DNA from: Lutibacter sp.
Lineage (GTDB): Bacteria; Bacteroidota; Bacteroidia; Flavobacteriales; Flavobacteriaceae
DNA: 64,000 nt
Direction of reading: 5' to 3'
NCBI GenBank assembly: GCA_002733665.1
Contig: NVWM01000001.1
Span: forward strand, 1 to 64,000
Shown here: positions 1 to 64,000 of the stretch, one piece after another
How the letters are laid out: each line of letters opens with the position of its first letter
How positions within the stretch are numbered: the stretch's first letter is position 1
Position numbers and translations under genes: made by a program
Notes under the pieces: model-generated
The model's database searches: none
Told to the model about the DNA's origin: nothing
The model's input: only the letters and a program-made list of their open reading frames with translations

Positions 1-10
1 ATAAATCAAA

Positions 11-42
11 AAACCTGAACAATAGTACTATTGTTCAGGTTT
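11..42 (-). terminator. Terminator downstream of aconitase
   Basis: A perfect 32-nt palindrome (arms AAACCTGAACAATAG and its complement) lies about 80 nt past the aconitase stop. Read on the minus strand it is followed by a T-rich stretch, as in an intrinsic terminator. It could also stop transcription arriving from the left. Confidence 0.75.
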
Positions 43-122
43 AAATTATTATTTTTAATCCTTTAATAATCTGTATCGATTATTTAGGACGAGACAATTT
101 TTATTATAAAGTCCTTAAAAAT

Positions 123-2387
123 TTAAACATTCTCCTTCTTTATCAAATTTAAAGCAGAACCTTCTTTAAACCATTCTATCTGACCTTCATTATAAGTGTG
201 ACTTAATTTGATTACATCTTTAGAGTTATCACTATGTACAATTTCTAAAGTTAACTGTTTACCTTCTGTAAAGTCAGCTAAATCAATGAAGTTAAAAGTA
301 TCATCTTCTTGTATTAAATCATAATCTGCTTCATTGGCAAAAGTCAAACCTAACATACCTTGTTTCTTTAGGTTTGTTTCATGAATTCTAGCAAACGATT
401 TAACAATAACTGCAACTACACCTAAGTGTCTAGGTTCCATTGCTGCATGTTCTCTTGATGATCCTTCACCATAATTATGTTCTCCTACAACAATAGAAGG
501 TACATTCGCAGCTTTATATGCTCTTGCTGTTGTTGGTACTGCTCCAAATTCACCAGTTAATTGATTCTTAACCTTATTTGTTGCTTTACCAAAAGCATTT
601 ACGGCTCCTATTAAACAATTCTCCGAAATATTATCCAAATGACCTCTAAATCGCAACCAAGGTCCAGCCATTGAGATATGATCTGTTGTACATTTTCCAA
701 ATGCTTTTATCAATAACTTTGCTCCTGTAACATTTCCTTTAATTGGTATAAAGGGTGTTAATAATTGCAACCTTTTTGAATCAGAATTAACCTTAATAGA
801 AATATCAGAGCCATCAGCCATTGGCGCAACGAAACCTGGATCTTTCACATCAAATCCTTTTGGTGGCAATTCAAAACCTGTTGGTTCTTCAAATAATACT
901 TCTTCTCCATTTTGGTTGATTAATTTATCCGTCATCGGATTAAAATCTAATTTACCAGAAATCGCTACTGCAGCAACTATAGATGGTGAACCAACAAATG
1001 CATGCGTGTTTGGATTACCATCTGCACGTTTAGAAAAATTACGATTAAATGAATGTACAATAGTATTCTTAGGTTGACCCTCTGCTCCTTCTCTTGCCCA
1101 TTGACCAATACATGGTCCACAAGCATTGGTAAATATTTTTGCTCCTAAATCTTCAAATATATCTAATAATCCGTCGCGTTCTGCTGTATAACGTACTTGC
1201 TCTGAACCTGGATTAATTCCAAACTCGGCTTTTGCTATTAAACCTTTATCTACTGCCTGTTTAGCAATAGATGCTGCTCTTGATAAATCTTCGTAAGAAG
1301 AGTTGGTACAAGAACCTATCAATCCCCATTCTACTTTCAAAGGCCAATTGTTCTTTGTAGCTATTTGTGTCATATCGCTACCTACATGTGTTGCTAAATC
1401 TGGTGTAAAAGGACCATTTAAATGTGGTTTTAATTCATCTAAATTTATTTCTATTACTTGATCAAAATAGTCTTCTGGATTTGCATAAACTTCATCATCT
1501 CCTGTAAGATATTCTTTTATTTCATTCGCTGCATCAGCAACATCCGCTCTATTGGTAGCTCTTAAATAACGCTCTATAGAATCGTCGTAACCAAAAGTAG
1601 AAGTAGTTGCACCAATTTCAGCTCCCATATTACAAATGGTACCTTTTCCTGTTGCTGAAAGTGATTTTGCTCCTTCACCAAAATATTCTACAATTGCATC
1701 AGTTCCTCCTTTTACAGTTAAAATACCTGCTACTTTTAAGATAACATCTTTTGAAGCTGTCCATCCAGATAATTTTCCTGTTAATTTTACACCTATTAGT
1801 TTTGGAAACTTTAACTCCCAAGGCATTCCTGCCATTACATCTACTGCATCTGCTCCACCTACACCTATTGCTACCATACCTAATCCTCCTGCATTTACAG
1901 TATGACTATCTGTTCCTATCATCATTCCTCCTGGAAAAGCATAATTTTCTAACACTACTTGATGTATAATTCCTGATCCTGGTTTCCAAAATCCTATTCC
2001 GTATTTATTTGAAACCGATGCTAAAAAATTAAAGACTTCACTAGAAGTATTAATTGCTTCTTGCAAATCTTTGTCTGCACCTATTTTTGCTTGTATTAAA
2101 TGATCACAATGGACTGTTGTTGGTACAGCAACTTCTTTTTTACCAGCTTGCATAAATTGCAATAATGCCATTTGTGCAGTTGCATCTTGACAAGCAATTC
2201 TATCGGGAGCAAAATCAACATAATCTTTACCTCTAGTAAATGATTTATTTGAATTTTTATCCCAAAGATGATTGTATAATATTTTCTCTGCTAATGTTAA
2301 AGGTTTTCCAACAACTTTACGAGCGTTATCTACATTAAGTTTCATGCGACTATAAACTCCTTTTATCATTTCAATATCAAATGCCAT
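123..2387 (-). CDS. acn: Aconitate hydratase
   Basis: Aconitase interconverts citrate and isocitrate in the TCA cycle in the cytoplasm. The 754-residue protein has the mitochondrial-type layout. The three [4Fe-4S] cysteines are visible at about 360 (IGSCTNSS), 423 and 426 ([10 protein letters not shown]). The substrate-binding stretch [12 protein letters not shown] and the swivel-domain motif [17 protein letters not shown] follow. An in-frame ATG 39 nt upstream exists, but the start at 2387 (MAFDIEM) is preferred: it is the family-typical N-terminus, and the predicted promoter -7 box at 2410-2417 lies between the two ATGs. The gene is alone between its own promoter and a strong terminator, so it is probably monocistronic. 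Length and motifs are complete. Confidence 0.96.
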
Positions 2388-2409
2388 AATTTTCTGTTTT
2401 ATTGTTATG

Positions 2410-2439
2410 CAAAAATACAAAAACATGCTTATTTATCAA
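2410..2439 (-). promoter_or_regulatory. Promoter of aconitase
   Basis: On the minus strand TTG (2437-2439) is followed after 19 nt by TATTTTTG (2410-2417). This matches the Bacteroidota -33/-7 consensus (TTG, about 19 nt, TAnnTTTG). It predicts a leader of roughly 15-20 nt before the ATG at 2387. Confidence 0.7.
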
Positions 2440-2499
2440 CAAAAACAAGTGTGAGATTTAGATAAAAATGAAGTATGTTTTTTATCAATTTAATAAAAA

Positions 2500-2805
2500 A
2501 GCAGATCTATAAGCCGGATTCTGTATTCCGATAAATCGGAACTCTTATCATTTATCTAGACTATTAATTACTCAATAGTTCTAACTGCCTACCCTTTGAA
2601 ATCGAGCGAGTACTCTCAAACTCCAATTTACATGGCATTGCACCGCATAGAGTTTACCTGGTTTCACTACAGCATTACCTGTACATACTTTCTGCTGCAC
2701 TTGTCCTCTTCCGATAAATCGGAATGACGGATGTTATCCGCTATGCTACTCTTTGGTGTCCGGACTTTCCTTTCCGAGTATATCGGAACGATAAGACGAT
2801 CTGCT
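2500..2805 (-). ncRNA. rnpB: RNase P RNA, bacterial type A
   Basis: This is the catalytic RNA that removes tRNA 5' leaders. On the minus strand the 5' end GCAGATC pairs with the 3' end AGATCTGC. The P4 half GGAAAGTCCGGAC (about 2755-2775) and the 3' signature AGAATCCGGCTTATAGAT (about 2505-2523) are diagnostic. The conserved stretch ending in a GGTAAAC-like segment lies between them. A consensus promoter ends just before the 5' end. An identical 16-nt hairpin (TTCCGATAAATCGGAA) occurs twice inside the RNA and a variant occurs a third time, which is unusual. The ends are approximate to a few nucleotides. Confidence 0.95.
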
Positions 2806-2809
2806 TTTG

Positions 2810-2840
2810 CAAAAGTATGGAATAAAAAAACCCACTCAAA
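2810..2840 (-). promoter_or_regulatory. Promoter of rnpB, nested in the dnaJ terminator
   Basis: On the minus strand TTTG (2837-2840) is followed after 19 nt by TACTTTTG (2810-2817). Transcription would begin about 2804, exactly where the RNase P RNA begins. The -33 box lies within the terminator hairpin at 2831-2852. Confidence 0.8.
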
Positions 2841-2852
2841 GAATTGAGTGGG
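2831..2852 (-). terminator. Terminator of grpE-dnaJ
   Basis: CCCACTCAA and its complement form a hairpin. On the minus strand it is followed by a run of seven T. It lies about 110 nt past the dnaJ stop and directly before the rnpB promoter -7 box. Confidence 0.85.
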
Positions 2853-2959
2853 AAAATTGCTATGAAAAAGTGTTATTAATTATTACAATTAATAACGGTA
2901 CAAATATATGTACTTTTTACTTCTATTTGGTAAAATTTATTATAAAAATATATTTTTTT

Positions 2960-4084
2960 TTAAGAAAACATGTCTTTTACTTTTTCAAAAAAAGATTTGT
3001 CAGCTTTTGATGGGTTTGGAGTGAAGTTTTCATCAGAAATATTTTTTTCAAAAAACTGCTTTTGTTCTTTTGAAAGATTCTGAGGAGTCCAAACATTAAT
3101 ATGAACTAACAAATCACCAGTTCCATATCGCTCTATGCTTGGTAAACCTTTACCTCTCAATCGCAATATTTTACCAGACTGAGTTCCTGAATCAATCTTA
3201 ATTTTCACTTTACCAGATACAGTTTCTATTTCTTTACTTACTCCTAGTGTTACTTCAGATAAGTTTACATATAAATCATAATGTAAATTCATTCCTTCTC
3301 TTGATAATGATTCATGCGCTAATTCTTCAATAAGAACTAACAAGTCTCCTGAAATTGAATTATTTCCAGGTGCCTCATTCCCTTTTCCTGCAACTTTTAA
3401 TTGAACTCCATCTGAAACTCCTGCTGGAATTTTTATAGAAACCATTTCCTCTTTCTGAATCATTCCATTACTATCAGAACCTTTAGGGCGATTATCAATC
3501 GATTGACCTGCTCCATGACATGTAGGACATGTTGCTGCAGTTTGCATTCTACCCAAAATAGTATTGGTCACTCTCATTACTTGACCTTGACCATTACAAG
3601 TAGCACATGTTTTAAAACTTACACCGTCAGCTTTTATTTTACGACGAATTTTTACTTTCTTTTCAACTCCATTAACAATATCCTCAAGCGTTATCTTCAC
3701 TCGAATTCTCATATTACTTCCTTTTACACGAGCAGTTTGAGAACCTCCTCTACTTCCACCAAATCCGCCACCAAAAATATCTCCAAACTGACTGAATATG
3801 TCATCCATATTCATTCCGCCTCCACCAAAACCACCAAAGCCTCCTGCGCCAGCACCTCCGTTTTCAAAAGCCGCATGACCATATTGATCATAACGTGCCT
3901 TTTTATTATCATCACTCAAGACTTCATACGCTTCAGCTGCCTTTTTAAACTTTTCTTCAGCACTTTTATCTCCAGGATTTTTATCAGGATGGTGTTTTAC
4001 GGCTTGCTTACGATATCCTTTTTTTATTTCAGCAGCAGTTGCTCCTTTGTTTACGCCTAATATTTCGTAATAATCTGTTTTCAT
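2960..4084 (-). CDS. dnaJ: Chaperone protein DnaJ with reduced zinc domain
   Basis: DnaJ is the Hsp40 co-chaperone that delivers substrates to DnaK and stimulates its ATPase. The J domain covers residues 1-70 with HPD at 32-34. A Gly/Phe-rich linker follows to about 115, then the substrate-binding C-terminal domains. Only two CxxCxGxG motifs are present (C160/C163 and C186/C189) instead of four. Their spacing matches canonical motifs 2 and 3, so one zinc site appears kept and the other lost. This may be common in Flavobacteriaceae. The gene follows grpE by about 40 nt on the same strand, consistent with one heat-shock operon. dnaK itself is not in the window. Confidence 0.96.
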
Positions 4085-4125
4085 TTATTCTATTTTATTA
4101 TTGCTTCAAAGGAGCAAAAATTTTA

Positions 4126-4644
4126 TTATTGCCCAATGACAACTTTAGGAAAACGAATAATTCTATCTCCAAGTTTATATCCTTTTTCAATAACATCAAC
4201 AATCTTTCCTTTCATCTTTTTTGATGGTGCAGGAATTTGAGTGATGGCCTCATGAATTTCTGCATCAAAGGCATCACCTGCTTTCACTTCTGAAATAGCA
4301 AGTCCTTTTTGTTCAAGAGTTGTAATCAATTTTTTGTAAATTAACAACACTCCTTTACGTAATTCTTCTGCTTCTTTGTCATCTTCAATATGTGTCAAAG
4401 CACGTTCAAAATCATCAAGAACTGGCAATAAAACTGTCATTAATTCTTGATTGGCAGTTTTAAACAATTCTATACGTTCTTTAGATGTACGTTTTTTATA
4501 ATTTTCAAATTCAGCAAACAAACGTAAAAATTTATCCTTTTCTTTTGCTATTTGCTCTTCAGCAGTAACTTCTTGAACTATTTCTTCTTGTTTTTCTTCT
4601 GATTGAATTTCTTTGTCTTCTATATTTTCTTTTGTGTCGCTCAT
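4126..4644 (-). CDS. grpE: Nucleotide exchange factor GrpE
   Basis: GrpE releases ADP from DnaK. The 172-residue protein has an acidic, Glu/Lys-rich N-terminus (about 1-35), a long helix with the conserved FLRLFAEFENYKKRTSKER stretch (about 40-58), and a C-terminal beta domain with the family-typical motif GYKLGDRIIRFPKVVIG. It is transcribed just ahead of dnaJ, with which it forms a chaperone operon. Length is normal. Confidence 0.95.
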   Translation of the reverse strand: MSDTKENIEDKEIQSEEKQEEIVQEVTAEEQIAKEKDKFLRLFAEFENYKKRTSKERIELFKTANQELMTVLLPVLDDFERALTHIEDDKEAEELRKGVLLIYKKLITTLEQKGLAISEVKAGDAFDAEIHEAITQIPAPSKKMKGKIVDVIEKGYKLGDRIIRFPKVVIGQ

Positions 4645-4731
4645 AATTTATTTATAATACTAAAACTGTTTGCAAAAGTACTGCCATTTCTACAAAAATG
4701 ACATGTTGTCAGATAAAAATATCTAAAAAAG

Positions 4732-4772
4732 AAATTCCAAATTACAAAGGGTTTCTTTGTAATTTGGAATTT
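4732..4772 (-). terminator. Terminator of the DUF4290-murA unit
   Basis: A near-perfect 18-bp stem (AAATTCCAAATTACAAAG and its complement) with a 5-nt loop lies 30 nt past the murA stop. On the minus strand it is followed by CTTTTTTAG. It separates murA from grpE. Confidence 0.85.
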
Positions 4773-4803
4773 TAAGATTTCTAGAGTTTTTGGAATGGGA
4801 AAA

Positions 4804-6114
4804 TCAATCTATACGTTCAATCTTTGCGCCAATTGCTCGCAATCGTTTATCAATATCTTGGTAACCTCTGTCTATTTGTTCAATATTATGGATTGTACTT
4901 ATACCATCAGCAGATAAAGCGGCAATCAATAATGAAATTCCTGCTCTAATATCAGGAGAAACCATTGTTGTTGCTTTTAAATTGGACTGATGATTCATTC
5001 CAATAACGGTTGCTCTATGTGGATCACATAAGATGACTTGTGCTCCCATATCAATCAGTTTATCAACAAAAAACAAACGACTCTCAAACATTTTTTGATG
5101 TATCAAGACACTACCTTTTGCTTGTGTTGCTACAACTAATACTATACTCAATAAATCTGGTGTAAATCCAGGCCAAGGAGCATCAGAAACGGTTAAAATA
5201 GAACCGTCAATATAGTTTTGGATTTCATATGATTCTTGTGCTGGAATATAAATATCATCGCCTCTTTTTTCTAATTTTATTCCTAATTTTCGAAATACTC
5301 TCGGAATCACACCTAAGTTTTCCCAACTTACATCTTTTATTGTCAATTCTGATTTGGTCATTGCTGCCATACCAATCCAACTCCCAATTTCAATCATATC
5401 AGGAAGTATTCGCAATTCACATCCTCCTAAAGAAGTAACACCATCAATAGTTAATAAGTTTGAACCTATTCCACTAATTTTAGCGCCCATAGAATTTAGC
5501 ATTTTGCATAATTCTTGTAAATATGGCTCACATGCTGCATTATAAATAGTAGTTTTTCCTTTGGCTAAAACAGCAGACATTACAATATTGGCAGTTCCGG
5601 TAACAGAAGCTTCATCAAGCAACATATCAGTGCCTTGTAACCCGTTTGGTGCCTCGACACCATAAAAAGACTCTTCTTTTTTATAACGGAATTTAGCACC
5701 TAAACTCATGAATCCTTCAAAGTGCGTATCTAATCTACGACGACCAATTTTATCTCCTCCTGGACGTGGGATATATCCTTTTCCAAATCTTGCCAATAAC
5801 GGACCAACAATCATTATAGAACCTCTTAAAGAACTTCCATCTCTTTTAAATTCTGGCGATTCAAGATATTTTAAATTGATGTCATCTGCCTGAAAAGTAT
5901 ATGTTTCCTTTGCAGTTTTTTCAATCTTGACACCTAATTCACCAAGAATAAAAATAAGTTTATTTACATCAATTATATCAGGAACATTACTGACTGTAAC
6001 TTTTTCTGGAGTTAAAAGTGTTGCACAAATTATTTGTAAAGCTTCGTTTTTTGCACCTTGTGGAGTGATATTTCCTTTAAGTTTATGTCCTCCTTCTATT
6101 TTAAATGTAGCCAT
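4804..6114 (-). CDS. murA: UDP-N-acetylglucosamine 1-carboxyvinyltransferase, Asp at the fosfomycin site
   Basis: MurA transfers enolpyruvate from PEP to UDP-GlcNAc, the first committed step of peptidoglycan synthesis. The 436-residue protein carries the conserved GAKNEAL with K22 and N23. The active-site loop reads RPGGDKIGRRRLD, with Asp121 where E. coli has Cys115, the residue alkylated by fosfomycin. Cys-to-Asp at this site is known to keep activity and give intrinsic fosfomycin resistance in other bacteria. The enolpyruvate-transferase repeats look complete. The start follows the DUF4290 stop by 3 nt, so the two genes are co-transcribed. Confidence 0.96.
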   Translation of the reverse strand: MATFKIEGGHKLKGNITPQGAKNEALQIICATLLTPEKVTVSNVPDIIDVNKLIFILGELGVKIEKTAKETYTFQADDINLKYLESPEFKRDGSSLRGSIMIVGPLLARFGKGYIPRPGGDKIGRRRLDTHFEGFMSLGAKFRYKKEESFYGVEAPNGLQGTDMLLDEASVTGTANIVMSAVLAKGKTTIYNAACEPYLQELCKMLNSMGAKISGIGSNLLTIDGVTSLGGCELRILPDMIEIGSWIGMAAMTKSELTIKDVSWENLGVIPRVFRKLGIKLEKRGDDIYIPAQESYEIQNYIDGSILTVSDAPWPGFTPDLLSIVLVVATQAKGSVLIHQKMFESRLFFVDKLIDMGAQVILCDPHRATVIGMNHQSNLKATTMVSPDIRAGISLLIAALSADGISTIHNIEQIDRGYQDIDKRLRAIGAKIERID

Positions 6115-6117
6115 AAA

Positions 6118-6768
6118 TTATCTAGTCTTTCTGCGGTAATTATTGCTTTTATAGTTTTTTTGATTCGTTTTCTGTTGCTTTTGATTTTTGTTAGTTCTTT
6201 TTCGAAGTAACTTATGACTTTCAGCTAATTTTTCCCCTGTTTTTCTTAAATCAATTTTACCATCAGATAATTCATTTAAGTGGTTGAAAATCACATCATC
6301 ATCAACAGTATCTTTATTCCAGTTTAGATAACATTTTTTCATGTGATTAGCAATTACGTAATTCAAACCTTCTTTTGCTTCACCATCTTCCCAGCTATTT
6401 GCAACATCAATCATTGTTTGAATGTTATTTCCATAAAAGCGAAATTTAGATGCTGTTTTTGGGTAAGGCAACGGTTCTGGTTTTGCTTGCAATTCTTCTC
6501 TTGAAGGTTGTGGATATGGAGATTCTGCGTCTAATTTAAAATCTGAAATTATAAAAAGTTGATCCCAAAGTTTATGCTTAAAATCTGGAACATCACGTAG
6601 ATGAGGTTGTAGATTTCCCATAACGTTTACAATTGCTTTTGCCATTTTGTTTCGTTCTTCAGCATCTTCAAGACTCACACAATGATTGACCATTTTTTGC
6701 AAGTGTCGTCCATATTCTGGAATGATTAAATTGCTTCTGTCTGAGTTATATTCTAATTCGAAATCCAT
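6118..6768 (-). CDS. DUF4290 domain-containing protein
   Basis: This is a 216-residue Bacteroidota protein of unknown function, usually encoded next to murA. It is predicted soluble, with no signal peptide or membrane segment. A conserved N-terminal region has the look LEYNSDRSNLIIPEYGRHLQ. The C-terminal 35 residues are strongly basic and rich in Lys, Asn and Gln, suggesting nucleic-acid or membrane-surface contact. It is first in a two-gene unit with murA (3-nt gap). Family assignment rests on recognition of sequence and context. Confidence 0.85.
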   Translation of the reverse strand: MDFELEYNSDRSNLIIPEYGRHLQKMVNHCVSLEDAEERNKMAKAIVNVMGNLQPHLRDVPDFKHKLWDQLFIISDFKLDAESPYPQPSREELQAKPEPLPYPKTASKFRFYGNNIQTMIDVANSWEDGEAKEGLNYVIANHMKKCYLNWNKDTVDDDVIFNHLNELSDGKIDLRKTGEKLAESHKLLRKRTNKNQKQQKTNQKNYKSNNYRRKTR

Positions 6769-6878
6769 ATATATTGTTGAAATTTTATTTTATTTTAAAT
6801 GAAGTATTTATGTGTGCAAATTACGTCAAATCCTCTTATTTTACAATTAAAATTTATCAGAAATAAAAGTGACAAAAA

Positions 6879-9218
6879 TCAGCCTATAATTTTAAGTTTT
6901 GCAAATTGAAGTAATAGTTTTTTTGCTCCATGCTCTAAAAATAGTATTGTTGCTTTTTTATTCGCTCCTATTCCTTCTAAAGCCTTTACTTCTCCTTTGC
7001 CAAAGCGTTGATGCTGAACTATATTTCCAACAGTTATCTTACTGTCAAACAGGTTCGTAGTTGTTGAAATTGTTGCCTTAGAAACTTTTTTTAAATTCTT
7101 TGGAGCAGTAAATTTTGGTTGAATTTTCTTCGGGCTTTGTTTTGGTTTTGGAAAATTACCTCTAGAAATCGGTTTTTTAAATCGAATGGTACTTTGTGGA
7201 ACATCGCTAAAAATATCTTCTGAAATGAATTTATTTTGCTGTGCTTCAGGTTTTCTTCTCAAATATTCTAAATATTGCTCATCAATTTCTTCCAAGAAAC
7301 GACTTGGTTCACAATCAATTAGTTTTCCCCAACGATAGCGAGATTCTGCATAACTCAAATATGCTTCTTTCTCTGCACGTGTCAATGCAACATAAAATAG
7401 ACGACGTTCTTCCTCCAATTCACTACGTGTATTCATACTCATGGCAGATGGAAAGAGTGTTTCTTCTAAACCAACAATATAAACATACGGAAACTCCAAT
7501 CCTTTTGAAAGGTGAATTGTCATCAAAGAAACTCTTGGTTCGTCATCTTTTTGATCGCTATCAAAATCTGTAGCTAGCGCAACATCTTCAAGGAAAAATG
7601 CCAACGAAGCATCTTCTTCTTTTTCTTTTTGATTGATAATGAAATCTTTAATTCCGTTCATCAATTCTTGAACGTTTTCAACTCTACTTACTGCTTCAGG
7701 AGTTCCGTCTCCTTCTAAATCTTTAATAATTCTTGTTTGGCGGATAACCAAATTGGCAACTTCAAACGCATCTTGTTTTTCAGCTTCAATCTGAAAACGC
7801 TGCATCATTGTTGCAAAGTTATTCAGTTTTGTTTTTGTTCCAGAATTAATTTTAATATCAACTAAGTGTAAATTCTGAACAATCTCAAAAATCGATTTTC
7901 CGTAATGATTTGCAGCAACTATTAATTTATCAATCGTAGTTGCACCAATACCTCTCGCAGGATAATTTATCACACGCTTAAGTGCCTCTTCATCATTTGG
8001 ATTGATTAACAAGCGTAAATAACCCAAAATATCTTTAATCTCTTTTCGTTGATAAAATGAAAGCCCTCCAAACATTCTATACTTAATATCTTTTTTACGC
8101 AATGCATCTTCAATAGCTCTAGATTGTGCATTTGTACGGTATAAAACAGCAAAGTTATCGTTGGTTAATTGCTTGTTCATTGCATTTTCAAAAATAGAAT
8201 CCGCAACAAAGCGTCCTTCTTCTCCATCAGAAAAAGTACGCATTACTTTTATTTTTGAACCATCATCATTTGCCGTCCAAACCTCTTTATCGAGTTTAGT
8301 TTTGTTCTTTTCAATAATACTATTCGCCGCTTTAACGATATTACTTGACGAACGATAATTTTGTTCTAATTTGAATATTTTTACTGCGTCATAATCCTTC
8401 TGGAAATTCAAGATGTTTTGGATATTTGCGCCACGAAAAGCATAAATACTTTGAGAGTCATCACCAACAACACAAATATTTTGAAAACGATCTGCCAACG
8501 CACGTACAATCAAATATTGTGAGTGATTTGTATCTTGATACTCATCAACCAAAATATATCTAAAACGATCTTGATATTTTGCCAACACCTCTGGAAAACG
8601 AGTTAGCAACTCGTTGGTTCTCAATAGTAAGTCATCAAAATCCATTGCTCCTGCTTTAAAACAACGTTCTACATATTGTTTGTAAATATCTCCCATTTTT
8701 GGGCGACTTGCCATCTTATCGGCTTCTATCAATTCTGGATTTTGATAATATGCTTTTACAGTTATTAAACTGTTTTTAAACTGTGAAATGCGCCCAAGAA
8801 CACGTTTTGGTTTGTACTTTTCTTTATCCAATTGCATTTCCTTAATTATCGAAGAAAGTAATCGAACAGAATCTTGGGTGTCATAAATCGTGAAATTTGA
8901 GGGGAACCCTAAATGATGCCCTTCGGAACGCAAAATTCTTGCAAAAACGGAATGAAAAGTTCCCATCCATAAGTTTTTCGCTTCACTATTACCAACAACT
9001 GTTGCGATACGCTTTTTCATCTCTTTAGCCGCCTTATTAGTAAAGGTCAATGAAAGAATGTTAAAAGCATCTACACCTTGATTCATCAAATGAGCAATTC
9101 TATAGGTAAGTACACGCGTCTTTCCAGAACCTGCTCCTGCAATGATGATCATTGGTCCGTCTTTATGCAAAACGGCTGCTTTTTGTGGTTCGTTAAGTTC
9201 GTTTAAGTAATTTGACAA
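6879..9218 (-). CDS. UvrD/PcrA-family ATP-dependent DNA helicase
   Basis: This is a superfamily 1A 3'-5' helicase for DNA repair and replication-conflict resolution. It is 779 residues long. Walker A is GAGSGKTR (about 27-34). TFTNKAAKEMKKR, the DEYQDTNHSQY Walker B region, VVGDDSQSIYAFRGA, QNYRSSSNI and the late motif VSLMTIHLSKGLEFPYVYI are all in order. The C-terminal tail (about 650-779) is basic and ends in the PcrA-like segment GNIVQHQRFGKGEV. It is more like PcrA/UvrD than Rep; assigning one symbol would need phylogeny. It has its own promoter and appears complete. Confidence 0.93.
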   Translation of the reverse strand: MSNYLNELNEPQKAAVLHKDGPMIIIAGAGSGKTRVLTYRIAHLMNQGVDAFNILSLTFTNKAAKEMKKRIATVVGNSEAKNLWMGTFHSVFARILRSEGHHLGFPSNFTIYDTQDSVRLLSSIIKEMQLDKEKYKPKRVLGRISQFKNSLITVKAYYQNPELIEADKMASRPKMGDIYKQYVERCFKAGAMDFDDLLLRTNELLTRFPEVLAKYQDRFRYILVDEYQDTNHSQYLIVRALADRFQNICVVGDDSQSIYAFRGANIQNILNFQKDYDAVKIFKLEQNYRSSSNIVKAANSIIEKNKTKLDKEVWTANDDGSKIKVMRTFSDGEEGRFVADSIFENAMNKQLTNDNFAVLYRTNAQSRAIEDALRKKDIKYRMFGGLSFYQRKEIKDILGYLRLLINPNDEEALKRVINYPARGIGATTIDKLIVAANHYGKSIFEIVQNLHLVDIKINSGTKTKLNNFATMMQRFQIEAEKQDAFEVANLVIRQTRIIKDLEGDGTPEAVSRVENVQELMNGIKDFIINQKEKEEDASLAFFLEDVALATDFDSDQKDDEPRVSLMTIHLSKGLEFPYVYIVGLEETLFPSAMSMNTRSELEEERRLFYVALTRAEKEAYLSYAESRYRWGKLIDCEPSRFLEEIDEQYLEYLRRKPEAQQNKFISEDIFSDVPQSTIRFKKPISRGNFPKPKQSPKKIQPKFTAPKNLKKVSKATISTTTNLFDSKITVGNIVQHQRFGKGEVKALEGIGANKKATILFLEHGAKKLLLQFAKLKIIG

Positions 9219-9239
9219 TTTGTATTATTTATTAGATTT

Positions 9240-9270
9240 CAAAAATACAATGTCAATGATTGAGAAACAA
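9240..9270 (-). promoter_or_regulatory. Promoter of the UvrD/PcrA helicase
   Basis: On the minus strand TTG (9268-9270), a 20-nt spacer and TATTTTTG (9240-9247) match the Bacteroidota consensus. Transcription would start some 15 nt before the ATG at 9218. Confidence 0.6.
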
Positions 9271-9299
9271 TAAAAGTTATATTATTTATTCACAAATAA

Positions 9300-9329
9300 A
9301 AAGCGACTTCTAATTAAAGAAATCGCTTT
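9300..9329 (-). terminator. Terminator of the FadL-type porin gene
   Basis: AAAGCGACTTC pairs with GAAATCGCTTT (one G-U pair). On the minus strand the hairpin runs into a T-rich tail. It lies about 20 nt past the porin stop. Confidence 0.75.
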
Positions 9330-9351
9330 ATTATTATTTGTAAAAAAAGAA

Positions 9352-10710
9352 TTAATTACTCTCTTTTTTTGATTTATTAAAAGTATAACTAGCACCAAAC
9401 ATGATTAAATCAGTAGTCATTTCATAAGAAACAGATGTTCCAGGTAAAGCGCCTAAAGGATTACTTGGTGTAATTGCTAACGGACTTAATAATTGTCCTG
9501 TTGTAGCGCCATCACTAGTTCCATGATGATATACTGCATCTAACTTGAAGTTATCAGAAATCTCATAACTAAAACCAAATTGATATGCATTCTCAATGAT
9601 TGCTGTAGCTGGAATACTAAAAAACGCTAATTCATCTTTGATAGGGTTTGTACTATGTGTGTATCCTATTCTTAATGGTAATTTGTCAATTCCTTTGTAT
9701 TGAACACCTGCAGATAAAATATTTATGTTCTGCCAACCAAATCCTGCAACTGAAGCGGTTGGTGTCCATCCAGATTCAGCAAATCCATCTGTGTTTTCAT
9801 AATCTACCATTCTATAATCCAACGCTAAATCAAAATTTTTCTTTGAATATCCTAATCCGAAAGATAAAATTGCTGGATAATCCATATTAAAATCATTTAC
9901 AGATTCAGATGCATCTAAATGTGTATTTTTAAATCCAAAATCACTAAACGCCTGTGAAGTTTTATAAGATGTTCCTGCTTTAAAACCATTTCCAGAATCA
10001 TAAAACAACCCAATTTGTGCTCCAAAACCTGTTGCTGATGCTTTGTCAGATATAGGGTATCCTGCAGCATTTGAATTCGCTGTTGGATTTGGTGCTAATT
10101 CTAACGCTGCATAATTAAATGTAGGCTCTATACCTATAGAAAATTTATCAGACACTTCATACGCCCAAGTAAAACCTACTTGCATTAACATGTAATCTGA
10201 TTCAATATGACCAAACCCGTTTGCTCCTTGAGGGTAATTTATTGGATTCGAATTTATTGTTGGATTAAAAGTACCACTAAATGGATTGTTTGCCTCTTCT
10301 GGAAAAGTAACTCCAAAACCGCTAATTCCAAATGCAGATGCTCCAAACGTATGTTTACTATCTTCCTTTCCCCAAACTATTGCAAATGCAGGCATTGGAG
10401 AGATTCCTCTATCACCTTCAGTAATTCCACTTACTGCAGGCGATCCAGCACCTAACATTCCTGCTGGTAACGATGAAGATAATGTTGGTGAAGAAAAGAA
10501 TAAACCAATATCCAATTTCATAATTTTACTATCAAATGCTGAAATAGACGCAGGATTCCATTGTAATGCTCCTGAAATATCTATTGGTTGTGCTGTTGAG
10601 GCTCCTCCCATTGACATGTTTACTGCGCCAACTCCTTGCATAAGATGTCCAGTTTGTGCAAATAATGCAGTAGTAAAGAATAAAACTAATAATCTAAAAA
10701 TGTGTTTCAT
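9352..10710 (-). CDS. OmpP1/FadL-family outer membrane transporter
   Basis: FadL-type beta-barrels let hydrophobic substrates such as long-chain fatty acids cross the outer membrane. The 452-residue protein has a signal peptide (FRLLVLFFTTALFAQ) followed by the family-typical mature start GHLMQGVGAVNMSMGGAST, which includes the NPA-like stretch WNPASISAF about 30 residues later. Alternating hydrophobic strands continue to the C-terminus, which ends in a short polar Lys/Glu/Ser tail instead of an aromatic residue. It is monocistronic with its own terminator. The substrate is not determined by sequence. Confidence 0.9.
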   Translation of the reverse strand: MKHIFRLLVLFFTTALFAQTGHLMQGVGAVNMSMGGASTAQPIDISGALQWNPASISAFDSKIMKLDIGLFFSSPTLSSSLPAGMLGAGSPAVSGITEGDRGISPMPAFAIVWGKEDSKHTFGASAFGISGFGVTFPEEANNPFSGTFNPTINSNPINYPQGANGFGHIESDYMLMQVGFTWAYEVSDKFSIGIEPTFNYAALELAPNPTANSNAAGYPISDKASATGFGAQIGLFYDSGNGFKAGTSYKTSQAFSDFGFKNTHLDASESVNDFNMDYPAILSFGLGYSKKNFDLALDYRMVDYENTDGFAESGWTPTASVAGFGWQNINILSAGVQYKGIDKLPLRIGYTHSTNPIKDELAFFSIPATAIIENAYQFGFSYEISDNFKLDAVYHHGTSDGATTGQLLSPLAITPSNPLGALPGTSVSYEMTTDLIMFGASYTFNKSKKESN

Positions 10711-10845
10711 AATGTTATTTATTTTAGTTTGATGTTCATAAATTTCGTGTATTATATAATAAAACTTTGTAACAAATGTTACACAAGATCACCTATAATA
10801 TTCACCTTAATTTCCTCAAAATTAGACGTAAAGAAGTAACCAAAC

Positions 10846-10861
10846 AATGATAATTATCATT
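10846..10861. promoter_or_regulatory. AT-rich palindrome resembling a Fur-type operator
   Basis: The perfect palindrome AATGATAATTATCATT lies in the divergent region between the FadL-type gene and the next plus-strand gene, 69 nt before the latter. It resembles half-sites of Fur boxes but is shorter than the canonical 19-bp form. Function is inferred only from shape. Confidence 0.3.
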
Positions 10862-10929
10862 TAAATGGAAATAAATTATGTGTAATTCATAACATTAGTT
10901 AATTTTGAAAATTCTAATTAAAAGCAGAA

Positions 10930-11451
10930 ATGAATTTTACAAAAATTATAGAAATACTGTCATATACTATTCCGTCAATCATAACTGGAGCGGTAGCATA
11001 TTACTTCTTTTCATCACAATTTAAAGAAGAAGTGAATCGCAAGAATTTTAAATTATTGCGAGAAGACAAAAAACAACTACTTGAAGCAAGATTGCAAGCA
11101 TACGAACGCATGACGTTGTTTATGGAGCGTATAAATCCTGCTAAACTATTGGTTCGTGTGACTCCTACTGATGAAAACAAAGAACTTTATATGCACAAAT
11201 TAGTGCAAAGTGTAGAACAAGAATTTGAGCATAATTTGGCACAGCAAATCTATATCTCTGAAGAATGTTGGAGCGTGTTAATCACATCAAAAAACGCTAC
11301 GACACATATCATCAAAAAAACAGCAGAAGATACTTCTCTTAGTTCTTCACAAGAATTGAGAGAGGCAATTTTGCAACGTATGATTGATGGAAATCCTCCT
11401 TCAAATACTGGGTTAACGTTTATAAAAGAAGAAGTTAAAAAGATGTTTTAG
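10930..11451 (+). CDS. Hypothetical membrane-anchored protein
   Basis: I do not recognise a named family. The 173-residue protein has one N-terminal hydrophobic segment (about 10-28, YTIPSIITGAVAYYFF). A charged, helical cytoplasmic region follows, with RKNFKLLREDKKQLLEARLQAYERM (about 40-63) likely forming a coiled coil. No catalytic motif is apparent. It stands alone, divergent from the FadL-type gene and upstream of the small peptide genes, with a palindromic repeat between. A structural or scaffold role is possible but not shown. Confidence 0.7.
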   Translation: MNFTKIIEILSYTIPSIITGAVAYYFFSSQFKEEVNRKNFKLLREDKKQLLEARLQAYERMTLFMERINPAKLLVRVTPTDENKELYMHKLVQSVEQEFEHNLAQQIYISEECWSVLITSKNATTHIIKKTAEDTSLSSSQELREAILQRMIDGNPPSNTGLTFIKEEVKKMF

Positions 11452-11460
11452 ATACGCAAT

Positions 11461-11544
11461 GTCATTGCGATTCGCCAAAGGCGGAGAAGCAATCTGACTA
11501 TCAATAATGAGATTGCCGCGTTCATTCTTCACTCGCAAAGACGA
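11461..11544. repeat. Intergenic palindromic repeat, GTCATTGCGA type
   Basis: The segment begins GTCATTGCGATTCGCC, has an inner pair AGCAATCTGA / GAGATTGCCGCG, and ends CTCGCAAAGACG. Its outer ends are complementary, so it can fold into a long imperfect hairpin. It is noncoding and begins 10 nt after the stop of the preceding gene. Confidence 0.65.
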
Positions 11545-11602
11545 ATTAAAAGATTTTTAATTTTTTTTTTGTATTATTGCAACCCTAACTAAAATAATTA
11601 CA

Positions 11603-11770
11603 ATGAACAAACAAACAAACAAACAAACAAACAAACAAACAAACAGTAAGAAAACATGGAGTACACCTAAGGTTGTAGATCTAGATATGAAAAATACAAA
11701 ATCAGGGAGTTATCCTTTAAGTAGTGAATCCATTTTCCCTAATGATTTTGCTTATGCATCTTCTTCTTAG
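11603..11770 (+). CDS. Putative lasso-peptide-like (paeninodin-type) RiPP precursor 1
   Basis: This 55-residue peptide contains the leader pattern W19-xx-P22-x-V24-xx-L27-xxxx-T32. Its spacing is the same as in paeninodin-class lasso leaders, which have Tyr at the first position. If cleavage follows K33, the core starts SGSYPLSSE, with Thr at -2 and Glu at core position 9, as needed for a nine-residue macrolactam ring. The core ends in three serines; paeninodin is phosphorylated on its C-terminal Ser. Codons 2-14 are ten AACA units encoding NKQT repeats. No cyclase, leader peptidase or recognition-element gene is in the window, so maturation would act in trans. RiPP nature is inferred, and the chemistry could be of another class. 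Confidence 0.65.
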   Translation: MNKQTNKQTNKQTNSKKTWSTPKVVDLDMKNTKSGSYPLSSESIFPNDFAYASSS

Positions 11771-11926
11771 TATAGTTGTGAGGTGAATTTATTGTTTTAA
11801 AAATACTTTTTATATAAATTTATATATCGTTCAGAACACTATCTTTGCTGTTCAGAATAAAAGTAAATATCTGTTCTTTTTTTTACACTTTTTTTTGTAT
11901 TATTGCACTCTAATTTTAAAAAAAAA

Positions 11927-12067
11927 ATGAACAAACCAATACAAAAAAAGAAAACATGGACTGCACCAGAAGTTGTAGATCTTAATGTAAATAATACTAG
12001 TTCAGGGAGTGCACCTTATCCTTTTGAAAGTGTTTATTCATATTTTAGTGCCTCAGCTTCTTCTTAG
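11927..12067 (+). CDS. Putative lasso-peptide-like RiPP precursor 2
   Basis: This 46-residue paralogue of the preceding peptide shares the block KKTW-x-xP-x-VVDL (residues 8-19) and NT-x-SGS (23-28). The leader pattern is W11-P14-V16-L19-T24. The predicted core starts SGSAPYPFE, again with Thr at -2 and Glu at position 9, and ends in two serines. It lacks the AACA repeat found in copy 1. Both genes share an upstream block (T-run then GTATTATTGCA, containing the near-consensus -7 TATTATTG), so they arose by tandem duplication including the promoter. The leader and ring positions are conserved while the rest of the core differs, as expected for a RiPP family. Confidence 0.68.
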   Translation: MNKPIQKKKTWTAPEVVDLNVNNTSSGSAPYPFESVYSYFSASASS

Positions 12068-12116
12068 GGTAATTGTGAAATAAATCGCTTTTATTTTTAC
12101 GATACTTTTAAATTAA

Positions 12117-12142
12117 AAAATCCCGCTTTTAGCGGGATTTTA
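12117..12142. terminator. Bidirectional terminator between peptide genes and btuB
   Basis: AAAATCCCGC and GCGGGATTTT form a strong GC stem with A/T-rich flanks on both sides. It sits between the convergent peptide gene and btuB and can serve both. Confidence 0.9.
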
Positions 12143-12161
12143 AGTTTTTAAAGAATTGAGT

Positions 12162-14090
12162 CTAAAAATTTAGTTTCAATCCCACTCTAAAGTTTCTTCC
12201 TTTGGTTGAGAACCCTAATGTATCTTCATAATCTTCATTGAACATATTATTCAACGAACCAAAAAGTACCATATGACTTCCTAAGTGATGGTTTACACTT
12301 AAATCTACCAAACTATAAGAATCAATCACAACATTTTCTCCAGCCGCACCAAAAGAGCCATATTGGTCGAAATAGGTTCTTTCTCCAACATTCTTAAAAT
12401 TCAAAGAAACAAATGTACGTTCTAATGGCTTTACTGATATGTTCGCATTTATTTTGTGTTTTGGTATATAATCAAAATCAGCACTTTTATTTGTGTATGT
12501 ATGTGCCAATGTAACCGTTACTTTATCAATAGGTTTTATACTTACAACCGTTTCAACACCTTTTGCATTGGTTGTATATGCTGCATTTCTATAGGTTATA
12601 AAGTCTGGTAAAACAATTGCGTTATCTTCTTCTCTATAAAAGAATACTGCACTTGCATCTAACCATTTTTTATACGAAGTTTCAAGCCCAAACTCAATTG
12701 TTGAATTCTCTTCTGGATCTAAATCCGTATTTCCATAAACTGAGAATAATTGATACGTACTTGGTGCAATAAAGGCTGTTGAATAAGATGCCAATGCTTT
12801 TAACTTAAAATCATCGCTTGATTTTAAGTTATACGATGGATTCACGTGATATACTAAGTGATTTCCATATTCACTATGATTATTTAATCTCAATCCTGCA
12901 TTTAAATTGAACTTGTTGCGAATATATACAACACTTGCAAAAGGGTCAATAGTTGTATAATTTGCCAAATCATTATCAATATTACCAAAAGGAGTAGTAG
13001 TCTGATTGTCAAAGTCTTGGTAATTAACACCTGTAATTATATGTACATTTTCAGAGAAATTATATTTGTTGATGATTTCTGCAAATAAACTTTTTCCCTC
13101 ATATAAATAATTGTCAACTGAATCAGAAAAACCATTGTAACTATCAAATCCTCTTTCAACATCACTTAAAGAAACAGTACCTATCATTTCTCCTTTGTTG
13201 TATTTAAAATTTGATTTAAAACCTACTCTCAATTGATTTTCAAAACCATTATTAATTTCTGAATCAAAATATGCGCCTCCATCATAATCATATTCATATT
13301 TATTATAATCACCAAATAACTCAAAATTCAATTTTTCAGTTGCTTGATAAGATAATTTCAGCATAGAATTGTTACTTTGAAAAGCATCTTTTTCAAATGG
13401 TGTAGCAGCATTTTTATCATTGGCAGAAGACATACCATCTACAGACGACATACTGAAATTTGCCAAATATGAAAACTTATCTAAAGTTCCTCTCACTCCC
13501 ACGCTTTGATTGAGTTCGTCAAGATTTGTCTTACGATTTCTTTGCGTATCGTTAGTTCCGACACTTGCCATATAATTGAAAGAAATAGGTGTATTTGATG
13601 CTTTTTTTAATTTGATGTTAATCACACCATTTGCAGCACCAGAACCATATAATGTACTTGATGAACCTTTTAAAATTTCTATTGATTCTACTTGGTTTAA
13701 ATCCAATAAATTCAAGTTATAACTAGAAGAAATTCCCGTAGGATCGGTTACTAAAACACCGTCAATCACAACTGCAACTTGGCGATTACGTCCTCCACGG
13801 AAGTACAATCCAACATTAGATCCAGAAGCATTGTTGTTTCCGTTTACTTCAACTCCAGCAATATTATCAAGCAAGTCAATTACTGTTTTTCCTGTATTTT
13901 GCTTAATTTCTTTAGAAGTAATCTTATAAATTACTTTTCCTGAGTTTTCTTTTTTTAACTCAAATTTTGTGTCAGAAAGGACAACTTCATCAAGTTGTTC
14001 AATTTCTTTTTGATTTTCTTGTGCAAACGCAACACTTGCAGTTGTTAATAGTAGCGCCAAAGCACTTAATTTAATACTGATTTTTTTCAT
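12162..14090 (-). CDS. btuB: TonB-dependent vitamin B12 receptor (BtuB-like)
   Basis: This outer-membrane beta-barrel would import cobalamin with energy from TonB. The 642-residue protein has a signal peptide (about 1-23) and a TonB-box-like segment QLDEVVLSDT (about 32-41). The plug domain follows, with VIDGVLVTDPTGISS and SIEILKGSSSTLYGSGAANGVINI. The barrel ends in FRVGLKLNF with a terminal Phe, as outer-membrane insertion requires. Substrate assignment comes mainly from the cobalamin riboswitch directly upstream and the divergent BtuF-like gene. It is complete and convergent with the small peptide genes. Confidence 0.9.
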   Translation of the reverse strand: MKKISIKLSALALLLTTASVAFAQENQKEIEQLDEVVLSDTKFELKKENSGKVIYKITSKEIKQNTGKTVIDLLDNIAGVEVNGNNNASGSNVGLYFRGGRNRQVAVVIDGVLVTDPTGISSSYNLNLLDLNQVESIEILKGSSSTLYGSGAANGVINIKLKKASNTPISFNYMASVGTNDTQRNRKTNLDELNQSVGVRGTLDKFSYLANFSMSSVDGMSSANDKNAATPFEKDAFQSNNSMLKLSYQATEKLNFELFGDYNKYEYDYDGGAYFDSEINNGFENQLRVGFKSNFKYNKGEMIGTVSLSDVERGFDSYNGFSDSVDNYLYEGKSLFAEIINKYNFSENVHIITGVNYQDFDNQTTTPFGNIDNDLANYTTIDPFASVVYIRNKFNLNAGLRLNNHSEYGNHLVYHVNPSYNLKSSDDFKLKALASYSTAFIAPSTYQLFSVYGNTDLDPEENSTIEFGLETSYKKWLDASAVFFYREEDNAIVLPDFITYRNAAYTTNAKGVETVVSIKPIDKVTVTLAHTYTNKSADFDYIPKHKINANISVKPLERTFVSLNFKNVGERTYFDQYGSFGAAGENVVIDSYSLVDLSVNHHLGSHMVLFGSLNNMFNEDYEDTLGFSTKGRNFRVGLKLNF

Positions 14091-14184
14091 TTTATAGATT
14101 TAATTCGATTAAATCAGGTAAAAATTTGGGAATAGAAACGATCTATACCAAACCTTTCTTCCCGAAAGTTTGTTATTCAATGAT

Positions 14185-14345
14185 TATGGCAGGTCTCCTG
14201 ACTTGTGTCTTGCTACTTAACCTTCCCGTATTAACAGTGGTTTTTAGATTGGTAACAAGCGTTCCAAAAATTTAGGAACTAAACTTACAGTTGCGGGAAC
14301 AGTCTTGGATTTAAACCAAGTTCCCTTTTAATTTCGATTCTATTG
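14185..14345 (-). promoter_or_regulatory. Cobalamin riboswitch controlling btuB
   Basis: On the minus strand the element contains GGGAAC near its 5' end, the core TTCCCGCAACTGTAAG, a CACTGTTAATACGGGAAGG stem, and the B12 box AGTCAGGAGACCTGCC at its 3' end (14188-14203). These are the conserved elements of the adenosylcobalamin riboswitch class. About 95 nt separate it from the btuB start. That stretch contains a CAAACTTTC / GAAAGGTTTG hairpin without a T-run, which points to control of translation initiation over termination. B12 binding is expected to turn btuB off. Confidence 0.96.
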
Positions 14346-14372
14346 TTATAGAATTGAAAACCAAATTCGCGA

Positions 14373-14399
14373 CAAATGTATATATCTTTTTAACATCAA
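14373..14399 (-). promoter_or_regulatory. Promoter of the btuB riboswitch transcript
   Basis: The minus-strand -7 box TACATTTG (14373-14380) lies about 28 nt before the first conserved riboswitch element. A TTG is present 16 nt further upstream (14397-14399), slightly short of ideal spacing. Confidence 0.5.
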
Positions 14400-14452
14400 T
14401 CTAATAAATAATCAAGAATTTTAATACCTTCGAAACTTCTATTAAACAAACC

Positions 14453-15589
14453 ATGAAAATAACAAAATACACTCTTTTCTTTATTCCTTTTTTATTACTA
14501 TCATCTTGTAAGGCTGATGTAAAAAAAGCGGCTTCATCACATGCATTTAAAACTTCAATTAAGTACGCACAAGGATTTGAAATTGAAGAATTTACAAATT
14601 ACAAAAAATTAATTATAAATTCGCCTTACAAAGATTCAAAACAGCCGTTAGAATATATTCTTACCTCTAAAAATACGGACGTTTCACAGTTCTCTTCAAC
14701 AGATAAAATTATTCAAATTCCGATTAAAAATATCGTTGTAACGAGCACTACTCACATTCCTATGTTGGAATTACTTGAAGTTGAGCATACATTGATTGGT
14801 TTTCCGAACACAAAATATGTTTCTTCTGAAAAAACACGTGAACTCATTGATACAGGAAAAATCAAAGAATTAGGAATGGATGCCAATTTAAATACGGAGG
14901 TTTTAATAGACCTAAATCCATCTGTTGTTATTGGTTTTTCTGTAAACGGAAGTAATAAATCGCTCACAACTGTTGAAAATACTGGAATTCCTGTAATTTA
15001 TAATGGCGATTGGCTTGAAGAAACACCTTTAGGAAGAGCAGAATGGATTCGGTTTTTCGGAATATTATTTGACAAAGAACAAAAAGCAGATTCAATATTC
15101 AAAAACATTGAAAATCAATACAATACTGCTAAAGAAATTGCATCCAAAGCAAAAAGTCAACCTACAGTTTTATCAGGAGCACTATTTAAAGATGTTTGGA
15201 ATCTTCCTGCTGGAGAAAGTTTTGTAGCACAGTTTCTAAACGATGCAAATACAAACTATCTATGGAAAGGCACCAAAGGAAAAGGGAGTTTACAATTGAA
15301 TTTTGAAAATGTACTAGACAAGGCGCAAAATGCAGATTTATGGCTTGCTCCAGGATACTTTTCAAGCAAAGAGCAGATGACACAAGCAAGTGAACATTAT
15401 AAACAATTTGATGCTTTTAACAATGGAGATGTTTATACATTTGCCAATAAAAAAGGAGAAACTGGAGGCGTAATTTACTATGAATTGGCCCCTACTCGAC
15501 CGGATTTAGTCTTAAAAGATATTATAAAGATTACACATCCAGAGTTGTTAACCAATTATGAATTAGTATTTTTTGAAAAAATGGAGTAA
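14453..15589 (+). CDS. BtuF-like periplasmic-binding lipoprotein (B12/siderophore ABC transporter)
   Basis: This would be the substrate-binding component of an ABC importer of the BtuF/FepB class. The 378-residue protein has a lipoprotein signal ending LLLSSCKA (Cys19). It has the two-lobe binding-protein pattern: VVTSTTHIPMLELLEVEHTLIG (about 100), IDLNPSVVIGFSVNG (about 155) and IPVIYNGDWLEETPLGRAEWIRFFG (about 180-204), the last typical of this family. It is divergent from btuB across the riboswitch. It is not itself under the riboswitch, which faces the other way. Permease and ATPase genes are not in the window. Context favours cobalamin as substrate. Confidence 0.85.
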   Translation: MKITKYTLFFIPFLLLSSCKADVKKAASSHAFKTSIKYAQGFEIEEFTNYKKLIINSPYKDSKQPLEYILTSKNTDVSQFSSTDKIIQIPIKNIVVTSTTHIPMLELLEVEHTLIGFPNTKYVSSEKTRELIDTGKIKELGMDANLNTEVLIDLNPSVVIGFSVNGSNKSLTTVENTGIPVIYNGDWLEETPLGRAEWIRFFGILFDKEQKADSIFKNIENQYNTAKEIASKAKSQPTVLSGALFKDVWNLPAGESFVAQFLNDANTNYLWKGTKGKGSLQLNFENVLDKAQNADLWLAPGYFSSKEQMTQASEHYKQFDAFNNGDVYTFANKKGETGGVIYYELAPTRPDLVLKDIIKITHPELLTNYELVFFEKME

Positions 15590-15613
15590 TGATATGATGT
15601 TGAAAATCAGAAT

Positions 15614-15699
15614 GTCATTTCGAATGAGGAACGAAGAGAAATCTCATCATATTTCTTAAGTGACTCTTAGGATGCGATTTCTCCTATCGTCGAAATGAC
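15614..15699. repeat. Intergenic palindromic repeat, GTCATTTCGA type
   Basis: The segment starts GTCATTTCGA and ends TCGAAATGAC, with an inner complementary pair AGAGAAATC / GATTTCTC. It is noncoding, able to fold into a long hairpin, and directly followed by a copy of a second repeat family. Confidence 0.75.
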
Positions 15700-15709
15700 T
15701 GAGAGGAAT

Positions 15710-15733
15710 GATTCCTGCCTTCGCAGGAATAAC
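15710..15733. repeat. Palindromic repeat TTCCTGCCTTCGCAGGAA, copy 1
   Basis: This is a 24-nt element with the core TTCCTGCCTTCGCAGGAA. Its ends form a short hairpin around CCTTCG. Three other copies occur in the window (32146-32169, 39892-39915, 39934-39957). This copy ends in AATAAC where the others have AATGAC. Confidence 0.85.
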
Positions 15734-15759
15734 ATTGTATTGAAAAGTAATAATATATT

Positions 15760-16365
15760 ATGCAAAAACTAAACTTTAATAAAGAATACATTTTAGAAAA
15801 CGATGTTATGAAATTGCGTCTGTTGACAATAGATGATTTTGATATTTTATCACAATTTTCTGTCAATGAACCTACATTGTGGACGTATTCGCTACTCCCT
15901 GCAAATGGTTTAGACAATCTAAAAACCTATATGAATGCTGCCTTTAAGGACAAAGAAGCAAAAAAATCATATCCTTTTATTGTTTTTGATAAACGAACTG
16001 GAAAATATGCTGGAACAACACGATTTTATGATTATCAAGAATTTCATAATACAGTACAATTAGGCTATACTTGGTATGGAAAAGATTTTCAAAGAACTGG
16101 CTTAAATAAGAACTGTAAACTTTTATTACTACAGTTTGCCTTTGAAACCTTAAATCTTGATAGAGTAGAGTTCCGTGCAGATGCTAATAACGAACGTAGT
16201 ATTGCAGCCATGAAAAGTATTGGATGTATTGTTGAAGGTATACTTCGTAGTAATTGTAAGAGTGCAAATGGACGTAGAGATAGTATTATCTTAAGTATTT
16301 TAAACGATGAATGGTTTGCCAACGTAAAAGAAAACCTACTAAATAAAATAGAAATCAGTAACTAA
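15760..16365 (+). CDS. GNAT-family N-acetyltransferase (RimJ/RimL type)
   Basis: This is a soluble acetyl-CoA-dependent acetyltransferase of 201 residues, similar to those acting on ribosomal protein N-termini or small molecules. The acetyl-CoA region is around 107-120 (YTWYGKDFQRTGLNKNC), where the usual Q/RxxGxG/A loop is present only in degenerate form. The segment LDRVEFRADANNERSIAAMKSIGC (about 136-159) and EGILRSN are typical of the RimL subgroup. The substrate cannot be told. It stands alone between two blocks of intergenic repeats. Confidence 0.88.
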   Translation: MQKLNFNKEYILENDVMKLRLLTIDDFDILSQFSVNEPTLWTYSLLPANGLDNLKTYMNAAFKDKEAKKSYPFIVFDKRTGKYAGTTRFYDYQEFHNTVQLGYTWYGKDFQRTGLNKNCKLLLLQFAFETLNLDRVEFRADANNERSIAAMKSIGCIVEGILRSNCKSANGRRDSIILSILNDEWFANVKENLLNKIEISN

Positions 16366-16399
16366 TTTCAAGTTTTTATTTTAAGTGATTTTATGAATT

Positions 16400-16465
16400 G
16401 TCAGGTCGAGCGGAGTCGAGACCTTTTAATTCTTTCATATAGTTCTCGACTCCGCTCAAACTGAC
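16400..16465. repeat. Intergenic hairpin repeat with GTCGAGCGGAGTCGAGA arm
   Basis: GTCAGGTCGAGCGGAGTCGAG pairs with CTCGACTCCGCTC and CTGAC across a 20-nt loop. It is GC-rich relative to its surroundings and noncoding. It resembles dispersed repeats common in Flavobacteriaceae genomes. Confidence 0.7.
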
Positions 16466-16496
16466 AAACTATAAATTATTATACAACAAATACTAA

Positions 16497-17714
16497 ATGA
16501 ATATTAAACAAAAAGGAAAGAAATCACAATTAGAATTTATTGCACTAATGGCTTCTTTAATGTCATTAGTAGCTTTATCTATTGACGCGTTACTACCAGC
16601 ATTAGAGCAAATCGGTTTATCGGTTGGTATTCAGAATTCTACTGACAATCAGTTATTAATAACAATGATTTTCTTAGGCTTAGGATTTGGGCAATTAATA
16701 TTTGGGCCCTTATCTGATAGTTTTGGTAGAAAACCAATGGTATACTTTGGATTTATTGTCTTTGTTTTAGCAAGTTTTATTTGTGTTGCTGCAACGAGTA
16801 TTGAAATGATGGTTGTTGGAAGAATTCTACAAGGTGTTGGTTTGTCTGCTCCAAGAACCATTAGTATTGCTATGGTTAGAGATACTTTTAGTGGAGATTA
16901 TATGGCGAGAATCATGTCGTTTATAGTGGTGATTTTTATTTTAGTTCCCGTTGTTGCTCCTGCACTTGGTAAGATAATTCTAGACCTTTATGGATGGAAA
17001 GCAATCTTCTATAGTCAATTGTTTTTTGGAGGTTTTGTGATGTTTTGGCTATGGAAAAGACAACCAGAAACATTGAAGCCAGAAAATAAAAAGAAATTCA
17101 CTCTTAGCCTATTTGTAAGCGGAACAAAAGAGTTTCTAAAATACAAGCAAGCAATTGTATTCACACTCTTTTCAGGCTTTATTACAGGCTCTTTTATGGT
17201 GTATTTGAGTGCTTCTGAATCTATCTTTAGAGAGCAATACAATCTTTCAGAACAGTTTCCATATATTTTTGCTGGATTGGCCATTTCTGTTGGTTTTGCA
17301 ACTTTTTTAAACGGAACATTGGTAATGAAATTCGGAATGCTGAAACTAGTCAAAGTCTCAACGTTATTATTCACTTTAATTCCGTTAGTATATATTTCAC
17401 TTTTTTATGGAAGTCCAAATCCAAGTGTTACAGTTCTCTTGATTTTCTTTGGATTACAATTCTTTTCGTTAGGTTTTATCTTTGGTAACATACGTGCTTT
17501 GGCGATGCAACCAATTGGTCATATTGCAGGAATAGGCTCTGCAATTAATGGTTTTGTTTCAACAATTATGGCTGTACCAATTGCAACTTATATTGGAAGT
17601 TTTGTTGAAAACACTGCTTTACCTCTATTTGTTGGCTTTTTGGTTTGTGGTGTTTGTACGATTATTTTGTTGATGATGTTGAAGAAGAAGAAGAAACAAG
17701 CGGTTAATTCTTAA
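16497..17714 (+). CDS. Bcr/CflA-type multidrug efflux transporter (MFS)
   Basis: This is a proton-driven drug exporter of the inner membrane with 12 predicted helices in 405 residues. The MFS motif A region reads GFGQLIFGPLSDSFGRKPM (about 61-79). The stretch VVGRILQGVGLSAPRTISIAMVRD (about 103-126) is characteristic of the Bcr/CflA/DHA1 group. The C-terminus is a Lys-rich cytoplasmic tail. A diverged second copy of its last ~28 codons lies beyond the neighbouring RAYT element at 18400-18489, so this locus has been rearranged. Drug specificity is unknown. Confidence 0.9.
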   Translation: MNIKQKGKKSQLEFIALMASLMSLVALSIDALLPALEQIGLSVGIQNSTDNQLLITMIFLGLGFGQLIFGPLSDSFGRKPMVYFGFIVFVLASFICVAATSIEMMVVGRILQGVGLSAPRTISIAMVRDTFSGDYMARIMSFIVVIFILVPVVAPALGKIILDLYGWKAIFYSQLFFGGFVMFWLWKRQPETLKPENKKKFTLSLFVSGTKEFLKYKQAIVFTLFSGFITGSFMVYLSASESIFREQYNLSEQFPYIFAGLAISVGFATFLNGTLVMKFGMLKLVKVSTLLFTLIPLVYISLFYGSPNPSVTVLLIFFGLQFFSLGFIFGNIRALAMQPIGHIAGIGSAINGFVSTIMAVPIATYIGSFVENTALPLFVGFLVCGVCTIILLMMLKKKKKQAVNS

Positions 17715-17729
17715 TTTATTGTCGCTTTT

Positions 17730-17753
17730 GCTAGCGCGAGCATCTTGCTCGTG
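17730..17753. repeat. Left terminal repeat (REP) of the RAYT element
   Basis: This 24-bp sequence contains the hairpin CGAGCATCTTGCTCG. It is the exact reverse complement of 18356-18379. Confidence 0.92.
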
Positions 17754-17784
17754 CCGTTAAACAAACTAAAATTAGTTTCTAGTA

Positions 17785-18327
17785 TCATAAATCAATCTCT
17801 AAAATAGTTTGGTCTTCTTGATAATTTCTAGCTGAACTATATTTCCAATCTATTGGATCGGTAACAAAACCACTCTCAACAGGATTATTATGTATATAAT
17901 CTATTTTCTGTTGTATTACCTTTTCACTCCACAATTCAATCGGTTTATTATGTTGTTGCCAAAACTGACGTTGCTGAACATTACTTTTCTTTTTTCCTGC
18001 TCGTTCCATCATCCATAATAACCATTCTTTTCTACTTTCTTGTGGATTTTCTTCTATTGTTTTAATTAACTTTCTTGCTGTAAAACCTTTGAAATCTCTG
18101 ATCAATCCTGAAGGGTCTTCATTTGCTGACCTGAAAATTAAATGCACATGACTTGGCATAAAACAATACGCAAATACTTCCATTCCTTTTTCTTTTCTGC
18201 AATATTCTAGACTCTCTTCTAATACATTAAAATATACTTGCCGAGTGAAAACATCTAACCAATACACGGTAGCAAAACTTATAAAGTATGCTCCTTGCTT
18301 GTTATGAAATTTATATTTTCTACTCAT
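17785..18327 (-). CDS. REP-associated tyrosine transposase (RAYT, Y1_Tnp family)
   Basis: RAYT proteins are single-strand DNA transposases related to IS200/IS605 TnpA that act on REP hairpins. The 180-residue protein has the HUH motif H60-V-H62 in FMPSHVHLIF. The likely catalytic Tyr is Tyr144 in KIDYIHNNPVESG, a signature of this family. The N-terminal GAYFISFATVYWLDVFTR is also typical. The gene is intact and lies between exact inverted REP repeats. Such genes are usually domesticated and seldom mobile, so activity is uncertain. Confidence 0.95.
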   Translation of the reverse strand: MSRKYKFHNKQGAYFISFATVYWLDVFTRQVYFNVLEESLEYCRKEKGMEVFAYCFMPSHVHLIFRSANEDPSGLIRDFKGFTARKLIKTIEENPQESRKEWLLWMMERAGKKKSNVQQRQFWQQHNKPIELWSEKVIQQKIDYIHNNPVESGFVTDPIDWKYSSARNYQEDQTILEIDL

Positions 18328-18355
18328 TTTTTATTCTTTTCTTATTTGTATTGGT

Positions 18356-18379
18356 CACGAGCAAGATGCTCGCGCTAGC
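18356..18379. repeat. Right terminal repeat (REP) of the RAYT element
   Basis: This is the exact 24-bp inverted copy of 17730-17753, with the hairpin CGAGCAAGATGCTCG. It is followed 20 nt later by the duplicated exporter fragment. Confidence 0.92.
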
Positions 18380-18399
18380 AGAGGCTTTTTGTTACAACT

Positions 18400-18489
18400 A
18401 CTGCTTTACCTCTATTTATAGGATTCTTAGTTTGTGGAATTTGTGCTATTGTTTTGTTGGTGGTGTTGAAGAAAAAGAAAAGTTATTGA
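18400..18489 (+). pseudogene. Truncated second copy of the MFS exporter 3' end
   Basis: In frame this encodes TALPLFIGFLVCGICAIVLL and then VVLKKKKSY before a stop. It closely matches the C-terminus of the Bcr/CflA-type exporter (TALPLFVGFLVCGVCTIILL, then MMLKKKKKQ). The DNA is similar but clearly diverged. There is no start codon or upstream part. It is a remnant of a paralogue or an alternative allele left on the far side of the RAYT element. Confidence 0.85.
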
Positions 18490-18553
18490 TAATTTTTAAA
18501 TTGATGATTTATAAAGTCATGTTTTATATATCTTTGTAATAAAAATTGCAATT

Positions 18554-19366
18554 ATGATTAAAGATTTTTTAATTTCGTTTAAAGATAATATCAAGAAGAA
18601 AACATCAAACCCTTTTTTAGGAACTTATGCTATAGTATGGGTAATTAGAAACTGGGAACTTGTTTATTCATTATTTCAATTTGATTCTGATACAAACCGA
18701 ATAAAAAGAATAGAAATAATAAAAGCATATTATCTTGATAGAAATTTTATTTACGACCTACTCTTCAATGTTTTATGGGCTTTTGGCGTACTAATTCTTA
18801 CTTTCGCTTTAATAAATTTATCTAGATTAATTATTAACTTTTTTGAAAAGATTGTTACTCCAAAAATCTATGAAATCACAGATAAAAATTCTGTAGTATT
18901 GAAAGAGACTTACAATCAACTAAAAAGTGAAATGGATATTCTTGAGAGTAAATTAGAAAAAGAAAGAGAGAATAAAAGCAAATTACAAATTGAAATTACT
19001 CGTTTGGAAGAAAGGGACAGTAAAATTCAAATTGAAAGTTTATCTGGAGGAAATACAAACAAATCAAAAGAGGGAACAATAGTTAAGCAAACAAAAGAGA
19101 AGAAAATATCAACAATAGAATCATTTGAAATAGATAATTTAGCCAATCAAATTTTAAAAAACAACAAGTTAGGTAGTGGATTATCAACTATTACATATTA
19201 CATTCAAGGCGGTTATTCTAATTTATCTACTGCTGAAGATATGTCTATAGATGTTTTATCTTTTTTTGAATCTAATGACCTTATTGAAAATATAGGTAAA
19301 GGGATGTATCAATGGACAAGAAAAGGGAAAGAAGTTAATAAAATAATTACAAGGTCTAAATTTTAA
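18554..19366 (+). CDS. Unknown membrane protein with coiled coil and C-terminal winged-helix-like region
   Basis: I do not recognise a named family. The 270-residue protein has two hydrophobic segments (about 22-40 and 74-97). A strongly charged coiled coil follows (about 118-160, rich in Glu and Lys). A C-terminal segment (about 190-268) with alternating helices and GKGMYQWTRKGKEVNKII resembles a winged-helix fold. The layout suggests a membrane-anchored sensor or scaffold. It directly follows the RAYT and duplicated exporter fragment, so it is probably accessory. Function is unknown. Confidence 0.7.
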   Translation: MIKDFLISFKDNIKKKTSNPFLGTYAIVWVIRNWELVYSLFQFDSDTNRIKRIEIIKAYYLDRNFIYDLLFNVLWAFGVLILTFALINLSRLIINFFEKIVTPKIYEITDKNSVVLKETYNQLKSEMDILESKLEKERENKSKLQIEITRLEERDSKIQIESLSGGNTNKSKEGTIVKQTKEKKISTIESFEIDNLANQILKNNKLGSGLSTITYYIQGGYSNLSTAEDMSIDVLSFFESNDLIENIGKGMYQWTRKGKEVNKIITRSKF

Positions 19367-19375
19367 CAAGTTAAA

Positions 19376-21745
19376 TTACTCCTTCAAAGTCGTCTGAAAC
19401 AATTTAAATATTCGCTTATACTCATCTGCCCACGAACTTGGTTCAATAAAACCATGACGCTCTACTGGATAAATAGCCATTTCAAAATTTTCTTTCTTTA
19501 ATTCTATCAAACGTTGCGTTAAACGCACAACATCTTGAAAATGAACATTGTCATCTACCATTCCGTGAAGCATCAATAAATTCCCTTCTAAGCCTTCAGC
19601 AAAATTTATTGGCGAACTCTTTTGAAATGCTATAGAATCTGTCATAGGAGTATTCAGAATATTGGCTGTATAATCGTGGTTATAATGTGCCCAATCTGTT
19701 ACAGAACGTACTGCAGCACCACTTTTAAAGGTTTCTGGAGCGTTAAACAATGCCATGATAGAGATAAATCCTCCATAAGAACCTCCATAGATTCCAACAT
19801 TAGCTGCATCAACACCTAATTCATTTACCAAATAATTGACACCATCAACGTGATCAGATAAATCTTTTCCTCCCATATGACGGTAAATCGCCGTTCTATG
19901 ATTACGTCCGTAACCCTTACTTGCTCTATAATCTATGTCTAAAACAGTATAGCCATTATCAACCAAAAAATTGTTAAACATATATTCTCTGTAATAGCCA
20001 CTCCACCATTTGTGAGCATTTTGTAAGTATCCAGCACCATGCACAAACACAACTGCTGGTTTCCCGTTTGAACCTCCTTTTGGTGTGTATAAACGCGCAG
20101 TTACATCGACTCCATCTGATGCTTTAAAAATAATGTTTTGAGGAATTCTCCAATCGTGTTTTTTAAATTCATCAGTTGTTGAATGTGTGATTTGGGTTTC
20201 CTTTGCTCCTTTTTTATGTTCTAATAAATACAGTTCCCAAGGTTTATTACTAAACGATTGACGAATAGCAAAGTGCTTTTCGTTTGGCGAAATTGAAATC
20301 TCATTATTTCCAACTTGACTTGTCAACTTCGTGCTTTTTAAACTCTTCAGGTTTAGTTTATATAACTGACGTTCACCAGTATTATCTTGATTGGTTGTCA
20401 GAAACAATGAACTTTTATCGTTTGATAAAACTGCATCATGTACTTCCCAATTTCCTTTTGTCAATGCTTTTTCATTTCCTGAATTTACATTGGTTTTATA
20501 TATATGAGCAAAACCTGTTTTTTCTGAATGATACCAAATATTGTTATTATTTAGCCAACCATAGTTTGCGCCTCCATTCCACCAAGGAATTCCAGGACCT
20601 CCAATCCATGCTTCATCATGTTGATGATTTACTTCAATTAGTTTTCCGTTTTCAAAATCTATTTTTGCAAACCAACGGTCTTTATTATCATCTGATCTTA
20701 ATTCTAAAACAGTGTTAGTGTCATTAAAATTATTGTTTGCCGCAAAATAATTAACATCTTTTGGCTCTTCGTATTTTGGCTTAAAATCTTTGTCGTAATC
20801 CTTTAGATACAATGGTTTATTATAAATTCCACTTAGCGAAGAAATATTAACTTGATATGCAGTATCTCTTTTCACGTCAAACACCCACAATTCATGACTT
20901 GCTTGTTTTCCTCCTACTTTTGGTCTCGTGTTCTGGTCATCTGTATATCCAGATTCTGACACAAAATGTGGCGTTATTGTTCGTTTATTCTTCGGATAAT
21001 CTGACAGCTTATAACTTACAAATTGTCCGTTTTTACTCAATACAAGGTTTGAAAGTGATTTACCTCCTAAAAATATCGTTTTAGGTTTCTTAACTTTCAA
21101 TTGATCAGCACGTTCTTTTTGTAAATCTTTACGCTCTTTTCTATCTCTTAACACTTCAAACAGGTCTAATTGTTGCTGTTTTAGCCATGCATCTTGTTCA
21201 TTAGCATTTTTTTCTGATGAACTATCACTTCCAGATTTAATGTTTGTTATTTGCTTGATATGACCATCATTTAAACTTAACGAGAATAGGTTATCATCTT
21301 TTTCGAAGATTATCGTTTGAGCATCAGCAGAAAAAGACACATTTGATTCACGCTCACTAAAGGTTGTAATTAAGTTTTTTGTTTGATTTGTAATATAGTT
21401 ATGCAAATAAATATCTCCGTTTTTGACAAATACTTTTTTAGATTTATCTTCAGATATATCTTCATCAAAACTCTGATTAATGTTCATTTCTTCACTAACA
21501 GAAACAGTCGTAATCTTCTTATTATCAAGCGAGTATTTATATAAAGAACGAATTGGTTTTAACTCAGGATTCCATTCAAAATAGATTGTTTTACTATCTG
21601 CACTCCAGTAAATGTTTGTTGGTGAATAGCCAACAAACTTCTCTGCTTGCATTATTTGATCTATTGTCAAATCTGATTTGTTATTCTCTTGCGAAAAAGC
21701 AGAAAGTGTAAATATCAATACTACTATGGAAATATATTTTTTCAT
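19376..21745 (-). CDS. S9-family (prolyl oligopeptidase/DPP IV-like) serine peptidase
   Basis: This secreted peptidase probably releases dipeptides or cleaves after proline in the periplasm. The start at 21745 is chosen because it gives a proper signal peptide (MKKYISIVVLIFTLSAFSQ). An in-frame extension upstream reads through a palindromic repeat and is not real. The protein has 789 residues. The N-terminal beta-propeller covers about 40-500 and the alpha/beta-hydrolase domain about 530-789. The nucleophile elbow GGSYGG is at about Ser656, the Asp is in MVDDNVH and the His in ERHGF. All three catalytic residues are present. It is monocistronic on the minus strand. Confidence 0.93.
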   Translation of the reverse strand: MKKYISIVVLIFTLSAFSQENNKSDLTIDQIMQAEKFVGYSPTNIYWSADSKTIYFEWNPELKPIRSLYKYSLDNKKITTVSVSEEMNINQSFDEDISEDKSKKVFVKNGDIYLHNYITNQTKNLITTFSERESNVSFSADAQTIIFEKDDNLFSLSLNDGHIKQITNIKSGSDSSSEKNANEQDAWLKQQQLDLFEVLRDRKERKDLQKERADQLKVKKPKTIFLGGKSLSNLVLSKNGQFVSYKLSDYPKNKRTITPHFVSESGYTDDQNTRPKVGGKQASHELWVFDVKRDTAYQVNISSLSGIYNKPLYLKDYDKDFKPKYEEPKDVNYFAANNNFNDTNTVLELRSDDNKDRWFAKIDFENGKLIEVNHQHDEAWIGGPGIPWWNGGANYGWLNNNNIWYHSEKTGFAHIYKTNVNSGNEKALTKGNWEVHDAVLSNDKSSLFLTTNQDNTGERQLYKLNLKSLKSTKLTSQVGNNEISISPNEKHFAIRQSFSNKPWELYLLEHKKGAKETQITHSTTDEFKKHDWRIPQNIIFKASDGVDVTARLYTPKGGSNGKPAVVFVHGAGYLQNAHKWWSGYYREYMFNNFLVDNGYTVLDIDYRASKGYGRNHRTAIYRHMGGKDLSDHVDGVNYLVNELGVDAANVGIYGGSYGGFISIMALFNAPETFKSGAAVRSVTDWAHYNHDYTANILNTPMTDSIAFQKSSPINFAEGLEGNLLMLHGMVDDNVHFQDVVRLTQRLIELKKENFEMAIYPVERHGFIEPSSWADEYKRIFKLFQTTLKE

Positions 21746-21760
21746 TGTTGTTCGTTTTGT

Positions 21761-21817
21761 GTCATATTGAGCGTGATCGAAATATCTTTTGAGATTCTTC
21801 ACTTTGTTCAGAATGAC
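21761..21817. repeat. Intergenic palindromic repeat, GTCATATTGAGC type
   Basis: The segment begins GTCATATTGAGCGTGATCGA, has the pair GATCGAAATATC / GAGATTCTTC, and ends TTGTTCAGAATGAC. The ends are complementary with mismatches. It lies between the S9 peptidase start and the MscS stop and ends 5 nt before the latter. Confidence 0.65.
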
Positions 21818-21821
21818 AATA

Positions 21822-22679
21822 TTATTTATAAATTTTATGCATTGATTTAGGCAATTCAATTCCTTCTGTAGTAAATCTTTTATGAACTTTTTCGAAAAGT
21901 ATGGCTCTATTCCTATATTCTTCAAATGGCTCATTCATCCAAACATAAGCACGTAAAAGGACTTTATTATCATCAGAAGAAATAAACCGTACATCAGAGT
22001 TATTCTTATTTTTTGATATTTTACTGTCAGGATTATCAATAATATAATTCAGTTTTTGAATTTCTTCTTGAATTATCTTTCGAGCCAAATCAACATCAGC
22101 ATATAAACCAATATTAAAATCATTAAAACTCAACACTTTATGGTCTTCTATGGTATGATTCAACACCGATTCTGTACTGATAACCGAATTAGGAATAATT
22201 AGGCGTTTGTTTTCAAAATTATTAATGACTGTATGTCGCAAAGTAATATCTTCAACAATACCAACACGCAAATTATCTAACCGTATAAAATCACCGACTC
22301 TAAATGGCTTAAAAATAACGATAAATGCTCCTGCAATTAAGTTCGAAATCGCTGCTTGTGCTGCAAAACCAATAATCGCTGCCAAAATTCCAGCTCCAGA
22401 AAATATGAATGCTGCTTTTGCACGAAAAATGGGAATCGTAAAAATAATAATGAGTATTCCTATGACTCCGGCAAAAAACTTTACCGAATTCATCAAAAAT
22501 TTAAGGCTTGTTGTACTGTAATCTCTTTTACGAGTTTGATTTCGTTTACTTATAATCTTACGAATAATAAATCTGACAATTCTTGAGACTATCCATGCGA
22601 CAAATACAATACCGATGATATATAAGGATATATTCCAAAATTGGTCTAAATCAAATAAGTTGTCAAAAAAATCTTTCAT
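21822..22679 (-). CDS. Small-conductance mechanosensitive channel (MscS family)
   Basis: MscS channels open under membrane tension and protect cells from hypo-osmotic shock. The 285-residue protein has an N-terminal hydrophobic helix (about 15-38), a second (about 65-88) and the pore helix GAGILAAIIGFAAQAAISNLIAGAFI (about 95-120). The cytoplasmic beta domain follows with PFRVGDFIRLDNLRVGIVEDITLRHTVI. It starts 11 nt after the parC stop on the same strand, so it is probably the last gene of a parE-parC-mscS operon. No start-site ambiguity is seen. Confidence 0.93.
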   Translation of the reverse strand: MKDFFDNLFDLDQFWNISLYIIGIVFVAWIVSRIVRFIIRKIISKRNQTRKRDYSTTSLKFLMNSVKFFAGVIGILIIIFTIPIFRAKAAFIFSGAGILAAIIGFAAQAAISNLIAGAFIVIFKPFRVGDFIRLDNLRVGIVEDITLRHTVINNFENKRLIIPNSVISTESVLNHTIEDHKVLSFNDFNIGLYADVDLARKIIQEEIQKLNYIIDNPDSKISKNKNNSDVRFISSDDNKVLLRAYVWMNEPFEEYRNRAILFEKVHKRFTTEGIELPKSMHKIYK

Positions 22680-22690
22680 TCTTTTATATC

Positions 22691-25396
22691 TTAAAATAGA
22701 GTTATCTGGTCCGGATCTTCATCATCAATCTTCTTTTTAGGCTTTAGATTTGGTGTTTTCTTATGCTCATCAATTATTGGTATTTTCTTTTCGTTCTGAA
22801 CTTCTTCTTTTATTACTTTTGCAATTTCTAATTCCAATTCTTCTTCATTACCCTCTACAACTTCTACTTCTACAACCTCAACTTCTTCAATTTCAGGCGC
22901 TTCATAAGGCAATGATTCTAATAAGTTTACTTGCTTAATTTTTTCTGTAGTTAATTGATTACCAAGAGATTTAATTCCTTTAATAGCGATAAACTCTTCT
23001 AAATTTAATTGCATATTCTCTAAACTACGTTTAGAAAAGACCACTTCAGCCATTGGTCTAAAATCTGTTGCAACTAATTCTAATTGTGACTTTGGATGCT
23101 CGGAAATAAATACTTCTTCTTTATTCGGATTATCAATCATAAAGCGTTTTATGTAATAACGCTCTTTTTCTCCATCAAAATAGATTGCAGAAATAGGTTT
23201 GTTGGGAATCCATTTTTCAAGAACAATCATATCATCATCAAAATGTATTGTTAATTCAGGAGAAATTGTTTTCACAATCCCTTTTTGATTGATAATCAAC
23301 AGTCTGTCTTCTGCTGTAAATTCCCCAAGTAATTCTCCACGATTATCAACATTAAGACGTTGTACAGCATCATCAAACCAGATCTTACGAGGCTTTAAGG
23401 TAGAAATTCCCTTTTCTTTTAATTCTATTTTTTTGACGGCATATTTTGTCAATCTATTTCCTTTAGAACTTCTTCCTTTTATCAGTAATTCAGAAAAATC
23501 TAAATCCCATTTTAATTTCTTAATACTTCCGACTGCACGAAGGTAAATAGTTACTATTTCTGCTTCACCATTTGGATTTGCAGTAAAATAATGTACAACA
23601 GAGCCTTTGTTTCCTGCCGTTAAATCGTATTCTTTATCACGTGTGACTCCTGTAACATTAAAACGTTTCATTAATGATGAACCTCTTGCACCATCGCGAT
23701 ATATCATATTGTAAACTGTACGCTTATCCCCTTTTTTGAAGACAGCAATGTAAAGGATATCTTTCCCTACAAATGTTTTAGAATCAACTTTGGTAATCAA
23801 CATTTTGCCATCTTTTCTAAAGACGATAACACTATCAATATCAGCACAATCAGTTACATATTCATCTCTTTTTAATGAAGTCCCAACAAATCCTTCTTCT
23901 CTATTCACATAGAGTTTTGTATTACGCATAACAACTTTTGTTGCTATAATGTCATCAAAAATTCTAAGTTCTGTTTTTCGTTCTTTTCCTTTGCCGTATT
24001 TCGTTTTTAAATTCTTAAAATAATCAATTGCAAAGTCAATTAAATTATTTAAATGGTCTTTTACAGTTACAATTTTATCTTCAATTGCTTCAATATGTTG
24101 TTTGGCTTTATCAATATCAAACTTTGATATTTTCTTAATGCGAATCTCAGTCAATCTAACAATATCTTCTTCAACTACAGGACGTTTTAAATGCTTGATG
24201 TGTGGTTTTAAACCATCATCAATCGCTTTAATAACTCCTTCCCAAGTTGCAACTTCTTCTATGTCTCGATAAATTCTATTTTCAATAAAAATTCGTTCCA
24301 AAGAGGCAAAATGCCATTGATTCTCTAATTCGTCTAATTGTATTTCCAGCTCTTGTTTCAACAAATCAACAGTATGTTGGGTTGAATGTTTTAACATATC
24401 AGAAACACCAATAAAAACGGGCTTATTGTTTTCTATAATACAGCCCAAAGGAGATATCGAGTTTTCACAATTTGTAAATGCGTATAAGGCATCAATACTC
24501 TTGTCAGGTGAAATTCCTGGAGGTAAATGCACTAGTATTTCTACAGTTGAAGCAGTATTGTCTTCAATTTTTTTAATTCTGATTTTCCCTTTATCATTCG
24601 CCTTTAAGATAGAGTCTATCAGTGAAGTTGTGGTTGTTCCAAACGGAATTTCAGTAATAACCAACGTTTTTTTATCGTATTGAGAAATTTTTGCTCTTAC
24701 ACGAACTTTTCCTCCACGTTTTCCATCATTATAATTTGAAACATCTGCAATTCCTCCGTTTAAAAAGTCAGGAACAATTGTAAAACTACGTCCTTTTAAT
24801 ATTTTGATAGATGCATCAATTAATTCGTTAAAATTGTGAGGCAATACTTTCGTTGAAAGTCCGACAGCAATACCTTCGGCTCCTTGCGCTAACAATAACG
24901 GAAATTTTACGGGTAAATCTATAGGTTCTTTTCTACGACCATCATAAGACATCTTCCATTCTGTTGTCTTCGGATTAAAAACAACCTCTAATGCAAATTT
25001 TGATAAGCGTGCTTCAATATATCTCGATGCTGCAGCTCGATCTCCTGTGAGTGTATTTCCCCAATTCCCTTGCATGTCAATAAGCAATTCTTTTTGCCCA
25101 AGTTGCACCATAGCATCTCCAATACTTGCATCACCATGTGGATGATACTGCATAGTATGACCTACAATGTTTGCAACTTTATTATAACGACCATCATCCA
25201 AATCTTTCATCGAATGCATAATCCTACGTTGTACTGGTTTAAAACCATCATCAATCGCAGGTACAGCACGCTCCAAAATCACATACGATGCATAATCTAA
25301 GAACCACTCTTTGTACATTCCTGTTACACGAGTTATGGTTTCTTGTGGAGAATCGTCTTGATGTTGTAATTCTTCGTTATTTTCTTCTTCAATCAT
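22691..25396 (-). CDS. parC: DNA topoisomerase IV subunit A
   Basis: ParC cuts and rejoins DNA during chromosome decatenation with ParE. The 901-residue protein has the winged-helix catalytic region with Tyr126 ([12 protein letters not shown]). The [18 protein letters not shown] region shows Ala90 where E. coli ParC has Ser80, the main quinolone contact, and Asp94 in place of Glu84. The C-terminal beta-pinwheel domain is followed by a long acidic, Glu/Val-rich tail (about 825-901). Its ATG overlaps the parE stop by 4 nt, so the two are translationally coupled. Assignment to topoisomerase IV over gyrase rests on this pairing with parE; gyrase genes are not in the window. Confidence 0.92.
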
Positions 25397-27252
25397 ATAT
25401 CTTCTTCAATCAAATCTTGTTCAACTTTAAGGTTTTCGATAATAAATTTCTGTCTGTCAGGCGTATTTTTTCCCATATAGAAAGATAACATTTCAGAAAT
25501 AGGCATTTCTTTATCAAGCATTACAGGATCTAAGCGAATGTCTTTTCCTATAAAATGCACAAACTCATCTGGACTAATTTCTCCCAATCCTTTAAATCGG
25601 GTTAATTCTGGTTTTCCTCTTAACTTTTTTATAGCATCTCTTCGTTCTTGTTCAGAATAACAATAGAACGTTTCTTTTTTATCTCGAACTCTAAACAAAG
25701 GAGTATCAAGTATATACAGATGTCCTTCTTTTATCAATTCTGGAAAAAACTGTAAGAAGAATGTAATTAATAATAGTCTAATGTGCATACCATCGACATC
25801 GGCATCTGTTGCAATTACAATATTATTATAACGCAAATTTTCAATTCCATCTTCAATATTCAATGCAGACTGCAAGAGATTAAATTCTTCGTTTTCATAC
25901 ACTATTTTTTTACTCAACCCATAAGAATTTAAAGGTTTTCCTTTCAAACTAAAAACAGCTTGCGTATTTACGTTTCTCGATTTTGTGATCGATCCACTCG
26001 CTGAATCTCCCTCAGTAATAAACAACGTTGTGTCCAAACGATTGTCTTTCTTCATATCGCCAAGATGTACTCTACAATCACGCAGTTTCTTGTTGTGAAG
26101 GCTTGCTTTTTTGGCTCTATCTCGTGCTAATTTTCGTATTCCAGATAATTCTTTACGTTCTTTTTCTGCTTGAACAATTTTTTTCTGAATCTTATCTGCA
26201 ACATCAGGATTTCTATGTAAATAATTATCAAGTCTACGTTTTACAAAATCATTGATAAATGTACGAACAGTTGGTAACTTACCACCCATTTCTGTAGAAC
26301 CTAACTTCGTTTTGGTTTGACTTTCAAAAATAGGCTCCATCACTTTGATGCTTATTGCTGTAACGATAGATTTTCTAACATCTGAAGCGTCATAATTCTT
26401 TCCGAAAAATTCTCTTATTGTCTTTACAATTGACTCTCTATAGGCATTCTGATGTGTCCCTCCTTGTGTTGTATGCTGACCATTTACAAACGAATGATAC
26501 TCTTCACTATATTGTGCTTTACTGTATGTTAATGCAATTTCAATATCCTCTTCCATCAAATGAATTGTTGAAAAAAGTTTAGATTCATCAGCAATGTTTT
26601 CGTCTAATAAATCTTTCAGTCCATTTTCTGAAAAATATTTTTCTCCATTAAAAATAATCGTCAATCCTGTGTTTAAATACACATAATTTTTAATCATTTT
26701 AATAATATATTCACTTCTGAATTTATACTTTACAAAAATTTCAACATCTGGAGTAAAGGTTACTTTTGTTCCTTTTCTGAGTGTTGATTCTTCAATTCCA
26801 GGAGTGTTGGTGAGATTTCCTCGTTCAAACTCAGCAATAGATGTTTTGTTATCTCTAACAGATTGTACTTTAAAAAAAGATGAAAGTGCATTTACTGCTT
26901 TTGTCCCAACTCCGTTCAGTCCAACAGATTTCTTAAATGCTTTAGAGTCATATTTTCCTCCAGTATTCATCTTAGAAACAACATCAACAACTTTACCAAG
27001 TGGAATTCCACGACCGTAATCACGAATAGTTACAAAAGTTTCTTTTACCGAAATTTCGATTGTTTTTCCTGCTCCCATCACATACTCATCAATAGAGTTA
27101 TCAAGGACTTCTTTAATCAAAATGTAGATTCCATCATCAGGAGAAGAACCATCTCCTAATTTCCCAATATACATTCCAGGACGCATACGTATATGTTCCT
27201 TCCAATCAAGTGAGCGTATATTATCTTCGGTATATTTTGTTTCTTGCGTCAT
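25393..27252 (-). CDS. parE: DNA topoisomerase IV subunit B
   Basis: ParE is the ATPase subunit of topoisomerase IV. The 619-residue protein has the GHKL ATP-binding motifs ([13 protein letters not shown] about 50; DYGRGIPLG about 77; [17 protein letters not shown] about 108) and the transducer domain. The TOPRIM motifs are EGDSASGS (about 416) and [10 protein letters not shown]. The C-terminal RFKGLGE...GKDIRLDPV follows. Length fits ParE or GyrB without insert. It heads the parE-parC-mscS unit. Confidence 0.95.
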
Positions 27253-27362
27253 CTATCTATATAAGTATTGTAGGAACGCTAAAGTACTATTTAGATATAA
27301 AAAAAGAAATACTCTTTTTAATTAGTTATTAACAAGAAATGAAGTGTGTGTTTTTAAAGATT

Positions 27363-28454
27363 TTAAACGTTAAAACGGAAATTCATCATATCACCATCCT
27401 GCACGATATATTCTTTTCCTTCAATACCTAGTTTTCCAGCATCACGAACTTTTGCTTCTGTACCATACAAAACATAGTCATCGTATTTAATAACTTCAGC
27501 ACGAATAAACCCTTTTTCAAAATCGGTGTGAATTACTCCTGCTGCTTGTGGTGCAGTATCACCAACATTTATAGTCCAAGCTCTTACTTCTTTAACTCCT
27601 GCAGTAAAGTAGGTCTGTAAATTTAATAATTTATATGCTGCACGAATCAATTTTGATGCTCCAGGTTCTTTTAAGCCTAAATCTTCGAGAAACATTTGAC
27701 GTTCTTCATATTCTTCCAGTTCAGTAATATCAGCTTCTGTTGCAACTGCTAAAATAATAACTTCAGCATCTTCATCTTTTACCGCTTCTTTTACAGCATC
27801 AACATACGCATTTCCAGAAACTGCAGCTTTATCATCAACGTTACAAACATAAAGGATTGGTTTGTCTGTCAATAATTGTAAAGGCTTTAAGTATTCTCTT
27901 TCATCTTCAGTTAAATCAATAGAACGAACAGAATTAAAACCTTCTAATCCTTGTGCAGCTTTAGTTAACGTATCAAATTCCTTTGTTGCTTCTTTATCTC
28001 CTGTTCTTGAAGCCTTTTTAACTTTTTCAAGTCTTTTTTCAATGGCTTCTAAATCTTTTAATTGCAATTCAACATCAATAGTTCCTTTATCTCTTACAGG
28101 ATCAATTCCTTCTTCTACATGCACAATATTATCATTATCAAAACAACGCAAAACGTGAATAATAGCATCTGTTTCACGAATGTTCCCCAAAAATTTATTT
28201 CCAAGCCCTTCTCCTTTACTTGCTCCCTTTACCAATCCAGCAATATCAACAATCTCAACAGTTGCAGGCATTACGCGTTCTGGATTTACTAATTCTTCTA
28301 ATTTTTGCAATCTAGAATCTGGAACATTTACAACGCCAATATTTGGCTCGATAGTACAAAACGGAAAGTTTGCACTTTGTGCTTTTGCGTTTGATAAACA
28401 ATTAAATAAGGTTGATTTTCCTACGTTTGGTAATCCTACAATTCCTGCCTTCAT
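27363..28454 (-). CDS. ychF: Redox-regulated ATPase YchF (OLA1 family)
   Basis: YchF is a ribosome-associated Obg-family P-loop protein that prefers ATP. The start at 28454 (MKAGIVGLPNVGKSTLF) gives the family-standard length of 363 residues; an upstream in-frame ATG would add 8 unconserved residues. Walker A is GLPNVGKST (about 7-15), switch II is DIAGLVKGASKGEGLGNKFL (about 66-85), and the NVDD region stands where G proteins have NKxD. A TGS-like C-terminal domain (about 280-363) ends DGDMMNFRFNV. A -7-like box TATATTTG (minus strand, 28476-28483) lies just upstream. Confidence 0.96.
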   Translation of the reverse strand: MKAGIVGLPNVGKSTLFNCLSNAKAQSANFPFCTIEPNIGVVNVPDSRLQKLEELVNPERVMPATVEIVDIAGLVKGASKGEGLGNKFLGNIRETDAIIHVLRCFDNDNIVHVEEGIDPVRDKGTIDVELQLKDLEAIEKRLEKVKKASRTGDKEATKEFDTLTKAAQGLEGFNSVRSIDLTEDEREYLKPLQLLTDKPILYVCNVDDKAAVSGNAYVDAVKEAVKDEDAEVIILAVATEADITELEEYEERQMFLEDLGLKEPGASKLIRAAYKLLNLQTYFTAGVKEVRAWTINVGDTAPQAAGVIHTDFEKGFIRAEVIKYDDYVLYGTEAKVRDAGKLGIEGKEYIVQDGDMMNFRFNV

Positions 28455-28533
28455 TATTGATAAATTTTTGAGGTGCAAATATAGTATATCGTTTTAAATT
28501 TAATTCTATATTTATAGAGTAAATATTTTTGCT

Positions 28534-29226
28534 ATGCGTAAAAAAAGAATTGTTGTACTTACTGGTGCTGGAATAAGCGCAGAATCTGGAATAAAGACCT
28601 TTAGAGATGCTGATGGTCTATGGGAAGGACATGATGTTATGGAAGTTGCAACACCTGAAGGTTGGCAGCGAAACACTTCTTTAGTGTTAGGTTTTTACAA
28701 TCAAAGGAGAAAACAACTATTAACTGTTCAACCAAATAATGCACATAAATTACTCTTTTTATTAGAAGAAGAATACACTATTTCTATCATAACTCAAAAT
28801 GTTGATGATTTACATGAACGTTCTGGAAGTACTAACGTAATTCATTTGCATGGCGAGTTACGAAAAGTGAGAAGTACTATTGATGAAACTTTAGTTTATA
28901 ATTGGAATACAGATTTGAAATTTGGAGATGTCTGCAAAAAAGGTACTCAATTACGTCCACATATTGTTTGGTTTGGTGAGGCTGTTCCAAATTTAAGTTT
29001 GGCTGAAGAAATTACTCAAACTGCCGATATTCTCATTATTATTGGAACTTCTATGCAAGTGTATCCTGCAGCAAATTTGATTTATCATTGTAAAGATGGT
29101 GTTCCAATTTATTTCATTGATCCCAAGCCTAGTATAACTGAAAATCAGTTTAAAAACTTGACTGTTATTGCAGAAAAAGCAACTATTGGGATGGAAAAAC
29201 TATACAAAATCTTATCTAAACCTTAA
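28534..29226 (+). CDS. Sir2-family NAD-dependent deacylase lacking the zinc site
   Basis: Sirtuins remove acyl groups from lysines using NAD. The 230-residue protein has the NAD motif GAGISAESGIKTFRD (about 11-25), TQNVDDLHERSG (about 88) and the catalytic His in HLHGE (about H106). Y55-xx-R58 (FYNQRRKQL) is the pair that favours succinyl/malonyl-lysine in SIRT5/CobB-type enzymes. The zinc-binding CxxC pairs expected at about 112-135 are absent; only Cys134 is present. This may be an inherited zinc-less form. A -7-like TATTTTTG box lies only 3 nt before the ATG, so the true transcription start is unclear. Confidence 0.88.
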   Translation: MRKKRIVVLTGAGISAESGIKTFRDADGLWEGHDVMEVATPEGWQRNTSLVLGFYNQRRKQLLTVQPNNAHKLLFLLEEEYTISIITQNVDDLHERSGSTNVIHLHGELRKVRSTIDETLVYNWNTDLKFGDVCKKGTQLRPHIVWFGEAVPNLSLAEEITQTADILIIIGTSMQVYPAANLIYHCKDGVPIYFIDPKPSITENQFKNLTVIAEKATIGMEKLYKILSKP

Positions 29227-29446
29227 CTATAATATATCCTTTCGAAGTTTTTCTATAATGTTTACCATTCCAGAAATAATATCGTTTCCCTTTAATAACT
29301 ACTATTTTATGGTTTTTTGGAGCGTACTTAACATAAACTACTTTTGCTTTTTGATGATTATAACGTGCAGGTTTTGTATGAACAACACACGATTGCAAAC
29401 TAAATGCGAATATGAATGCAACTAAAAGTAAAAGGAAATTTTTCAT
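29216..29446 (-). CDS. Small secreted lipoprotein, DUF6515-like
   Basis: This is a 76-residue protein with a lipoprotein signal ending FSLQSCVV (Cys20). A basic, Tyr-rich mature part follows, with GKRYYFWNGKHYRKTSKGYIIVKV. Such G-x-YY-x(3)G-x-HY repeats occur in Bacteroidota envelope proteins of unknown role. Its end overlaps the end of the sirtuin gene by 11 nt in convergent orientation. Family assignment is tentative. Confidence 0.7.
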   Translation of the reverse strand: MKNFLLLLVAFIFAFSLQSCVVHTKPARYNHQKAKVVYVKYAPKNHKIVVIKGKRYYFWNGKHYRKTSKGYIIVKV

Positions 29447-29509
29447 AATTTCTGTTTTTATATATTTTATACTTTGACAGAAATAATTGGAAAAGGTTTA
29501 AAAAGTAAT

Positions 29510-29866
<357 letters not shown>

Positions 29867-29913
29867 TTATTGCATTAAATTTGCCTACAAAAATACGGCA
29901 AAAGTTTTAAAAA

Positions 29914-30972
29914 ATGAAATTAGTAAATAGAATATCCGCATTTGAGAAATTAGGTGACTTTTTAAGTCAATTTTCTACGAAAGGTATTGAAAACAAAGAG
30001 AATATCCTTTATAATGATTTATTTTTTGATATATTTAAAACACAAATTAAACGAGCAAAAGAATACAATGGCTGGTTTACTGACGAAAATGTATTATTTT
30101 CTCTCGAAAATTGGGGGAAATCACTCTCAAAAGAGAGCCTTTCAAAGTGGACTTCAGCATATACATTTCCAGAAAAAACAAACAAAACAATTGCCATTAT
30201 TATGGCCGGAAATATACCATTAGTTGGTTTTCATGATTTCTTATCTGTTTTAATTTCAGGAAATAATGTACTTGCAAAATTATCATCAAATGATAAGCAT
30301 TTTCTTCCATTAATTGCCAAATATTTAGAACACGTAGAACCAGAATTTAAAGGCGCTATTTCATTTACTGATAAAGAATTAACCGATTTTGATGCTGTTA
30401 TTGCCACAGGAAGCGACAATACAGCACGCTATTTTGAGTATTATTTCGGCAAGTATCCAAGTATTATCAGAAAAAACAGAAACTCTGTAGCAATCTTAAC
30501 AGGAAATGAAACAGAAATTGAATTAGACGCTTTTGGTGAAGATATTTTTAGATATTTTGGCTTAGGATGCAGAAATGTTTCGAAAATATTTGTTCCTGCC
30601 AATTATGATTTTGACAAATTATTTAAAGCGATTTTTAAATATGGTGATATTATCAATTATAACAAATATCAAAATAATTACGATTACAACAAAGCAGTGT
30701 ATTTAATGAGTCTTTTCAAACTTCAAGAAAACGGGTTTTTGATGCTCAAAGAAGACCCTAGTTACTCCTCACCTATTGCTACGTTATTCTATGAGTATTA
30801 CAGTTCAGAAGAAAAGCTACTTCAAAAACTAAATAAAGATGCTGATAAAATTCAGTGTGTTGTTGGAAATATCAATATTAAAAATAGAGTTAATTTTGGA
30901 GAAACACAGACGCCAAAATTATGGGATTATGCAGATGACATTGATACAATTAACTTTATAAACAGCCTATAA
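29914..30972 (+). CDS. Acyl-CoA reductase, LuxC-like
   Basis: The LuxC/AcrC family reduces acyl-CoA or acyl-protein thioesters to aldehydes with NADPH. The 352-residue protein has MAGNIPLVGFHDFLSVLISG (about 98-116), which is the family nucleotide-binding region. A candidate catalytic Cys219 lies in FRYFGLGCRNVSKIFVP. There is no signal peptide. It precedes the serine genes by 90 nt, a linkage often seen in Flavobacteriia. Its physiological substrate is unknown; no lux genes are present, so bioluminescence is not implied. Confidence 0.87.
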   Translation: MKLVNRISAFEKLGDFLSQFSTKGIENKENILYNDLFFDIFKTQIKRAKEYNGWFTDENVLFSLENWGKSLSKESLSKWTSAYTFPEKTNKTIAIIMAGNIPLVGFHDFLSVLISGNNVLAKLSSNDKHFLPLIAKYLEHVEPEFKGAISFTDKELTDFDAVIATGSDNTARYFEYYFGKYPSIIRKNRNSVAILTGNETEIELDAFGEDIFRYFGLGCRNVSKIFVPANYDFDKLFKAIFKYGDIINYNKYQNNYDYNKAVYLMSLFKLQENGFLMLKEDPSYSSPIATLFYEYYSSEEKLLQKLNKDADKIQCVVGNINIKNRVNFGETQTPKLWDYADDIDTINFINSL

Positions 30973-31062
30973 TAGTGTTGAAAAAATTGCAAATAATTTA
31001 TTCATTTTGTAGTAAATAATTCCCTTTTTTTATAGAAATTTGCTTATTAATATTTATCGACA

Positions 31063-32121
31063 ATGAAGAAACATAATTTTAGTGCAGGACCATGCATTTT
31101 ACCACAAGAAGTTTTAAAAAAAGCATCAGATGCTATTCTTAATTTTAACAATGATAATCTTTCATTGATTGAAATTTCTCACAGAAGTAAACCTTTTGTA
31201 GCAGTGATGGATAAGGCAATTAGTCTTGTAAAAGAATTACTTAATTTACCTGAAGGATATTCTGCTATGTTTTTGCAAGGAGGCGCAAGTATGCAATTCT
31301 TAATGACCTCATATAATTTAATGAAGGTTGATGGTAAAGCAGCATATTTAGACACAGGAGCTTGGAGTTCTAAAGCATTAAAAGAAGCAAAATTATTTGG
31401 AGAAGTTGATGTAGTTGCATCATCAAAAGATAAAGGATATAATTATATTCCAAAAAATTATACTATTCCTTCAGATACAGATTATCTACATTTAACAAGT
31501 AATAATACTATTTACGGAACCCAATTAAAAGATTTTCCAAAAACAGAAGGATTGTTAGTTTGTGATATGAGTTCTGATATTTTTTCACGACAAATAGATT
31601 TCACACAGTTTGATTTGATTTATGCTGGCGCACAAAAAAATATGGGGCCTGCAGGTGCAACATTGGTAATCGTAAAAGATGAAATATTAGGAAAAACAGG
31701 AAGAAAAATCCCTTCAATGCTTGATTATCAGACACATATTGATAAAGAAAGCATGTTCAATACACCACCCGTTTTTGCTGTTTTTACTTCAATGTTGACA
31801 TTGCAATGGCTAAAAGATTTAGGTGGAATAGCAGCAATTGAAAAAATAAATGAAGAAAAAGCAGCATTATTATATGCCGAAATAGATAATAATCCAGCAT
31901 TTGTTGGTTTTGCAGCAAAAGAAGATAGATCATCAATGAATGTTACTTTTAATTTGACAGATCAAAATAATCAAGAAAAGTTTGACAAACTTTGGAATGA
32001 AGCAGGAATAAACGGATTAAAAGGACATCGTTCTGTTGGAGGATATAGAGCAAGTATCTACAATGCATTACCTCTTGAGAGTGTAGAAGTATTGGTAAAC
32101 GTGATGAAACAGATTAAATAA
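31063..32121 (+). CDS. serC: Phosphoserine aminotransferase
   Basis: SerC converts 3-phosphohydroxypyruvate and glutamate to phosphoserine (serine biosynthesis, and pyridoxal phosphate synthesis in some bacteria). The 352-residue protein starts KHNFSAGPCILPQEV, typical of the family. It has LQGGASMQF (about 72) binding the cofactor phosphate and the PLP lysine K192 in YAGAQKNMGPAG. It is followed by serA after a palindromic repeat, so the two consecutive serine-pathway enzymes are probably co-transcribed. Confidence 0.96.
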   Translation: MKKHNFSAGPCILPQEVLKKASDAILNFNNDNLSLIEISHRSKPFVAVMDKAISLVKELLNLPEGYSAMFLQGGASMQFLMTSYNLMKVDGKAAYLDTGAWSSKALKEAKLFGEVDVVASSKDKGYNYIPKNYTIPSDTDYLHLTSNNTIYGTQLKDFPKTEGLLVCDMSSDIFSRQIDFTQFDLIYAGAQKNMGPAGATLVIVKDEILGKTGRKIPSMLDYQTHIDKESMFNTPPVFAVFTSMLTLQWLKDLGGIAAIEKINEEKAALLYAEIDNNPAFVGFAAKEDRSSMNVTFNLTDQNNQEKFDKLWNEAGINGLKGHRSVGGYRASIYNALPLESVEVLVNVMKQIK

Positions 32122-32145
32122 ACTCAGGAATCCAAACTGAAAATA

Positions 32146-32169
32146 GATTCCTGCCTTCGCAGGAATGAC
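32146..32169. repeat. Palindromic repeat TTCCTGCCTTCGCAGGAA, copy 2
   Basis: This is an intact 24-nt copy with a degenerate opposing arm (CAGGAATCC) about 20 nt upstream. It sits between serC and serA. Its last bases create an in-frame ATG that could extend serA by six codons. Confidence 0.85.
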
Positions 32170-32182
32170 AAAACAAGAAAAC

Positions 32183-33133
32183 ATGAAAGTATTAGCAAAC
32201 GACGGAATAGCACAAAGTGGAGTTACAGCATTAGAAAATGCAGGTTACGAAGTAATTCTAACAACTGTAGCGCAAAATCAATTGGTAGACTATATCAATA
32301 AAAACGAAATTACAGTGCTGTTAGTAAGAAGTGCAACCAAAGTACGAACTGATATTATTGATGGTTGTCCGTCTTTAAAAATTATTGGTCGTGGAGGCGT
32401 TGGAATGGATAATATAGATGTTGAATATGCTCGTGAAAAAGGATTAAAAGTTATCAATACACCTGCAGCATCATCACATTCGGTTGCAGAATTGGTTTTT
32501 GGTCACCTTTTTGGAATGGCACGTTTCTTACATAATACTAATAGAGACATGCCTTTAGAAGGAGATACTAACTTTAAAGGATTGAAAAAAGCAGCAGCAA
32601 AAGGTGTTGAATTAAAAGGAAAAACATTAGGAGTTCTTGGTATTGGTAGAATCGGTCAAGCAACTGCAAAAGTGGCGTTAGCAAACGGAATGAAAGTTGT
32701 TGCTTTTGATCCATTTATAGAAGATGTAAATTTAGAACTAGAGTTTTTTGATGGTCAGACAGTAAACTTCGACATCAAAACTATTTCTAAAGAAGAAGTC
32801 TTAAAGCAAGCAGATTTTATTACACTTCACGTTCCTGCACAAAAAGAATATGTAATAGGAAAAGAAGAATTTGACATGATGAAAGAAGGTGTAATTCTTG
32901 TAAATGCTGCACGTGGAGGCGTTGTAGACGAAGTTGCATTGGTAAACGCAATTGAGCAAGGAAAAGTTTCAAACGCCGCATTAGACGTTTTTGAAAACGA
33001 GCCAACACCTGAAATGCAATTATTAATGAATCCGGCATTATCACTATCTCCACATATTGGTGCTGCAACTGGCGAAGCACAAGACAGAATAGGAATGGAA
33101 TTAGCAGAACAAATTATCTCAATTTTAGGATAA
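32183..33133 (+). CDS. serA: D-3-phosphoglycerate dehydrogenase, short form
   Basis: This enzyme oxidises 3-phosphoglycerate with NAD, the first serine-pathway step. The chosen start (MKVLANDGIAQSG) gives 316 residues. The ATG 18 nt upstream lies in the palindromic repeat and is unlikely. The NAD fold is GVLGIGRIGQATAKVA (about 147). The catalytic Arg is in NAARGGVVDE (with the Glu further on in FENEP) and the His in SPHIGAATGEA. There is no C-terminal ACT domain, so serine feedback of the E. coli type is not expected. The next gene follows after 4 nt. Confidence 0.95.
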   Translation: MKVLANDGIAQSGVTALENAGYEVILTTVAQNQLVDYINKNEITVLLVRSATKVRTDIIDGCPSLKIIGRGGVGMDNIDVEYAREKGLKVINTPAASSHSVAELVFGHLFGMARFLHNTNRDMPLEGDTNFKGLKKAAAKGVELKGKTLGVLGIGRIGQATAKVALANGMKVVAFDPFIEDVNLELEFFDGQTVNFDIKTISKEEVLKQADFITLHVPAQKEYVIGKEEFDMMKEGVILVNAARGGVVDEVALVNAIEQGKVSNAALDVFENEPTPEMQLLMNPALSLSPHIGAATGEAQDRIGMELAEQIISILG

Positions 33134-33137
33134 TTTA

Positions 33138-34373
33138 ATGGCTACTGTAAAACCATTTAGAGCCGTACGAGCGCAAAGAGACAAAATAGCTTTGGTTTCT
33201 TCGCGTTCATATGAATCTTATACTGACGCAGAATTAGGAGCTCAACTTGAGTTTAATCCTTTGTCTTTTCTACATATAATAAGTCCAAGTTATAAGTCTC
33301 AACACGAAACTTCGGCAGAAGAGCGTTTTTCTATGATTCGCAGTCGATATATAGAGTTTAAAGAAAATAATCTCTTGACAAAAGATGAGAAGCCTACATT
33401 TTATATTTATAAGAAAGTAACAAAAGAGACTACTTTTTGTGGAATTATTGCTGCAACTTCGTCTGAGGATTATCAAAATGATATTATTAAAAAACATGAA
33501 GAAACTATTCACAGTCGAGAAGTTTTATTTGAAAAATATCTAAAAACAGTTGGTTTTAATGCCGAGCCTGTACTACTCACCTATCCTGACAATAGCATTA
33601 TAGAAAATATACTTCTTAAATATCAAGAGCAACGTGCAGAGTATGAGTTTACATCGCGTGATATGAAATCTCATTACGTTTGGTTGGTAACAGATGCAAA
33701 TGATATTTCAACAATTTCTGATGAGTTTGAAAAGATGAATGCGATTTATATTGCTGATGGTCATCATCGTTCTGCCTCATCTTCACTCTTAACTAAAGAC
33801 TTAAAATTAAGTAATTCAAATCACAATGGTTCAGAAGATTATAATTTTTTTATGAGTTATTTAATTCCAGAATCTAATTTAAAAATATCTTCTTTTAATA
33901 GATTTGTAAAAGATTTAAACGGACTTACAAAAGAGCAATTTTTAGTTAAACTTGATGAATGGTTTAGTGTTACAAATCTAGGTCAGCAATTATACAATCC
34001 TTCAAAGAAACATCATTTTTCTATGTATTTAGATGGTGAGTTTTACTCACTATACCTTCGGAAAACTATCTATAAAATAAAAAATGCATTAAGCGATTTA
34101 GACGCGCAGTTATTATATGACACCATATTGCACCCAATCTTAGGTATTGATGATTTGCGCAATAGCGACAAATTAAAATACAAACCAGCAAAAATTGCAG
34201 AAATAGATTTAAAAACGGAAGTAGACTCTGGGAAATTTAAAGTTTCTTTTGGCTTATATCCAGCAACTGTAGCACAATTAAAAGCAATTGCTGATGCAAA
34301 CCTTAAAATGCCACCAAAAAGTACGTATATTGAACCTAAATTACGAAGTGGTTTAACTTTGTATGAATTTTAA
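33138..34373 (+). CDS. DUF1015 family protein
   Basis: DUF1015 proteins are widespread, often beside serA and serC, and of uncertain biochemical role; an enzymatic or kinase-related function in serine metabolism has been suggested for some members. The 411-residue protein has the family motifs KPFRAVRAQRDKIALVSSRSY (about 5-25), YIADGHHRSASS (about 209-220, the most conserved part) and a C-terminal PPKSTYIEPKLRSGL. It starts 4 nt after serA and overlaps or abuts yggS, so it is in the same operon. Confidence 0.92.
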   Translation: MATVKPFRAVRAQRDKIALVSSRSYESYTDAELGAQLEFNPLSFLHIISPSYKSQHETSAEERFSMIRSRYIEFKENNLLTKDEKPTFYIYKKVTKETTFCGIIAATSSEDYQNDIIKKHEETIHSREVLFEKYLKTVGFNAEPVLLTYPDNSIIENILLKYQEQRAEYEFTSRDMKSHYVWLVTDANDISTISDEFEKMNAIYIADGHHRSASSSLLTKDLKLSNSNHNGSEDYNFFMSYLIPESNLKISSFNRFVKDLNGLTKEQFLVKLDEWFSVTNLGQQLYNPSKKHHFSMYLDGEFYSLYLRKTIYKIKNALSDLDAQLLYDTILHPILGIDDLRNSDKLKYKPAKIAEIDLKTEVDSGKFKVSFGLYPATVAQLKAIADANLKMPPKSTYIEPKLRSGLTLYEF

Positions 34374-34383
34374 TCAACCTTAT

Positions 34384-35034
34384 ATGTCTATTGCTGATAA
34401 TCTGCAAAAAATCACAACTCTACTTCCAAATTCTGTAACACTTGTAGCAGTTTCTAAAACAAAACCAATTAGTTCTATTTTAGATGCTTATAATAACGGA
34501 CAGCGAATATTTGGAGAGAATCGAATCCAAGAAATGGTTGAGAAGTATGATGAATTACCAAAAGATATTCAATGGCACATGATTGGTCATTTACAAAAGA
34601 ATAAGGTCAAATATATGGCACATTTTGTAGATTTGATTCATGGTGTTGACAGTTTTAAAACATTAAAAGAGATAAACAAACAAGCAAAAAAGCACAATAG
34701 GATTATCAACTGTTTATTGCAAGTAAAAATAGCACAAGAAGAAACTAAATTTGGCTTAGAAGTATCAGAAATTAAAGCAATTTTAATTGATGATGAATTT
34801 AAACAATTAAAAAATATTTCTATTGTTGGTTTGATGGGAATGGCAAGTTTCACAAGTGATACAACGCAATTAAGAGATGAATTTGCAGCTTTAAAGTCAG
34901 TTTTTAAAGAACTTAAAATTCAAAACTCTCAACTCACAACTTTGTCTATGGGAATGAGTGGTGATTATAACATTGCAATAGAAGAAGGAAGCACCATGAT
35001 ACGTGTTGGAAGTGCTATTTTTGGGAATAGATAA
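34384..35034 (+). CDS. yggS: YggS family pyridoxal phosphate-binding protein
   Basis: YggS/PLPBP proteins bind PLP without catalysing a known reaction and keep PLP homeostasis. The start at 34384 (MSIADNLQKI) is preferred; an ATG 21 nt earlier overlaps the DUF1015 gene. The PLP lysine is in LVAVSKTKP (about residue 28). The family signatures GENRIQEM, WHMIGHLQKNK and MGMSGDYNIAIEEGSTMIRVG are present. It is 216 residues long. It is the last gene of the serC-serA-DUF1015-yggS set, which includes a PLP enzyme. Confidence 0.94.
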   Translation: MSIADNLQKITTLLPNSVTLVAVSKTKPISSILDAYNNGQRIFGENRIQEMVEKYDELPKDIQWHMIGHLQKNKVKYMAHFVDLIHGVDSFKTLKEINKQAKKHNRIINCLLQVKIAQEETKFGLEVSEIKAILIDDEFKQLKNISIVGLMGMASFTSDTTQLRDEFAALKSVFKELKIQNSQLTTLSMGMSGDYNIAIEEGSTMIRVGSAIFGNR

Positions 35035-35064
35035 TTCGATAAAAATAATTAATAAAACAAACAT

Positions 35065-36144
35065 TTGTACGTAATACTTGATATAGAAACTACTGGAGGA
35101 AAATTTAACGAAGAAGGAATAACTGAAATTGCAGCCTATAAATACAACGGACACGAAATTGTAGATCAATTTATAACACTTGTAAATCCTGAGCGAGACA
35201 TTCAACCATTTGTAGTAAATTTAACTGGAATTAATAGTGGAATGCTCCGTAATGCACCAAAATTCTATGAAATTGCAAAACGCATTATTGAAATGACTGA
35301 AGATTGCGTTATAGTTGCTCATAACTCAAATTTTGATTACCGGATTTTAAAAACCGAATTTAGACGGTTAGGTTTTGATTTTCAAAGAGAAACACTTTGT
35401 ACAGTTGAATTGACTAAAAAATTAATTCCAGATTTAGATTCTTACAGTCTAGGAAAACTTTGCAAAACTTTATGCATACCTGTTTCAAACAGGCATCGTG
35501 CCGAAGGAGATGCATTAGCAACAGTCAAACTATTCAAACTGTTGATAGATAAAGATACCGAAAAAACAATTCTTAAAAACTCAATTAAACAGGGATTGGC
35601 TAAGGAATTATCTTCAAAATTTCAAATAATTTTAGATGATTTACCTTCAAAAAATGGTGTGTTTTATCTTCATAAAAAAAATGGTGAGATTTTATACATA
35701 GGTAAAGGAAAAAACATAAAGAGTAGTGTCAATAAGATATTCTTAAAAACTTCAAAAAAAGCAAAAACACTGCAGCAATTATTGTTTTCTATTTCATACG
35801 AACTTTCTGGAAATGAACTAATTAATCAATTAAAATTTCACAAAGAAGTTCTTGCAAATAAGCCTAAGTTTAATCTTTATTACCCAAAGAAAGTAATAAA
35901 GATTGAATTTAGCAATAGCAATCTTATCATAGTAGATAAAGGAAGGAGTATCGGAGAGAAATCAATAATATTGATTGAAAACGAGATACTTTTAGGGTTT
36001 TGTTTTGTAGATTTGGAATATCAAATTAGCACAATTGAAGTGTTAAAATCATTAATTGTTCCATTAGAGAATAGCCTGGAAAATAGATTTTTTGTAAAAA
36101 ATCATTTACAGAAAAATAAAGTTGAAAAAATTATTCGGTTTTAA
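35065..36144 (+). CDS. DnaQ-like exonuclease fused to a GIY-YIG domain
   Basis: This is a 359-residue two-domain nuclease. The N-terminal DEDDh exonuclease has DIETTGG (about 5-11), HNSNFDYRIL (about 92) and HRAEGDALAT (about 143-152). A UvrC-like GIY-YIG domain (about 195-275) has GVFYLHKKNGEILYIGKGKN. The usual Arg after the YIG helix seems replaced (KNIKSSVNKIF), so endonuclease activity is uncertain. The start is a TTG at 35065: no upstream ATG is in frame and the protein begins with the conserved YVILDIETTGG. Similar fusions resemble E. coli Cho joined to an epsilon-type exonuclease and probably act in repair. Confidence 0.88.
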   Translation: MYVILDIETTGGKFNEEGITEIAAYKYNGHEIVDQFITLVNPERDIQPFVVNLTGINSGMLRNAPKFYEIAKRIIEMTEDCVIVAHNSNFDYRILKTEFRRLGFDFQRETLCTVELTKKLIPDLDSYSLGKLCKTLCIPVSNRHRAEGDALATVKLFKLLIDKDTEKTILKNSIKQGLAKELSSKFQIILDDLPSKNGVFYLHKKNGEILYIGKGKNIKSSVNKIFLKTSKKAKTLQQLLFSISYELSGNELINQLKFHKEVLANKPKFNLYYPKKVIKIEFSNSNLIIVDKGRSIGEKSIILIENEILLGFCFVDLEYQISTIEVLKSLIVPLENSLENRFFVKNHLQKNKVEKIIRF

Positions 36145-36160
36145 AAAGTTGCAAATTTAT

Positions 36161-38116
36161 ATGAAAAAGAATTTTACTTTACTCCTACTCCTTATCTCTC
36201 TTCACTCATTTAGTCAACAAGATTATGCTTTTGGAGTTTTAACTCAGAAAGAAAAAGAAATGGTCACTTATGAAAAGGATACTACAGCCAATGCTGTTGT
36301 TCTCTATGAAGAGGCAAATACAGAGTTTTTTATTTACAATGATAATTCAATAAATATTAGAACAATAGTATACAGAAAAATTAAAATTTTTAATAAAGAG
36401 GGGTTTAGCAATGCTGATGTTAGTATTACAGCCAGAATAGATGATGAAAGAAAGGATAGAATAAAAAATATTAAAGGAGTTACTCATAATAATGGAAAAA
36501 CCATATTCCTAAAAAAAGAGAACATATATACTGCAAAAGCTGCTGATGATGATACCGAAATTACTTTTACCTTACCAGATATTCAACAAGGTAGTATTAT
36601 AGAATATATGTATACTAGAGAGTCTCCTTTCCTATTCAATTTTACGGGTTGGACATTTCAAAATGAAATACCAACAATTGAAAGTGTTTTTATAGCTGAA
36701 GTACCTGGAAATTTTGTGTACAACAGAAAACTAGTTGGTTATCAAAAATTGAATAGAAATGAATCTACGATTAAGAAAAAATGCTTTAATCCTGGAATTA
36801 TGTCAGACCCAATAAATTGTGAAGTGATGACATATAGCATGTTAGATATTCCAGCCTTTATTGAAGAAGACTATCTAAATTCAAAATGGAATTATATTTC
36901 GAGAATTGATTTTGAAATATCAGAATATAGAGGGTTTGACGGTCACAATACTAAATATTCAAAAACTTGGAAAGACGTAGATAAAAAGTTTAAGAATAAT
37001 AAAGATATTGGTGGTCAATTAAGAAAAAATACTTTTTTTAAAAATGAAATACCTGAAGAAATTCAATCCGAAACCGATAATATGCTTAGAGCTAAAAAGA
37101 TTTATCTCTTTGTACAAGATCACTTTACTTGGAATGAACAATATAGAATGTTTGATAACATCAATATTGTAAAGGCATATAAAAATAGAATTGGAACTAT
37201 AAGTGAGATTAACATGTCATTAATAAACGCTTTAAATACGAGTGGAATCAATGCTAAATTAGTTTTATTATCAACTAGAAAACATGGATATCCGACAACA
37301 TTATATCCAGTAATATCAGATTTTAATTATATTGTTGCAAAAGTCAGCATTGATGGAAAAAATTATTTTTTAGATGCTACTAATAAAAATTTACCCTTTG
37401 GCATGTTACCATACAGATGTTTAAATAAACAGGCACGTGTAATGGACTTTAAAAATGGTAGTTATTGGGAGGATATTATACCAAGCAACAATAATGGTCG
37501 GAAAGTTCAAATGCTTTTAAAACTAAACGAAGATCAAGAATTTGTAGGGAATATGAGGATTATTCATAATGGTTACTCTGCAATCAAAAAAAGAAATAAG
37601 TTAAATCTTATTGAAGAAAAAAAGTATGTTGAAAATTATGAAGATGAAAATGACTATTTAGAAATAATCTCTTACAAAAATTTGAATCTAAATGATAATG
37701 AGAAACCTCTTAAAGAAGAGCTTGAAATAAGTATAGAAAATGAATCTACAATTGCAGACAAAATATACTTAAATCCATTTTTTATTGATCGACTGGAAGA
37801 GAATCCTTTTAAATTAAATCAACGCCAATATCCCGTAAACTTTGGACATCCTTTAAAATTTGATTGTATATCGACTATCATATTTCCAGAAAATTATACT
37901 GTTGAATCTATTCCAAAAAGTAAAATTGTTAAATTACCAGATAACAAAGGTCACTTTGTTTATAAAGTCAGTACCAAAAACTCGAAAATTATGGTTAACT
38001 ATAGTTTTAACGTTAATGAAGTTGAGTTTTCAGGAAATGATTATCTATACTTAAAAGAGTTTTTTAAACAAGCAATTATTGCTCAAAACGAGCCAATAAT
38101 ACTAAAAAAGAATTAG
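36161..38116 (+). CDS. DUF3857/transglutaminase-like exported protein
   Basis: The 651-residue protein starts with a signal peptide (MKKNFTLLLLLISLHSFSQ), which fixes the start at 36161; it lies 17 nt past the preceding stop. The N-terminal DUF3857 domain covers about 55-230 and includes YTRESPFLFNFTGWTFQNEIPTIES in two adjoining blocks. A transglutaminase-like core follows (about 315-400). The usual catalytic Cys is not evident: the region reads GTISEINMSLINALNTSGI, with Ser-Glu-Ile where Cys is expected. A DUF3858 C-terminal domain is likely. It is probably a periplasmic or surface protein without transglutaminase activity. Such proteins often occur in pairs in Bacteroidota. Confidence 0.85.
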   Translation: MKKNFTLLLLLISLHSFSQQDYAFGVLTQKEKEMVTYEKDTTANAVVLYEEANTEFFIYNDNSINIRTIVYRKIKIFNKEGFSNADVSITARIDDERKDRIKNIKGVTHNNGKTIFLKKENIYTAKAADDDTEITFTLPDIQQGSIIEYMYTRESPFLFNFTGWTFQNEIPTIESVFIAEVPGNFVYNRKLVGYQKLNRNESTIKKKCFNPGIMSDPINCEVMTYSMLDIPAFIEEDYLNSKWNYISRIDFEISEYRGFDGHNTKYSKTWKDVDKKFKNNKDIGGQLRKNTFFKNEIPEEIQSETDNMLRAKKIYLFVQDHFTWNEQYRMFDNINIVKAYKNRIGTISEINMSLINALNTSGINAKLVLLSTRKHGYPTTLYPVISDFNYIVAKVSIDGKNYFLDATNKNLPFGMLPYRCLNKQARVMDFKNGSYWEDIIPSNNNGRKVQMLLKLNEDQEFVGNMRIIHNGYSAIKKRNKLNLIEEKKYVENYEDENDYLEIISYKNLNLNDNEKPLKEELEISIENESTIADKIYLNPFFIDRLEENPFKLNQRQYPVNFGHPLKFDCISTIIFPENYTVESIPKSKIVKLPDNKGHFVYKVSTKNSKIMVNYSFNVNEVEFSGNDYLYLKEFFKQAIIAQNEPIILKKN

Positions 38117-38119
38117 ATT

Positions 38120-38959
38120 TTGGAAAAGCAAAAAACAACAGAAAAAAACTGGAAAACTAAACTTCATGAAATAATTTATGAAGCAGACACACCAGCAGGA
38201 AAACTATTTGATGTATTACTGCTCATTTTAATTCTCGTAAGTATTTTCGCAGTAATGTTTGAAAGCATTGAAGAAATTGACAATAAATACCATGTTCTTT
38301 TAAATACTGTAGAATGGATAGTTACAATATTATTTACACTTGAATATATAGCCAGAATAATAAGTGTTAAAAAACCTTCACAATATATTTTTAGTTTTTA
38401 TGGAGTTGTAGATCTTCTATCAACCATACCAAAATATCTTGCATTAATCTTTGCTGGAACTCACGCTTTAGTTGCCCTTAGAGCCTTACGATTATTACGG
38501 ATTTTTAGAATATTAAAACTTGTTCAATTACTTGGTGCATCTAATAGTTTAGTGAAAGCTTTAAAAGCAAGTAGAGCAAAAATTTCAGTATTTCTATTTG
38601 TAGTTATCATTTTGGCTGTTATACTTGGTACAGTCATGTATTTAGTAGAAGGGAATAGTGATAGTGGATTTACAAGTATACCAACCAGTATCTATTGGAC
38701 CATTGTAACACTTACAACAGTTGGATATGGTGATATTGCTCCAGTAACAGCTTTAGGACAATTAATCGCATCAATCATAATGATTCTAGGTTATGGTATC
38801 ATTGCTATTCCTACAGGAATTGTAAGTGCAGAATATGTAAATCAAGGAAAGGAAGAACATATTGATATTAATACACAATCTTGCCCTAGTTGTTCAGCAG
38901 AAAGTCATCATGATAATGCAGATTTTTGCTACGATTGTGGTCATAAATTAAATCACTGA
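38120..38959 (+). CDS. Voltage-gated-type potassium channel with C-terminal zinc ribbon
   Basis: This 279-residue inner-membrane ion channel has six predicted helices. The S4 voltage-sensor helix has regular arginines (ALRALRLLRIFRILKL, about 115-130). The selectivity filter TTVGYGDI (about 197-204) indicates K+. The last 30 residues hold CPSC and CYDC, a zinc-ribbon pair. It starts with TTG at 38120, 3 nt after the previous stop; the first ATG would remove S1. Its TGA overlaps the miaA ATG. The ribbon may regulate gating or assembly, which is inferred. Confidence 0.9.
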   Translation: MEKQKTTEKNWKTKLHEIIYEADTPAGKLFDVLLLILILVSIFAVMFESIEEIDNKYHVLLNTVEWIVTILFTLEYIARIISVKKPSQYIFSFYGVVDLLSTIPKYLALIFAGTHALVALRALRLLRIFRILKLVQLLGASNSLVKALKASRAKISVFLFVVIILAVILGTVMYLVEGNSDSGFTSIPTSIYWTIVTLTTVGYGDIAPVTALGQLIASIIMILGYGIIAIPTGIVSAEYVNQGKEEHIDINTQSCPSCSAESHHDNADFCYDCGHKLNH

Positions 38960-39867
38960 TGCAAAGTGGAAAACATTTAATTACAATTGTTGGTGCTACT
39001 GCTATTGGAAAAACAGCATTGAGCATTAAACTAGCAAAACACTTTGATACTGAAATAATTTCTTGTGATTCTCGTCAATTTTATAAAGAAATGACTATTG
39101 GAACTGCTGTTCCGTCTACTGATGAACTTACAAGTGCAACACATCATTTTATCCAAAATCGCTCAATTCATGAAGATTATAATGTTGGTCAATTTGAAAG
39201 AGATGCATTGAAAAAATTAGATGAACTCTTTTTAAAGAACGATACTGTAATTATGGTTGGCGGAAGTGGCTTATATATTGATGCTGTTTTAAAAGGGTTG
39301 GATTATTTTCCTGATGTAAAGCCAGAAATTCGTGAAAAACTGAATCAACAATTAAAAGAAAACGGATTAGAATTTTTACAAGAACAACTAAAAGAATTAG
39401 ATATCGAGAGTTATAACTCAATCGCAATAGATAATCCACACAGAATAATTAGAGCTCTTGAAATTTGTATTGGCGCAGAAAAACCATATTCTTATTACAA
39501 AAATAAGCCAAAGAAAAAGCGTAACTTCACTCCTATCAACATCGGAATAACTGCTGAGAGAGAAATCATTTACAATCGCATCAATCAACGTGTTGATATT
39601 ATGATGGATGAAGGATTACTAGATGAAGCAAAAGAATTAGTTCAGCACAAAGACTTGAACGCACTACAAACTGTTGGCTATCGAGAACTCTTTCAGTTTT
39701 TGATAAACGATATTACATTAGATTTTGCAATATCCGAAATTAAAAAAAATACAAGAAGATTTGCTAAACGTCAAAATACTTGGTTTAAAAAAGATAAGAC
39801 TATCAAATGGTTTGACTTTGAAGAAGATTCAAAAGAAATAATCAGTTATATCAATTCAATGCTTTAA
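38959..39867 (+). CDS. miaA: tRNA dimethylallyltransferase
   Basis: MiaA adds dimethylallyl to A37 of tRNAs reading UNN codons. The 302-residue protein has the P-loop GATAIGKTALS (about 11-21), DSRQFYKEMTIGTA (about 35-48) and VGGSGLYIDAVLKG (about 95-108). The C-terminal tRNA-contacting part with NALQTVGYRELF and TRRFAKRQNTWFK is also present. It overlaps the channel gene by one base (TGATG). Length is normal. Confidence 0.96.
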   Translation: MQSGKHLITIVGATAIGKTALSIKLAKHFDTEIISCDSRQFYKEMTIGTAVPSTDELTSATHHFIQNRSIHEDYNVGQFERDALKKLDELFLKNDTVIMVGGSGLYIDAVLKGLDYFPDVKPEIREKLNQQLKENGLEFLQEQLKELDIESYNSIAIDNPHRIIRALEICIGAEKPYSYYKNKPKKKRNFTPINIGITAEREIIYNRINQRVDIMMDEGLLDEAKELVQHKDLNALQTVGYRELFQFLINDITLDFAISEIKKNTRRFAKRQNTWFKKDKTIKWFDFEEDSKEIISYINSML

Positions 39868-39891
39868 TTTTGTACTCAATTTATAATTGAT

Positions 39892-39957
39892 GTCATTCCT
39901 GCGAAGGCAGGAATCCATACAAAGTTAAGTTTAGATTCCTGCCTTCGCAGGAATGAC
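39892..39957. repeat. Palindromic repeats copies 3 and 4 as an inverted pair
   Basis: Two exact 24-nt copies of the TTCCTGCCTTCGCAGGAA element (39892-39915 and 39934-39957) face each other across an 18-nt spacer. Each copy is itself near-palindromic, so the pair can form either one long hairpin or two small ones. It lies downstream of miaA and could end transcripts, but has no T-run. Confidence 0.9.
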
Positions 39958-40009
39958 AGATGCAACAGAGTTAATGACAAAAAAGTAATAAAGAATTTAA
40001 AATATAAAA

Positions 40010-41248
40010 ATGCAATTCAAAGAATTACACTTAAACAAACCAATTCTAAAAGCAGTATCAGAAAATAACTATGATACGCCAACACTTGTTCAAGAACGCA
40101 GTATTCCTGCAATATTGGCAAAAAGAGATGTCATCGTATCTGCACAAACAGGAACTGGAAAAACAGCTGCTTTTGCATTACCTATTCTTCAAATGTTGTA
40201 TGACAGACAAAATGCATCAGTAAAAAAAGGAAGAAAAATTAAAGCATTAATTATCAGTCCTACAAGAGAATTGGCAATTCAAATAGAAGAGAATTTTAAA
40301 ACATATAGCAAACACACTACTTTACGAACAACTGTAGTATATGGTGGCGCATCTATAGAGCCACAAAAAAATGTATTGCGTAAAGGTGTTGATATTTTGA
40401 TTGCTACTCCTGGACGTCTATTAGACCTTCATAAGCAAGATGAACTAAACCTTGATTATATAGAAACTTTTGTACTAGATGAAGCTGATTTAATGCTCGA
40501 TATGGGTTTTATAGATGATGTAAATAAAATTGAGCATCTATGCCCTGAAAAAAAGCAAACTTTATTGTTCTCTGCTACTATGCCTCATAAAGTTGTGGAA
40601 TTGTCAAAAACGATGCTCAACAATCCAGAGCGTATAGAAATTTCGCCAACTTCATCTGTAGCCAAAGATGTGAGTCAAGTGCTCTATTATGTGCCAAAAC
40701 CAAAAAAAATAGAACTCTGCTTACATTTATTACGCAATTCTATAAAAGGCAGTATTCTTATTTTTAGACGCACAAAATATGGTGTTGATAAACTAGAAGA
40801 AACATTGTTGCGAAATAATTATAAAGTTACAAGCCTTCATGGTGACAAATCACAAAGCTTACGTCAAGAAGCATTAAAGCAGTTTAAAAACAACGAAGTT
40901 AACATCCTTATTGCGACTGATGTTGCTGCTCGTGGAATTGACATCAATGATTTAGATGCAGTTATCAATTTTGACTTGCCAAATGTTCCCGAGACGTATG
41001 TTCATAGAATTGGTAGAACTGGACGTGCAGGAAAGATAGGAACTGCTTATTCTTTTTGTTCTGCTGATGAAAGATTATATGTATCAGCGATTCAAAAATT
41101 GATAAATACACAGATAACTATTGAAGAGGATCATCCATACCCATTAGATCCAAAAGCAAAGCCACAAGTGCATAAAAAGCAAGGAAGCAAATACAGAAAA
41201 GGTCGTAAATCTGAAGCGTCTAAGAAGAAAAAGAAGCGTTGGTATTAG
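40010..41248 (+). CDS. DEAD-box ATP-dependent RNA helicase (RhlE-like)
   Basis: This is an RNA helicase for ribosome assembly or RNA turnover. The 412-residue protein has the Q motif (about 20-26), AQTGTGKTAAFALP (about 44-57), PTRELAIQIE, VLDEADLMLDMGF (about 150), SATMP, the C-terminal ATDVAARGIDI, and HRIGRTGRAGKIG. A very basic tail (about 380-412) ends in Lys-rich KKKKKRWY, as in RhlE proteins. It stands alone after the repeat pair. Confidence 0.93.
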   Translation: MQFKELHLNKPILKAVSENNYDTPTLVQERSIPAILAKRDVIVSAQTGTGKTAAFALPILQMLYDRQNASVKKGRKIKALIISPTRELAIQIEENFKTYSKHTTLRTTVVYGGASIEPQKNVLRKGVDILIATPGRLLDLHKQDELNLDYIETFVLDEADLMLDMGFIDDVNKIEHLCPEKKQTLLFSATMPHKVVELSKTMLNNPERIEISPTSSVAKDVSQVLYYVPKPKKIELCLHLLRNSIKGSILIFRRTKYGVDKLEETLLRNNYKVTSLHGDKSQSLRQEALKQFKNNEVNILIATDVAARGIDINDLDAVINFDLPNVPETYVHRIGRTGRAGKIGTAYSFCSADERLYVSAIQKLINTQITIEEDHPYPLDPKAKPQVHKKQGSKYRKGRKSEASKKKKKRWY

Positions 41249-41448
41249 AAAAGTGACTGATAAAATTTGAAATGTATGTGGTTCTTGAGTATATTCAAGA
41301 GGGTTTTATTAAAAAAATTTAATTTTATAAAAACAAAACATTTCTTTTTCACTTATATTTTATAGGGCCTTCAGAGGTTTTCATAAACAATTTCTTAATC
41401 AATCTTGTCAGGTTTAAAATTATTTTTAAAATTTTTATAAAAAACTCA

Positions 41449-41477
41449 TTGTATTTTTGAAAATAGTATTACTTTTG
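41449..41477 (+). promoter_or_regulatory. Promoter of the 36-residue peptide unit
   Basis: TTG (41449-41451), an 18-nt spacer and TACTTTTG (41470-41477) match the Bacteroidota consensus. The start codon follows 28 nt after the -7 box. Confidence 0.7.
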
Positions 41478-41505
41478 CCGACTGATTTAAAAAAATAATA
41501 AAATT

Positions 41506-41616
41506 ATGAAAACAATTAATATTAATAATAAAGCTGAAAGTAAAGTAGGTGTTAAAACAAAAGCTTTTAGTAACACTAAAGCACTTGTTTGGAATTCTAG
41601 AAGAAGATTTATATAA
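41506..41616 (+). CDS. Small basic peptide, unknown
   Basis: This 36-residue open frame begins MKTININNKAESKV and ends ALVWNSRRRFI. It is basic and hydrophilic, with no signal peptide or membrane helix. It has its own consensus promoter and a strong terminator 75 nt past its stop, so it forms a stand-alone transcript of about 230 nt. I do not recognise it. It could be a small protein, a RiPP-like precursor, or a leader peptide on a regulatory RNA. The hairpin CAGGTTTTGAAATACCTG follows the stop. Coding status is inferred from promoter, start and terminator. Confidence 0.5.
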   Translation: MKTININNKAESKVGVKTKAFSNTKALVWNSRRRFI

Positions 41617-41690
41617 GTATAAACTTAAATCTTTTTACAGGTTTTGAAATACCTGAGAAATAAAAAAACATAAAAACAATTACTACAAGA

Positions 41691-41718
41691 AAAGCCCTCT
41701 AAAATTTAGAGGGCTTTT
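41691..41718. terminator. Terminator after the 36-residue peptide
   Basis: GCCCTCTAAA and its complement TTTAGAGGGC form a stem with A-rich and T-rich flanks (AAAA before, TTTTTCCTTTT after). It can stop transcription in both directions. The minus-strand gene remnant next to it ends within the stem. Confidence 0.9.
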
Positions 41719-41828
41719 TCCTTTTGCAAACTTTTAGTTGTAATTGGAGTATTAAATGATGGCTCAACAAAATAAATTGCCAATTCATTTTCTTTCACTA
41801 ATTTAGTTCTTGCCAAAACACAAATTAA
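41706..41828 (-). pseudogene. Remnant of a minus-strand gene (C-terminal ~40 codons)
   Basis: Between a stop codon and the terminator, one minus-strand frame reads ICVLARTKLVKENELAIYFV then EPSFNTPITTKSLQKEKAL. This is protein-like, with no start codon and stops just upstream. Its own stop codon lies in the terminator stem, a normal end for a gene. The rest is missing, replaced by the transporter gene start. Parentage is not certain; EPSFN resembles the C-terminus of metal-binding ABC lipoproteins, but this is a guess. Confidence 0.45.
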
Positions 41829-41843
41829 CTAATTAATAAGCCT

Positions 41844-42722
41844 ATGACTATTGCCGAACTTATAAGTAAAGTATTTCTACCATTATCTCTTGCTATTATT
41901 ATGTTAGGAATGGGAATGACTTTAATTATTGCAGACTTTACTAGAATAATAAAATTCCCTAAAGCCGTTTTAATTGGCCTTACAAATCAACTTATCTTTT
42001 TGCCAATTATTGGTTTTTCACTGGCTGTTGCTTTTGATCTAAACCCAACAATGGCAGTTGGATTAATGATATTAGCGACGTGTCCTGGAGGCGCAACTAG
42101 TAATTTGATAACACAAGTCTGCAAAGGAAATATTGCCTTATCGGTTACTTTAACAGCCATTGCAAGTGTTGTAAGCATACTAACAATCCCTTTTATCTTG
42201 TCATTTGCATTAGAGTATTTTGGCTCTGGCACAAACACTAAAATTGAATTACCCATACTAGAAACTATTATACAAATAATGGGAATCACAGTTATCCCTA
42301 TTTCTATAGGAATGCTCATTCGCAGATACAAAACCAATTTTGCAGTAAGCATGGAAAAAACAATGCGAATTGCATCAACAGTCATTTTCATTTTAGTTTT
42401 TATAGCAGTAATAGCAGCAAATTTTGAGCTATTAGGCACTGCAATGAAAGAAGTAGGATTGGTAACATTGATCTTAAACCTTACAACAATGGGATTGGGA
42501 TTTGTAACAGCAAGGCTGTTCAAATTAAACTTGAAGAACTCGATTTCAATTACTGTTGAGAGTGGTATACAAAACGGAACCTTAGCATTTGTAATTGCTA
42601 CATCTGTACTAAATAATGTAGAATTAGGTATTCCAACAGGAGCATACACAATTTGGATGTTTATTACTGGTGGAATTTTAATGTGGCAATTTGGGAAAAG
42701 AAAAGAGACAGTATCTAAATAA
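41844..42722 (+). CDS. Bile acid:sodium symporter (BASS) family transporter
   Basis: This is an inner-membrane Na+-coupled transporter of 292 residues with nine or ten predicted helices. The family core LATCPGGATSNLITQVCKGNIALSVTLTAIASV (about 77-109, given here as motif only) contains the CPGG...SN sodium-site residues. A C-terminal block, ITVESGIQNGTLAFVIA (about 234-250), contains the second ESGIQN motif. The substrate is an organic anion of unknown identity. No operon partner is evident. Confidence 0.92.
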   Translation: MTIAELISKVFLPLSLAIIMLGMGMTLIIADFTRIIKFPKAVLIGLTNQLIFLPIIGFSLAVAFDLNPTMAVGLMILATCPGGATSNLITQVCKGNIALSVTLTAIASVVSILTIPFILSFALEYFGSGTNTKIELPILETIIQIMGITVIPISIGMLIRRYKTNFAVSMEKTMRIASTVIFILVFIAVIAANFELLGTAMKEVGLVTLILNLTTMGLGFVTARLFKLNLKNSISITVESGIQNGTLAFVIATSVLNNVELGIPTGAYTIWMFITGGILMWQFGKRKETVSK

Positions 42723-42771
42723 AAAAATTACTGCAACCATTTTTTTATTATTTTTAACAAAACTTATTTAA

Positions 42772-43335
42772 ATGAATAAACTCACTATTATATTAATTTT
42801 TGCAACCGTTTTTACAATGACTTCTCAAGAAAAACTCCCGTATTACGAAATACCTGAAGCACCAAAAGAATTTACGCCAGGAACAACTGCAAGTAGAATG
42901 GTCGACGGTTTAGGATTTAGATATTATTGGGCAACAGAAGGTTTAACGGAAAAAGATTTATCATATAGACCAACTAAAGAAGCAAGAACTACCGAAGAAA
43001 CCATTGATCATATATTAGGTTTATCGCAAGTAATTCTAAACGCCACTTTAAAAATTGCAAATGGAGACAAACAACCAACAATGACTTTTGCAGAAAAGCG
43101 CAAAAAAACATTAGAAAATTTGCTGCAAGCAAGTAATATACTAAAAGAAAGCAACGATATATCTCAATACAACATGATTTTTGGCGAAACACAATTACCA
43201 TTTTGGAATGCTATAAATGGCCCTATTTCAGATGCGCTTTGGCATACAGGACAAGTAGTTTCTTTTAGACGCTCTTCTGGAAACCCGTTTCCAAAAGGAG
43301 TAAGTGTATTAAGAGGTAAAAGAAGAGAACAATAG
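42772..43335 (+). CDS. Exported DinB-like domain protein
   Basis: The DinB/YfiT fold is a four-helix bundle with a metal site made of histidines. The 187-residue protein has a signal peptide (MNKLTIILIFATVFTMTS). His98-like (TIDHILGLSQ, about residue 75) and His in DALWHTGQVVSFRR (about 163) stand at the usual metal-binding positions. Some members are thiol-dependent transferases; its substrate is unknown. It is followed 7 nt later by an orphan gene. Confidence 0.85.
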   Translation: MNKLTIILIFATVFTMTSQEKLPYYEIPEAPKEFTPGTTASRMVDGLGFRYYWATEGLTEKDLSYRPTKEARTTEETIDHILGLSQVILNATLKIANGDKQPTMTFAEKRKKTLENLLQASNILKESNDISQYNMIFGETQLPFWNAINGPISDALWHTGQVVSFRRSSGNPFPKGVSVLRGKRREQ

Positions 43336-43342
43336 TTTTATT

Positions 43343-43702
43343 ATGATTAAAATTCAAAAAATAAACTTCCCATTAGACTGTATGGTCATTAATCATGATT
43401 TCCATGATTATGATCCTAAAAGTTTATTTAAGGAGAGTGATAGTTTAAAATATTTAAATGAAGATTTACTGCAATGTAAATTTCCATTGGTAGATATAAT
43501 TATAGATTTGGGTTGGTATGGAGAACTCACTTCAGACAGAGGAGAATTTAGAATTTATATTATCAAAAGTGAAAACTGGGAGATACCTTCAAATATCATC
43601 TATCCTAAATCTACTGAAGAAACTAAAGAATTACTGACCAAAATATTGCAATACTATACGAGTATAGGAGATAAAAATGAGCACGATAACGAACATAATT
43701 AA
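43343..43702 (+). CDS. Hypothetical acidic protein
   Basis: This 119-residue soluble protein is not recognised. It is rich in Asp, Glu and aromatic residues, with no signal peptide. The motif CKFPLVDIIIDLGWYGELTSDRGEF is central (about 47-71). A His/Asp/Asn-rich tail ends it. Size, acidity and isolation are reminiscent of toxin-immunity proteins, but no toxin gene is adjacent and this is only an impression. It starts 7 nt after the DinB-like gene. Confidence 0.6.
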   Translation: MIKIQKINFPLDCMVINHDFHDYDPKSLFKESDSLKYLNEDLLQCKFPLVDIIIDLGWYGELTSDRGEFRIYIIKSENWEIPSNIIYPKSTEETKELLTKILQYYTSIGDKNEHDNEHN

Positions 43703-43735
43703 TTCCCTCTCCTACTTTAATGCATTGCATAGAAA

Positions 43736-44278
43736 ATGAAAATTGGAAAAAAATTTAATAAAATAAGTAAAGGTGATTATTTTCACTTCATAGACAATTA
43801 CAAGAAATATACAGATTTCAATACTTTAGGGATGTATCGTTCTATATGTGAGAATGAAAGTCTTGAATTAAATGATCGAATTGAAATAAGAGATTATGCA
43901 AATGTTGTATTCGGAAAAACATTCAATTTCTATCAACTAAAAGACCCAAAAACATATTTTGACCTAACTACTTTGGGCATAGAAATGACTGTTGCAGACG
44001 AAAGACAAGTTTGGGAGGACATTAGAGTTAATCAAGAAAAAATATTGTCTGAAAAGAAAATTAAACATCGGAATTTCGGAGATTACTCAAAGCATAATTG
44101 TGGCTATGATGACTGTAGATATAACGGCTTGATGATTAAACAAGGTTCTGGGCTTTCAGAAGGTAGTATGCACTTCAAATCTGATAAAAATTTACATTCA
44201 GGAAAGACAAAATCGGAACGAATTAAAAAGCAACGGAGAAATAAGAATCAAATAATAAGAGATGAATTTGACGACTAA
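43736..44278 (+). CDS. Hypothetical protein with a Cys/His cluster
   Basis: This 180-residue protein is not recognised. It has a helical, charged N-terminal half. A compact motif HRNFGDYSKHNCGYDDCRYN (about 119-138) with C-x(4)-C and several His could bind a metal. A very basic C-terminus follows (KSERIKKQRRNKNQ). There is no signal peptide or membrane segment. It starts 34 nt after the previous orphan gene and may be co-transcribed. Nucleic-acid binding is conceivable from the basic tail. Confidence 0.6.
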   Translation: MKIGKKFNKISKGDYFHFIDNYKKYTDFNTLGMYRSICENESLELNDRIEIRDYANVVFGKTFNFYQLKDPKTYFDLTTLGIEMTVADERQVWEDIRVNQEKILSEKKIKHRNFGDYSKHNCGYDDCRYNGLMIKQGSGLSEGSMHFKSDKNLHSGKTKSERIKKQRRNKNQIIRDEFDD

Positions 44279-44293
44279 AAACGAGTGTATTAG

Positions 44294-44422
44294 TGCTTTA
44301 TAACTAAAAAAACAAGAAATCTACTGGCACTTAAGTTAAGCCTTACCTACTCTGCGATTGAAAATCGACTAAAACTTGGACAAGAGATAAATGATTTAAT
44401 AAAAGTAGAATTACAACAATAA
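44294..44422 (+). pseudogene. Possible gene fragment
   Basis: One frame without a start codon reads LALKLSLTYSAIENRLKLGQ then EINDLIKVELQQ before a stop, between the orphan genes. The amphipathic, Glu/Lys/Leu-rich reading looks protein-like. It may be the C-terminal scrap of a lost gene, or chance. The origin is not known. Confidence 0.3.
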
Positions 44423-44514
44423 CAAACCATACACAAACACGTTACAAGCAAGGTAAAAAACGAACACAATAAAATTAGAAACTACAACTAATTTTATTAC
44501 TGAATAATATCAAA

Positions 44515-44748
44515 ATGATTATAGAACAAGAGCAAAAATTTAAAGAAGTACTTTCTAAAATGGAAGGGGAAATTAATGAACAAAGTTTTTTTAATAAGTT
44601 CTTAGAATTGTATCCCGAAGTTTGGAAAAAACATAAAATTACGTTTTCAAAATTTAATAGAAGTAAACAATTTGGACAAACAATTCCGTTACCAAAACCT
44701 GAAGTTTCTTTACGTAGAGAAATTAGGAAGTGGCTACAAAAACAATAA
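44515..44748 (+). CDS. Small hypothetical protein
   Basis: This 77-residue soluble protein is not recognised. It is charged, with a hydrophobic pattern of two to three helices (FFNKFLELYPEVWKKHKITF about 25-44) and a basic C-terminus (LRREIRKWLQKQ). The opposite strand is also open here, but its translation is Cys/Phe/Leu-rich and unlike a protein. It lies 250 nt before the DUF2130 gene and could be an accessory part of that module or an unrelated cassette. Confidence 0.5.
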   Translation: MIIEQEQKFKEVLSKMEGEINEQSFFNKFLELYPEVWKKHKITFSKFNRSKQFGQTIPLPKPEVSLRREIRKWLQKQ

Positions 44749-44824
44749 AATAATACTAAAAACAAGCGTACAGTAACGTACACAATTTAGCACACCTTCT
44801 CTCCTACTCAACAACTACATAAAT

Positions 44825-44952
44825 AAGGGTTTTTCCCCTAAATAAAAAGGGTTTTTCCTCATAGGCTTGCTGTTTTATTAAAGTAACTTCGTTAACTTGT
44901 AACATCTTATATCATTGCTGTTTTAGTTACATGACAATAGTCATAGGCTTGC
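44825..44952. repeat. Direct repeats upstream of the DUF2130/ATPase module
   Basis: AAGGGTTTTTCC occurs at 44825-44836 and 44847-44858. TCATAGGCTTGC occurs at 44859-44870 and 44941-44952. The 250-nt region (44749-44996) has no convincing gene. A -7-like TAAATTTG (44967-44974) precedes the DUF2130 start by about 22 nt. The repeats could be operators, recombination scars or parts of a small RNA. Confidence 0.5.
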
Positions 44953-44996
44953 ATAATAGTATTCGATAAATTTGTGTTAACTAAAACAAATTGAAT

Positions 44997-46262
44997 ATGA
45001 ACGAAATTATTTGTCCAAATTGTAAAAAGGCTTTTAAAGTCGATGAATCGGGTTTTGCTGCTATTCTTAAGCAAGTTCGTGACCATCAATTTGAAGAAGA
45101 ATTAGAAAAGCGATTAGAACTTGCTGAAAAATCAAAAGATGATGCCATTAAACTTGCTGAAGCAAATGTTAGAAATTCATTACAAGAACAACTTGCAAAA
45201 AAAGATAATGAATTAACTATATTAAAAGCCAAAAGTGATAGTGAACTAATAGAAAAATTAGCAAAGAAAGAAGCGGAAATTTCTGATATGAAATCAACAA
45301 TTCAGAATGCAGAAATATCCAAAAAACTTGAAGTATCAGAAGCAATTAAAAAAATAGAAAAAGAACGTGATAGTCTTGCTAATGACTTAAAAAGTAACGA
45401 AACAGAAAAACAGTTACTTGAAAAATCTATAAACGAAAAATTTAGTGGACAACTTAGCATAAAAGACGTAACCATTAAAATGAAAGATGATGAAATTGCT
45501 CGTTTGAAAGACTATAAGCAAAAACAATCTACAAAAATGATTGGCGAAACATTAGAACTACATTGTGAAGCAGAGTTCAATAAACTTCGTGCAACTGCCT
45601 TTCAAAATGCCTATTTTGAAAAAGATAACGATTCAAGAGGTGGAAATAAAGGTGATTTTATTTATAGAGAAAATGATGAAGCAGGTAATGAAATCATTTC
45701 AATTATGTTCGAAATGAAAAATGAAAATGATGAAACTGCTACAAAAAAGAAGAATGAACATTTTTTTGCAAAACTAGATAAAGACCGAATAGATAAAAAA
45801 TGTGAATATGCCGTTCTTGTTTCTTTACTTGAATCAGAAAGCGAACTCTATAACACAGGAATAGTTGATGTATCATATAAATTTAACAAAATGTACGTAG
45901 TTCGACCTCAATTTTTTATTCCCATTATTACACTTCTTCGAAATGCAGCAATGAATTCAATGCAATACAAAGCAGAGTTAAATTTAATGAAAAATCAAAA
46001 CGTTGACATCACCAATTTTGAAGATAAAATAAATTTATTTAAAACGGGATTTGCTAAAAACTATGATTTAGCGAGTCGCAAATTCAAAACTGCTATTGAT
46101 GAAATAGACAAAACAATTATTCATCTTCAAAAAACAAAAGATGCACTGCTATCTTCTGAAAACAACTTACGTTTGGCTAATAATAAGGCTGATGATTTAA
46201 CCATTAAAAAATTAACGCACGGAAATCCAACAATGAAAGCGAAATTTGATGGGCTTTTGTGA
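44997..46262 (+). CDS. DUF2130 protein with PD-(D/E)XK-like nuclease signature
   Basis: The 421-residue protein starts [13 protein letters not shown], with a CPNC half zinc ribbon (C6, C9). A TTG two codons earlier is less likely. A coiled coil rich in Glu, Lys and Ala covers about 25-180. A globular domain follows with [17 protein letters not shown]220-F, and FE239-M-K241. This D-x18-E-x-K pattern resembles the PD-(D/E)XK nuclease active site. The C-terminal part (about 300-421) is again helical. DUF2130 has no established function. The gene is followed 46 nt later by a RloC-like ATPase, suggesting a joint defence module. The nuclease call is inference. Confidence 0.8.
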
Positions 46263-46308
46263 AAATTTGAATAAACAACTATGAAATTAATTAAAAAAGT
46301 GTAAACCA

Positions 46309-48927
46309 ATGCCTATACTAAACGATATAATTAATTGGGTCGAGTCCAAGCCTGTTTTTTGGCAAGTAGCAATTGACCGCTTAATTAGAAATAATGAACT
46401 AACTAATAATGACATTACAGAATTAACAGAAATTTGTAAAGTAGATTTTAAATTATCGCAATTTAATTTTACTAAAGTAGATTTTAATGATTTAAGAAAT
46501 TTTGCAAATAACGCAACAAGTAATGATGATGTTATACTTTCTAAAATTTTTAATATTGATAATGTAAACGCACTCTCAAAAACTTGTGAATTAGAATTTG
46601 CCCCAAAAGGACTTACGATAGTCTATGGCGATAATGGTTCTGGAAAATCAAGCTATGTGAGTATTTTAAAACACGCTTGTAGCACAAGAGGACATAAGCC
46701 AAAAATAAACGATAATTTATACGACCCAACTTGTTTTGGAAACGATAAAAAAGCGGATATAGAATATACAATTGATGGCACAAACTTTAATACAGTAAAT
46801 CTCGTAAACGAAGAAGTAAGTAATTCTGTTTTAAAAAGTGTAGATGTTTTCGACACATTTAGTGCAAATCATTATATTGATGGAGAAGATGAAATTGCTT
46901 TCATTCCTCAAGGTTTGTCTATTGTAGAAAAATTGGCAATTGATATAAAAAGAGTTGAGAGCGAACTAAATTCAGAATTATTAAGTCCAGCTTTAAAAGA
47001 ATTTGACTATTCCCTTTTAGATGTTTCCGAAGGATCAACAGCTAAAACCTTTCTCGACAACTTAAACGCAGAAACAAAACTAGATGAATTAAGGGCTGAA
47101 TCTATTTGGAATTCAACTAAAGATTCTAGAATTGAACAATTGATTAAAGAAATAGAGAAATTAAACGCAACAGACCCAAAGAAAAACTTAAAAGAAAATG
47201 AAGAAAAGATAAAACGTTTTGAAATTTTGCAAAATAAATTTCAAACGCTCGAAGATAATTTGACAGGTCAAATCTTAATAGATTTAAAGCAAACATTAAA
47301 TGATTTTGTAACAACAAGTAAAGCTTTAAAAGAATCTTCTGAAAAAGCATTTTCTGATTTACCAATTGAAGGTGTTGGTAATAGTTCGTGGAAATTACTT
47401 TGGGAAAGTGCCCGTAAATTCTACAATGAAAGCTCGGAAACGGAGAACTTTCCAGAAGTAAATAAAGATAGTAATTGTCCTCTTTGTCTTCAAGATTTAG
47501 ATGAGGATGCAAAAAATAGATTTACTTCTTTTGAGGAATTTATAAAAAATGATATTCAAAAAACTTATGATGAAGCATCTAATATATTTGATTTAGCCAT
47601 TGAAGATTTGAATAGACTAGACTTTTCTTTTGAGGAACAAAAACCTACAACAATAGAATTAAATGAATTGATTGATGATTATTCTCAAAATCAAGTACAA
47701 TATTTAGAGTTGCTTTCTAAACAAAAAGAAAATTTGATAACTCATTTTAATTCTAAAAAAACTATTGAAGATTTTAATAAAATTGAAATTGAGAATACAC
47801 CAAAAACATTAATTCAAGAACTCATTAAAACCTTAAAGGAAACAAATGAGAAATTAAAAGTCCAATCAATTGAAGAGGATTTAAAACCTCTAAATAAGGA
47901 GCTAAATCAATTAAAAGGAGAAAAAAAGATTTTTGATTTTAAACCAAAATTAGGTCGTGAAATTTATAGACAGAAAAAGGTTAAGTTACTAAATCAGTGC
48001 ATTAGTAAATGCAACACAAGAACAATCACAACTCATAGCAACGAATTAGCAACGAAATATATTAGCCAAAACCTTAAACAGAATTTCAAAACAGAATTAA
48101 CCAAGTTAGGTTTTAAGAATATCAAAATTGAAACTGAAACAAAAGGACAAAGAGGAAAGCAATATCATTACTTAAGACTTGACGAGCAAAACGGAGATGA
48201 TATCGCTTTAAAAGATATTTTAAGTGAAGGAGAACATAGATGTATTTCCTTGGCAACGTTTTTATCTGAATTATCCATTTCAGAGCATAAAAGTGCTATA
48301 ATATTTGACGATCCAGTTTCATCTCTTGATCATAAATGGAGAAATAAAATATCAAAAAGAATTGCAGAAGAAGCATTAAAGAGACAAGTCATTGTTTTTA
48401 CTCACGATATTACTTTTCTACTAATGATTCAAGAACATTCTAATAGTCTAAATTGTGATTTAGACATAAAAAGTCTTACAAGAAAGAAAAAAGAAACAGG
48501 ACTGATTGCAAGCAATCCACCTTGGGATGCTTTACCTGTTGGCAAAAGAATTGGTTTGTTAAAAGGCGCATACCAAAAATTGGAAAAAATAGAAAGAACT
48601 GAAACTGAAGAAGTATATAAAGAACGAGCAAAAATTTTATATGGTAAACTTCGAGAAACTTGGGAACGTTTTATTGAAGAAGTATTCTTGAATGGAGCAA
48701 TTCAAAGATTTGGAAGAGCAATACAAACTCAACGTTTATCAAAAATTGTAGATTTGACAGATGTTGATTACAATCTTGTAGATACTAATATGAGTAAATG
48801 TTCTACTTATTTTACTGGACACGATACAGCAGGAACATTAATTGAAGAAATGCCTGACTCTGACGAATTTCTAGCAGATATATTGATATTAGAAAATTAT
48901 ATAAAAGTCATTAGAAAACGTAGATAA
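46309..48927 (+). CDS. AAA_13/RloC-PrrC-like ATPase with zinc hook
   Basis: The 872-residue protein has an SMC/Rad50-like plan. Walker A GDNGSGKSS is at 108-116. A long coiled coil is interrupted by a CPLC zinc hook (C390, C393). The ABC signature LSEGEHRCISLA is near 640, Walker B AIIFDDPVSSLDH near 665, and the H-loop FTHD near 700. This is the layout of RloC, a phage-defence anticodon nuclease, and of related AAA_13 proteins. The C-terminal ~110 residues contain R782-xxx-E786 and H838, comparable to the Arg-x3-Glu/His triad of PrrC/RloC. The gene follows DUF2130 closely. Toxicity, target and pairing are inferred. Confidence 0.82.
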   Translation: MPILNDIINWVESKPVFWQVAIDRLIRNNELTNNDITELTEICKVDFKLSQFNFTKVDFNDLRNFANNATSNDDVILSKIFNIDNVNALSKTCELEFAPKGLTIVYGDNGSGKSSYVSILKHACSTRGHKPKINDNLYDPTCFGNDKKADIEYTIDGTNFNTVNLVNEEVSNSVLKSVDVFDTFSANHYIDGEDEIAFIPQGLSIVEKLAIDIKRVESELNSELLSPALKEFDYSLLDVSEGSTAKTFLDNLNAETKLDELRAESIWNSTKDSRIEQLIKEIEKLNATDPKKNLKENEEKIKRFEILQNKFQTLEDNLTGQILIDLKQTLNDFVTTSKALKESSEKAFSDLPIEGVGNSSWKLLWESARKFYNESSETENFPEVNKDSNCPLCLQDLDEDAKNRFTSFEEFIKNDIQKTYDEASNIFDLAIEDLNRLDFSFEEQKPTTIELNELIDDYSQNQVQYLELLSKQKENLITHFNSKKTIEDFNKIEIENTPKTLIQELIKTLKETNEKLKVQSIEEDLKPLNKELNQLKGEKKIFDFKPKLGREIYRQKKVKLLNQCISKCNTRTITTHSNELATKYISQNLKQNFKTELTKLGFKNIKIETETKGQRGKQYHYLRLDEQNGDDIALKDILSEGEHRCISLATFLSELSISEHKSAIIFDDPVSSLDHKWRNKISKRIAEEALKRQVIVFTHDITFLLMIQEHSNSLNCDLDIKSLTRKKKETGLIASNPPWDALPVGKRIGLLKGAYQKLEKIERTETEEVYKERAKILYGKLRETWERFIEEVFLNGAIQRFGRAIQTQRLSKIVDLTDVDYNLVDTNMSKCSTYFTGHDTAGTLIEEMPDSDEFLADILILENYIKVIRKRR

Positions 48928-48987
48928 TAACGAAAGCACAACAAAATATATATTATTTGTTAGATTTTGACCAATTAAAAAAACACC

Positions 48988-50493
<1,506 letters not shown>

Positions 50494-50523
50494 CAACATT
50501 ATCTCTATAAAAAATAATATTGA

Positions 50524-51333
50524 TTAATTATTTACATTATAACGGATAATCTCTTGAATACTAGTTTCACTTCCACTACTTGGGAATGGATATGTAATTC
50601 CAGGAAGCGTTACTAATTCATAACTTATTTCTGTTATCGATTTTATTAAGCCAACTTCATTAGCATAACTATTAATCATAACCAATACATCTTGTGGCTC
50701 AAGCACAGTTATAGGCAATGTAACTCCAGCAACAGTAACCTGTGCAGTTATTTTTATGTTCAATGTGATTTCTGTTTCAATAATATCAGAAAAAGTTTCA
50801 GAATTTACAGTTAAACTACTTGTTCTGTTATTTAAAGTGTTTTGTAAAGTGTAATCTATCGTTAACGGAATTCCGTCTAAAGTCTGTGATGCTGTATCGC
50901 TTTGAGTAGCCAATACTGTTCCAACTGCTGCAGTTTCGTTTAATAAAACTACATCGTTGAGTACAATTTCAAAATCAAAAATATCATTAAATAGATCACC
51001 TAAATTTATTGAACCATATATCAAATGATCAGCATTAGATTTTCTATGCAAGTTTTGAGCATATAACTGTGTTGCTAGACCTGTACTTGCTGCAGAAGCG
51101 TCAAAATCAAAGTAATTGAAACCATTGGTATTGGTAGTTCCAGAAATATATAATGAGTCTTGTGACATTCCGTTTAATGAAGAGTTTGCATCATAAACCC
51201 AATAATTAGAAACTGCCATTGGCATAAATTCTTGTAGTTCATTTGTTTCTAAATCTATTTCAGATTCATTACAAGATGACACTATAAATAACATACTAGC
51301 AAAAACAATTAGACTATACGCAACTTTTCTCAT
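50524..51333 (-). CDS. Hypothetical exported lipoprotein
   Basis: This 269-residue protein has a lipoprotein signal ending MLFIVSSCNES (Cys21). The mature part is Thr/Ser/Asn-rich with beta-strand patterning, starting with YWVYDANSSLNGMSQDSLYISG, which resembles small Bacteroidota lipoproteins of unknown role. No catalytic motif is visible. It is 90 nt from the ferritin gene on the same strand; the link is unclear. Confidence 0.75.
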   Translation of the reverse strand: MRKVAYSLIVFASMLFIVSSCNESEIDLETNELQEFMPMAVSNYWVYDANSSLNGMSQDSLYISGTTNTNGFNYFDFDASAASTGLATQLYAQNLHRKSNADHLIYGSINLGDLFNDIFDFEIVLNDVVLLNETAAVGTVLATQSDTASQTLDGIPLTIDYTLQNTLNNRTSSLTVNSETFSDIIETEITLNIKITAQVTVAGVTLPITVLEPQDVLVMINSYANEVGLIKSITEISYELVTLPGITYPFPSSGSETSIQEIIRYNVNN

Positions 51334-51419
51334 GCTATTTTTTTTAAGGATTTTAATAATTCAAATATAATAATAAATCAGAAGCAGTAAAACTAAGTGT
51401 CATTTCCAGCCATTATATA

Positions 51420-51917
51420 TTATTCTTTGGCAGAAGTAATCATATTAATATCTCTATCAAATAAATAATGACCAGACTTATCAGTTCCAATAATATTCAA
51501 TTTACCCAAAAGCGTTCTTGCCGTCGCTTCTTCCTCAAGTTGTTCAGTAACATACCATTGCATAAAATTATGTACGTTGTAATCTTTGAATTGTAAACAT
51601 TCATGAATTACATGATTCACTTGCTGTGTTACAAACACTTCACTTGCCAAGAAAGTCTCAAACAATTCGTTTATAGATGTATAAGTGCTCTTAGGTTTCT
51701 CTAAGGATGGTATCACAACTTTTCCACTTCGCTCATTGATAAACTTCACCAATTTGGTCATATGCAATCTTTCTTCTTCAGATTGGAGATAAAAGAAATC
51801 AGCAACACCATTATATCCATTCTCATCAGCCCAAGAAGCCATTGCTAGGTATTGCATTGAAGCCGCAGCCTCAAATTTAACTTGGTCATTTAGTAATTTT
51901 TCAATTTGCTTTTCCAT
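51420..51917 (-). CDS. ftnA: Ferritin (non-haem)
   Basis: Ferritin oxidises and stores iron in a 24-subunit cage. The 165-residue protein is a four-helix bundle. The ferroxidase ligands are visible as E17-like FEAAASMQYLAMASWADENGY, SEEERLH (about 46-52), and the ExxxA stretch TEQLEEEATA in helix 4. It has no haem-binding Met typical of bacterioferritin. It is downstream of the FMN-binding/4-helix membrane gene pair, 34 nt from the latter, consistent with an iron-related set. Confidence 0.93.
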   Translation of the reverse strand: MEKQIEKLLNDQVKFEAAASMQYLAMASWADENGYNGVADFFYLQSEEERLHMTKLVKFINERSGKVVIPSLEKPKSTYTSINELFETFLASEVFVTQQVNHVIHECLQFKDYNVHNFMQWYVTEQLEEEATARTLLGKLNIIGTDKSGHYLFDRDINMITSAKE

Positions 51918-51950
51918 GATAGATATTATTTTCTGTAAAATTAAGAAACT

Positions 51951-52445
51951 TTAGGCTTGCTTTTTAAACAATTGTAATAAAATTAGAATTGTTGCAGCCA
52001 TAAACGATAATGTCATCAACATTCCAGAAATCATAATTACATATTTCATCCAACCGATGTCTAACCATAAAAAGTAAATTCCACCAAAAGTTAGCAATAC
52101 AGATGCAAATGGTTCAAACATTAAAAAGTGCTTTAATTTTTTGTTAATACTTGTTGTTGAGAGTATTAGTGACAGTAGAAAGAAAATAATAGAGAGTGAT
52201 ATAATGTGATTATGCACCAACGTCAATATTTCTCGTTTAGACTTTTTAAACTGCATAGTTGTGGCGTTTTCGTCAGTCTCATTTCCATTATAATGCGATT
52301 CTATTCCTTCAGGATTTGCTGCAGTCGTTTCGTTTACAAATGTAAGACCTGTATAAAAACCGATACTCAATATCACTAAAAAAACAGCAAGTAATGCTTT
52401 TATTTCTTTAGGAAAACTATGTATTTTACCGTGAACTTGCATCAT
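51951..52445 (-). CDS. Four-helix membrane protein, unknown
   Basis: The 164-residue protein has four predicted membrane helices (about 15-36, 75-95, 105-127, 132-158). Histidines at the start of helix 2 (LVHNHIISLS) could ligate haem or metal. A soluble loop between helices 1 and 2 carries acidic and Asn residues. Its ATG overlaps the stop of the FMN-binding gene, so the two are translationally coupled and probably form one membrane electron-transfer unit. I do not recognise a named family. Confidence 0.75.
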   Translation of the reverse strand: MMQVHGKIHSFPKEIKALLAVFLVILSIGFYTGLTFVNETTAANPEGIESHYNGNETDENATTMQFKKSKREILTLVHNHIISLSIIFFLLSLILSTTSINKKLKHFLMFEPFASVLLTFGGIYFLWLDIGWMKYVIMISGMLMTLSFMAATILILLQLFKKQA

Positions 52446-52978
52446 AATATATTTTTTTGCTGTAGCGTTTCTATAGATTGTAATAAGTTATTGATTGCAA
52501 CTGTTAGAGAACGTGCCGAAATTGTAGCACCAGAAATTGCAATAATATCTTTTTCGTATTTCAGTTTTTGGCCTTTTGTTTTTCCAACAAATTGTCTTAA
52601 CCAACGCTTACTTCCTATTTCAGAGCCATAATCTTCTCTGTAAATAAGCACTTTTGTTTTCTTGATGATAAAATCATTGTCAAACAGTACCAAATAATCA
52701 AATTCATCTGTTTTACTTGGCGCTTTATCAATATAAGCATAGCCAATTTGTTCTGAATTATTTAGTATCTTAAAAAAACTATTCTCTTCTATTTCGAAAT
52801 CTAATTGTGAGTTTATTTCATCAGAAATTAAAATAGACACTAAAGTGAAGTTTTCTACTTCATATGTAGTTTTTATTTCTTTTGAGGTCTTTTTCTGAAT
52901 ATTCTTAGGTAACTGAAACGACATTAAAACCGTAGTTAGAAGAAATAGCAGTAAAAAAAACAAGTGTCTTATTTTCAT
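52442..52978 (-). CDS. FMN-binding domain protein (RnfG/NqrC-like)
   Basis: This is an exported flavoprotein of 178 residues with an N-terminal signal or anchor (about 4-20). The C-terminal motif DIIAISGATISARS carries S154 at the position where FMN is covalently attached by ApbE (usually Thr, with Ser also used). Such proteins shuttle electrons in the periplasm. It is coupled by an ATGA overlap to the four-helix membrane gene and lies downstream of a porin gene after its terminator. ApbE is not in the window. Confidence 0.85.
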   Translation of the reverse strand: MKIRHLFFLLLFLLTTVLMSFQLPKNIQKKTSKEIKTTYEVENFTLVSILISDEINSQLDFEIEENSFFKILNNSEQIGYAYIDKAPSKTDEFDYLVLFDNDFIIKKTKVLIYREDYGSEIGSKRWLRQFVGKTKGQKLKYEKDIIAISGATISARSLTVAINNLLQSIETLQQKNIL

Positions 52979-53003
52979 TTTTCAAAAATATAAAAATTAA
53001 ATA

Positions 53004-53041
53004 GCAAATAGCTGAACTCAATTAAGAATTCAACTATTTGC
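53004..53041 (-). terminator. Terminator of the porin gene
   Basis: GCAAATAG and CTATTTGC, extended by GAA/TTC, form a hairpin downstream of the porin stop. On the minus strand the following bases are T-rich. Confidence 0.65.
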
Positions 53042-53073
53042 GTTGATAAAAACTAACTTAACTCAAAATATTG

Positions 53074-54225
53074 TTAGAACCAAACTCCAATTCCGAAGTT
53101 TAATTGACCTGTTGAATCACTACCAGCAACTTCGTTGCTCTTTATTTGGTAATCTACTTTTACAACTGCTCCAGGAGCAAGTTTATAATTTAAACCGAAT
53201 GTAATATCATTTCTGTCAAATGCATCGTTTTTTGTCAATGCTCCATCAACTGAAGCATGTGTATCATAATCTTCGTATCTAGCGAAAGCCCATAATTGTT
53301 GTTCTTTATCTTGTGATAATAGATTGTAAGAACTTTCTAAATACCATCCTTGCAATTTACTTCCTAAATCTGCAGAATTTAATGTGTTATAAGCATCTGT
53401 ATCACTCAAACTTGCATTTATAAACTGACCTCTTGCTGCAAAACGTTTGTTTGTATAACGTGCGTCTAGACCAACCATAGCAATACCTACATCAGCACCA
53501 TCCAACATATCTACATCATCTTCGGCTTGTGTGCGTCCAAAATATCCTGCTAAACCTAAACGCAAACCATTGATACCATAGTAATCTACTTTTGCTGAAA
53601 AGTTAGGTGTATTTATTGTTGATTTTGCTCCTTTTTGGCGTCCGTTTCTCAAACCATTTTTTCCTCCAAGAACTTTTGAACCGTTCACAGAAGCAAATCC
53701 GTTAAAGATATATGCTTGGTATTTAAGTGATGCTGCATCACTTCTTCCAGAAACTCCTATTCCAATTTCTCTCCAAGTAGATGGAATAATTGAACCATCT
53801 ACAGAAGGACGCTCTACTCCATTAAAAGTTGTAGGCTCATGATATTCGTTTACAATTCCCATAGGAACTAACATTAATCCTCCACGAAGATTCACATTAT
53901 CATTTAAACTGTATTGTAAAAATGCTTGCTCTACAAACACTTCACTTACATGTTCGAATTCAATTTCAGTAATAAACTGAGTTTTGTCATTAAATTTGTA
54001 ACCAAACATCAAGACAAGTCTTTGAATGTCTAGTTCTCCATTATCACCTTCTGGTTGATTGTAAGTGATTTCACCATATCCACCAATTGTAAGTGGTGAT
54101 TTTTGATTTTTTGCTAAAAGTCTGTCAGCAGTATTTTGTGTTAATTGTGGAATACTATCATTAGTTGATTGTGCTGAAACGATCATTGAACTTAAAAGAA
54201 TTCCAGCGAAAAAAAATTTTCTCAT
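53074..54225 (-). CDS. Outer-membrane porin, OprO/P-like
   Basis: The 383-residue protein has a signal peptide (MRKFFFAGILLSSMIVSAQ). A beta-barrel follows with repeated aromatic strands: TIGGYGEITYNQPEG (about 46), DIQRLVLMFGYKFNDKTQF, ITEIEFEHVSEVFVEQAFLQY. It ends GQLNFGIGVWF with a terminal Phe. It resembles Bacteroidota porins related to phosphate-selective OprO/OprP; substrate not determined. It has a consensus promoter and its own terminator, separate from the FMN-binding unit. Confidence 0.87.
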   Translation of the reverse strand: MRKFFFAGILLSSMIVSAQSTNDSIPQLTQNTADRLLAKNQKSPLTIGGYGEITYNQPEGDNGELDIQRLVLMFGYKFNDKTQFITEIEFEHVSEVFVEQAFLQYSLNDNVNLRGGLMLVPMGIVNEYHEPTTFNGVERPSVDGSIIPSTWREIGIGVSGRSDAASLKYQAYIFNGFASVNGSKVLGGKNGLRNGRQKGAKSTINTPNFSAKVDYYGINGLRLGLAGYFGRTQAEDDVDMLDGADVGIAMVGLDARYTNKRFAARGQFINASLSDTDAYNTLNSADLGSKLQGWYLESSYNLLSQDKEQQLWAFARYEDYDTHASVDGALTKNDAFDRNDITFGLNYKLAPGAVVKVDYQIKSNEVAGSDSTGQLNFGIGVWF

Positions 54226-54269
54226 TATTGTTATTTAGATTGATTAAAAATAATACTATTTGTTCGGGA

Positions 54270-54300
54270 CAAAAATATTATAATTATTAAAATCTGCAAA
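54270..54300 (-). promoter_or_regulatory. Consensus promoter of the porin gene
   Basis: On the minus strand TTTG (54297-54300), 19 nt and TATTTTTG (54270-54277) are an exact Bacteroidota consensus. The leader would be about 38 nt. Confidence 0.8.
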
Positions 54301-54364
54301 CTTTATTTAGAATAATTTTAAATAAAGTTATAATAAACTTACTTAGTGATAGATACAACTGAAT

Positions 54365-55876
54365 TTACAAAGATTTAAGGTGTTTAATAACCACTTTACG
54401 GATATCTGAAGCAAGATCTTCTGGCTTATTTTTAGTTATGTTGTCAATACCCTTAGCATCTGCTTTCAAAAATGGAATATCAAAACCAAGTAATAAATAG
54501 TCAGTCATAACAACTGTGTAAGTTTTGTTTTTATTAATGCGCTTACCTCCTACTTTCCACTGTTTATTTTCTACATCATATTCAATATTATAATGTTGTA
54601 AATATGCTCCTGTTCCAGCTCTTAAGCGTCCGTATTGTAAAACTCTTCGCAACAGTTCACCTGTCATTTCAACTTTGTTAATTCCTCCTCCAAAAGGCAA
54701 TACTCTAAAAATATCAACACCTGTAATATCACCTTGTAACTCTTCATCAAGTCTAATGGAACCTCCGTTTACAAATGCGCAATCAATCTTAGTATCACCA
54801 AATGCTTGTGACATCGAAGTTGCTATTAACTGTCCAAGATTTGTTTGCACACTTCTTGTTGGCGTATCACGACCATCAAGAGGAACAGTTGTTGTATAAA
54901 TTACTTCGTATGGATTTTTGATAATTTCTTTCAATTTATTATCCAATATCATTAACCATTTCTGAACAATTTTGGCTACTTCTGCATCTTCACCTGTTGA
55001 TTCATTTATTTGTACCAATTCAGATTTAATTGTTGATTTTTTTGTTTTTTTATCAAATGTTATTCTGTGTACATATGCTGTTTTTGCATTTGCATCTGCT
55101 TTAGAAATAAGCGCATCGCCAACAGGAATCAGCATATTCGTATGTTCATGACCTCCAAAAATGATTGGAACATTTGGCAATGATAAGGAGACCAATCTGT
55201 CTTGCCTAAATGATAGATGTGTCAAACCTAGAACAACATCTGTTGATGGTTTTAAAGTATTGTATGCATTTATTGCATCTTGATATAAATCGCCATAATC
55301 AACATAATCTTTTGGGTTAGAATCAATTGTAGCGCTAAAAAAACCAACTTTAATTTCTGTTCCATCTGTATCTTTAAAATCAAATGTTATTGTTCTTGGA
55401 ATATCGGTTTTCATGCCATTTTTTTCAACAAAAAAAGGTGTTTTTGTAATGCTGTCTTTTACCAATTGTGTATTTGTAGCAATCCACTGAAAATTAGATT
55501 CGTTTAATCTTTTTTGAAAATCTTTATACTTTAAATCAAACTCATGGTTACCAAAAGCGACCAAATCAAAATTCATAGCATTCATTACTTCTATCATTTG
55601 TTTTCCACGAAAACGCTCTCCATCTTCTCCTTTTAATGTTGCTATAATTGAAGGGTTTAAAAAATCTCCTCCATGAACTAATAATGTATTTGGGTTTTCG
55701 CTTTTTAATGTTTTGTATAGATTCGCAACACGAGCCAAACCTCCAGTTTTTCCGCCATCAACTGCACCAATTTCATATACATCATTGACTTGAACTACAA
55801 TAAACTCTAAACTATTGTCATCTTTTTTGCACGCAATAAAAAGTAAAGAAATTAGTAAAATGGATATTTTTTTCAT
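54365..55876 (-). CDS. Bifunctional metallophosphatase/5'-nucleotidase lipoprotein
   Basis: This exported enzyme dephosphorylates nucleotides or related phosphate esters. The start at 55876 gives a lipoprotein signal (KKISILLISLLFIACKK); an upstream ATG would add 13 residues lacking signal features. The 503-residue protein has the metal-site motifs VQVNDVYEIG (in place of the usual HTND), HGGDFLNPS, FGNHEFDLKY and GGHEHTNM. A C-terminal 5'-nucleotidase domain includes FVNGGSIR and FRVLPFGGGINK. The gene has its own promoter. Confidence 0.92.
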   Translation of the reverse strand: MKKISILLISLLFIACKKDDNSLEFIVVQVNDVYEIGAVDGGKTGGLARVANLYKTLKSENPNTLLVHGGDFLNPSIIATLKGEDGERFRGKQMIEVMNAMNFDLVAFGNHEFDLKYKDFQKRLNESNFQWIATNTQLVKDSITKTPFFVEKNGMKTDIPRTITFDFKDTDGTEIKVGFFSATIDSNPKDYVDYGDLYQDAINAYNTLKPSTDVVLGLTHLSFRQDRLVSLSLPNVPIIFGGHEHTNMLIPVGDALISKADANAKTAYVHRITFDKKTKKSTIKSELVQINESTGEDAEVAKIVQKWLMILDNKLKEIIKNPYEVIYTTTVPLDGRDTPTRSVQTNLGQLIATSMSQAFGDTKIDCAFVNGGSIRLDEELQGDITGVDIFRVLPFGGGINKVEMTGELLRRVLQYGRLRAGTGAYLQHYNIEYDVENKQWKVGGKRINKNKTYTVVMTDYLLLGFDIPFLKADAKGIDNITKNKPEDLASDIRKVVIKHLKSL

Positions 55877-55897
55877 GTAATAATTTTTATGTTTGTA

Positions 55898-55926
55898 CAA
55901 AGTTAACAAATACATTTATTACTCAA
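55898..55926 (-). promoter_or_regulatory. Promoter of the 5'-nucleotidase gene
   Basis: On the minus strand TTG (55924-55926), 18 nt and TAACTTTG (55898-55905) match the consensus. The -33 box is only 11 nt from the divergent gene start at 55937. Confidence 0.65.
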
Positions 55927-55936
55927 TAAATAATTT

Positions 55937-56572
55937 ATGAAATCCATTAACAAAATTCCATTAATCCTACTTATAATTTCTTGTTTTGCATATAATGTAC
56001 ATTCTCAAGAAAAAAAAACTATCAAATATGGTTTTAATTATGGAATTGGCAAACAAGGGAACTTTCCTGTAAGTGATAAAGATTATTTATATGAACTTCA
56101 GTTTTATAAAGGGCAAATAAATTATATATTTAAGACTAAAGGCAAATTCTGTTTTGAATTAAACTTTGAGCCTAGTATTTATATTTCAAAGCATCAGTTA
56201 TTAAACAAGAATTTTATTACGCCATATAGCGGTGATGATTATTTAGAGCGAAGAGAACGATTTACCAAGAAAAAAACAATGAAAGAATATGTTTTAGGCG
56301 TTGGTATTATTGCTAGATATAATCTGGTAGACAATATAAGTATTTATGCTCTTGGTAGTGTTGGTCCAATGATTATTGATACAGAGACTGAAAGAATGGC
56401 AAAAGGATTTGCTTTTTCTGATGTGTTTTCGTTAGGTTTATCATATAAATTAAACTCAATAACTATTGACACACGATATGGTGTGAGACATGTCTCAAAT
56501 TTCAATTTTCAAAACCCAAATAGTGGTTATAATAGCGCCAATTTTGAAATAGGAGTTCTTATTCATCCTTAA
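55937..56572 (+). CDS. PagL-like acyloxyacyl hydrolase (lipid A 3-O-deacylase)
   Basis: PagL removes the 3-O acyl chain of lipid A at the outer membrane. The 211-residue protein has a signal peptide (about 1-23) and beta strands throughout. The C-terminal YGVRHVSNFNFQNPNSGYN contains H185 and S187, which align with the His-x-Ser catalytic pair of PagL. The final strand ends FEIGVLIHP. An uncharacterised barrel is the alternative. It is divergent from the 5'-nucleotidase. Confidence 0.8.
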   Translation: MKSINKIPLILLIISCFAYNVHSQEKKTIKYGFNYGIGKQGNFPVSDKDYLYELQFYKGQINYIFKTKGKFCFELNFEPSIYISKHQLLNKNFITPYSGDDYLERRERFTKKKTMKEYVLGVGIIARYNLVDNISIYALGSVGPMIIDTETERMAKGFAFSDVFSLGLSYKLNSITIDTRYGVRHVSNFNFQNPNSGYNSANFEIGVLIHP

Positions 56573-56674
56573 ACTAGGATAATATTTAACATAAAATTAT
56601 CACTAAAATACGTGGTGTAATTTTATTTTTGTTGAATTAATTTTATAAAATATAAAATCCTTACAATCTGTTAA

Positions 56675-58234
56675 ATGAAAAATTTAAAGCCCTTATTACT
56701 AATTTTTGCAGCAACAATGTTACTTTCTTGTGGAAACACAAAATCTGCAATAAATCAAACAAGTATAAATAACACTACAAACAATGATTTAAAATTTCAT
56801 ATCAATCTAAATGATCGAAAAAATGATACCTATAAAGTTAAAGTAACCGTTCCAAAATTAACTGAAGAAAATAATATTTTTCAGTTTGCTGCTACGGCTC
56901 CAGGAACATACCAAGTTATGGATATTGGTCGTTTTGTACGTTCTTTTAAAGCATTTGATCATAAAGGCCAATTGCTTAAAACGGTAAATATTTCTACAAA
57001 TCAATATCAATTAATAGAACCTGAAAAAGTACATACAATAGTTTATGAAATTGCGGAAACCTATGATACGCCTGTAACAGAACTTCCAATATATCCTATG
57101 GCAGGAACATCGATTGAAGATAATCATTCTTTGATTAACGGTCAAGCCGTTTTTGGGTATTTAAAAGGGATGCAATCTCTACCAATGAATATCAAAATTG
57201 ATTATCCAGAAGAATGGATTGCAGGAACCGCGCTTGAACTTAATGAAGATGGCTCTTATACTGCCAACAATTATGATCATGCTGTCGATTCACCAATTTT
57301 ATTAGGGAACTTAACAAAAGCATCTACAAACGTTCAAGGGACTGTTGTTGATATTTATACCTATTCAGAAAAAGGGTTGGTAAAGTCTTCACAAGTATTA
57401 GAAAGTATGGAAGGAATGCTAAATGCGGCAAGTAAATTTTTAGGCGGTTTACCAGTAGATAGATACACTTTTTTAATACACCTTGAGGAAAACACATTGA
57501 ATCCTAAAGGTGCTTGGGAACATTCATATAGTTCAGAGTATACGTTGGCAGAAAAGCCTTGGGATGATATGAAAAATGGTTTTAAAGATATGGCTGCTCA
57601 TGAGTTTTTCCATGTTGTTACACCATTAAATATCCATAGCGAAATTATTCAAGAGTTTAACTTTATTAAGCCTGTAGCATCTCGTCATTTATGGCTATAT
57701 GAAGGTACAACTGAATGGGCATCTCATATGATGCAAATGCGCTCTGGAGAGAAATCACTTGAAGATTATTTAGCAAACCTTAGAAGAAAAAGTTATATCT
57801 CAAAAAATTATTTTGATGATAGTTTAAGTATTTTAGAATTATCACTGAATTCTTTTAAGCCTGAAACTCAAAAACAATATCCAAATATCTATATGAAAGG
57901 TGCTTTAACTGCTGGATTGTTGGATATTAAACTATTAGAATTATCTAATGGTAAGAGAGGTTTAATCGATGTTGTAAACGAATTGGCAAAAAAGTATGGC
58001 CCAAACAAACCATTTAATGATGCTACTTTCTTTGATGATTTTGTCGATTTTACATATCCAGAGATTGCAGAATTTATGGATTTATATGTCAAAAAAGCAA
58101 CTCCACTACCTTTAATCGAATATTATCAAAAGATTGGTATAATATATGATGCCGAAAAATACTTGTTTGAATTAAATGAAAACGCTTCAGAAAAACAAGT
58201 AGAACTTCGTGAACATTGGATGAAAGCATTGTAA
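56675..58234 (+). CDS. M61 family metallopeptidase lipoprotein
   Basis: M61 glycyl aminopeptidases are zinc enzymes. The 519-residue protein has a lipoprotein signal ending TMLLSCGN. The zinc motif HEFFH (HExxH; in MAAHEFFHVVTPLNIHS, about 308) is followed by WLYEGTTEWASH with the third ligand Glu. Family members often have a C-terminal PDZ domain; this one ends about where the PDZ would start, so it seems to be the short type. It is monocistronic with a clear terminator. Confidence 0.9.
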   Translation: MKNLKPLLLIFAATMLLSCGNTKSAINQTSINNTTNNDLKFHINLNDRKNDTYKVKVTVPKLTEENNIFQFAATAPGTYQVMDIGRFVRSFKAFDHKGQLLKTVNISTNQYQLIEPEKVHTIVYEIAETYDTPVTELPIYPMAGTSIEDNHSLINGQAVFGYLKGMQSLPMNIKIDYPEEWIAGTALELNEDGSYTANNYDHAVDSPILLGNLTKASTNVQGTVVDIYTYSEKGLVKSSQVLESMEGMLNAASKFLGGLPVDRYTFLIHLEENTLNPKGAWEHSYSSEYTLAEKPWDDMKNGFKDMAAHEFFHVVTPLNIHSEIIQEFNFIKPVASRHLWLYEGTTEWASHMMQMRSGEKSLEDYLANLRRKSYISKNYFDDSLSILELSLNSFKPETQKQYPNIYMKGALTAGLLDIKLLELSNGKRGLIDVVNELAKKYGPNKPFNDATFFDDFVDFTYPEIAEFMDLYVKKATPLPLIEYYQKIGIIYDAEKYLFELNENASEKQVELREHWMKAL

Positions 58235-58240
58235 AATTTA

Positions 58241-58270
58241 AAACTCTTAGAAATTTCTAAGAGTTTTTTT
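58241..58270 (+). terminator. Terminator of the M61 peptidase gene
   Basis: AAACTCTTAGAAATTTCTAA pairs with itself around AAATTT and is followed by GAGTTTTTTT. It lies 7 nt past the stop. Confidence 0.85.
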
Positions 58271-58295
58271 ATGCCAATTGTTTACATTTGCAACA

Positions 58296-58751
58296 ATGCA
58301 AAAAAAGATAAACATACAAAACAAAAAAGCACGATTTGAATATGAAATTCTTGATGTTTATACTGCTGGAATTAAATTAAGTGGTACAGAAATCAAAAGT
58401 GTTAGATTAAGTAAAGCACGTATTACTGAGAGTTTTTGTGAGTTTAATGAAGCAGGAGAACTGTTTGTTATTAATATGTTTATTGAAGAGTATTCGCATG
58501 GAAGTCATTACAATCATAAGCCAAAAAGTGCACGTAAACTGCTCTTAAATAAGCGTGAACTTAAAAAACTGCAAAAAGAAATTCAGAATGTCGGCTTGAC
58601 AATTATTCCTATAAAACTTTTTATGACAGATAAAGGTTGGGCTAAATTAAATATTGCATTGTGTAGAGGAAAAAAACTCCATGATAAGAGAGAAACTATG
58701 AAAGATCGTGATAGCAAGCGTGAATTAGCACGAATTAAAAAAGACTTTTAA
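58296..58751 (+). CDS. smpB: SsrA-binding protein
   Basis: SmpB carries tmRNA to stalled ribosomes. The start at 58296 (MQKKINIQNKKARFEYEI) gives 151 residues, the usual size; an earlier TTG-initiated frame is rejected. Motifs YTAGIKLSGTEIKSVR (about 25-40), SHYNHKPKSARKLLLNKREL and the basic C-terminus KKLHDKRETMKDRDSKRELAR are typical. A TACATTTG -7-like box ends 5 nt before the ATG, so the transcript may be nearly leaderless. The stop overlaps the start of the UbiA-type gene (TAATG). Confidence 0.95.
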   Translation: MQKKINIQNKKARFEYEILDVYTAGIKLSGTEIKSVRLSKARITESFCEFNEAGELFVINMFIEEYSHGSHYNHKPKSARKLLLNKRELKKLQKEIQNVGLTIIPIKLFMTDKGWAKLNIALCRGKKLHDKRETMKDRDSKRELARIKKDF

Positions 58752-59683
58752 TGAAATTTGTGGCGTTTTTCAACTTGATACGATGGAAAAACTTGCTACT
58801 TATTGCATTGATGCAAATATTAATTGAATTTTACTTTTTAAACGGTTTTGACTTTCAAACACTACTTTCAGATTCATCTTTCTATTTATTAGTTTTCCCA
58901 ACAATAACAATCACTGCTTCAGGATATATTATCAATGATATTATTGATTTAAAAATTGATGCTATTAACAAACCAAGTAAAGTAATTGTTGGTAATAAAA
59001 TTTCGATTTTGAATGCAAAAAAATGCTATATACTACTTACAAGTATTGGAATTTTGGCAGGAATCTATGTGTCATTCAAAATAGGAAAACCATTTTTAAG
59101 CCTTTTGTTTATAGGAGTTTCTTCACTCTTATTTATTTATTCAAAGTTTCTAAAAGGGAAGGTTTTAATAGGAAATATTATAGTTTCACTTCTTTTAGCA
59201 TTCAGTATTTTAATACTTTTAATTTTTGATATTCCTATAGAAATGAATTCTAAGCAATGGGATATATATTTAAAAATTAAATTTACCATTGTAATCTATG
59301 CTGTCTTTGCTTTCTTATTAAATTTCACCAGAGAAATCATAAAAGATATTGAAGATGTTGATGGAGATTATAGTGAATGCTTAAAAACATTACCAATAGT
59401 TTTTGGTAGAAAAGTTGCTCGTAATTTTGCAATTTTTATCAGTGTAATTAGTATTTACTTGCTCATTTTTACAACTGCAAGTCTAATAGAAATAAAAACA
59501 ATTGGATTTTTATATATTTTTGTATTCGTGTTCTCTCCTCTACTCTATTTTATAGTTAGACTGTGGAATGCAAAAACTAAAAAGCAATACTCCTTTTTAA
59601 GTAATTTATTGAAAATCATAATTCTCTTTGGAATTCTCTCTATACCCATCATCTCAAATCTCCTGAAAAATGCTTTCAACTAA
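58751..59683 (+). CDS. UbiA-superfamily prenyltransferase
   Basis: This is a membrane prenyltransferase of 310 residues with about eight to nine helices. The two Asp-rich motifs NDIIDLKID (about 62-70) and DIEDVDGDY (about 201-209) bind the prenyl diphosphate. The group is often annotated geranylgeranylglycerol-phosphate geranylgeranyltransferase-like in Flavobacteriaceae, but the acceptor is not known. It overlaps smpB at its start by one base and maf at its end by 14 nt, so the three are one operon. Confidence 0.9.
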   Translation: MKFVAFFNLIRWKNLLLIALMQILIEFYFLNGFDFQTLLSDSSFYLLVFPTITITASGYIINDIIDLKIDAINKPSKVIVGNKISILNAKKCYILLTSIGILAGIYVSFKIGKPFLSLLFIGVSSLLFIYSKFLKGKVLIGNIIVSLLLAFSILILLIFDIPIEMNSKQWDIYLKIKFTIVIYAVFAFLLNFTREIIKDIEDVDGDYSECLKTLPIVFGRKVARNFAIFISVISIYLLIFTTASLIEIKTIGFLYIFVFVFSPLLYFIVRLWNAKTKKQYSFLSNLLKIIILFGILSIPIISNLLKNAFN

Positions 59684-60248
59684 ACTAAAAAAATACAATC
59701 TCATACTTGCTTCAGGTTCGCCAAGAAGACAACAATTTTTAAAAGATTTAATGCTTGATTTCACTATTGAAGTAAAAGAAGTCGAGGAAATCTATCCAAA
59801 AGATCTAAAAGGAAGTGAAATCACAGATTTTTTAGCAGAATTAAAAGCAAACGCATTTAATAATTTAAAAAATAATGATATCTTAATCACTTCAGATACA
59901 ATAGTTTGGATGAATGGTAATGCAATCGGAAAACCAAAAGACAGAAATGACGCTATCAAGATATTTAAGGAATTATCAGGAAAGAAACATCAAGTAATTA
60001 CGTCAATTTGTATTAAAACAATTAATGAAACAAAGATTATAAATGACAAAACAAATGTTTATTTCAAAGAGCTATCTGATAAAGAAATAGCATTTTATAT
60101 TGATAATTTTCATCCTTATGATAAGGCTGGAGGCTATGGGATACAAGATTGGATAGGTTATATTGGTGTTGAAAAAATTGAAGGAAGTTTTTTTAATGTT
60201 ATGGGATTACCTGTTCATAAGTTATATACAGAATTGTCAAAATTCTAA
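59670..60248 (+). CDS. maf: Maf family nucleotide pyrophosphatase
   Basis: Maf proteins hydrolyse dTTP/UTP or modified nucleotides and prevent their incorporation. The 192-residue protein has the signature LILASGSPRRQQFL (about 11-24) and TSDTIVWMNGNAIGKPKD. The segment YDKAGGYGIQDWIGYIGVEKIEGSFFNVMGLP (about 149-180, in parts) is the family's conserved C-terminal block. The start overlaps the UbiA-type gene by 14 nt. An Arg (SPRR) where dTTPase YhdE has a similar residue does not settle substrate preference. Confidence 0.95.
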   Translation: MLSTKLKKYNLILASGSPRRQQFLKDLMLDFTIEVKEVEEIYPKDLKGSEITDFLAELKANAFNNLKNNDILITSDTIVWMNGNAIGKPKDRNDAIKIFKELSGKKHQVITSICIKTINETKIINDKTNVYFKELSDKEIAFYIDNFHPYDKAGGYGIQDWIGYIGVEKIEGSFFNVMGLPVHKLYTELSKF

Positions 60249-60303
60249 TTTTTAATTTATTATAAACCATTATTTTTGCTAAAACAACACAACTAAAAAC
60301 ACA

Positions 60304-61257
60304 ATGAAAAAATACACTTTCACAGAAAAAAAAGATACACGATCAGGTTTTGGAGATGGATTAACACATTTAGGACGTACAAACCCTAATGTAGTTGCTT
60401 TATGTGCCGATTTAATTGGTTCTTTAAAAATGCAAACATTTATTGATGAGAATCCTGAGCGATTTTTTCAAATTGGAATTGCCGAGGCTAATATGATGGG
60501 AATAGCTGCTGGTTTAACTATTGGAGGGAAAATTCCATTTACAGGAACTTTTGCTAATTTTTCTACTGGAAGGGTATATGACCAAATCCGTCAATCAATT
60601 GCATATTCAGGTAAAAATGTAAAAATTTGTGCTTCACATGCAGGTTTAACTCTTGGTGAAGATGGTGCAACTCACCAAATATTAGAAGATATTGGATTGA
60701 TGAAAATGCTTCCAGGAATGACTGTTATAAATCCTTGTGATTACAATCAAACCAAAGCAGCAACTATTGCAATAGCAGATCATGAAGGTCCTGTATATTT
60801 AAGGTTTGGTAGACCAAAAGTTCCGGTTTTTATGCCTGAAGGACAGAAATTTGAAATTGGAAAAGCAATACAATTAACTGAAGGAACAGATGTTACAATT
60901 GTTGCTACTGGACATTTAGTTTGGGAAGCATTACAAGCATCTGAACAATTAGAAAAATTAGGGATTTCTGCTGAAGTTATCAATATACATACTATAAAGC
61001 CTTTAGATGAAGAAGCTATCTTAAAATCAGTTTCAAAAACTGGTTGTATAGTTACTGCCGAAGAACACAATAAATTTGGAGGTCTTGGAGAAAGTGTTTC
61101 AAGAACATTGGCTCTCAACAATCCTACACCACAAGAATTTGTTGCTGTAAACGATAGTTTTGGTGAATCTGGAACTCCAGATCAACTTATGAAAAAATAT
61201 GGATTAAGTTCAAATGATGTTGTAAAAGCTGCTCAAAAAGTAATTTCAAGAAAATAA
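60304..61257 (+). CDS. Transketolase, C-terminal subunit (split form)
   Basis: The 317-residue protein carries the pyrimidine-binding and C-terminal domains of transketolase. It has ADLIGSLKMQTFIDENPERFF (two parts), GIAEANMMGIAAGLTIGG (about 60-77, with the catalytic Glu), and SHAGLTLGEDGATHQ (about 117-131). It has no TPP-binding N-terminal half and needs a separate N-terminal subunit. In many Flavobacteriaceae that gene is immediately upstream; here the upstream gene is maf and no partner is in the window. A TATTTTTG -7-like box lies at 60271-60278. Confidence 0.9.
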   Translation: MKKYTFTEKKDTRSGFGDGLTHLGRTNPNVVALCADLIGSLKMQTFIDENPERFFQIGIAEANMMGIAAGLTIGGKIPFTGTFANFSTGRVYDQIRQSIAYSGKNVKICASHAGLTLGEDGATHQILEDIGLMKMLPGMTVINPCDYNQTKAATIAIADHEGPVYLRFGRPKVPVFMPEGQKFEIGKAIQLTEGTDVTIVATGHLVWEALQASEQLEKLGISAEVINIHTIKPLDEEAILKSVSKTGCIVTAEEHNKFGGLGESVSRTLALNNPTPQEFVAVNDSFGESGTPDQLMKKYGLSSNDVVKAAQKVISRK

Positions 61258-61307
61258 ATTGGCACGATTTTCGTTAAACAACTATAAATCTTAAAATTTA
61301 TAAAATT

Positions 61308-61874
61308 ATGAAGAAAGTATTTATTGCATGTGCAATTTTTTGTGGTGCTTATTTAACTAGTAACGCACAATTTGGAGTAAAAGGAGGTTTAAACTATAAT
61401 TCTAATGGTGACCTCAAAGAATTAAGTCAAGACATTAAGTCTGATGGAAAAATTGGATATCACGTAGGAATCATTTACCAAACAAAAGGTTCAGGTTTTT
61501 ACTTAAGACCAGAGTTAGTATATACATCTACAAAAAGTAAGTATACTAGTAAGGGTGAATTTACTATGAATAAAATTGACATGCCTATCCTGTTAGGTTA
61601 TCATGTTTTTAAACCAGTAAGTATTTTTGCAGGCCCTTCTCTTCAATATATTTTAGATACTGATTTAAAAGGATTTAATTTGAATGATGCTGAAAATGAT
61701 TTTACAGTTGGAATTCAATTTGGTGCTGCTGTAGAACTTGGAGAAAAACTTTCTATTGATTTGAGATATGAAAAAGGGTTGTCTGATAATCTAGTTGAAA
61801 TTAGTGGTATTGATGGAGATCGAATTGACTCAAGACCAACACAATTAATTGTAGGATTGGCATTCAAATTTTAA
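61308..61874 (+). CDS. Outer-membrane beta-barrel protein (PorT-like family)
   Basis: This 188-residue protein has a signal peptide (MKKVFIACAIFCGAYLTSNAQ) and eight-strand patterning. It has GVKGGLNYNSNGD at the mature start, SIFAGPSLQYILDTDL in the middle and ends LIVGLAFKF with a terminal Phe. It belongs to the widespread Bacteroidota small-barrel group; function unknown. It is probably monocistronic, convergent with the FKBP gene across a shared terminator. Confidence 0.87.
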   Translation: MKKVFIACAIFCGAYLTSNAQFGVKGGLNYNSNGDLKELSQDIKSDGKIGYHVGIIYQTKGSGFYLRPELVYTSTKSKYTSKGEFTMNKIDMPILLGYHVFKPVSIFAGPSLQYILDTDLKGFNLNDAENDFTVGIQFGAAVELGEKLSIDLRYEKGLSDNLVEISGIDGDRIDSRPTQLIVGLAFKF

Positions 61875-61893
61875 AAAAAGTTTCTTTAAATAA

Positions 61894-61923
61894 AAAATCC
61901 TGTAATTTCTTACAGGATTTTTT
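61894..61923. terminator. Bidirectional terminator between barrel and FKBP genes
   Basis: AAAATCCTGTAA and TTACAGGATTTT form a stem with a 4-nt loop. Poly-A on one side and poly-T on the other make it work both ways. Confidence 0.92.
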
Positions 61924-61943
61924 TTGTGATATAAAGTGTATTA

Positions 61944-62783
61944 TTAACTATCTGAATCTAAATAATTTGGCGTTCCATCATTATCATCATCATCATTTCG
62001 TGGGTCACCATCACCATTAGTGTCTTCATTTATTGTTTGTATCCCATCTCCATCATCATCAGTATCTGTAAAGTTAGGGATTAAATCCTCATCAGTATCG
62101 TCATTAGTTACATCTCCATCACCGTCAATATCTTCATCATTTGAAAGAACACCATCACCATCATGATCTGCAGCAGTTGCATATTGAACAGCAATTTTAA
62201 AAATTAATGGCTCACTTTGTGGAATTAATAATTGAGGAGCATTTCTATATCCTAGTCCTGAAGGAATAAATAAAAATCCATTGCTAAAATCAACAAACTC
62301 AAGTGGTTGATTTGGCATAGAAATATTTGTTCCTCCTTTAAAATTCGGAATACCATATGTCCAACCCTTTACAACACCTGTCAAGTTAATCCATGGATTT
62401 CCAACAGCAAGTGAAGGGCGGTCGTCAAATATAGTACCGTCTAATAATTCCCCTCTATAAGTAACCAAAACATTATCTACTTGTGATGGCTGATAGCCAA
62501 CTCCTTGTTCTGAGACTATATAATATAATTTATAATCAACCTCATTTTCAACAATATCAATTGTAATAATTTGATCAGAAAATGGAGTTTGTCCTGCATC
62601 TACTACTTTTATAGAATCTAATGCAGCATTATAATAATGTGTTTGCATGTATTCAACCAGTTTTGCATCATCCACAATTGCTTGTCCAGCATGATCAAAA
62701 ATAAATTGTTGATTCGTGTCATCATTACATGAAAAAATTGTTAATGCTAGCGCAAAAACTAAACCTATGTTTTTTATATTCAT
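61944..62783 (-). CDS. FKBP-type peptidyl-prolyl isomerase lipoprotein with calcium-binding tail repeats
   Basis: The start at 62783 gives a lipoprotein signal (MNIKNIGLVFALALTIFSCN) and 279 residues. The FKBP domain spans about 90-205 with DNVLVTYRGELLDGTIFDD, a VVKGWTYGIPNFKGG stretch and SGLGYRNAPQ. The last ~70 residues are DxDxDG repeats (DHDGDGVLSNDED, DIDGDGDVTND and others), resembling thrombospondin type-3 calcium sites. Such proteins are common in gliding Bacteroidota, where they help fold surface proteins; that role is inferred. It is divergent from the S4 gene. Confidence 0.92.
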   Translation of the reverse strand: MNIKNIGLVFALALTIFSCNDDTNQQFIFDHAGQAIVDDAKLVEYMQTHYYNAALDSIKVVDAGQTPFSDQIITIDIVENEVDYKLYYIVSEQGVGYQPSQVDNVLVTYRGELLDGTIFDDRPSLAVGNPWINLTGVVKGWTYGIPNFKGGTNISMPNQPLEFVDFSNGFLFIPSGLGYRNAPQLLIPQSEPLIFKIAVQYATAADHDGDGVLSNDEDIDGDGDVTNDDTDEDLIPNFTDTDDDGDGIQTINEDTNGDGDPRNDDDDNDGTPNYLDSDS

Positions 62784-62862
62784 TTTTAAACTTAATTTAA
62801 GTGCGCAAGATACAATTTTCATACCTTTGTTAAAAGACAAACGTGAAAATTTAACTTTTTGT

Positions 62863-63231
62863 ATGAGAATTGATAAATATTTATGGTGTACACGCTATTT
62901 CAAAACAAGAAATATAGCAACGGAAGCCTGTAAAAAAGGACATATTCGTATAAATAATAGTGTTGCAAAACCATCAAAAGAAGTTTTTAATGGAGAGCAA
63001 ATAACTATTCGCAAGAACCAGATCAATTACCAAATTGTTATTTTAGATATTCCGAACAGTCGAGTTGGTGCTAAATTAGTTGACTTATACCGAAAAGATA
63101 CGACTCCAAAAGAAGAGTTTGAAAGACAAGATTTATTAAAATACTCTAAAGATTATTATCGTAAAAAAGGAATGGGAAGACCTACAAAAAAAGATAGAAG
63201 AGATATTGATGAGTACCATGAAGAACCATAA
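62863..63231 (+). CDS. S4-domain RNA-binding protein (Hsp15/HslR-like)
   Basis: HslR recycles 50S subunits with peptidyl-tRNA. The start at 62863 (MRIDKYLWCTRYFKTR) gives 122 residues and the typical first S4 helix. Open frame upstream overlaps the divergent FKBP gene and is discarded. The S4 domain covers about 1-60 (ACKKGHIRINNSVAKPS). A basic C-terminal tail has KKGMGRPTKKDRRDIDEY. A TACCTTTG -7-like box is at 62822-62829. Confidence 0.92.
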   Translation: MRIDKYLWCTRYFKTRNIATEACKKGHIRINNSVAKPSKEVFNGEQITIRKNQINYQIVILDIPNSRVGAKLVDLYRKDTTPKEEFERQDLLKYSKDYYRKKGMGRPTKKDRRDIDEYHEEP

Positions 63232-63314
63232 ACAAATATGCTAAAACTTTATCACTCAAAGAAATGATAAATTGCGAACAAAATGTGACCATTGAAAAAC
63301 AATAAATAATACCC

Positions 63315-63812
63315 ATGAAAAGCACAATAATACTTAGCAACAACCAAATAAATCATATAATCAAGAGAATTGCTTATCAAATAATAGAGGTAAACAATAA
63401 TGAAAAGGAGATTATTCTTGCTGGAATTACTGGAAATGGATTTCTTTTTGCAAAAAAAATAAAAACAACACTTAATTCTATTTCTTCAATAGATGTTATT
63501 TTATGTGAAGTGATAATAGACAAACAAAACCCTTTAAATCAAGTAACAACTTCTATTGAATCTGAGAAGTATAAAAAGAAATCTTTAGTCTTGGTTGATG
63601 ATGTTTTAAATTCTGGGACAACTTTAATCTATGCGATTAAACATTTTCTTGAAGTTCCATTAAAACAATTTAAAACGGCAGTTTTGGTTAATAGAAATCA
63701 CAAAAAATATCCTGTAAAGGCAGATTTTAAAGGGATTTCTTTATCTACAACTATTGACAGTAATATTACTGTTGAGTTTAAAGGAAAATCAACAATTGCC
63801 TATTTAGATTAA
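63315..63812 (+). CDS. Phosphoribosyltransferase domain protein (PyrR-like)
   Basis: This is a 165-residue type I phosphoribosyltransferase. The PRPP motif is VLVDDVLNSGTTLIYAI (about 92-108) with two Asp and the Thr/Gly loop. The N-terminal ILAGITGNGFLFAKKI is the PPi loop. It resembles PyrR or a pyrimidine/purine salvage enzyme. A regulatory role is not shown; no pyr genes are near. It overlaps the end of aroK by 9 nt in convergent orientation. Confidence 0.88.
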   Translation: MKSTIILSNNQINHIIKRIAYQIIEVNNNEKEIILAGITGNGFLFAKKIKTTLNSISSIDVILCEVIIDKQNPLNQVTTSIESEKYKKKSLVLVDDVLNSGTTLIYAIKHFLEVPLKQFKTAVLVNRNHKKYPVKADFKGISLSTTIDSNITVEFKGKSTIAYLD

Positions 63813-64000
63813 CTTATCCTTAATTTCTTCTACAATTTCGTTGATAATCTTGTCATCAGTATTTATTGAATGAATTGATTGCTCATAGAATGAAGTTCGT
63901 TCAAATAAATGCTTCGCGATAAATTCTTTTAAATTTTCTAATTTCAAATTTGCAATTAAAGGACGGCTTTTTCGCTGTCTTTTTAACCGATTATAAAGTG
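63804..64000 (-). CDS. aroK: Shikimate kinase, C-terminal part (continues outside the window)
   Basis: The frame reads LYNRLKRQRKSRPLIANLKL, then ...KEFIAKHLFERTSFYEQSI... and ends EEIKDKLI. This is the LID and C-terminal helix of shikimate kinase; the R-RPLI segment contacts ATP and shikimate. The P-loop and N-terminus lie beyond the right edge. About 64 codons are visible. Confidence 0.88.
   Translation of the reverse strand, partial: LYNRLKRQRKSRPLIANLKLENLKEFIAKHLFERTSFYEQSIHSINTDDKIINEIVEEIKDKLI

Follow-up and report, generated by a model that had tools for sequence, protein, structure and literature searches.

The closest described systems are the paeninodin-type lasso clusters (PadeA/K/B1/B2/C; pseudomycoidin, with PsmN). 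The genes analysed here, located in a 64-kb stretch of DNA ("the window"), share with them a WxxP leader with W at -15, T at -2, an acidic ring residue and a C-terminal Ser, together with a split B1/B2 pair, an HPr-kinase-like K, a nucleotidyltransferase-like N and an ABC exporter. The two differ in host, which is here a member of the Bacteroidota, whereas PMC13381572 calls paeninodins restricted to Bacillota, and in the precursors, which fall below the NCBIfam cut-off for PadeA in the five copies tested. Furthermore, four intact precursors are located here on contigs other than that of the cluster, sulfotransferase and MBOAT genes are present, and one leader contains a repeat tract.

The prochlorosin precursor genes (procA) are likewise dispersed and display a similar pattern of leader and core. 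In this family of lanthipeptides from picocyanobacteria (ProcA/ProcM), one promiscuous enzyme also serves many precursors (PMC10783134); however, its chemistry and proteins are unrelated, and the window genes are not members. Regarding lasso peptides, PMC13381572 states that a cluster may encode several precursors whose leader motifs are identical and whose cores diverge. One machinery, like leaders and different cores are also found here, but the copies are spread over four contigs, and for four of them no lasso enzyme was found nearby. In the citrulassins, a required gene is placed elsewhere in the genome as described in PMC12971885, although the unclustered gene there is a tailoring deiminase, whereas here the precursors themselves are unclustered. 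From such descriptions, lasso clusters with several precursors and lasso tailoring genes outside the cluster are already known. In the literature searched, in which few subscription journals are covered, neither orphan lasso precursors that are dispersed and variable in their cores (the available text of PMC13352647 included) nor a lasso leader containing a frameshifting repeat were found described, and no paper was found that connects MBOAT proteins with lasso peptides. Judged from sequence, the two window genes, W1 and W2, are probably (probability about 0.8) paeninodin-like lasso precursors that one cluster of the same genome matures in trans.

Window precursors and the proposed maturation cluster

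The window corresponds to contig C35 of a 2.71-Mb genome in 37 contigs (92.5% complete, 0.47% contamination). The features at the precursor site are as follows.

10930..11451, + strand: DUF7935 gene, left neighbour, common to relatives, outside the system
11572..11579, + strand: -7-like element TATTATTG, 31 nt 5' of the W1 start
11603..11770, + strand: W1, lasso-type precursor, ATG start, 55 aa; leader ...KKTWSTPKVVDLDMKNTK
within 11603..11770, + strand: W1 core, SGSYPLSSE-SIFPNDFAYASSS, with Glu9
11898..11905, + strand: -7-like element TATTATTG, 29 nt 5' of the W2 start
11927..12067, + strand: W2, lasso-type precursor, 46 aa from ATG; leader MNKPIQKKKTWTAPEVVDLNVNNTS
within 11927..12067, + strand: W2 core, SGSAPYPFE-SVYSYFSASASS, with Glu9
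12120..12141, no strand assigned: inverted-repeat, terminator-like hairpin ATCCCGCTttTAGCGGGAT, recognised by eye and shared with the empty spacer of the nearest relative
12162..14090, - strand: TonB-dependent receptor, right neighbour, common to relatives, outside the system, with a cobalamin riboswitch upstream

The -7-like elements resemble the Bacteroidota -7 consensus, TAnnTTTG. W2 appears in the list of open reading frames as a product of 54 aa, extended to a TTG at 11903. Both genes share the leader K-K-T-W-x-x-P-x-V-V-D-L...N-T-x followed by the core start SGS; W occupies leader position -15, T position -2 and Glu position 9 of the core, and W1 ends in SSS and W2 in SS. A tblastn search of the 64-kb window (E <= 1e-3) with 16 lasso-cluster query proteins, nine from this genome and seven from a second cluster, detected no homologue of a lasso enzyme.

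The original prediction had described two small genes with a common W-xx-P-x-V leader, T and SGS, Glu at exactly core position 9, two to three terminal serines and no maturation genes nearby, all of which agrees with these results, the last point for the window. It had also placed the B and C proteins elsewhere in the genome. There, one cluster, on contig C18, was found to hold the PqqD-like recognition element (B1), the leader peptidase (B2) and the cyclase (C). The B2 gene gives the single match in the genome to the Transglut_core3 family (lasso B2), and one of the seven Asn_synthase matches in the genome adjoins it. Coordinates in this cluster are given in the numbering of locus L002.

L002 7633-7782: precursor A1
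L002 about 7885-8027: precursor A2, frame broken between start and W
L002 8086-9513: MBOAT acyltransferase
L002 9522-10430: 302-aa protein, no Pfam match
L002 10523 or, more likely, ATG 10559, to 11392: HPr-kinase-like K
L002 11392-12276: sulfotransferase
L002 12288-12551: PqqD-type B1
L002 12559-12972: B2
L002 13014-14843: C, Asn-synthetase-like cyclase
L002 14843-15781: nucleotidyltransferase-like N
L002 15791-17491: ABC transporter

B2 scores 51 bits with PF13471 (cut-off 26) and 49.4 bits with the lasso family NF033537 (cut-off 33). B1 reaches 63.2 bits with PF05402 (cut-off 23.4), and its best NCBIfam match is the lasso family NF033536 at 66.8, below the cut-off of 80. The cyclase matches PF00733 (55.8) and PF13537 (53.4), both over their cut-offs, the glutaminase-like N domain being present; its best NCBIfam match is the lasso cyclase NF033535 with 172 bits, below the cut-off of 525. 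K matches HPr_kinase_C with E 1.7e-6 and 28.2 bits, below the Pfam cut-off of 33.3, and by eye contains H, GQSGAGKS and DD, corresponding to the motif of His, P-loop Lys and two Asp given in PMC10368454. The 302-aa protein shares 18% identity (E 0.048) with its counterpart in genome G590, and its predicted structure, with a mean pLDDT of 35, was discarded; that this neighbour of the MBOAT gene product is SGNH-like is a guess.

By analogy with the work on paeninodin and BsfA (PMC5067487, PMC9266682, PMC10368454, PMC13381572), maturation may be pictured as follows. W1 and W2 would each be transcribed from their own small promoter, and the W-xx-P-x-V motif of the leader would be bound by the stand-alone PqqD-type B1 from C18; W-15 in the WxxP motif is described as the main determinant of RRE binding in paeninodin-type systems (PMC13381572). 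The C-terminal Ser would be phosphorylated by the HPr-kinase-like enzyme, and the remark of the original prediction that paeninodin carries a phosphate on this residue is matched by a kinase of that type in the C18 cluster. The B2 peptidase would cleave the leader after T-x, the Asn-synthetase-like C would join the Ser1 amine to Glu9, forming a nine-residue ring around the tail, and the product would be exported by the ABC transporter. Further groups would probably be added by the sulfotransferase, nucleotidyltransferase-like and MBOAT proteins. Each orphan gene would present a different core to the same machine, which would serve scattered genes alike in their leaders and very different in their cores, and the frameshifting tetranucleotide tract of W1 may turn production on and off. 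Directly observed are the sequences, the cluster, the copies outside C18, their conserved positions, the empty site in the relative and the repeat tract; promoters, enzymatic steps, export and switching belong to the model. As for the role of the peptides, competition or surface interaction is a guess.

Precursor copies in the genome and their site in relatives

W2 as a lone query matches eight places in the genome including itself, the other seven with E-values from 1.9e-8 (W1) to 0.005, and two of these seven sit in the C18 lasso cluster. The copies are distributed over four contigs: W1 and W2 on C35; A1, A2, C18:29514 and C18:33950 on C18; and one each on C11 and C6. A profile built from all eight detected no ninth copy in the genome at E <= 0.01; it recovers the own-genome copies by construction, and those E-values are not evidence. 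The original prediction had proposed looking for similar W..P.V peptides throughout the genome, and seven further places were found with the W2 query. Its two-product RiPP locus is thus retained as regards RiPP precursors and abandoned as a stand-alone two-product locus, the window genes being two of eight copies.

The precursors of the C18 cluster carry the same leader as the window genes. The C11 copy is located between a helicase gene and a prolyl oligopeptidase gene, and the C6 copy is flanked by a DNA polymerase III delta'-type gene and pgk; no lasso-enzyme homologues were found by tblastn in 19 kb around either. On its contig, the C6 copy is separated from either end by more than 70 kb. 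For the window pair, the distance to the start of contig C35 is just 11.6 kb, which, with the contigs unordered, weighs against reading it as dispersed.

T(-2), Glu9 and the C-terminal Ser are kept in all eight copies. In the own genome, neither finding that the original prediction had named as refuting it, a missing cyclase and peptidase or copies devoid of T(-2) and Glu9, was encountered. W is at -15 in each of the seven copies readable in frame, A2 being left out as its W lies in another frame, and the RRE-binding motif [Y/W]xxPx[L/V/I/A/F/Y] from PMC13381572 is present in the same seven leaders. Within the core, where PMC10368454 gives 7-9 as the range for the Asp/Glu, position 2 is Gly in 7/8 and position 1 is Ser in 6/8. 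The first residue had been regarded as less usual when Ser; here it is the norm, and PMC12670498 appears to count Ser among the usual first core residues. Mean identity between copies is 61% in leader positions -12..-1, 9% at core 3-8 and 15% at core 10-16. The probability of Glu9 in all eight by chance is 2e-11 when residues are shuffled within each core, a calculation that ignores shared descent. A constant leader, a variable core and a fixed ring residue are what selection for lasso maturation would predict, unlike plain descent. The likeness to the paeninodin type, also part of the original prediction, stands in these respects and does not extend to the NCBIfam paeninodin precursor family NF033524, whose cut-off of 27 bits was not reached by the five copies tested (W2 12.6, C11 16.1 and C6 16.2 bits; no match for W1 and A1).

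The history of the window site can be followed in relatives. The DUF7935 gene is present in 14/14 genomes of the genus, and by this gene the nearest relative is G011 (94-95% identity). Between DUF7935 and the TonB receptor, G011 has a spacer of 54 bp, empty but with the same hairpin, against 717 bp with both precursors here. In 8 of the 13 relatives both neighbours are kept, separated by 48-219 bp without a precursor; in three, no such receptor was found in the stretch compared, and in two the only receptor is more diverged and oriented the other way. The simplest reading is that the precursor pair was gained in this lineage. Precursor matches at E <= 0.01 occur in two of the 14 genus genomes, the present one and G011 (82% complete), and B2 in one of the 14.

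It is unlikely, although this is the alternative with most in its favour, that the dispersed copies are remnants duplicated out of the cluster, which are no longer expressed or matured, the C18 precursor alone being used. Five of the eight copies are intact (W1, W2, A1, C11 and C6), four of them on contigs other than C18. The other three look broken: A2 has a frameshift near W, which may stem from misassembly of a run of G; C18:29514, directly behind the ABC gene, has a stop before W; and C18:33950, about 4.4 kb behind the ABC gene, is without an ATG at the usual place. Since three of eight copies look decayed, the precursor set may be on its way out. G011 points in the same direction, as it retains one copy with two stops, by eye at the site of C18:33950, and gives no B2 match. 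Yet W1, W2, C11 and C6 have kept open frames, Glu9, T-2 and the C-terminal Ser despite 9% identity at core 3-8. Moreover, -7-like elements are found 26-37 nt upstream of W1, W2, A1, A2 and C11, and none was found in the upstream regions examined of C6 and C18:33950.

It is most improbable that the peptides are guided by an RRE but remain linear, as in the linear polyphosphorylated peptides (LPPs) of Bacillota, with another role for Glu9. LPP leaders possess a [Y/W]xxPx[V/L] motif and LPPs undergo HprK-type phosphorylation (PMC13381572), but according to the same source their clusters are without a macrolactam cyclase, which C18 has, and their leaders are described as YxxP, whereas these are WxxP; the acidic residue at exactly position 9 in 8/8 copies also argues against it. 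Chance ORFs, or another small-peptide family such as PqqA, are scarcely credible and were rejected, as the weak PqqA Pfam match of W2 (E 0.13) spans leader residues 10-21 only and lies below the cut-off, and W2 alone finds its seven genome relatives, two of them in the lasso cluster.

Other elements of the window were also considered. A cobalamin riboswitch (14171-14380, - strand) precedes the TonB receptor, a Peripla_BP_2 protein is encoded at 14453-15589, and together the three resemble a locus for B12 uptake. That the window peptides have a role connected with B12 was rejected, as the receptor adjoins the DUF7935 gene in 8/13 congeners without a precursor. The REP-like stretch at 11455-11548, upstream of W1, was rejected as a dispersal mechanism, no second copy being found at E <= 1e-3 in 138.5 kb of the genome. 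A Y1_Tnp transposase gene is located at 17785-18327 (- strand), and an ordinary class A RNase P RNA at 2494-2807 (- strand).

Repeat tracts and putative tailoring enzymes

Four tandem repeats were detected at the lasso loci.

11606..11645 (window), + strand: (AACA)10 tandem repeat, candidate phase-variation tract, right after the ATG and inside the W1 leader
L002 10527-10559: (AC)16.5, abutting the likely ATG of K
L002 17664-17684: (AAAC)5.2, upstream of the decayed C18:29514
L018 2895-2913: (ATT)6.3, at the stop of the decayed C18:33950

The (AACA)10 tract lies within the interval of the original prediction and had been overlooked there. With fixed thresholds, four repeats of 2-7-nt units exceed the threshold in the 498.5 kb of this genome examined, each of them either at a lasso precursor or immediately before the lasso kinase gene, and they are the only repeats above threshold in the 138.5 kb around these loci. 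The control stretches (360 kb) contain one T18 run and no 2-7-nt repeat. As it was the surroundings of lasso loci that made up the near set, support for an enrichment comes from where the repeats lie inside that set and from the empty control. Computed translations of W1 with nine or eleven AACA units give peptides of 23 and 16 residues that end before the core, and with seven, ten or thirteen units the frame is kept. Gain or loss of one unit thus truncates W1 before the core, which suggests phase variation of W1 through (AACA)10.

A wider picture can be offered tentatively, and is more doubtful than probable: a dispersed, phase-variable lasso repertoire, in which orphan precursors would be matured by one cluster, slipped-strand repeats would switch or tune precursors and kinase in the manner of surface-antigen contingency loci, the products would be phosphorylated, sulfated and O-acylated, and cells of one population would export different peptide sets.

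Regarding the kinase, the C-terminal Ser, its target in paeninodin (PMC9266682), fits all eight copies. Ser3, the target in BsfA (PMC10368454), does not fit because core position 3 varies. Sulfotransferase genes in lasso clusters were rejected as new, since PMC4289311 (2014) and PMC8498205 (2021) mention them, with a role described as unclear. Homologues of both K and the sulfotransferase occur in the clusters of G479, G531 and G561, the latter enzyme being 63, 36 and 37% identical, respectively. The G479 lasso cluster (L051 8458-11293) is adjoined by a CysD-like gene and a CysN/APS-kinase fusion for sulfate activation. Locus L058 has CysD- and APS-kinase-like stretches near its C gene, recognised by eye, and no sulfotransferase match. 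An APS kinase is encoded on contig C13 of the own genome, so PAPS can probably be made.

In G590 (L174 2-4245), K is followed by the sulfotransferase, an MBOAT gene (42% identical) and an SGNH-like ORF, and then, on the opposite strand, by a precursor-like ORF and a leader-like ORF. Among the best 80 of 537 C-homologue loci, which include several from one chromosome, B1 matches are present in 58 and B2 matches in 47, K in 66, and K with the sulfotransferase in 26 (E <= 1e-5); an MBOAT match was found in none of these 80. Sulfation and acylation of the products are plausible from this gene content. Five of the best 80 loci (L061, L067, L068, L084 and L087) belong to a gammaproteobacterial chromosome (MAG), OY282353.1, which may for this reason hold several lasso clusters.

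Distribution and biological meaning

In a family sample of 397 genomes, the eight-copy profile gave no match at E <= 0.001 in the other 396, and PF13471 occurs in three of the 397, two over the cut-off. Precursor and B2 counts at class level were treated as one sample of 395 genomes, since sample size and genome labels coincide; seven of these have precursor matches at E <= 0.01. Seventeen genomes have B2 over the cut-off, and they include all five with precursor matches at E <= 0.001 (own, G479, G531, G561 and G590) and neither of the weak-match genomes G577 and G660. The chance of this overlap is 8e-8, or 2e-6 without the own genome, assuming independent genomes, which they are not; as G531, G561 and G590 are of one genus, these are three genera and not five independent cases.

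Inspected by eye, the precursors of the other Bacteroidota mostly place their acidic residue at core position 8 or 9, and not all of them keep T(-2), as G590:C113 has V there; G561:C83 is a poor fit. A regular-expression scan of 88 loci gave evident chance matches and did not enter the counts. In G479, G531, G561 and G590, 10 of 11 precursor matches adjoin other lasso genes, and orphan copies are therefore not general; the sole exception is the G531:C16 precursor, with no lasso genes within its 14.8 kb stretch. Copies away from the cluster are accordingly shown mainly for the own genome.

Lasso genome mining generally begins from the B and C genes and seeks precursors beside them. Orphan precursors such as W1 and W2 would therefore be missed. 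How much core variation one B1/B2/C set tolerates could naturally be tested on the family described here, in which the leader is constant, the core variable and the ring residue invariant; this family also places paeninodin-like (WxxP) leaders in Bacteroidota. With a frameshifting repeat in the leader of a precursor, phase-variable natural products would have a simple origin that can be tested directly.
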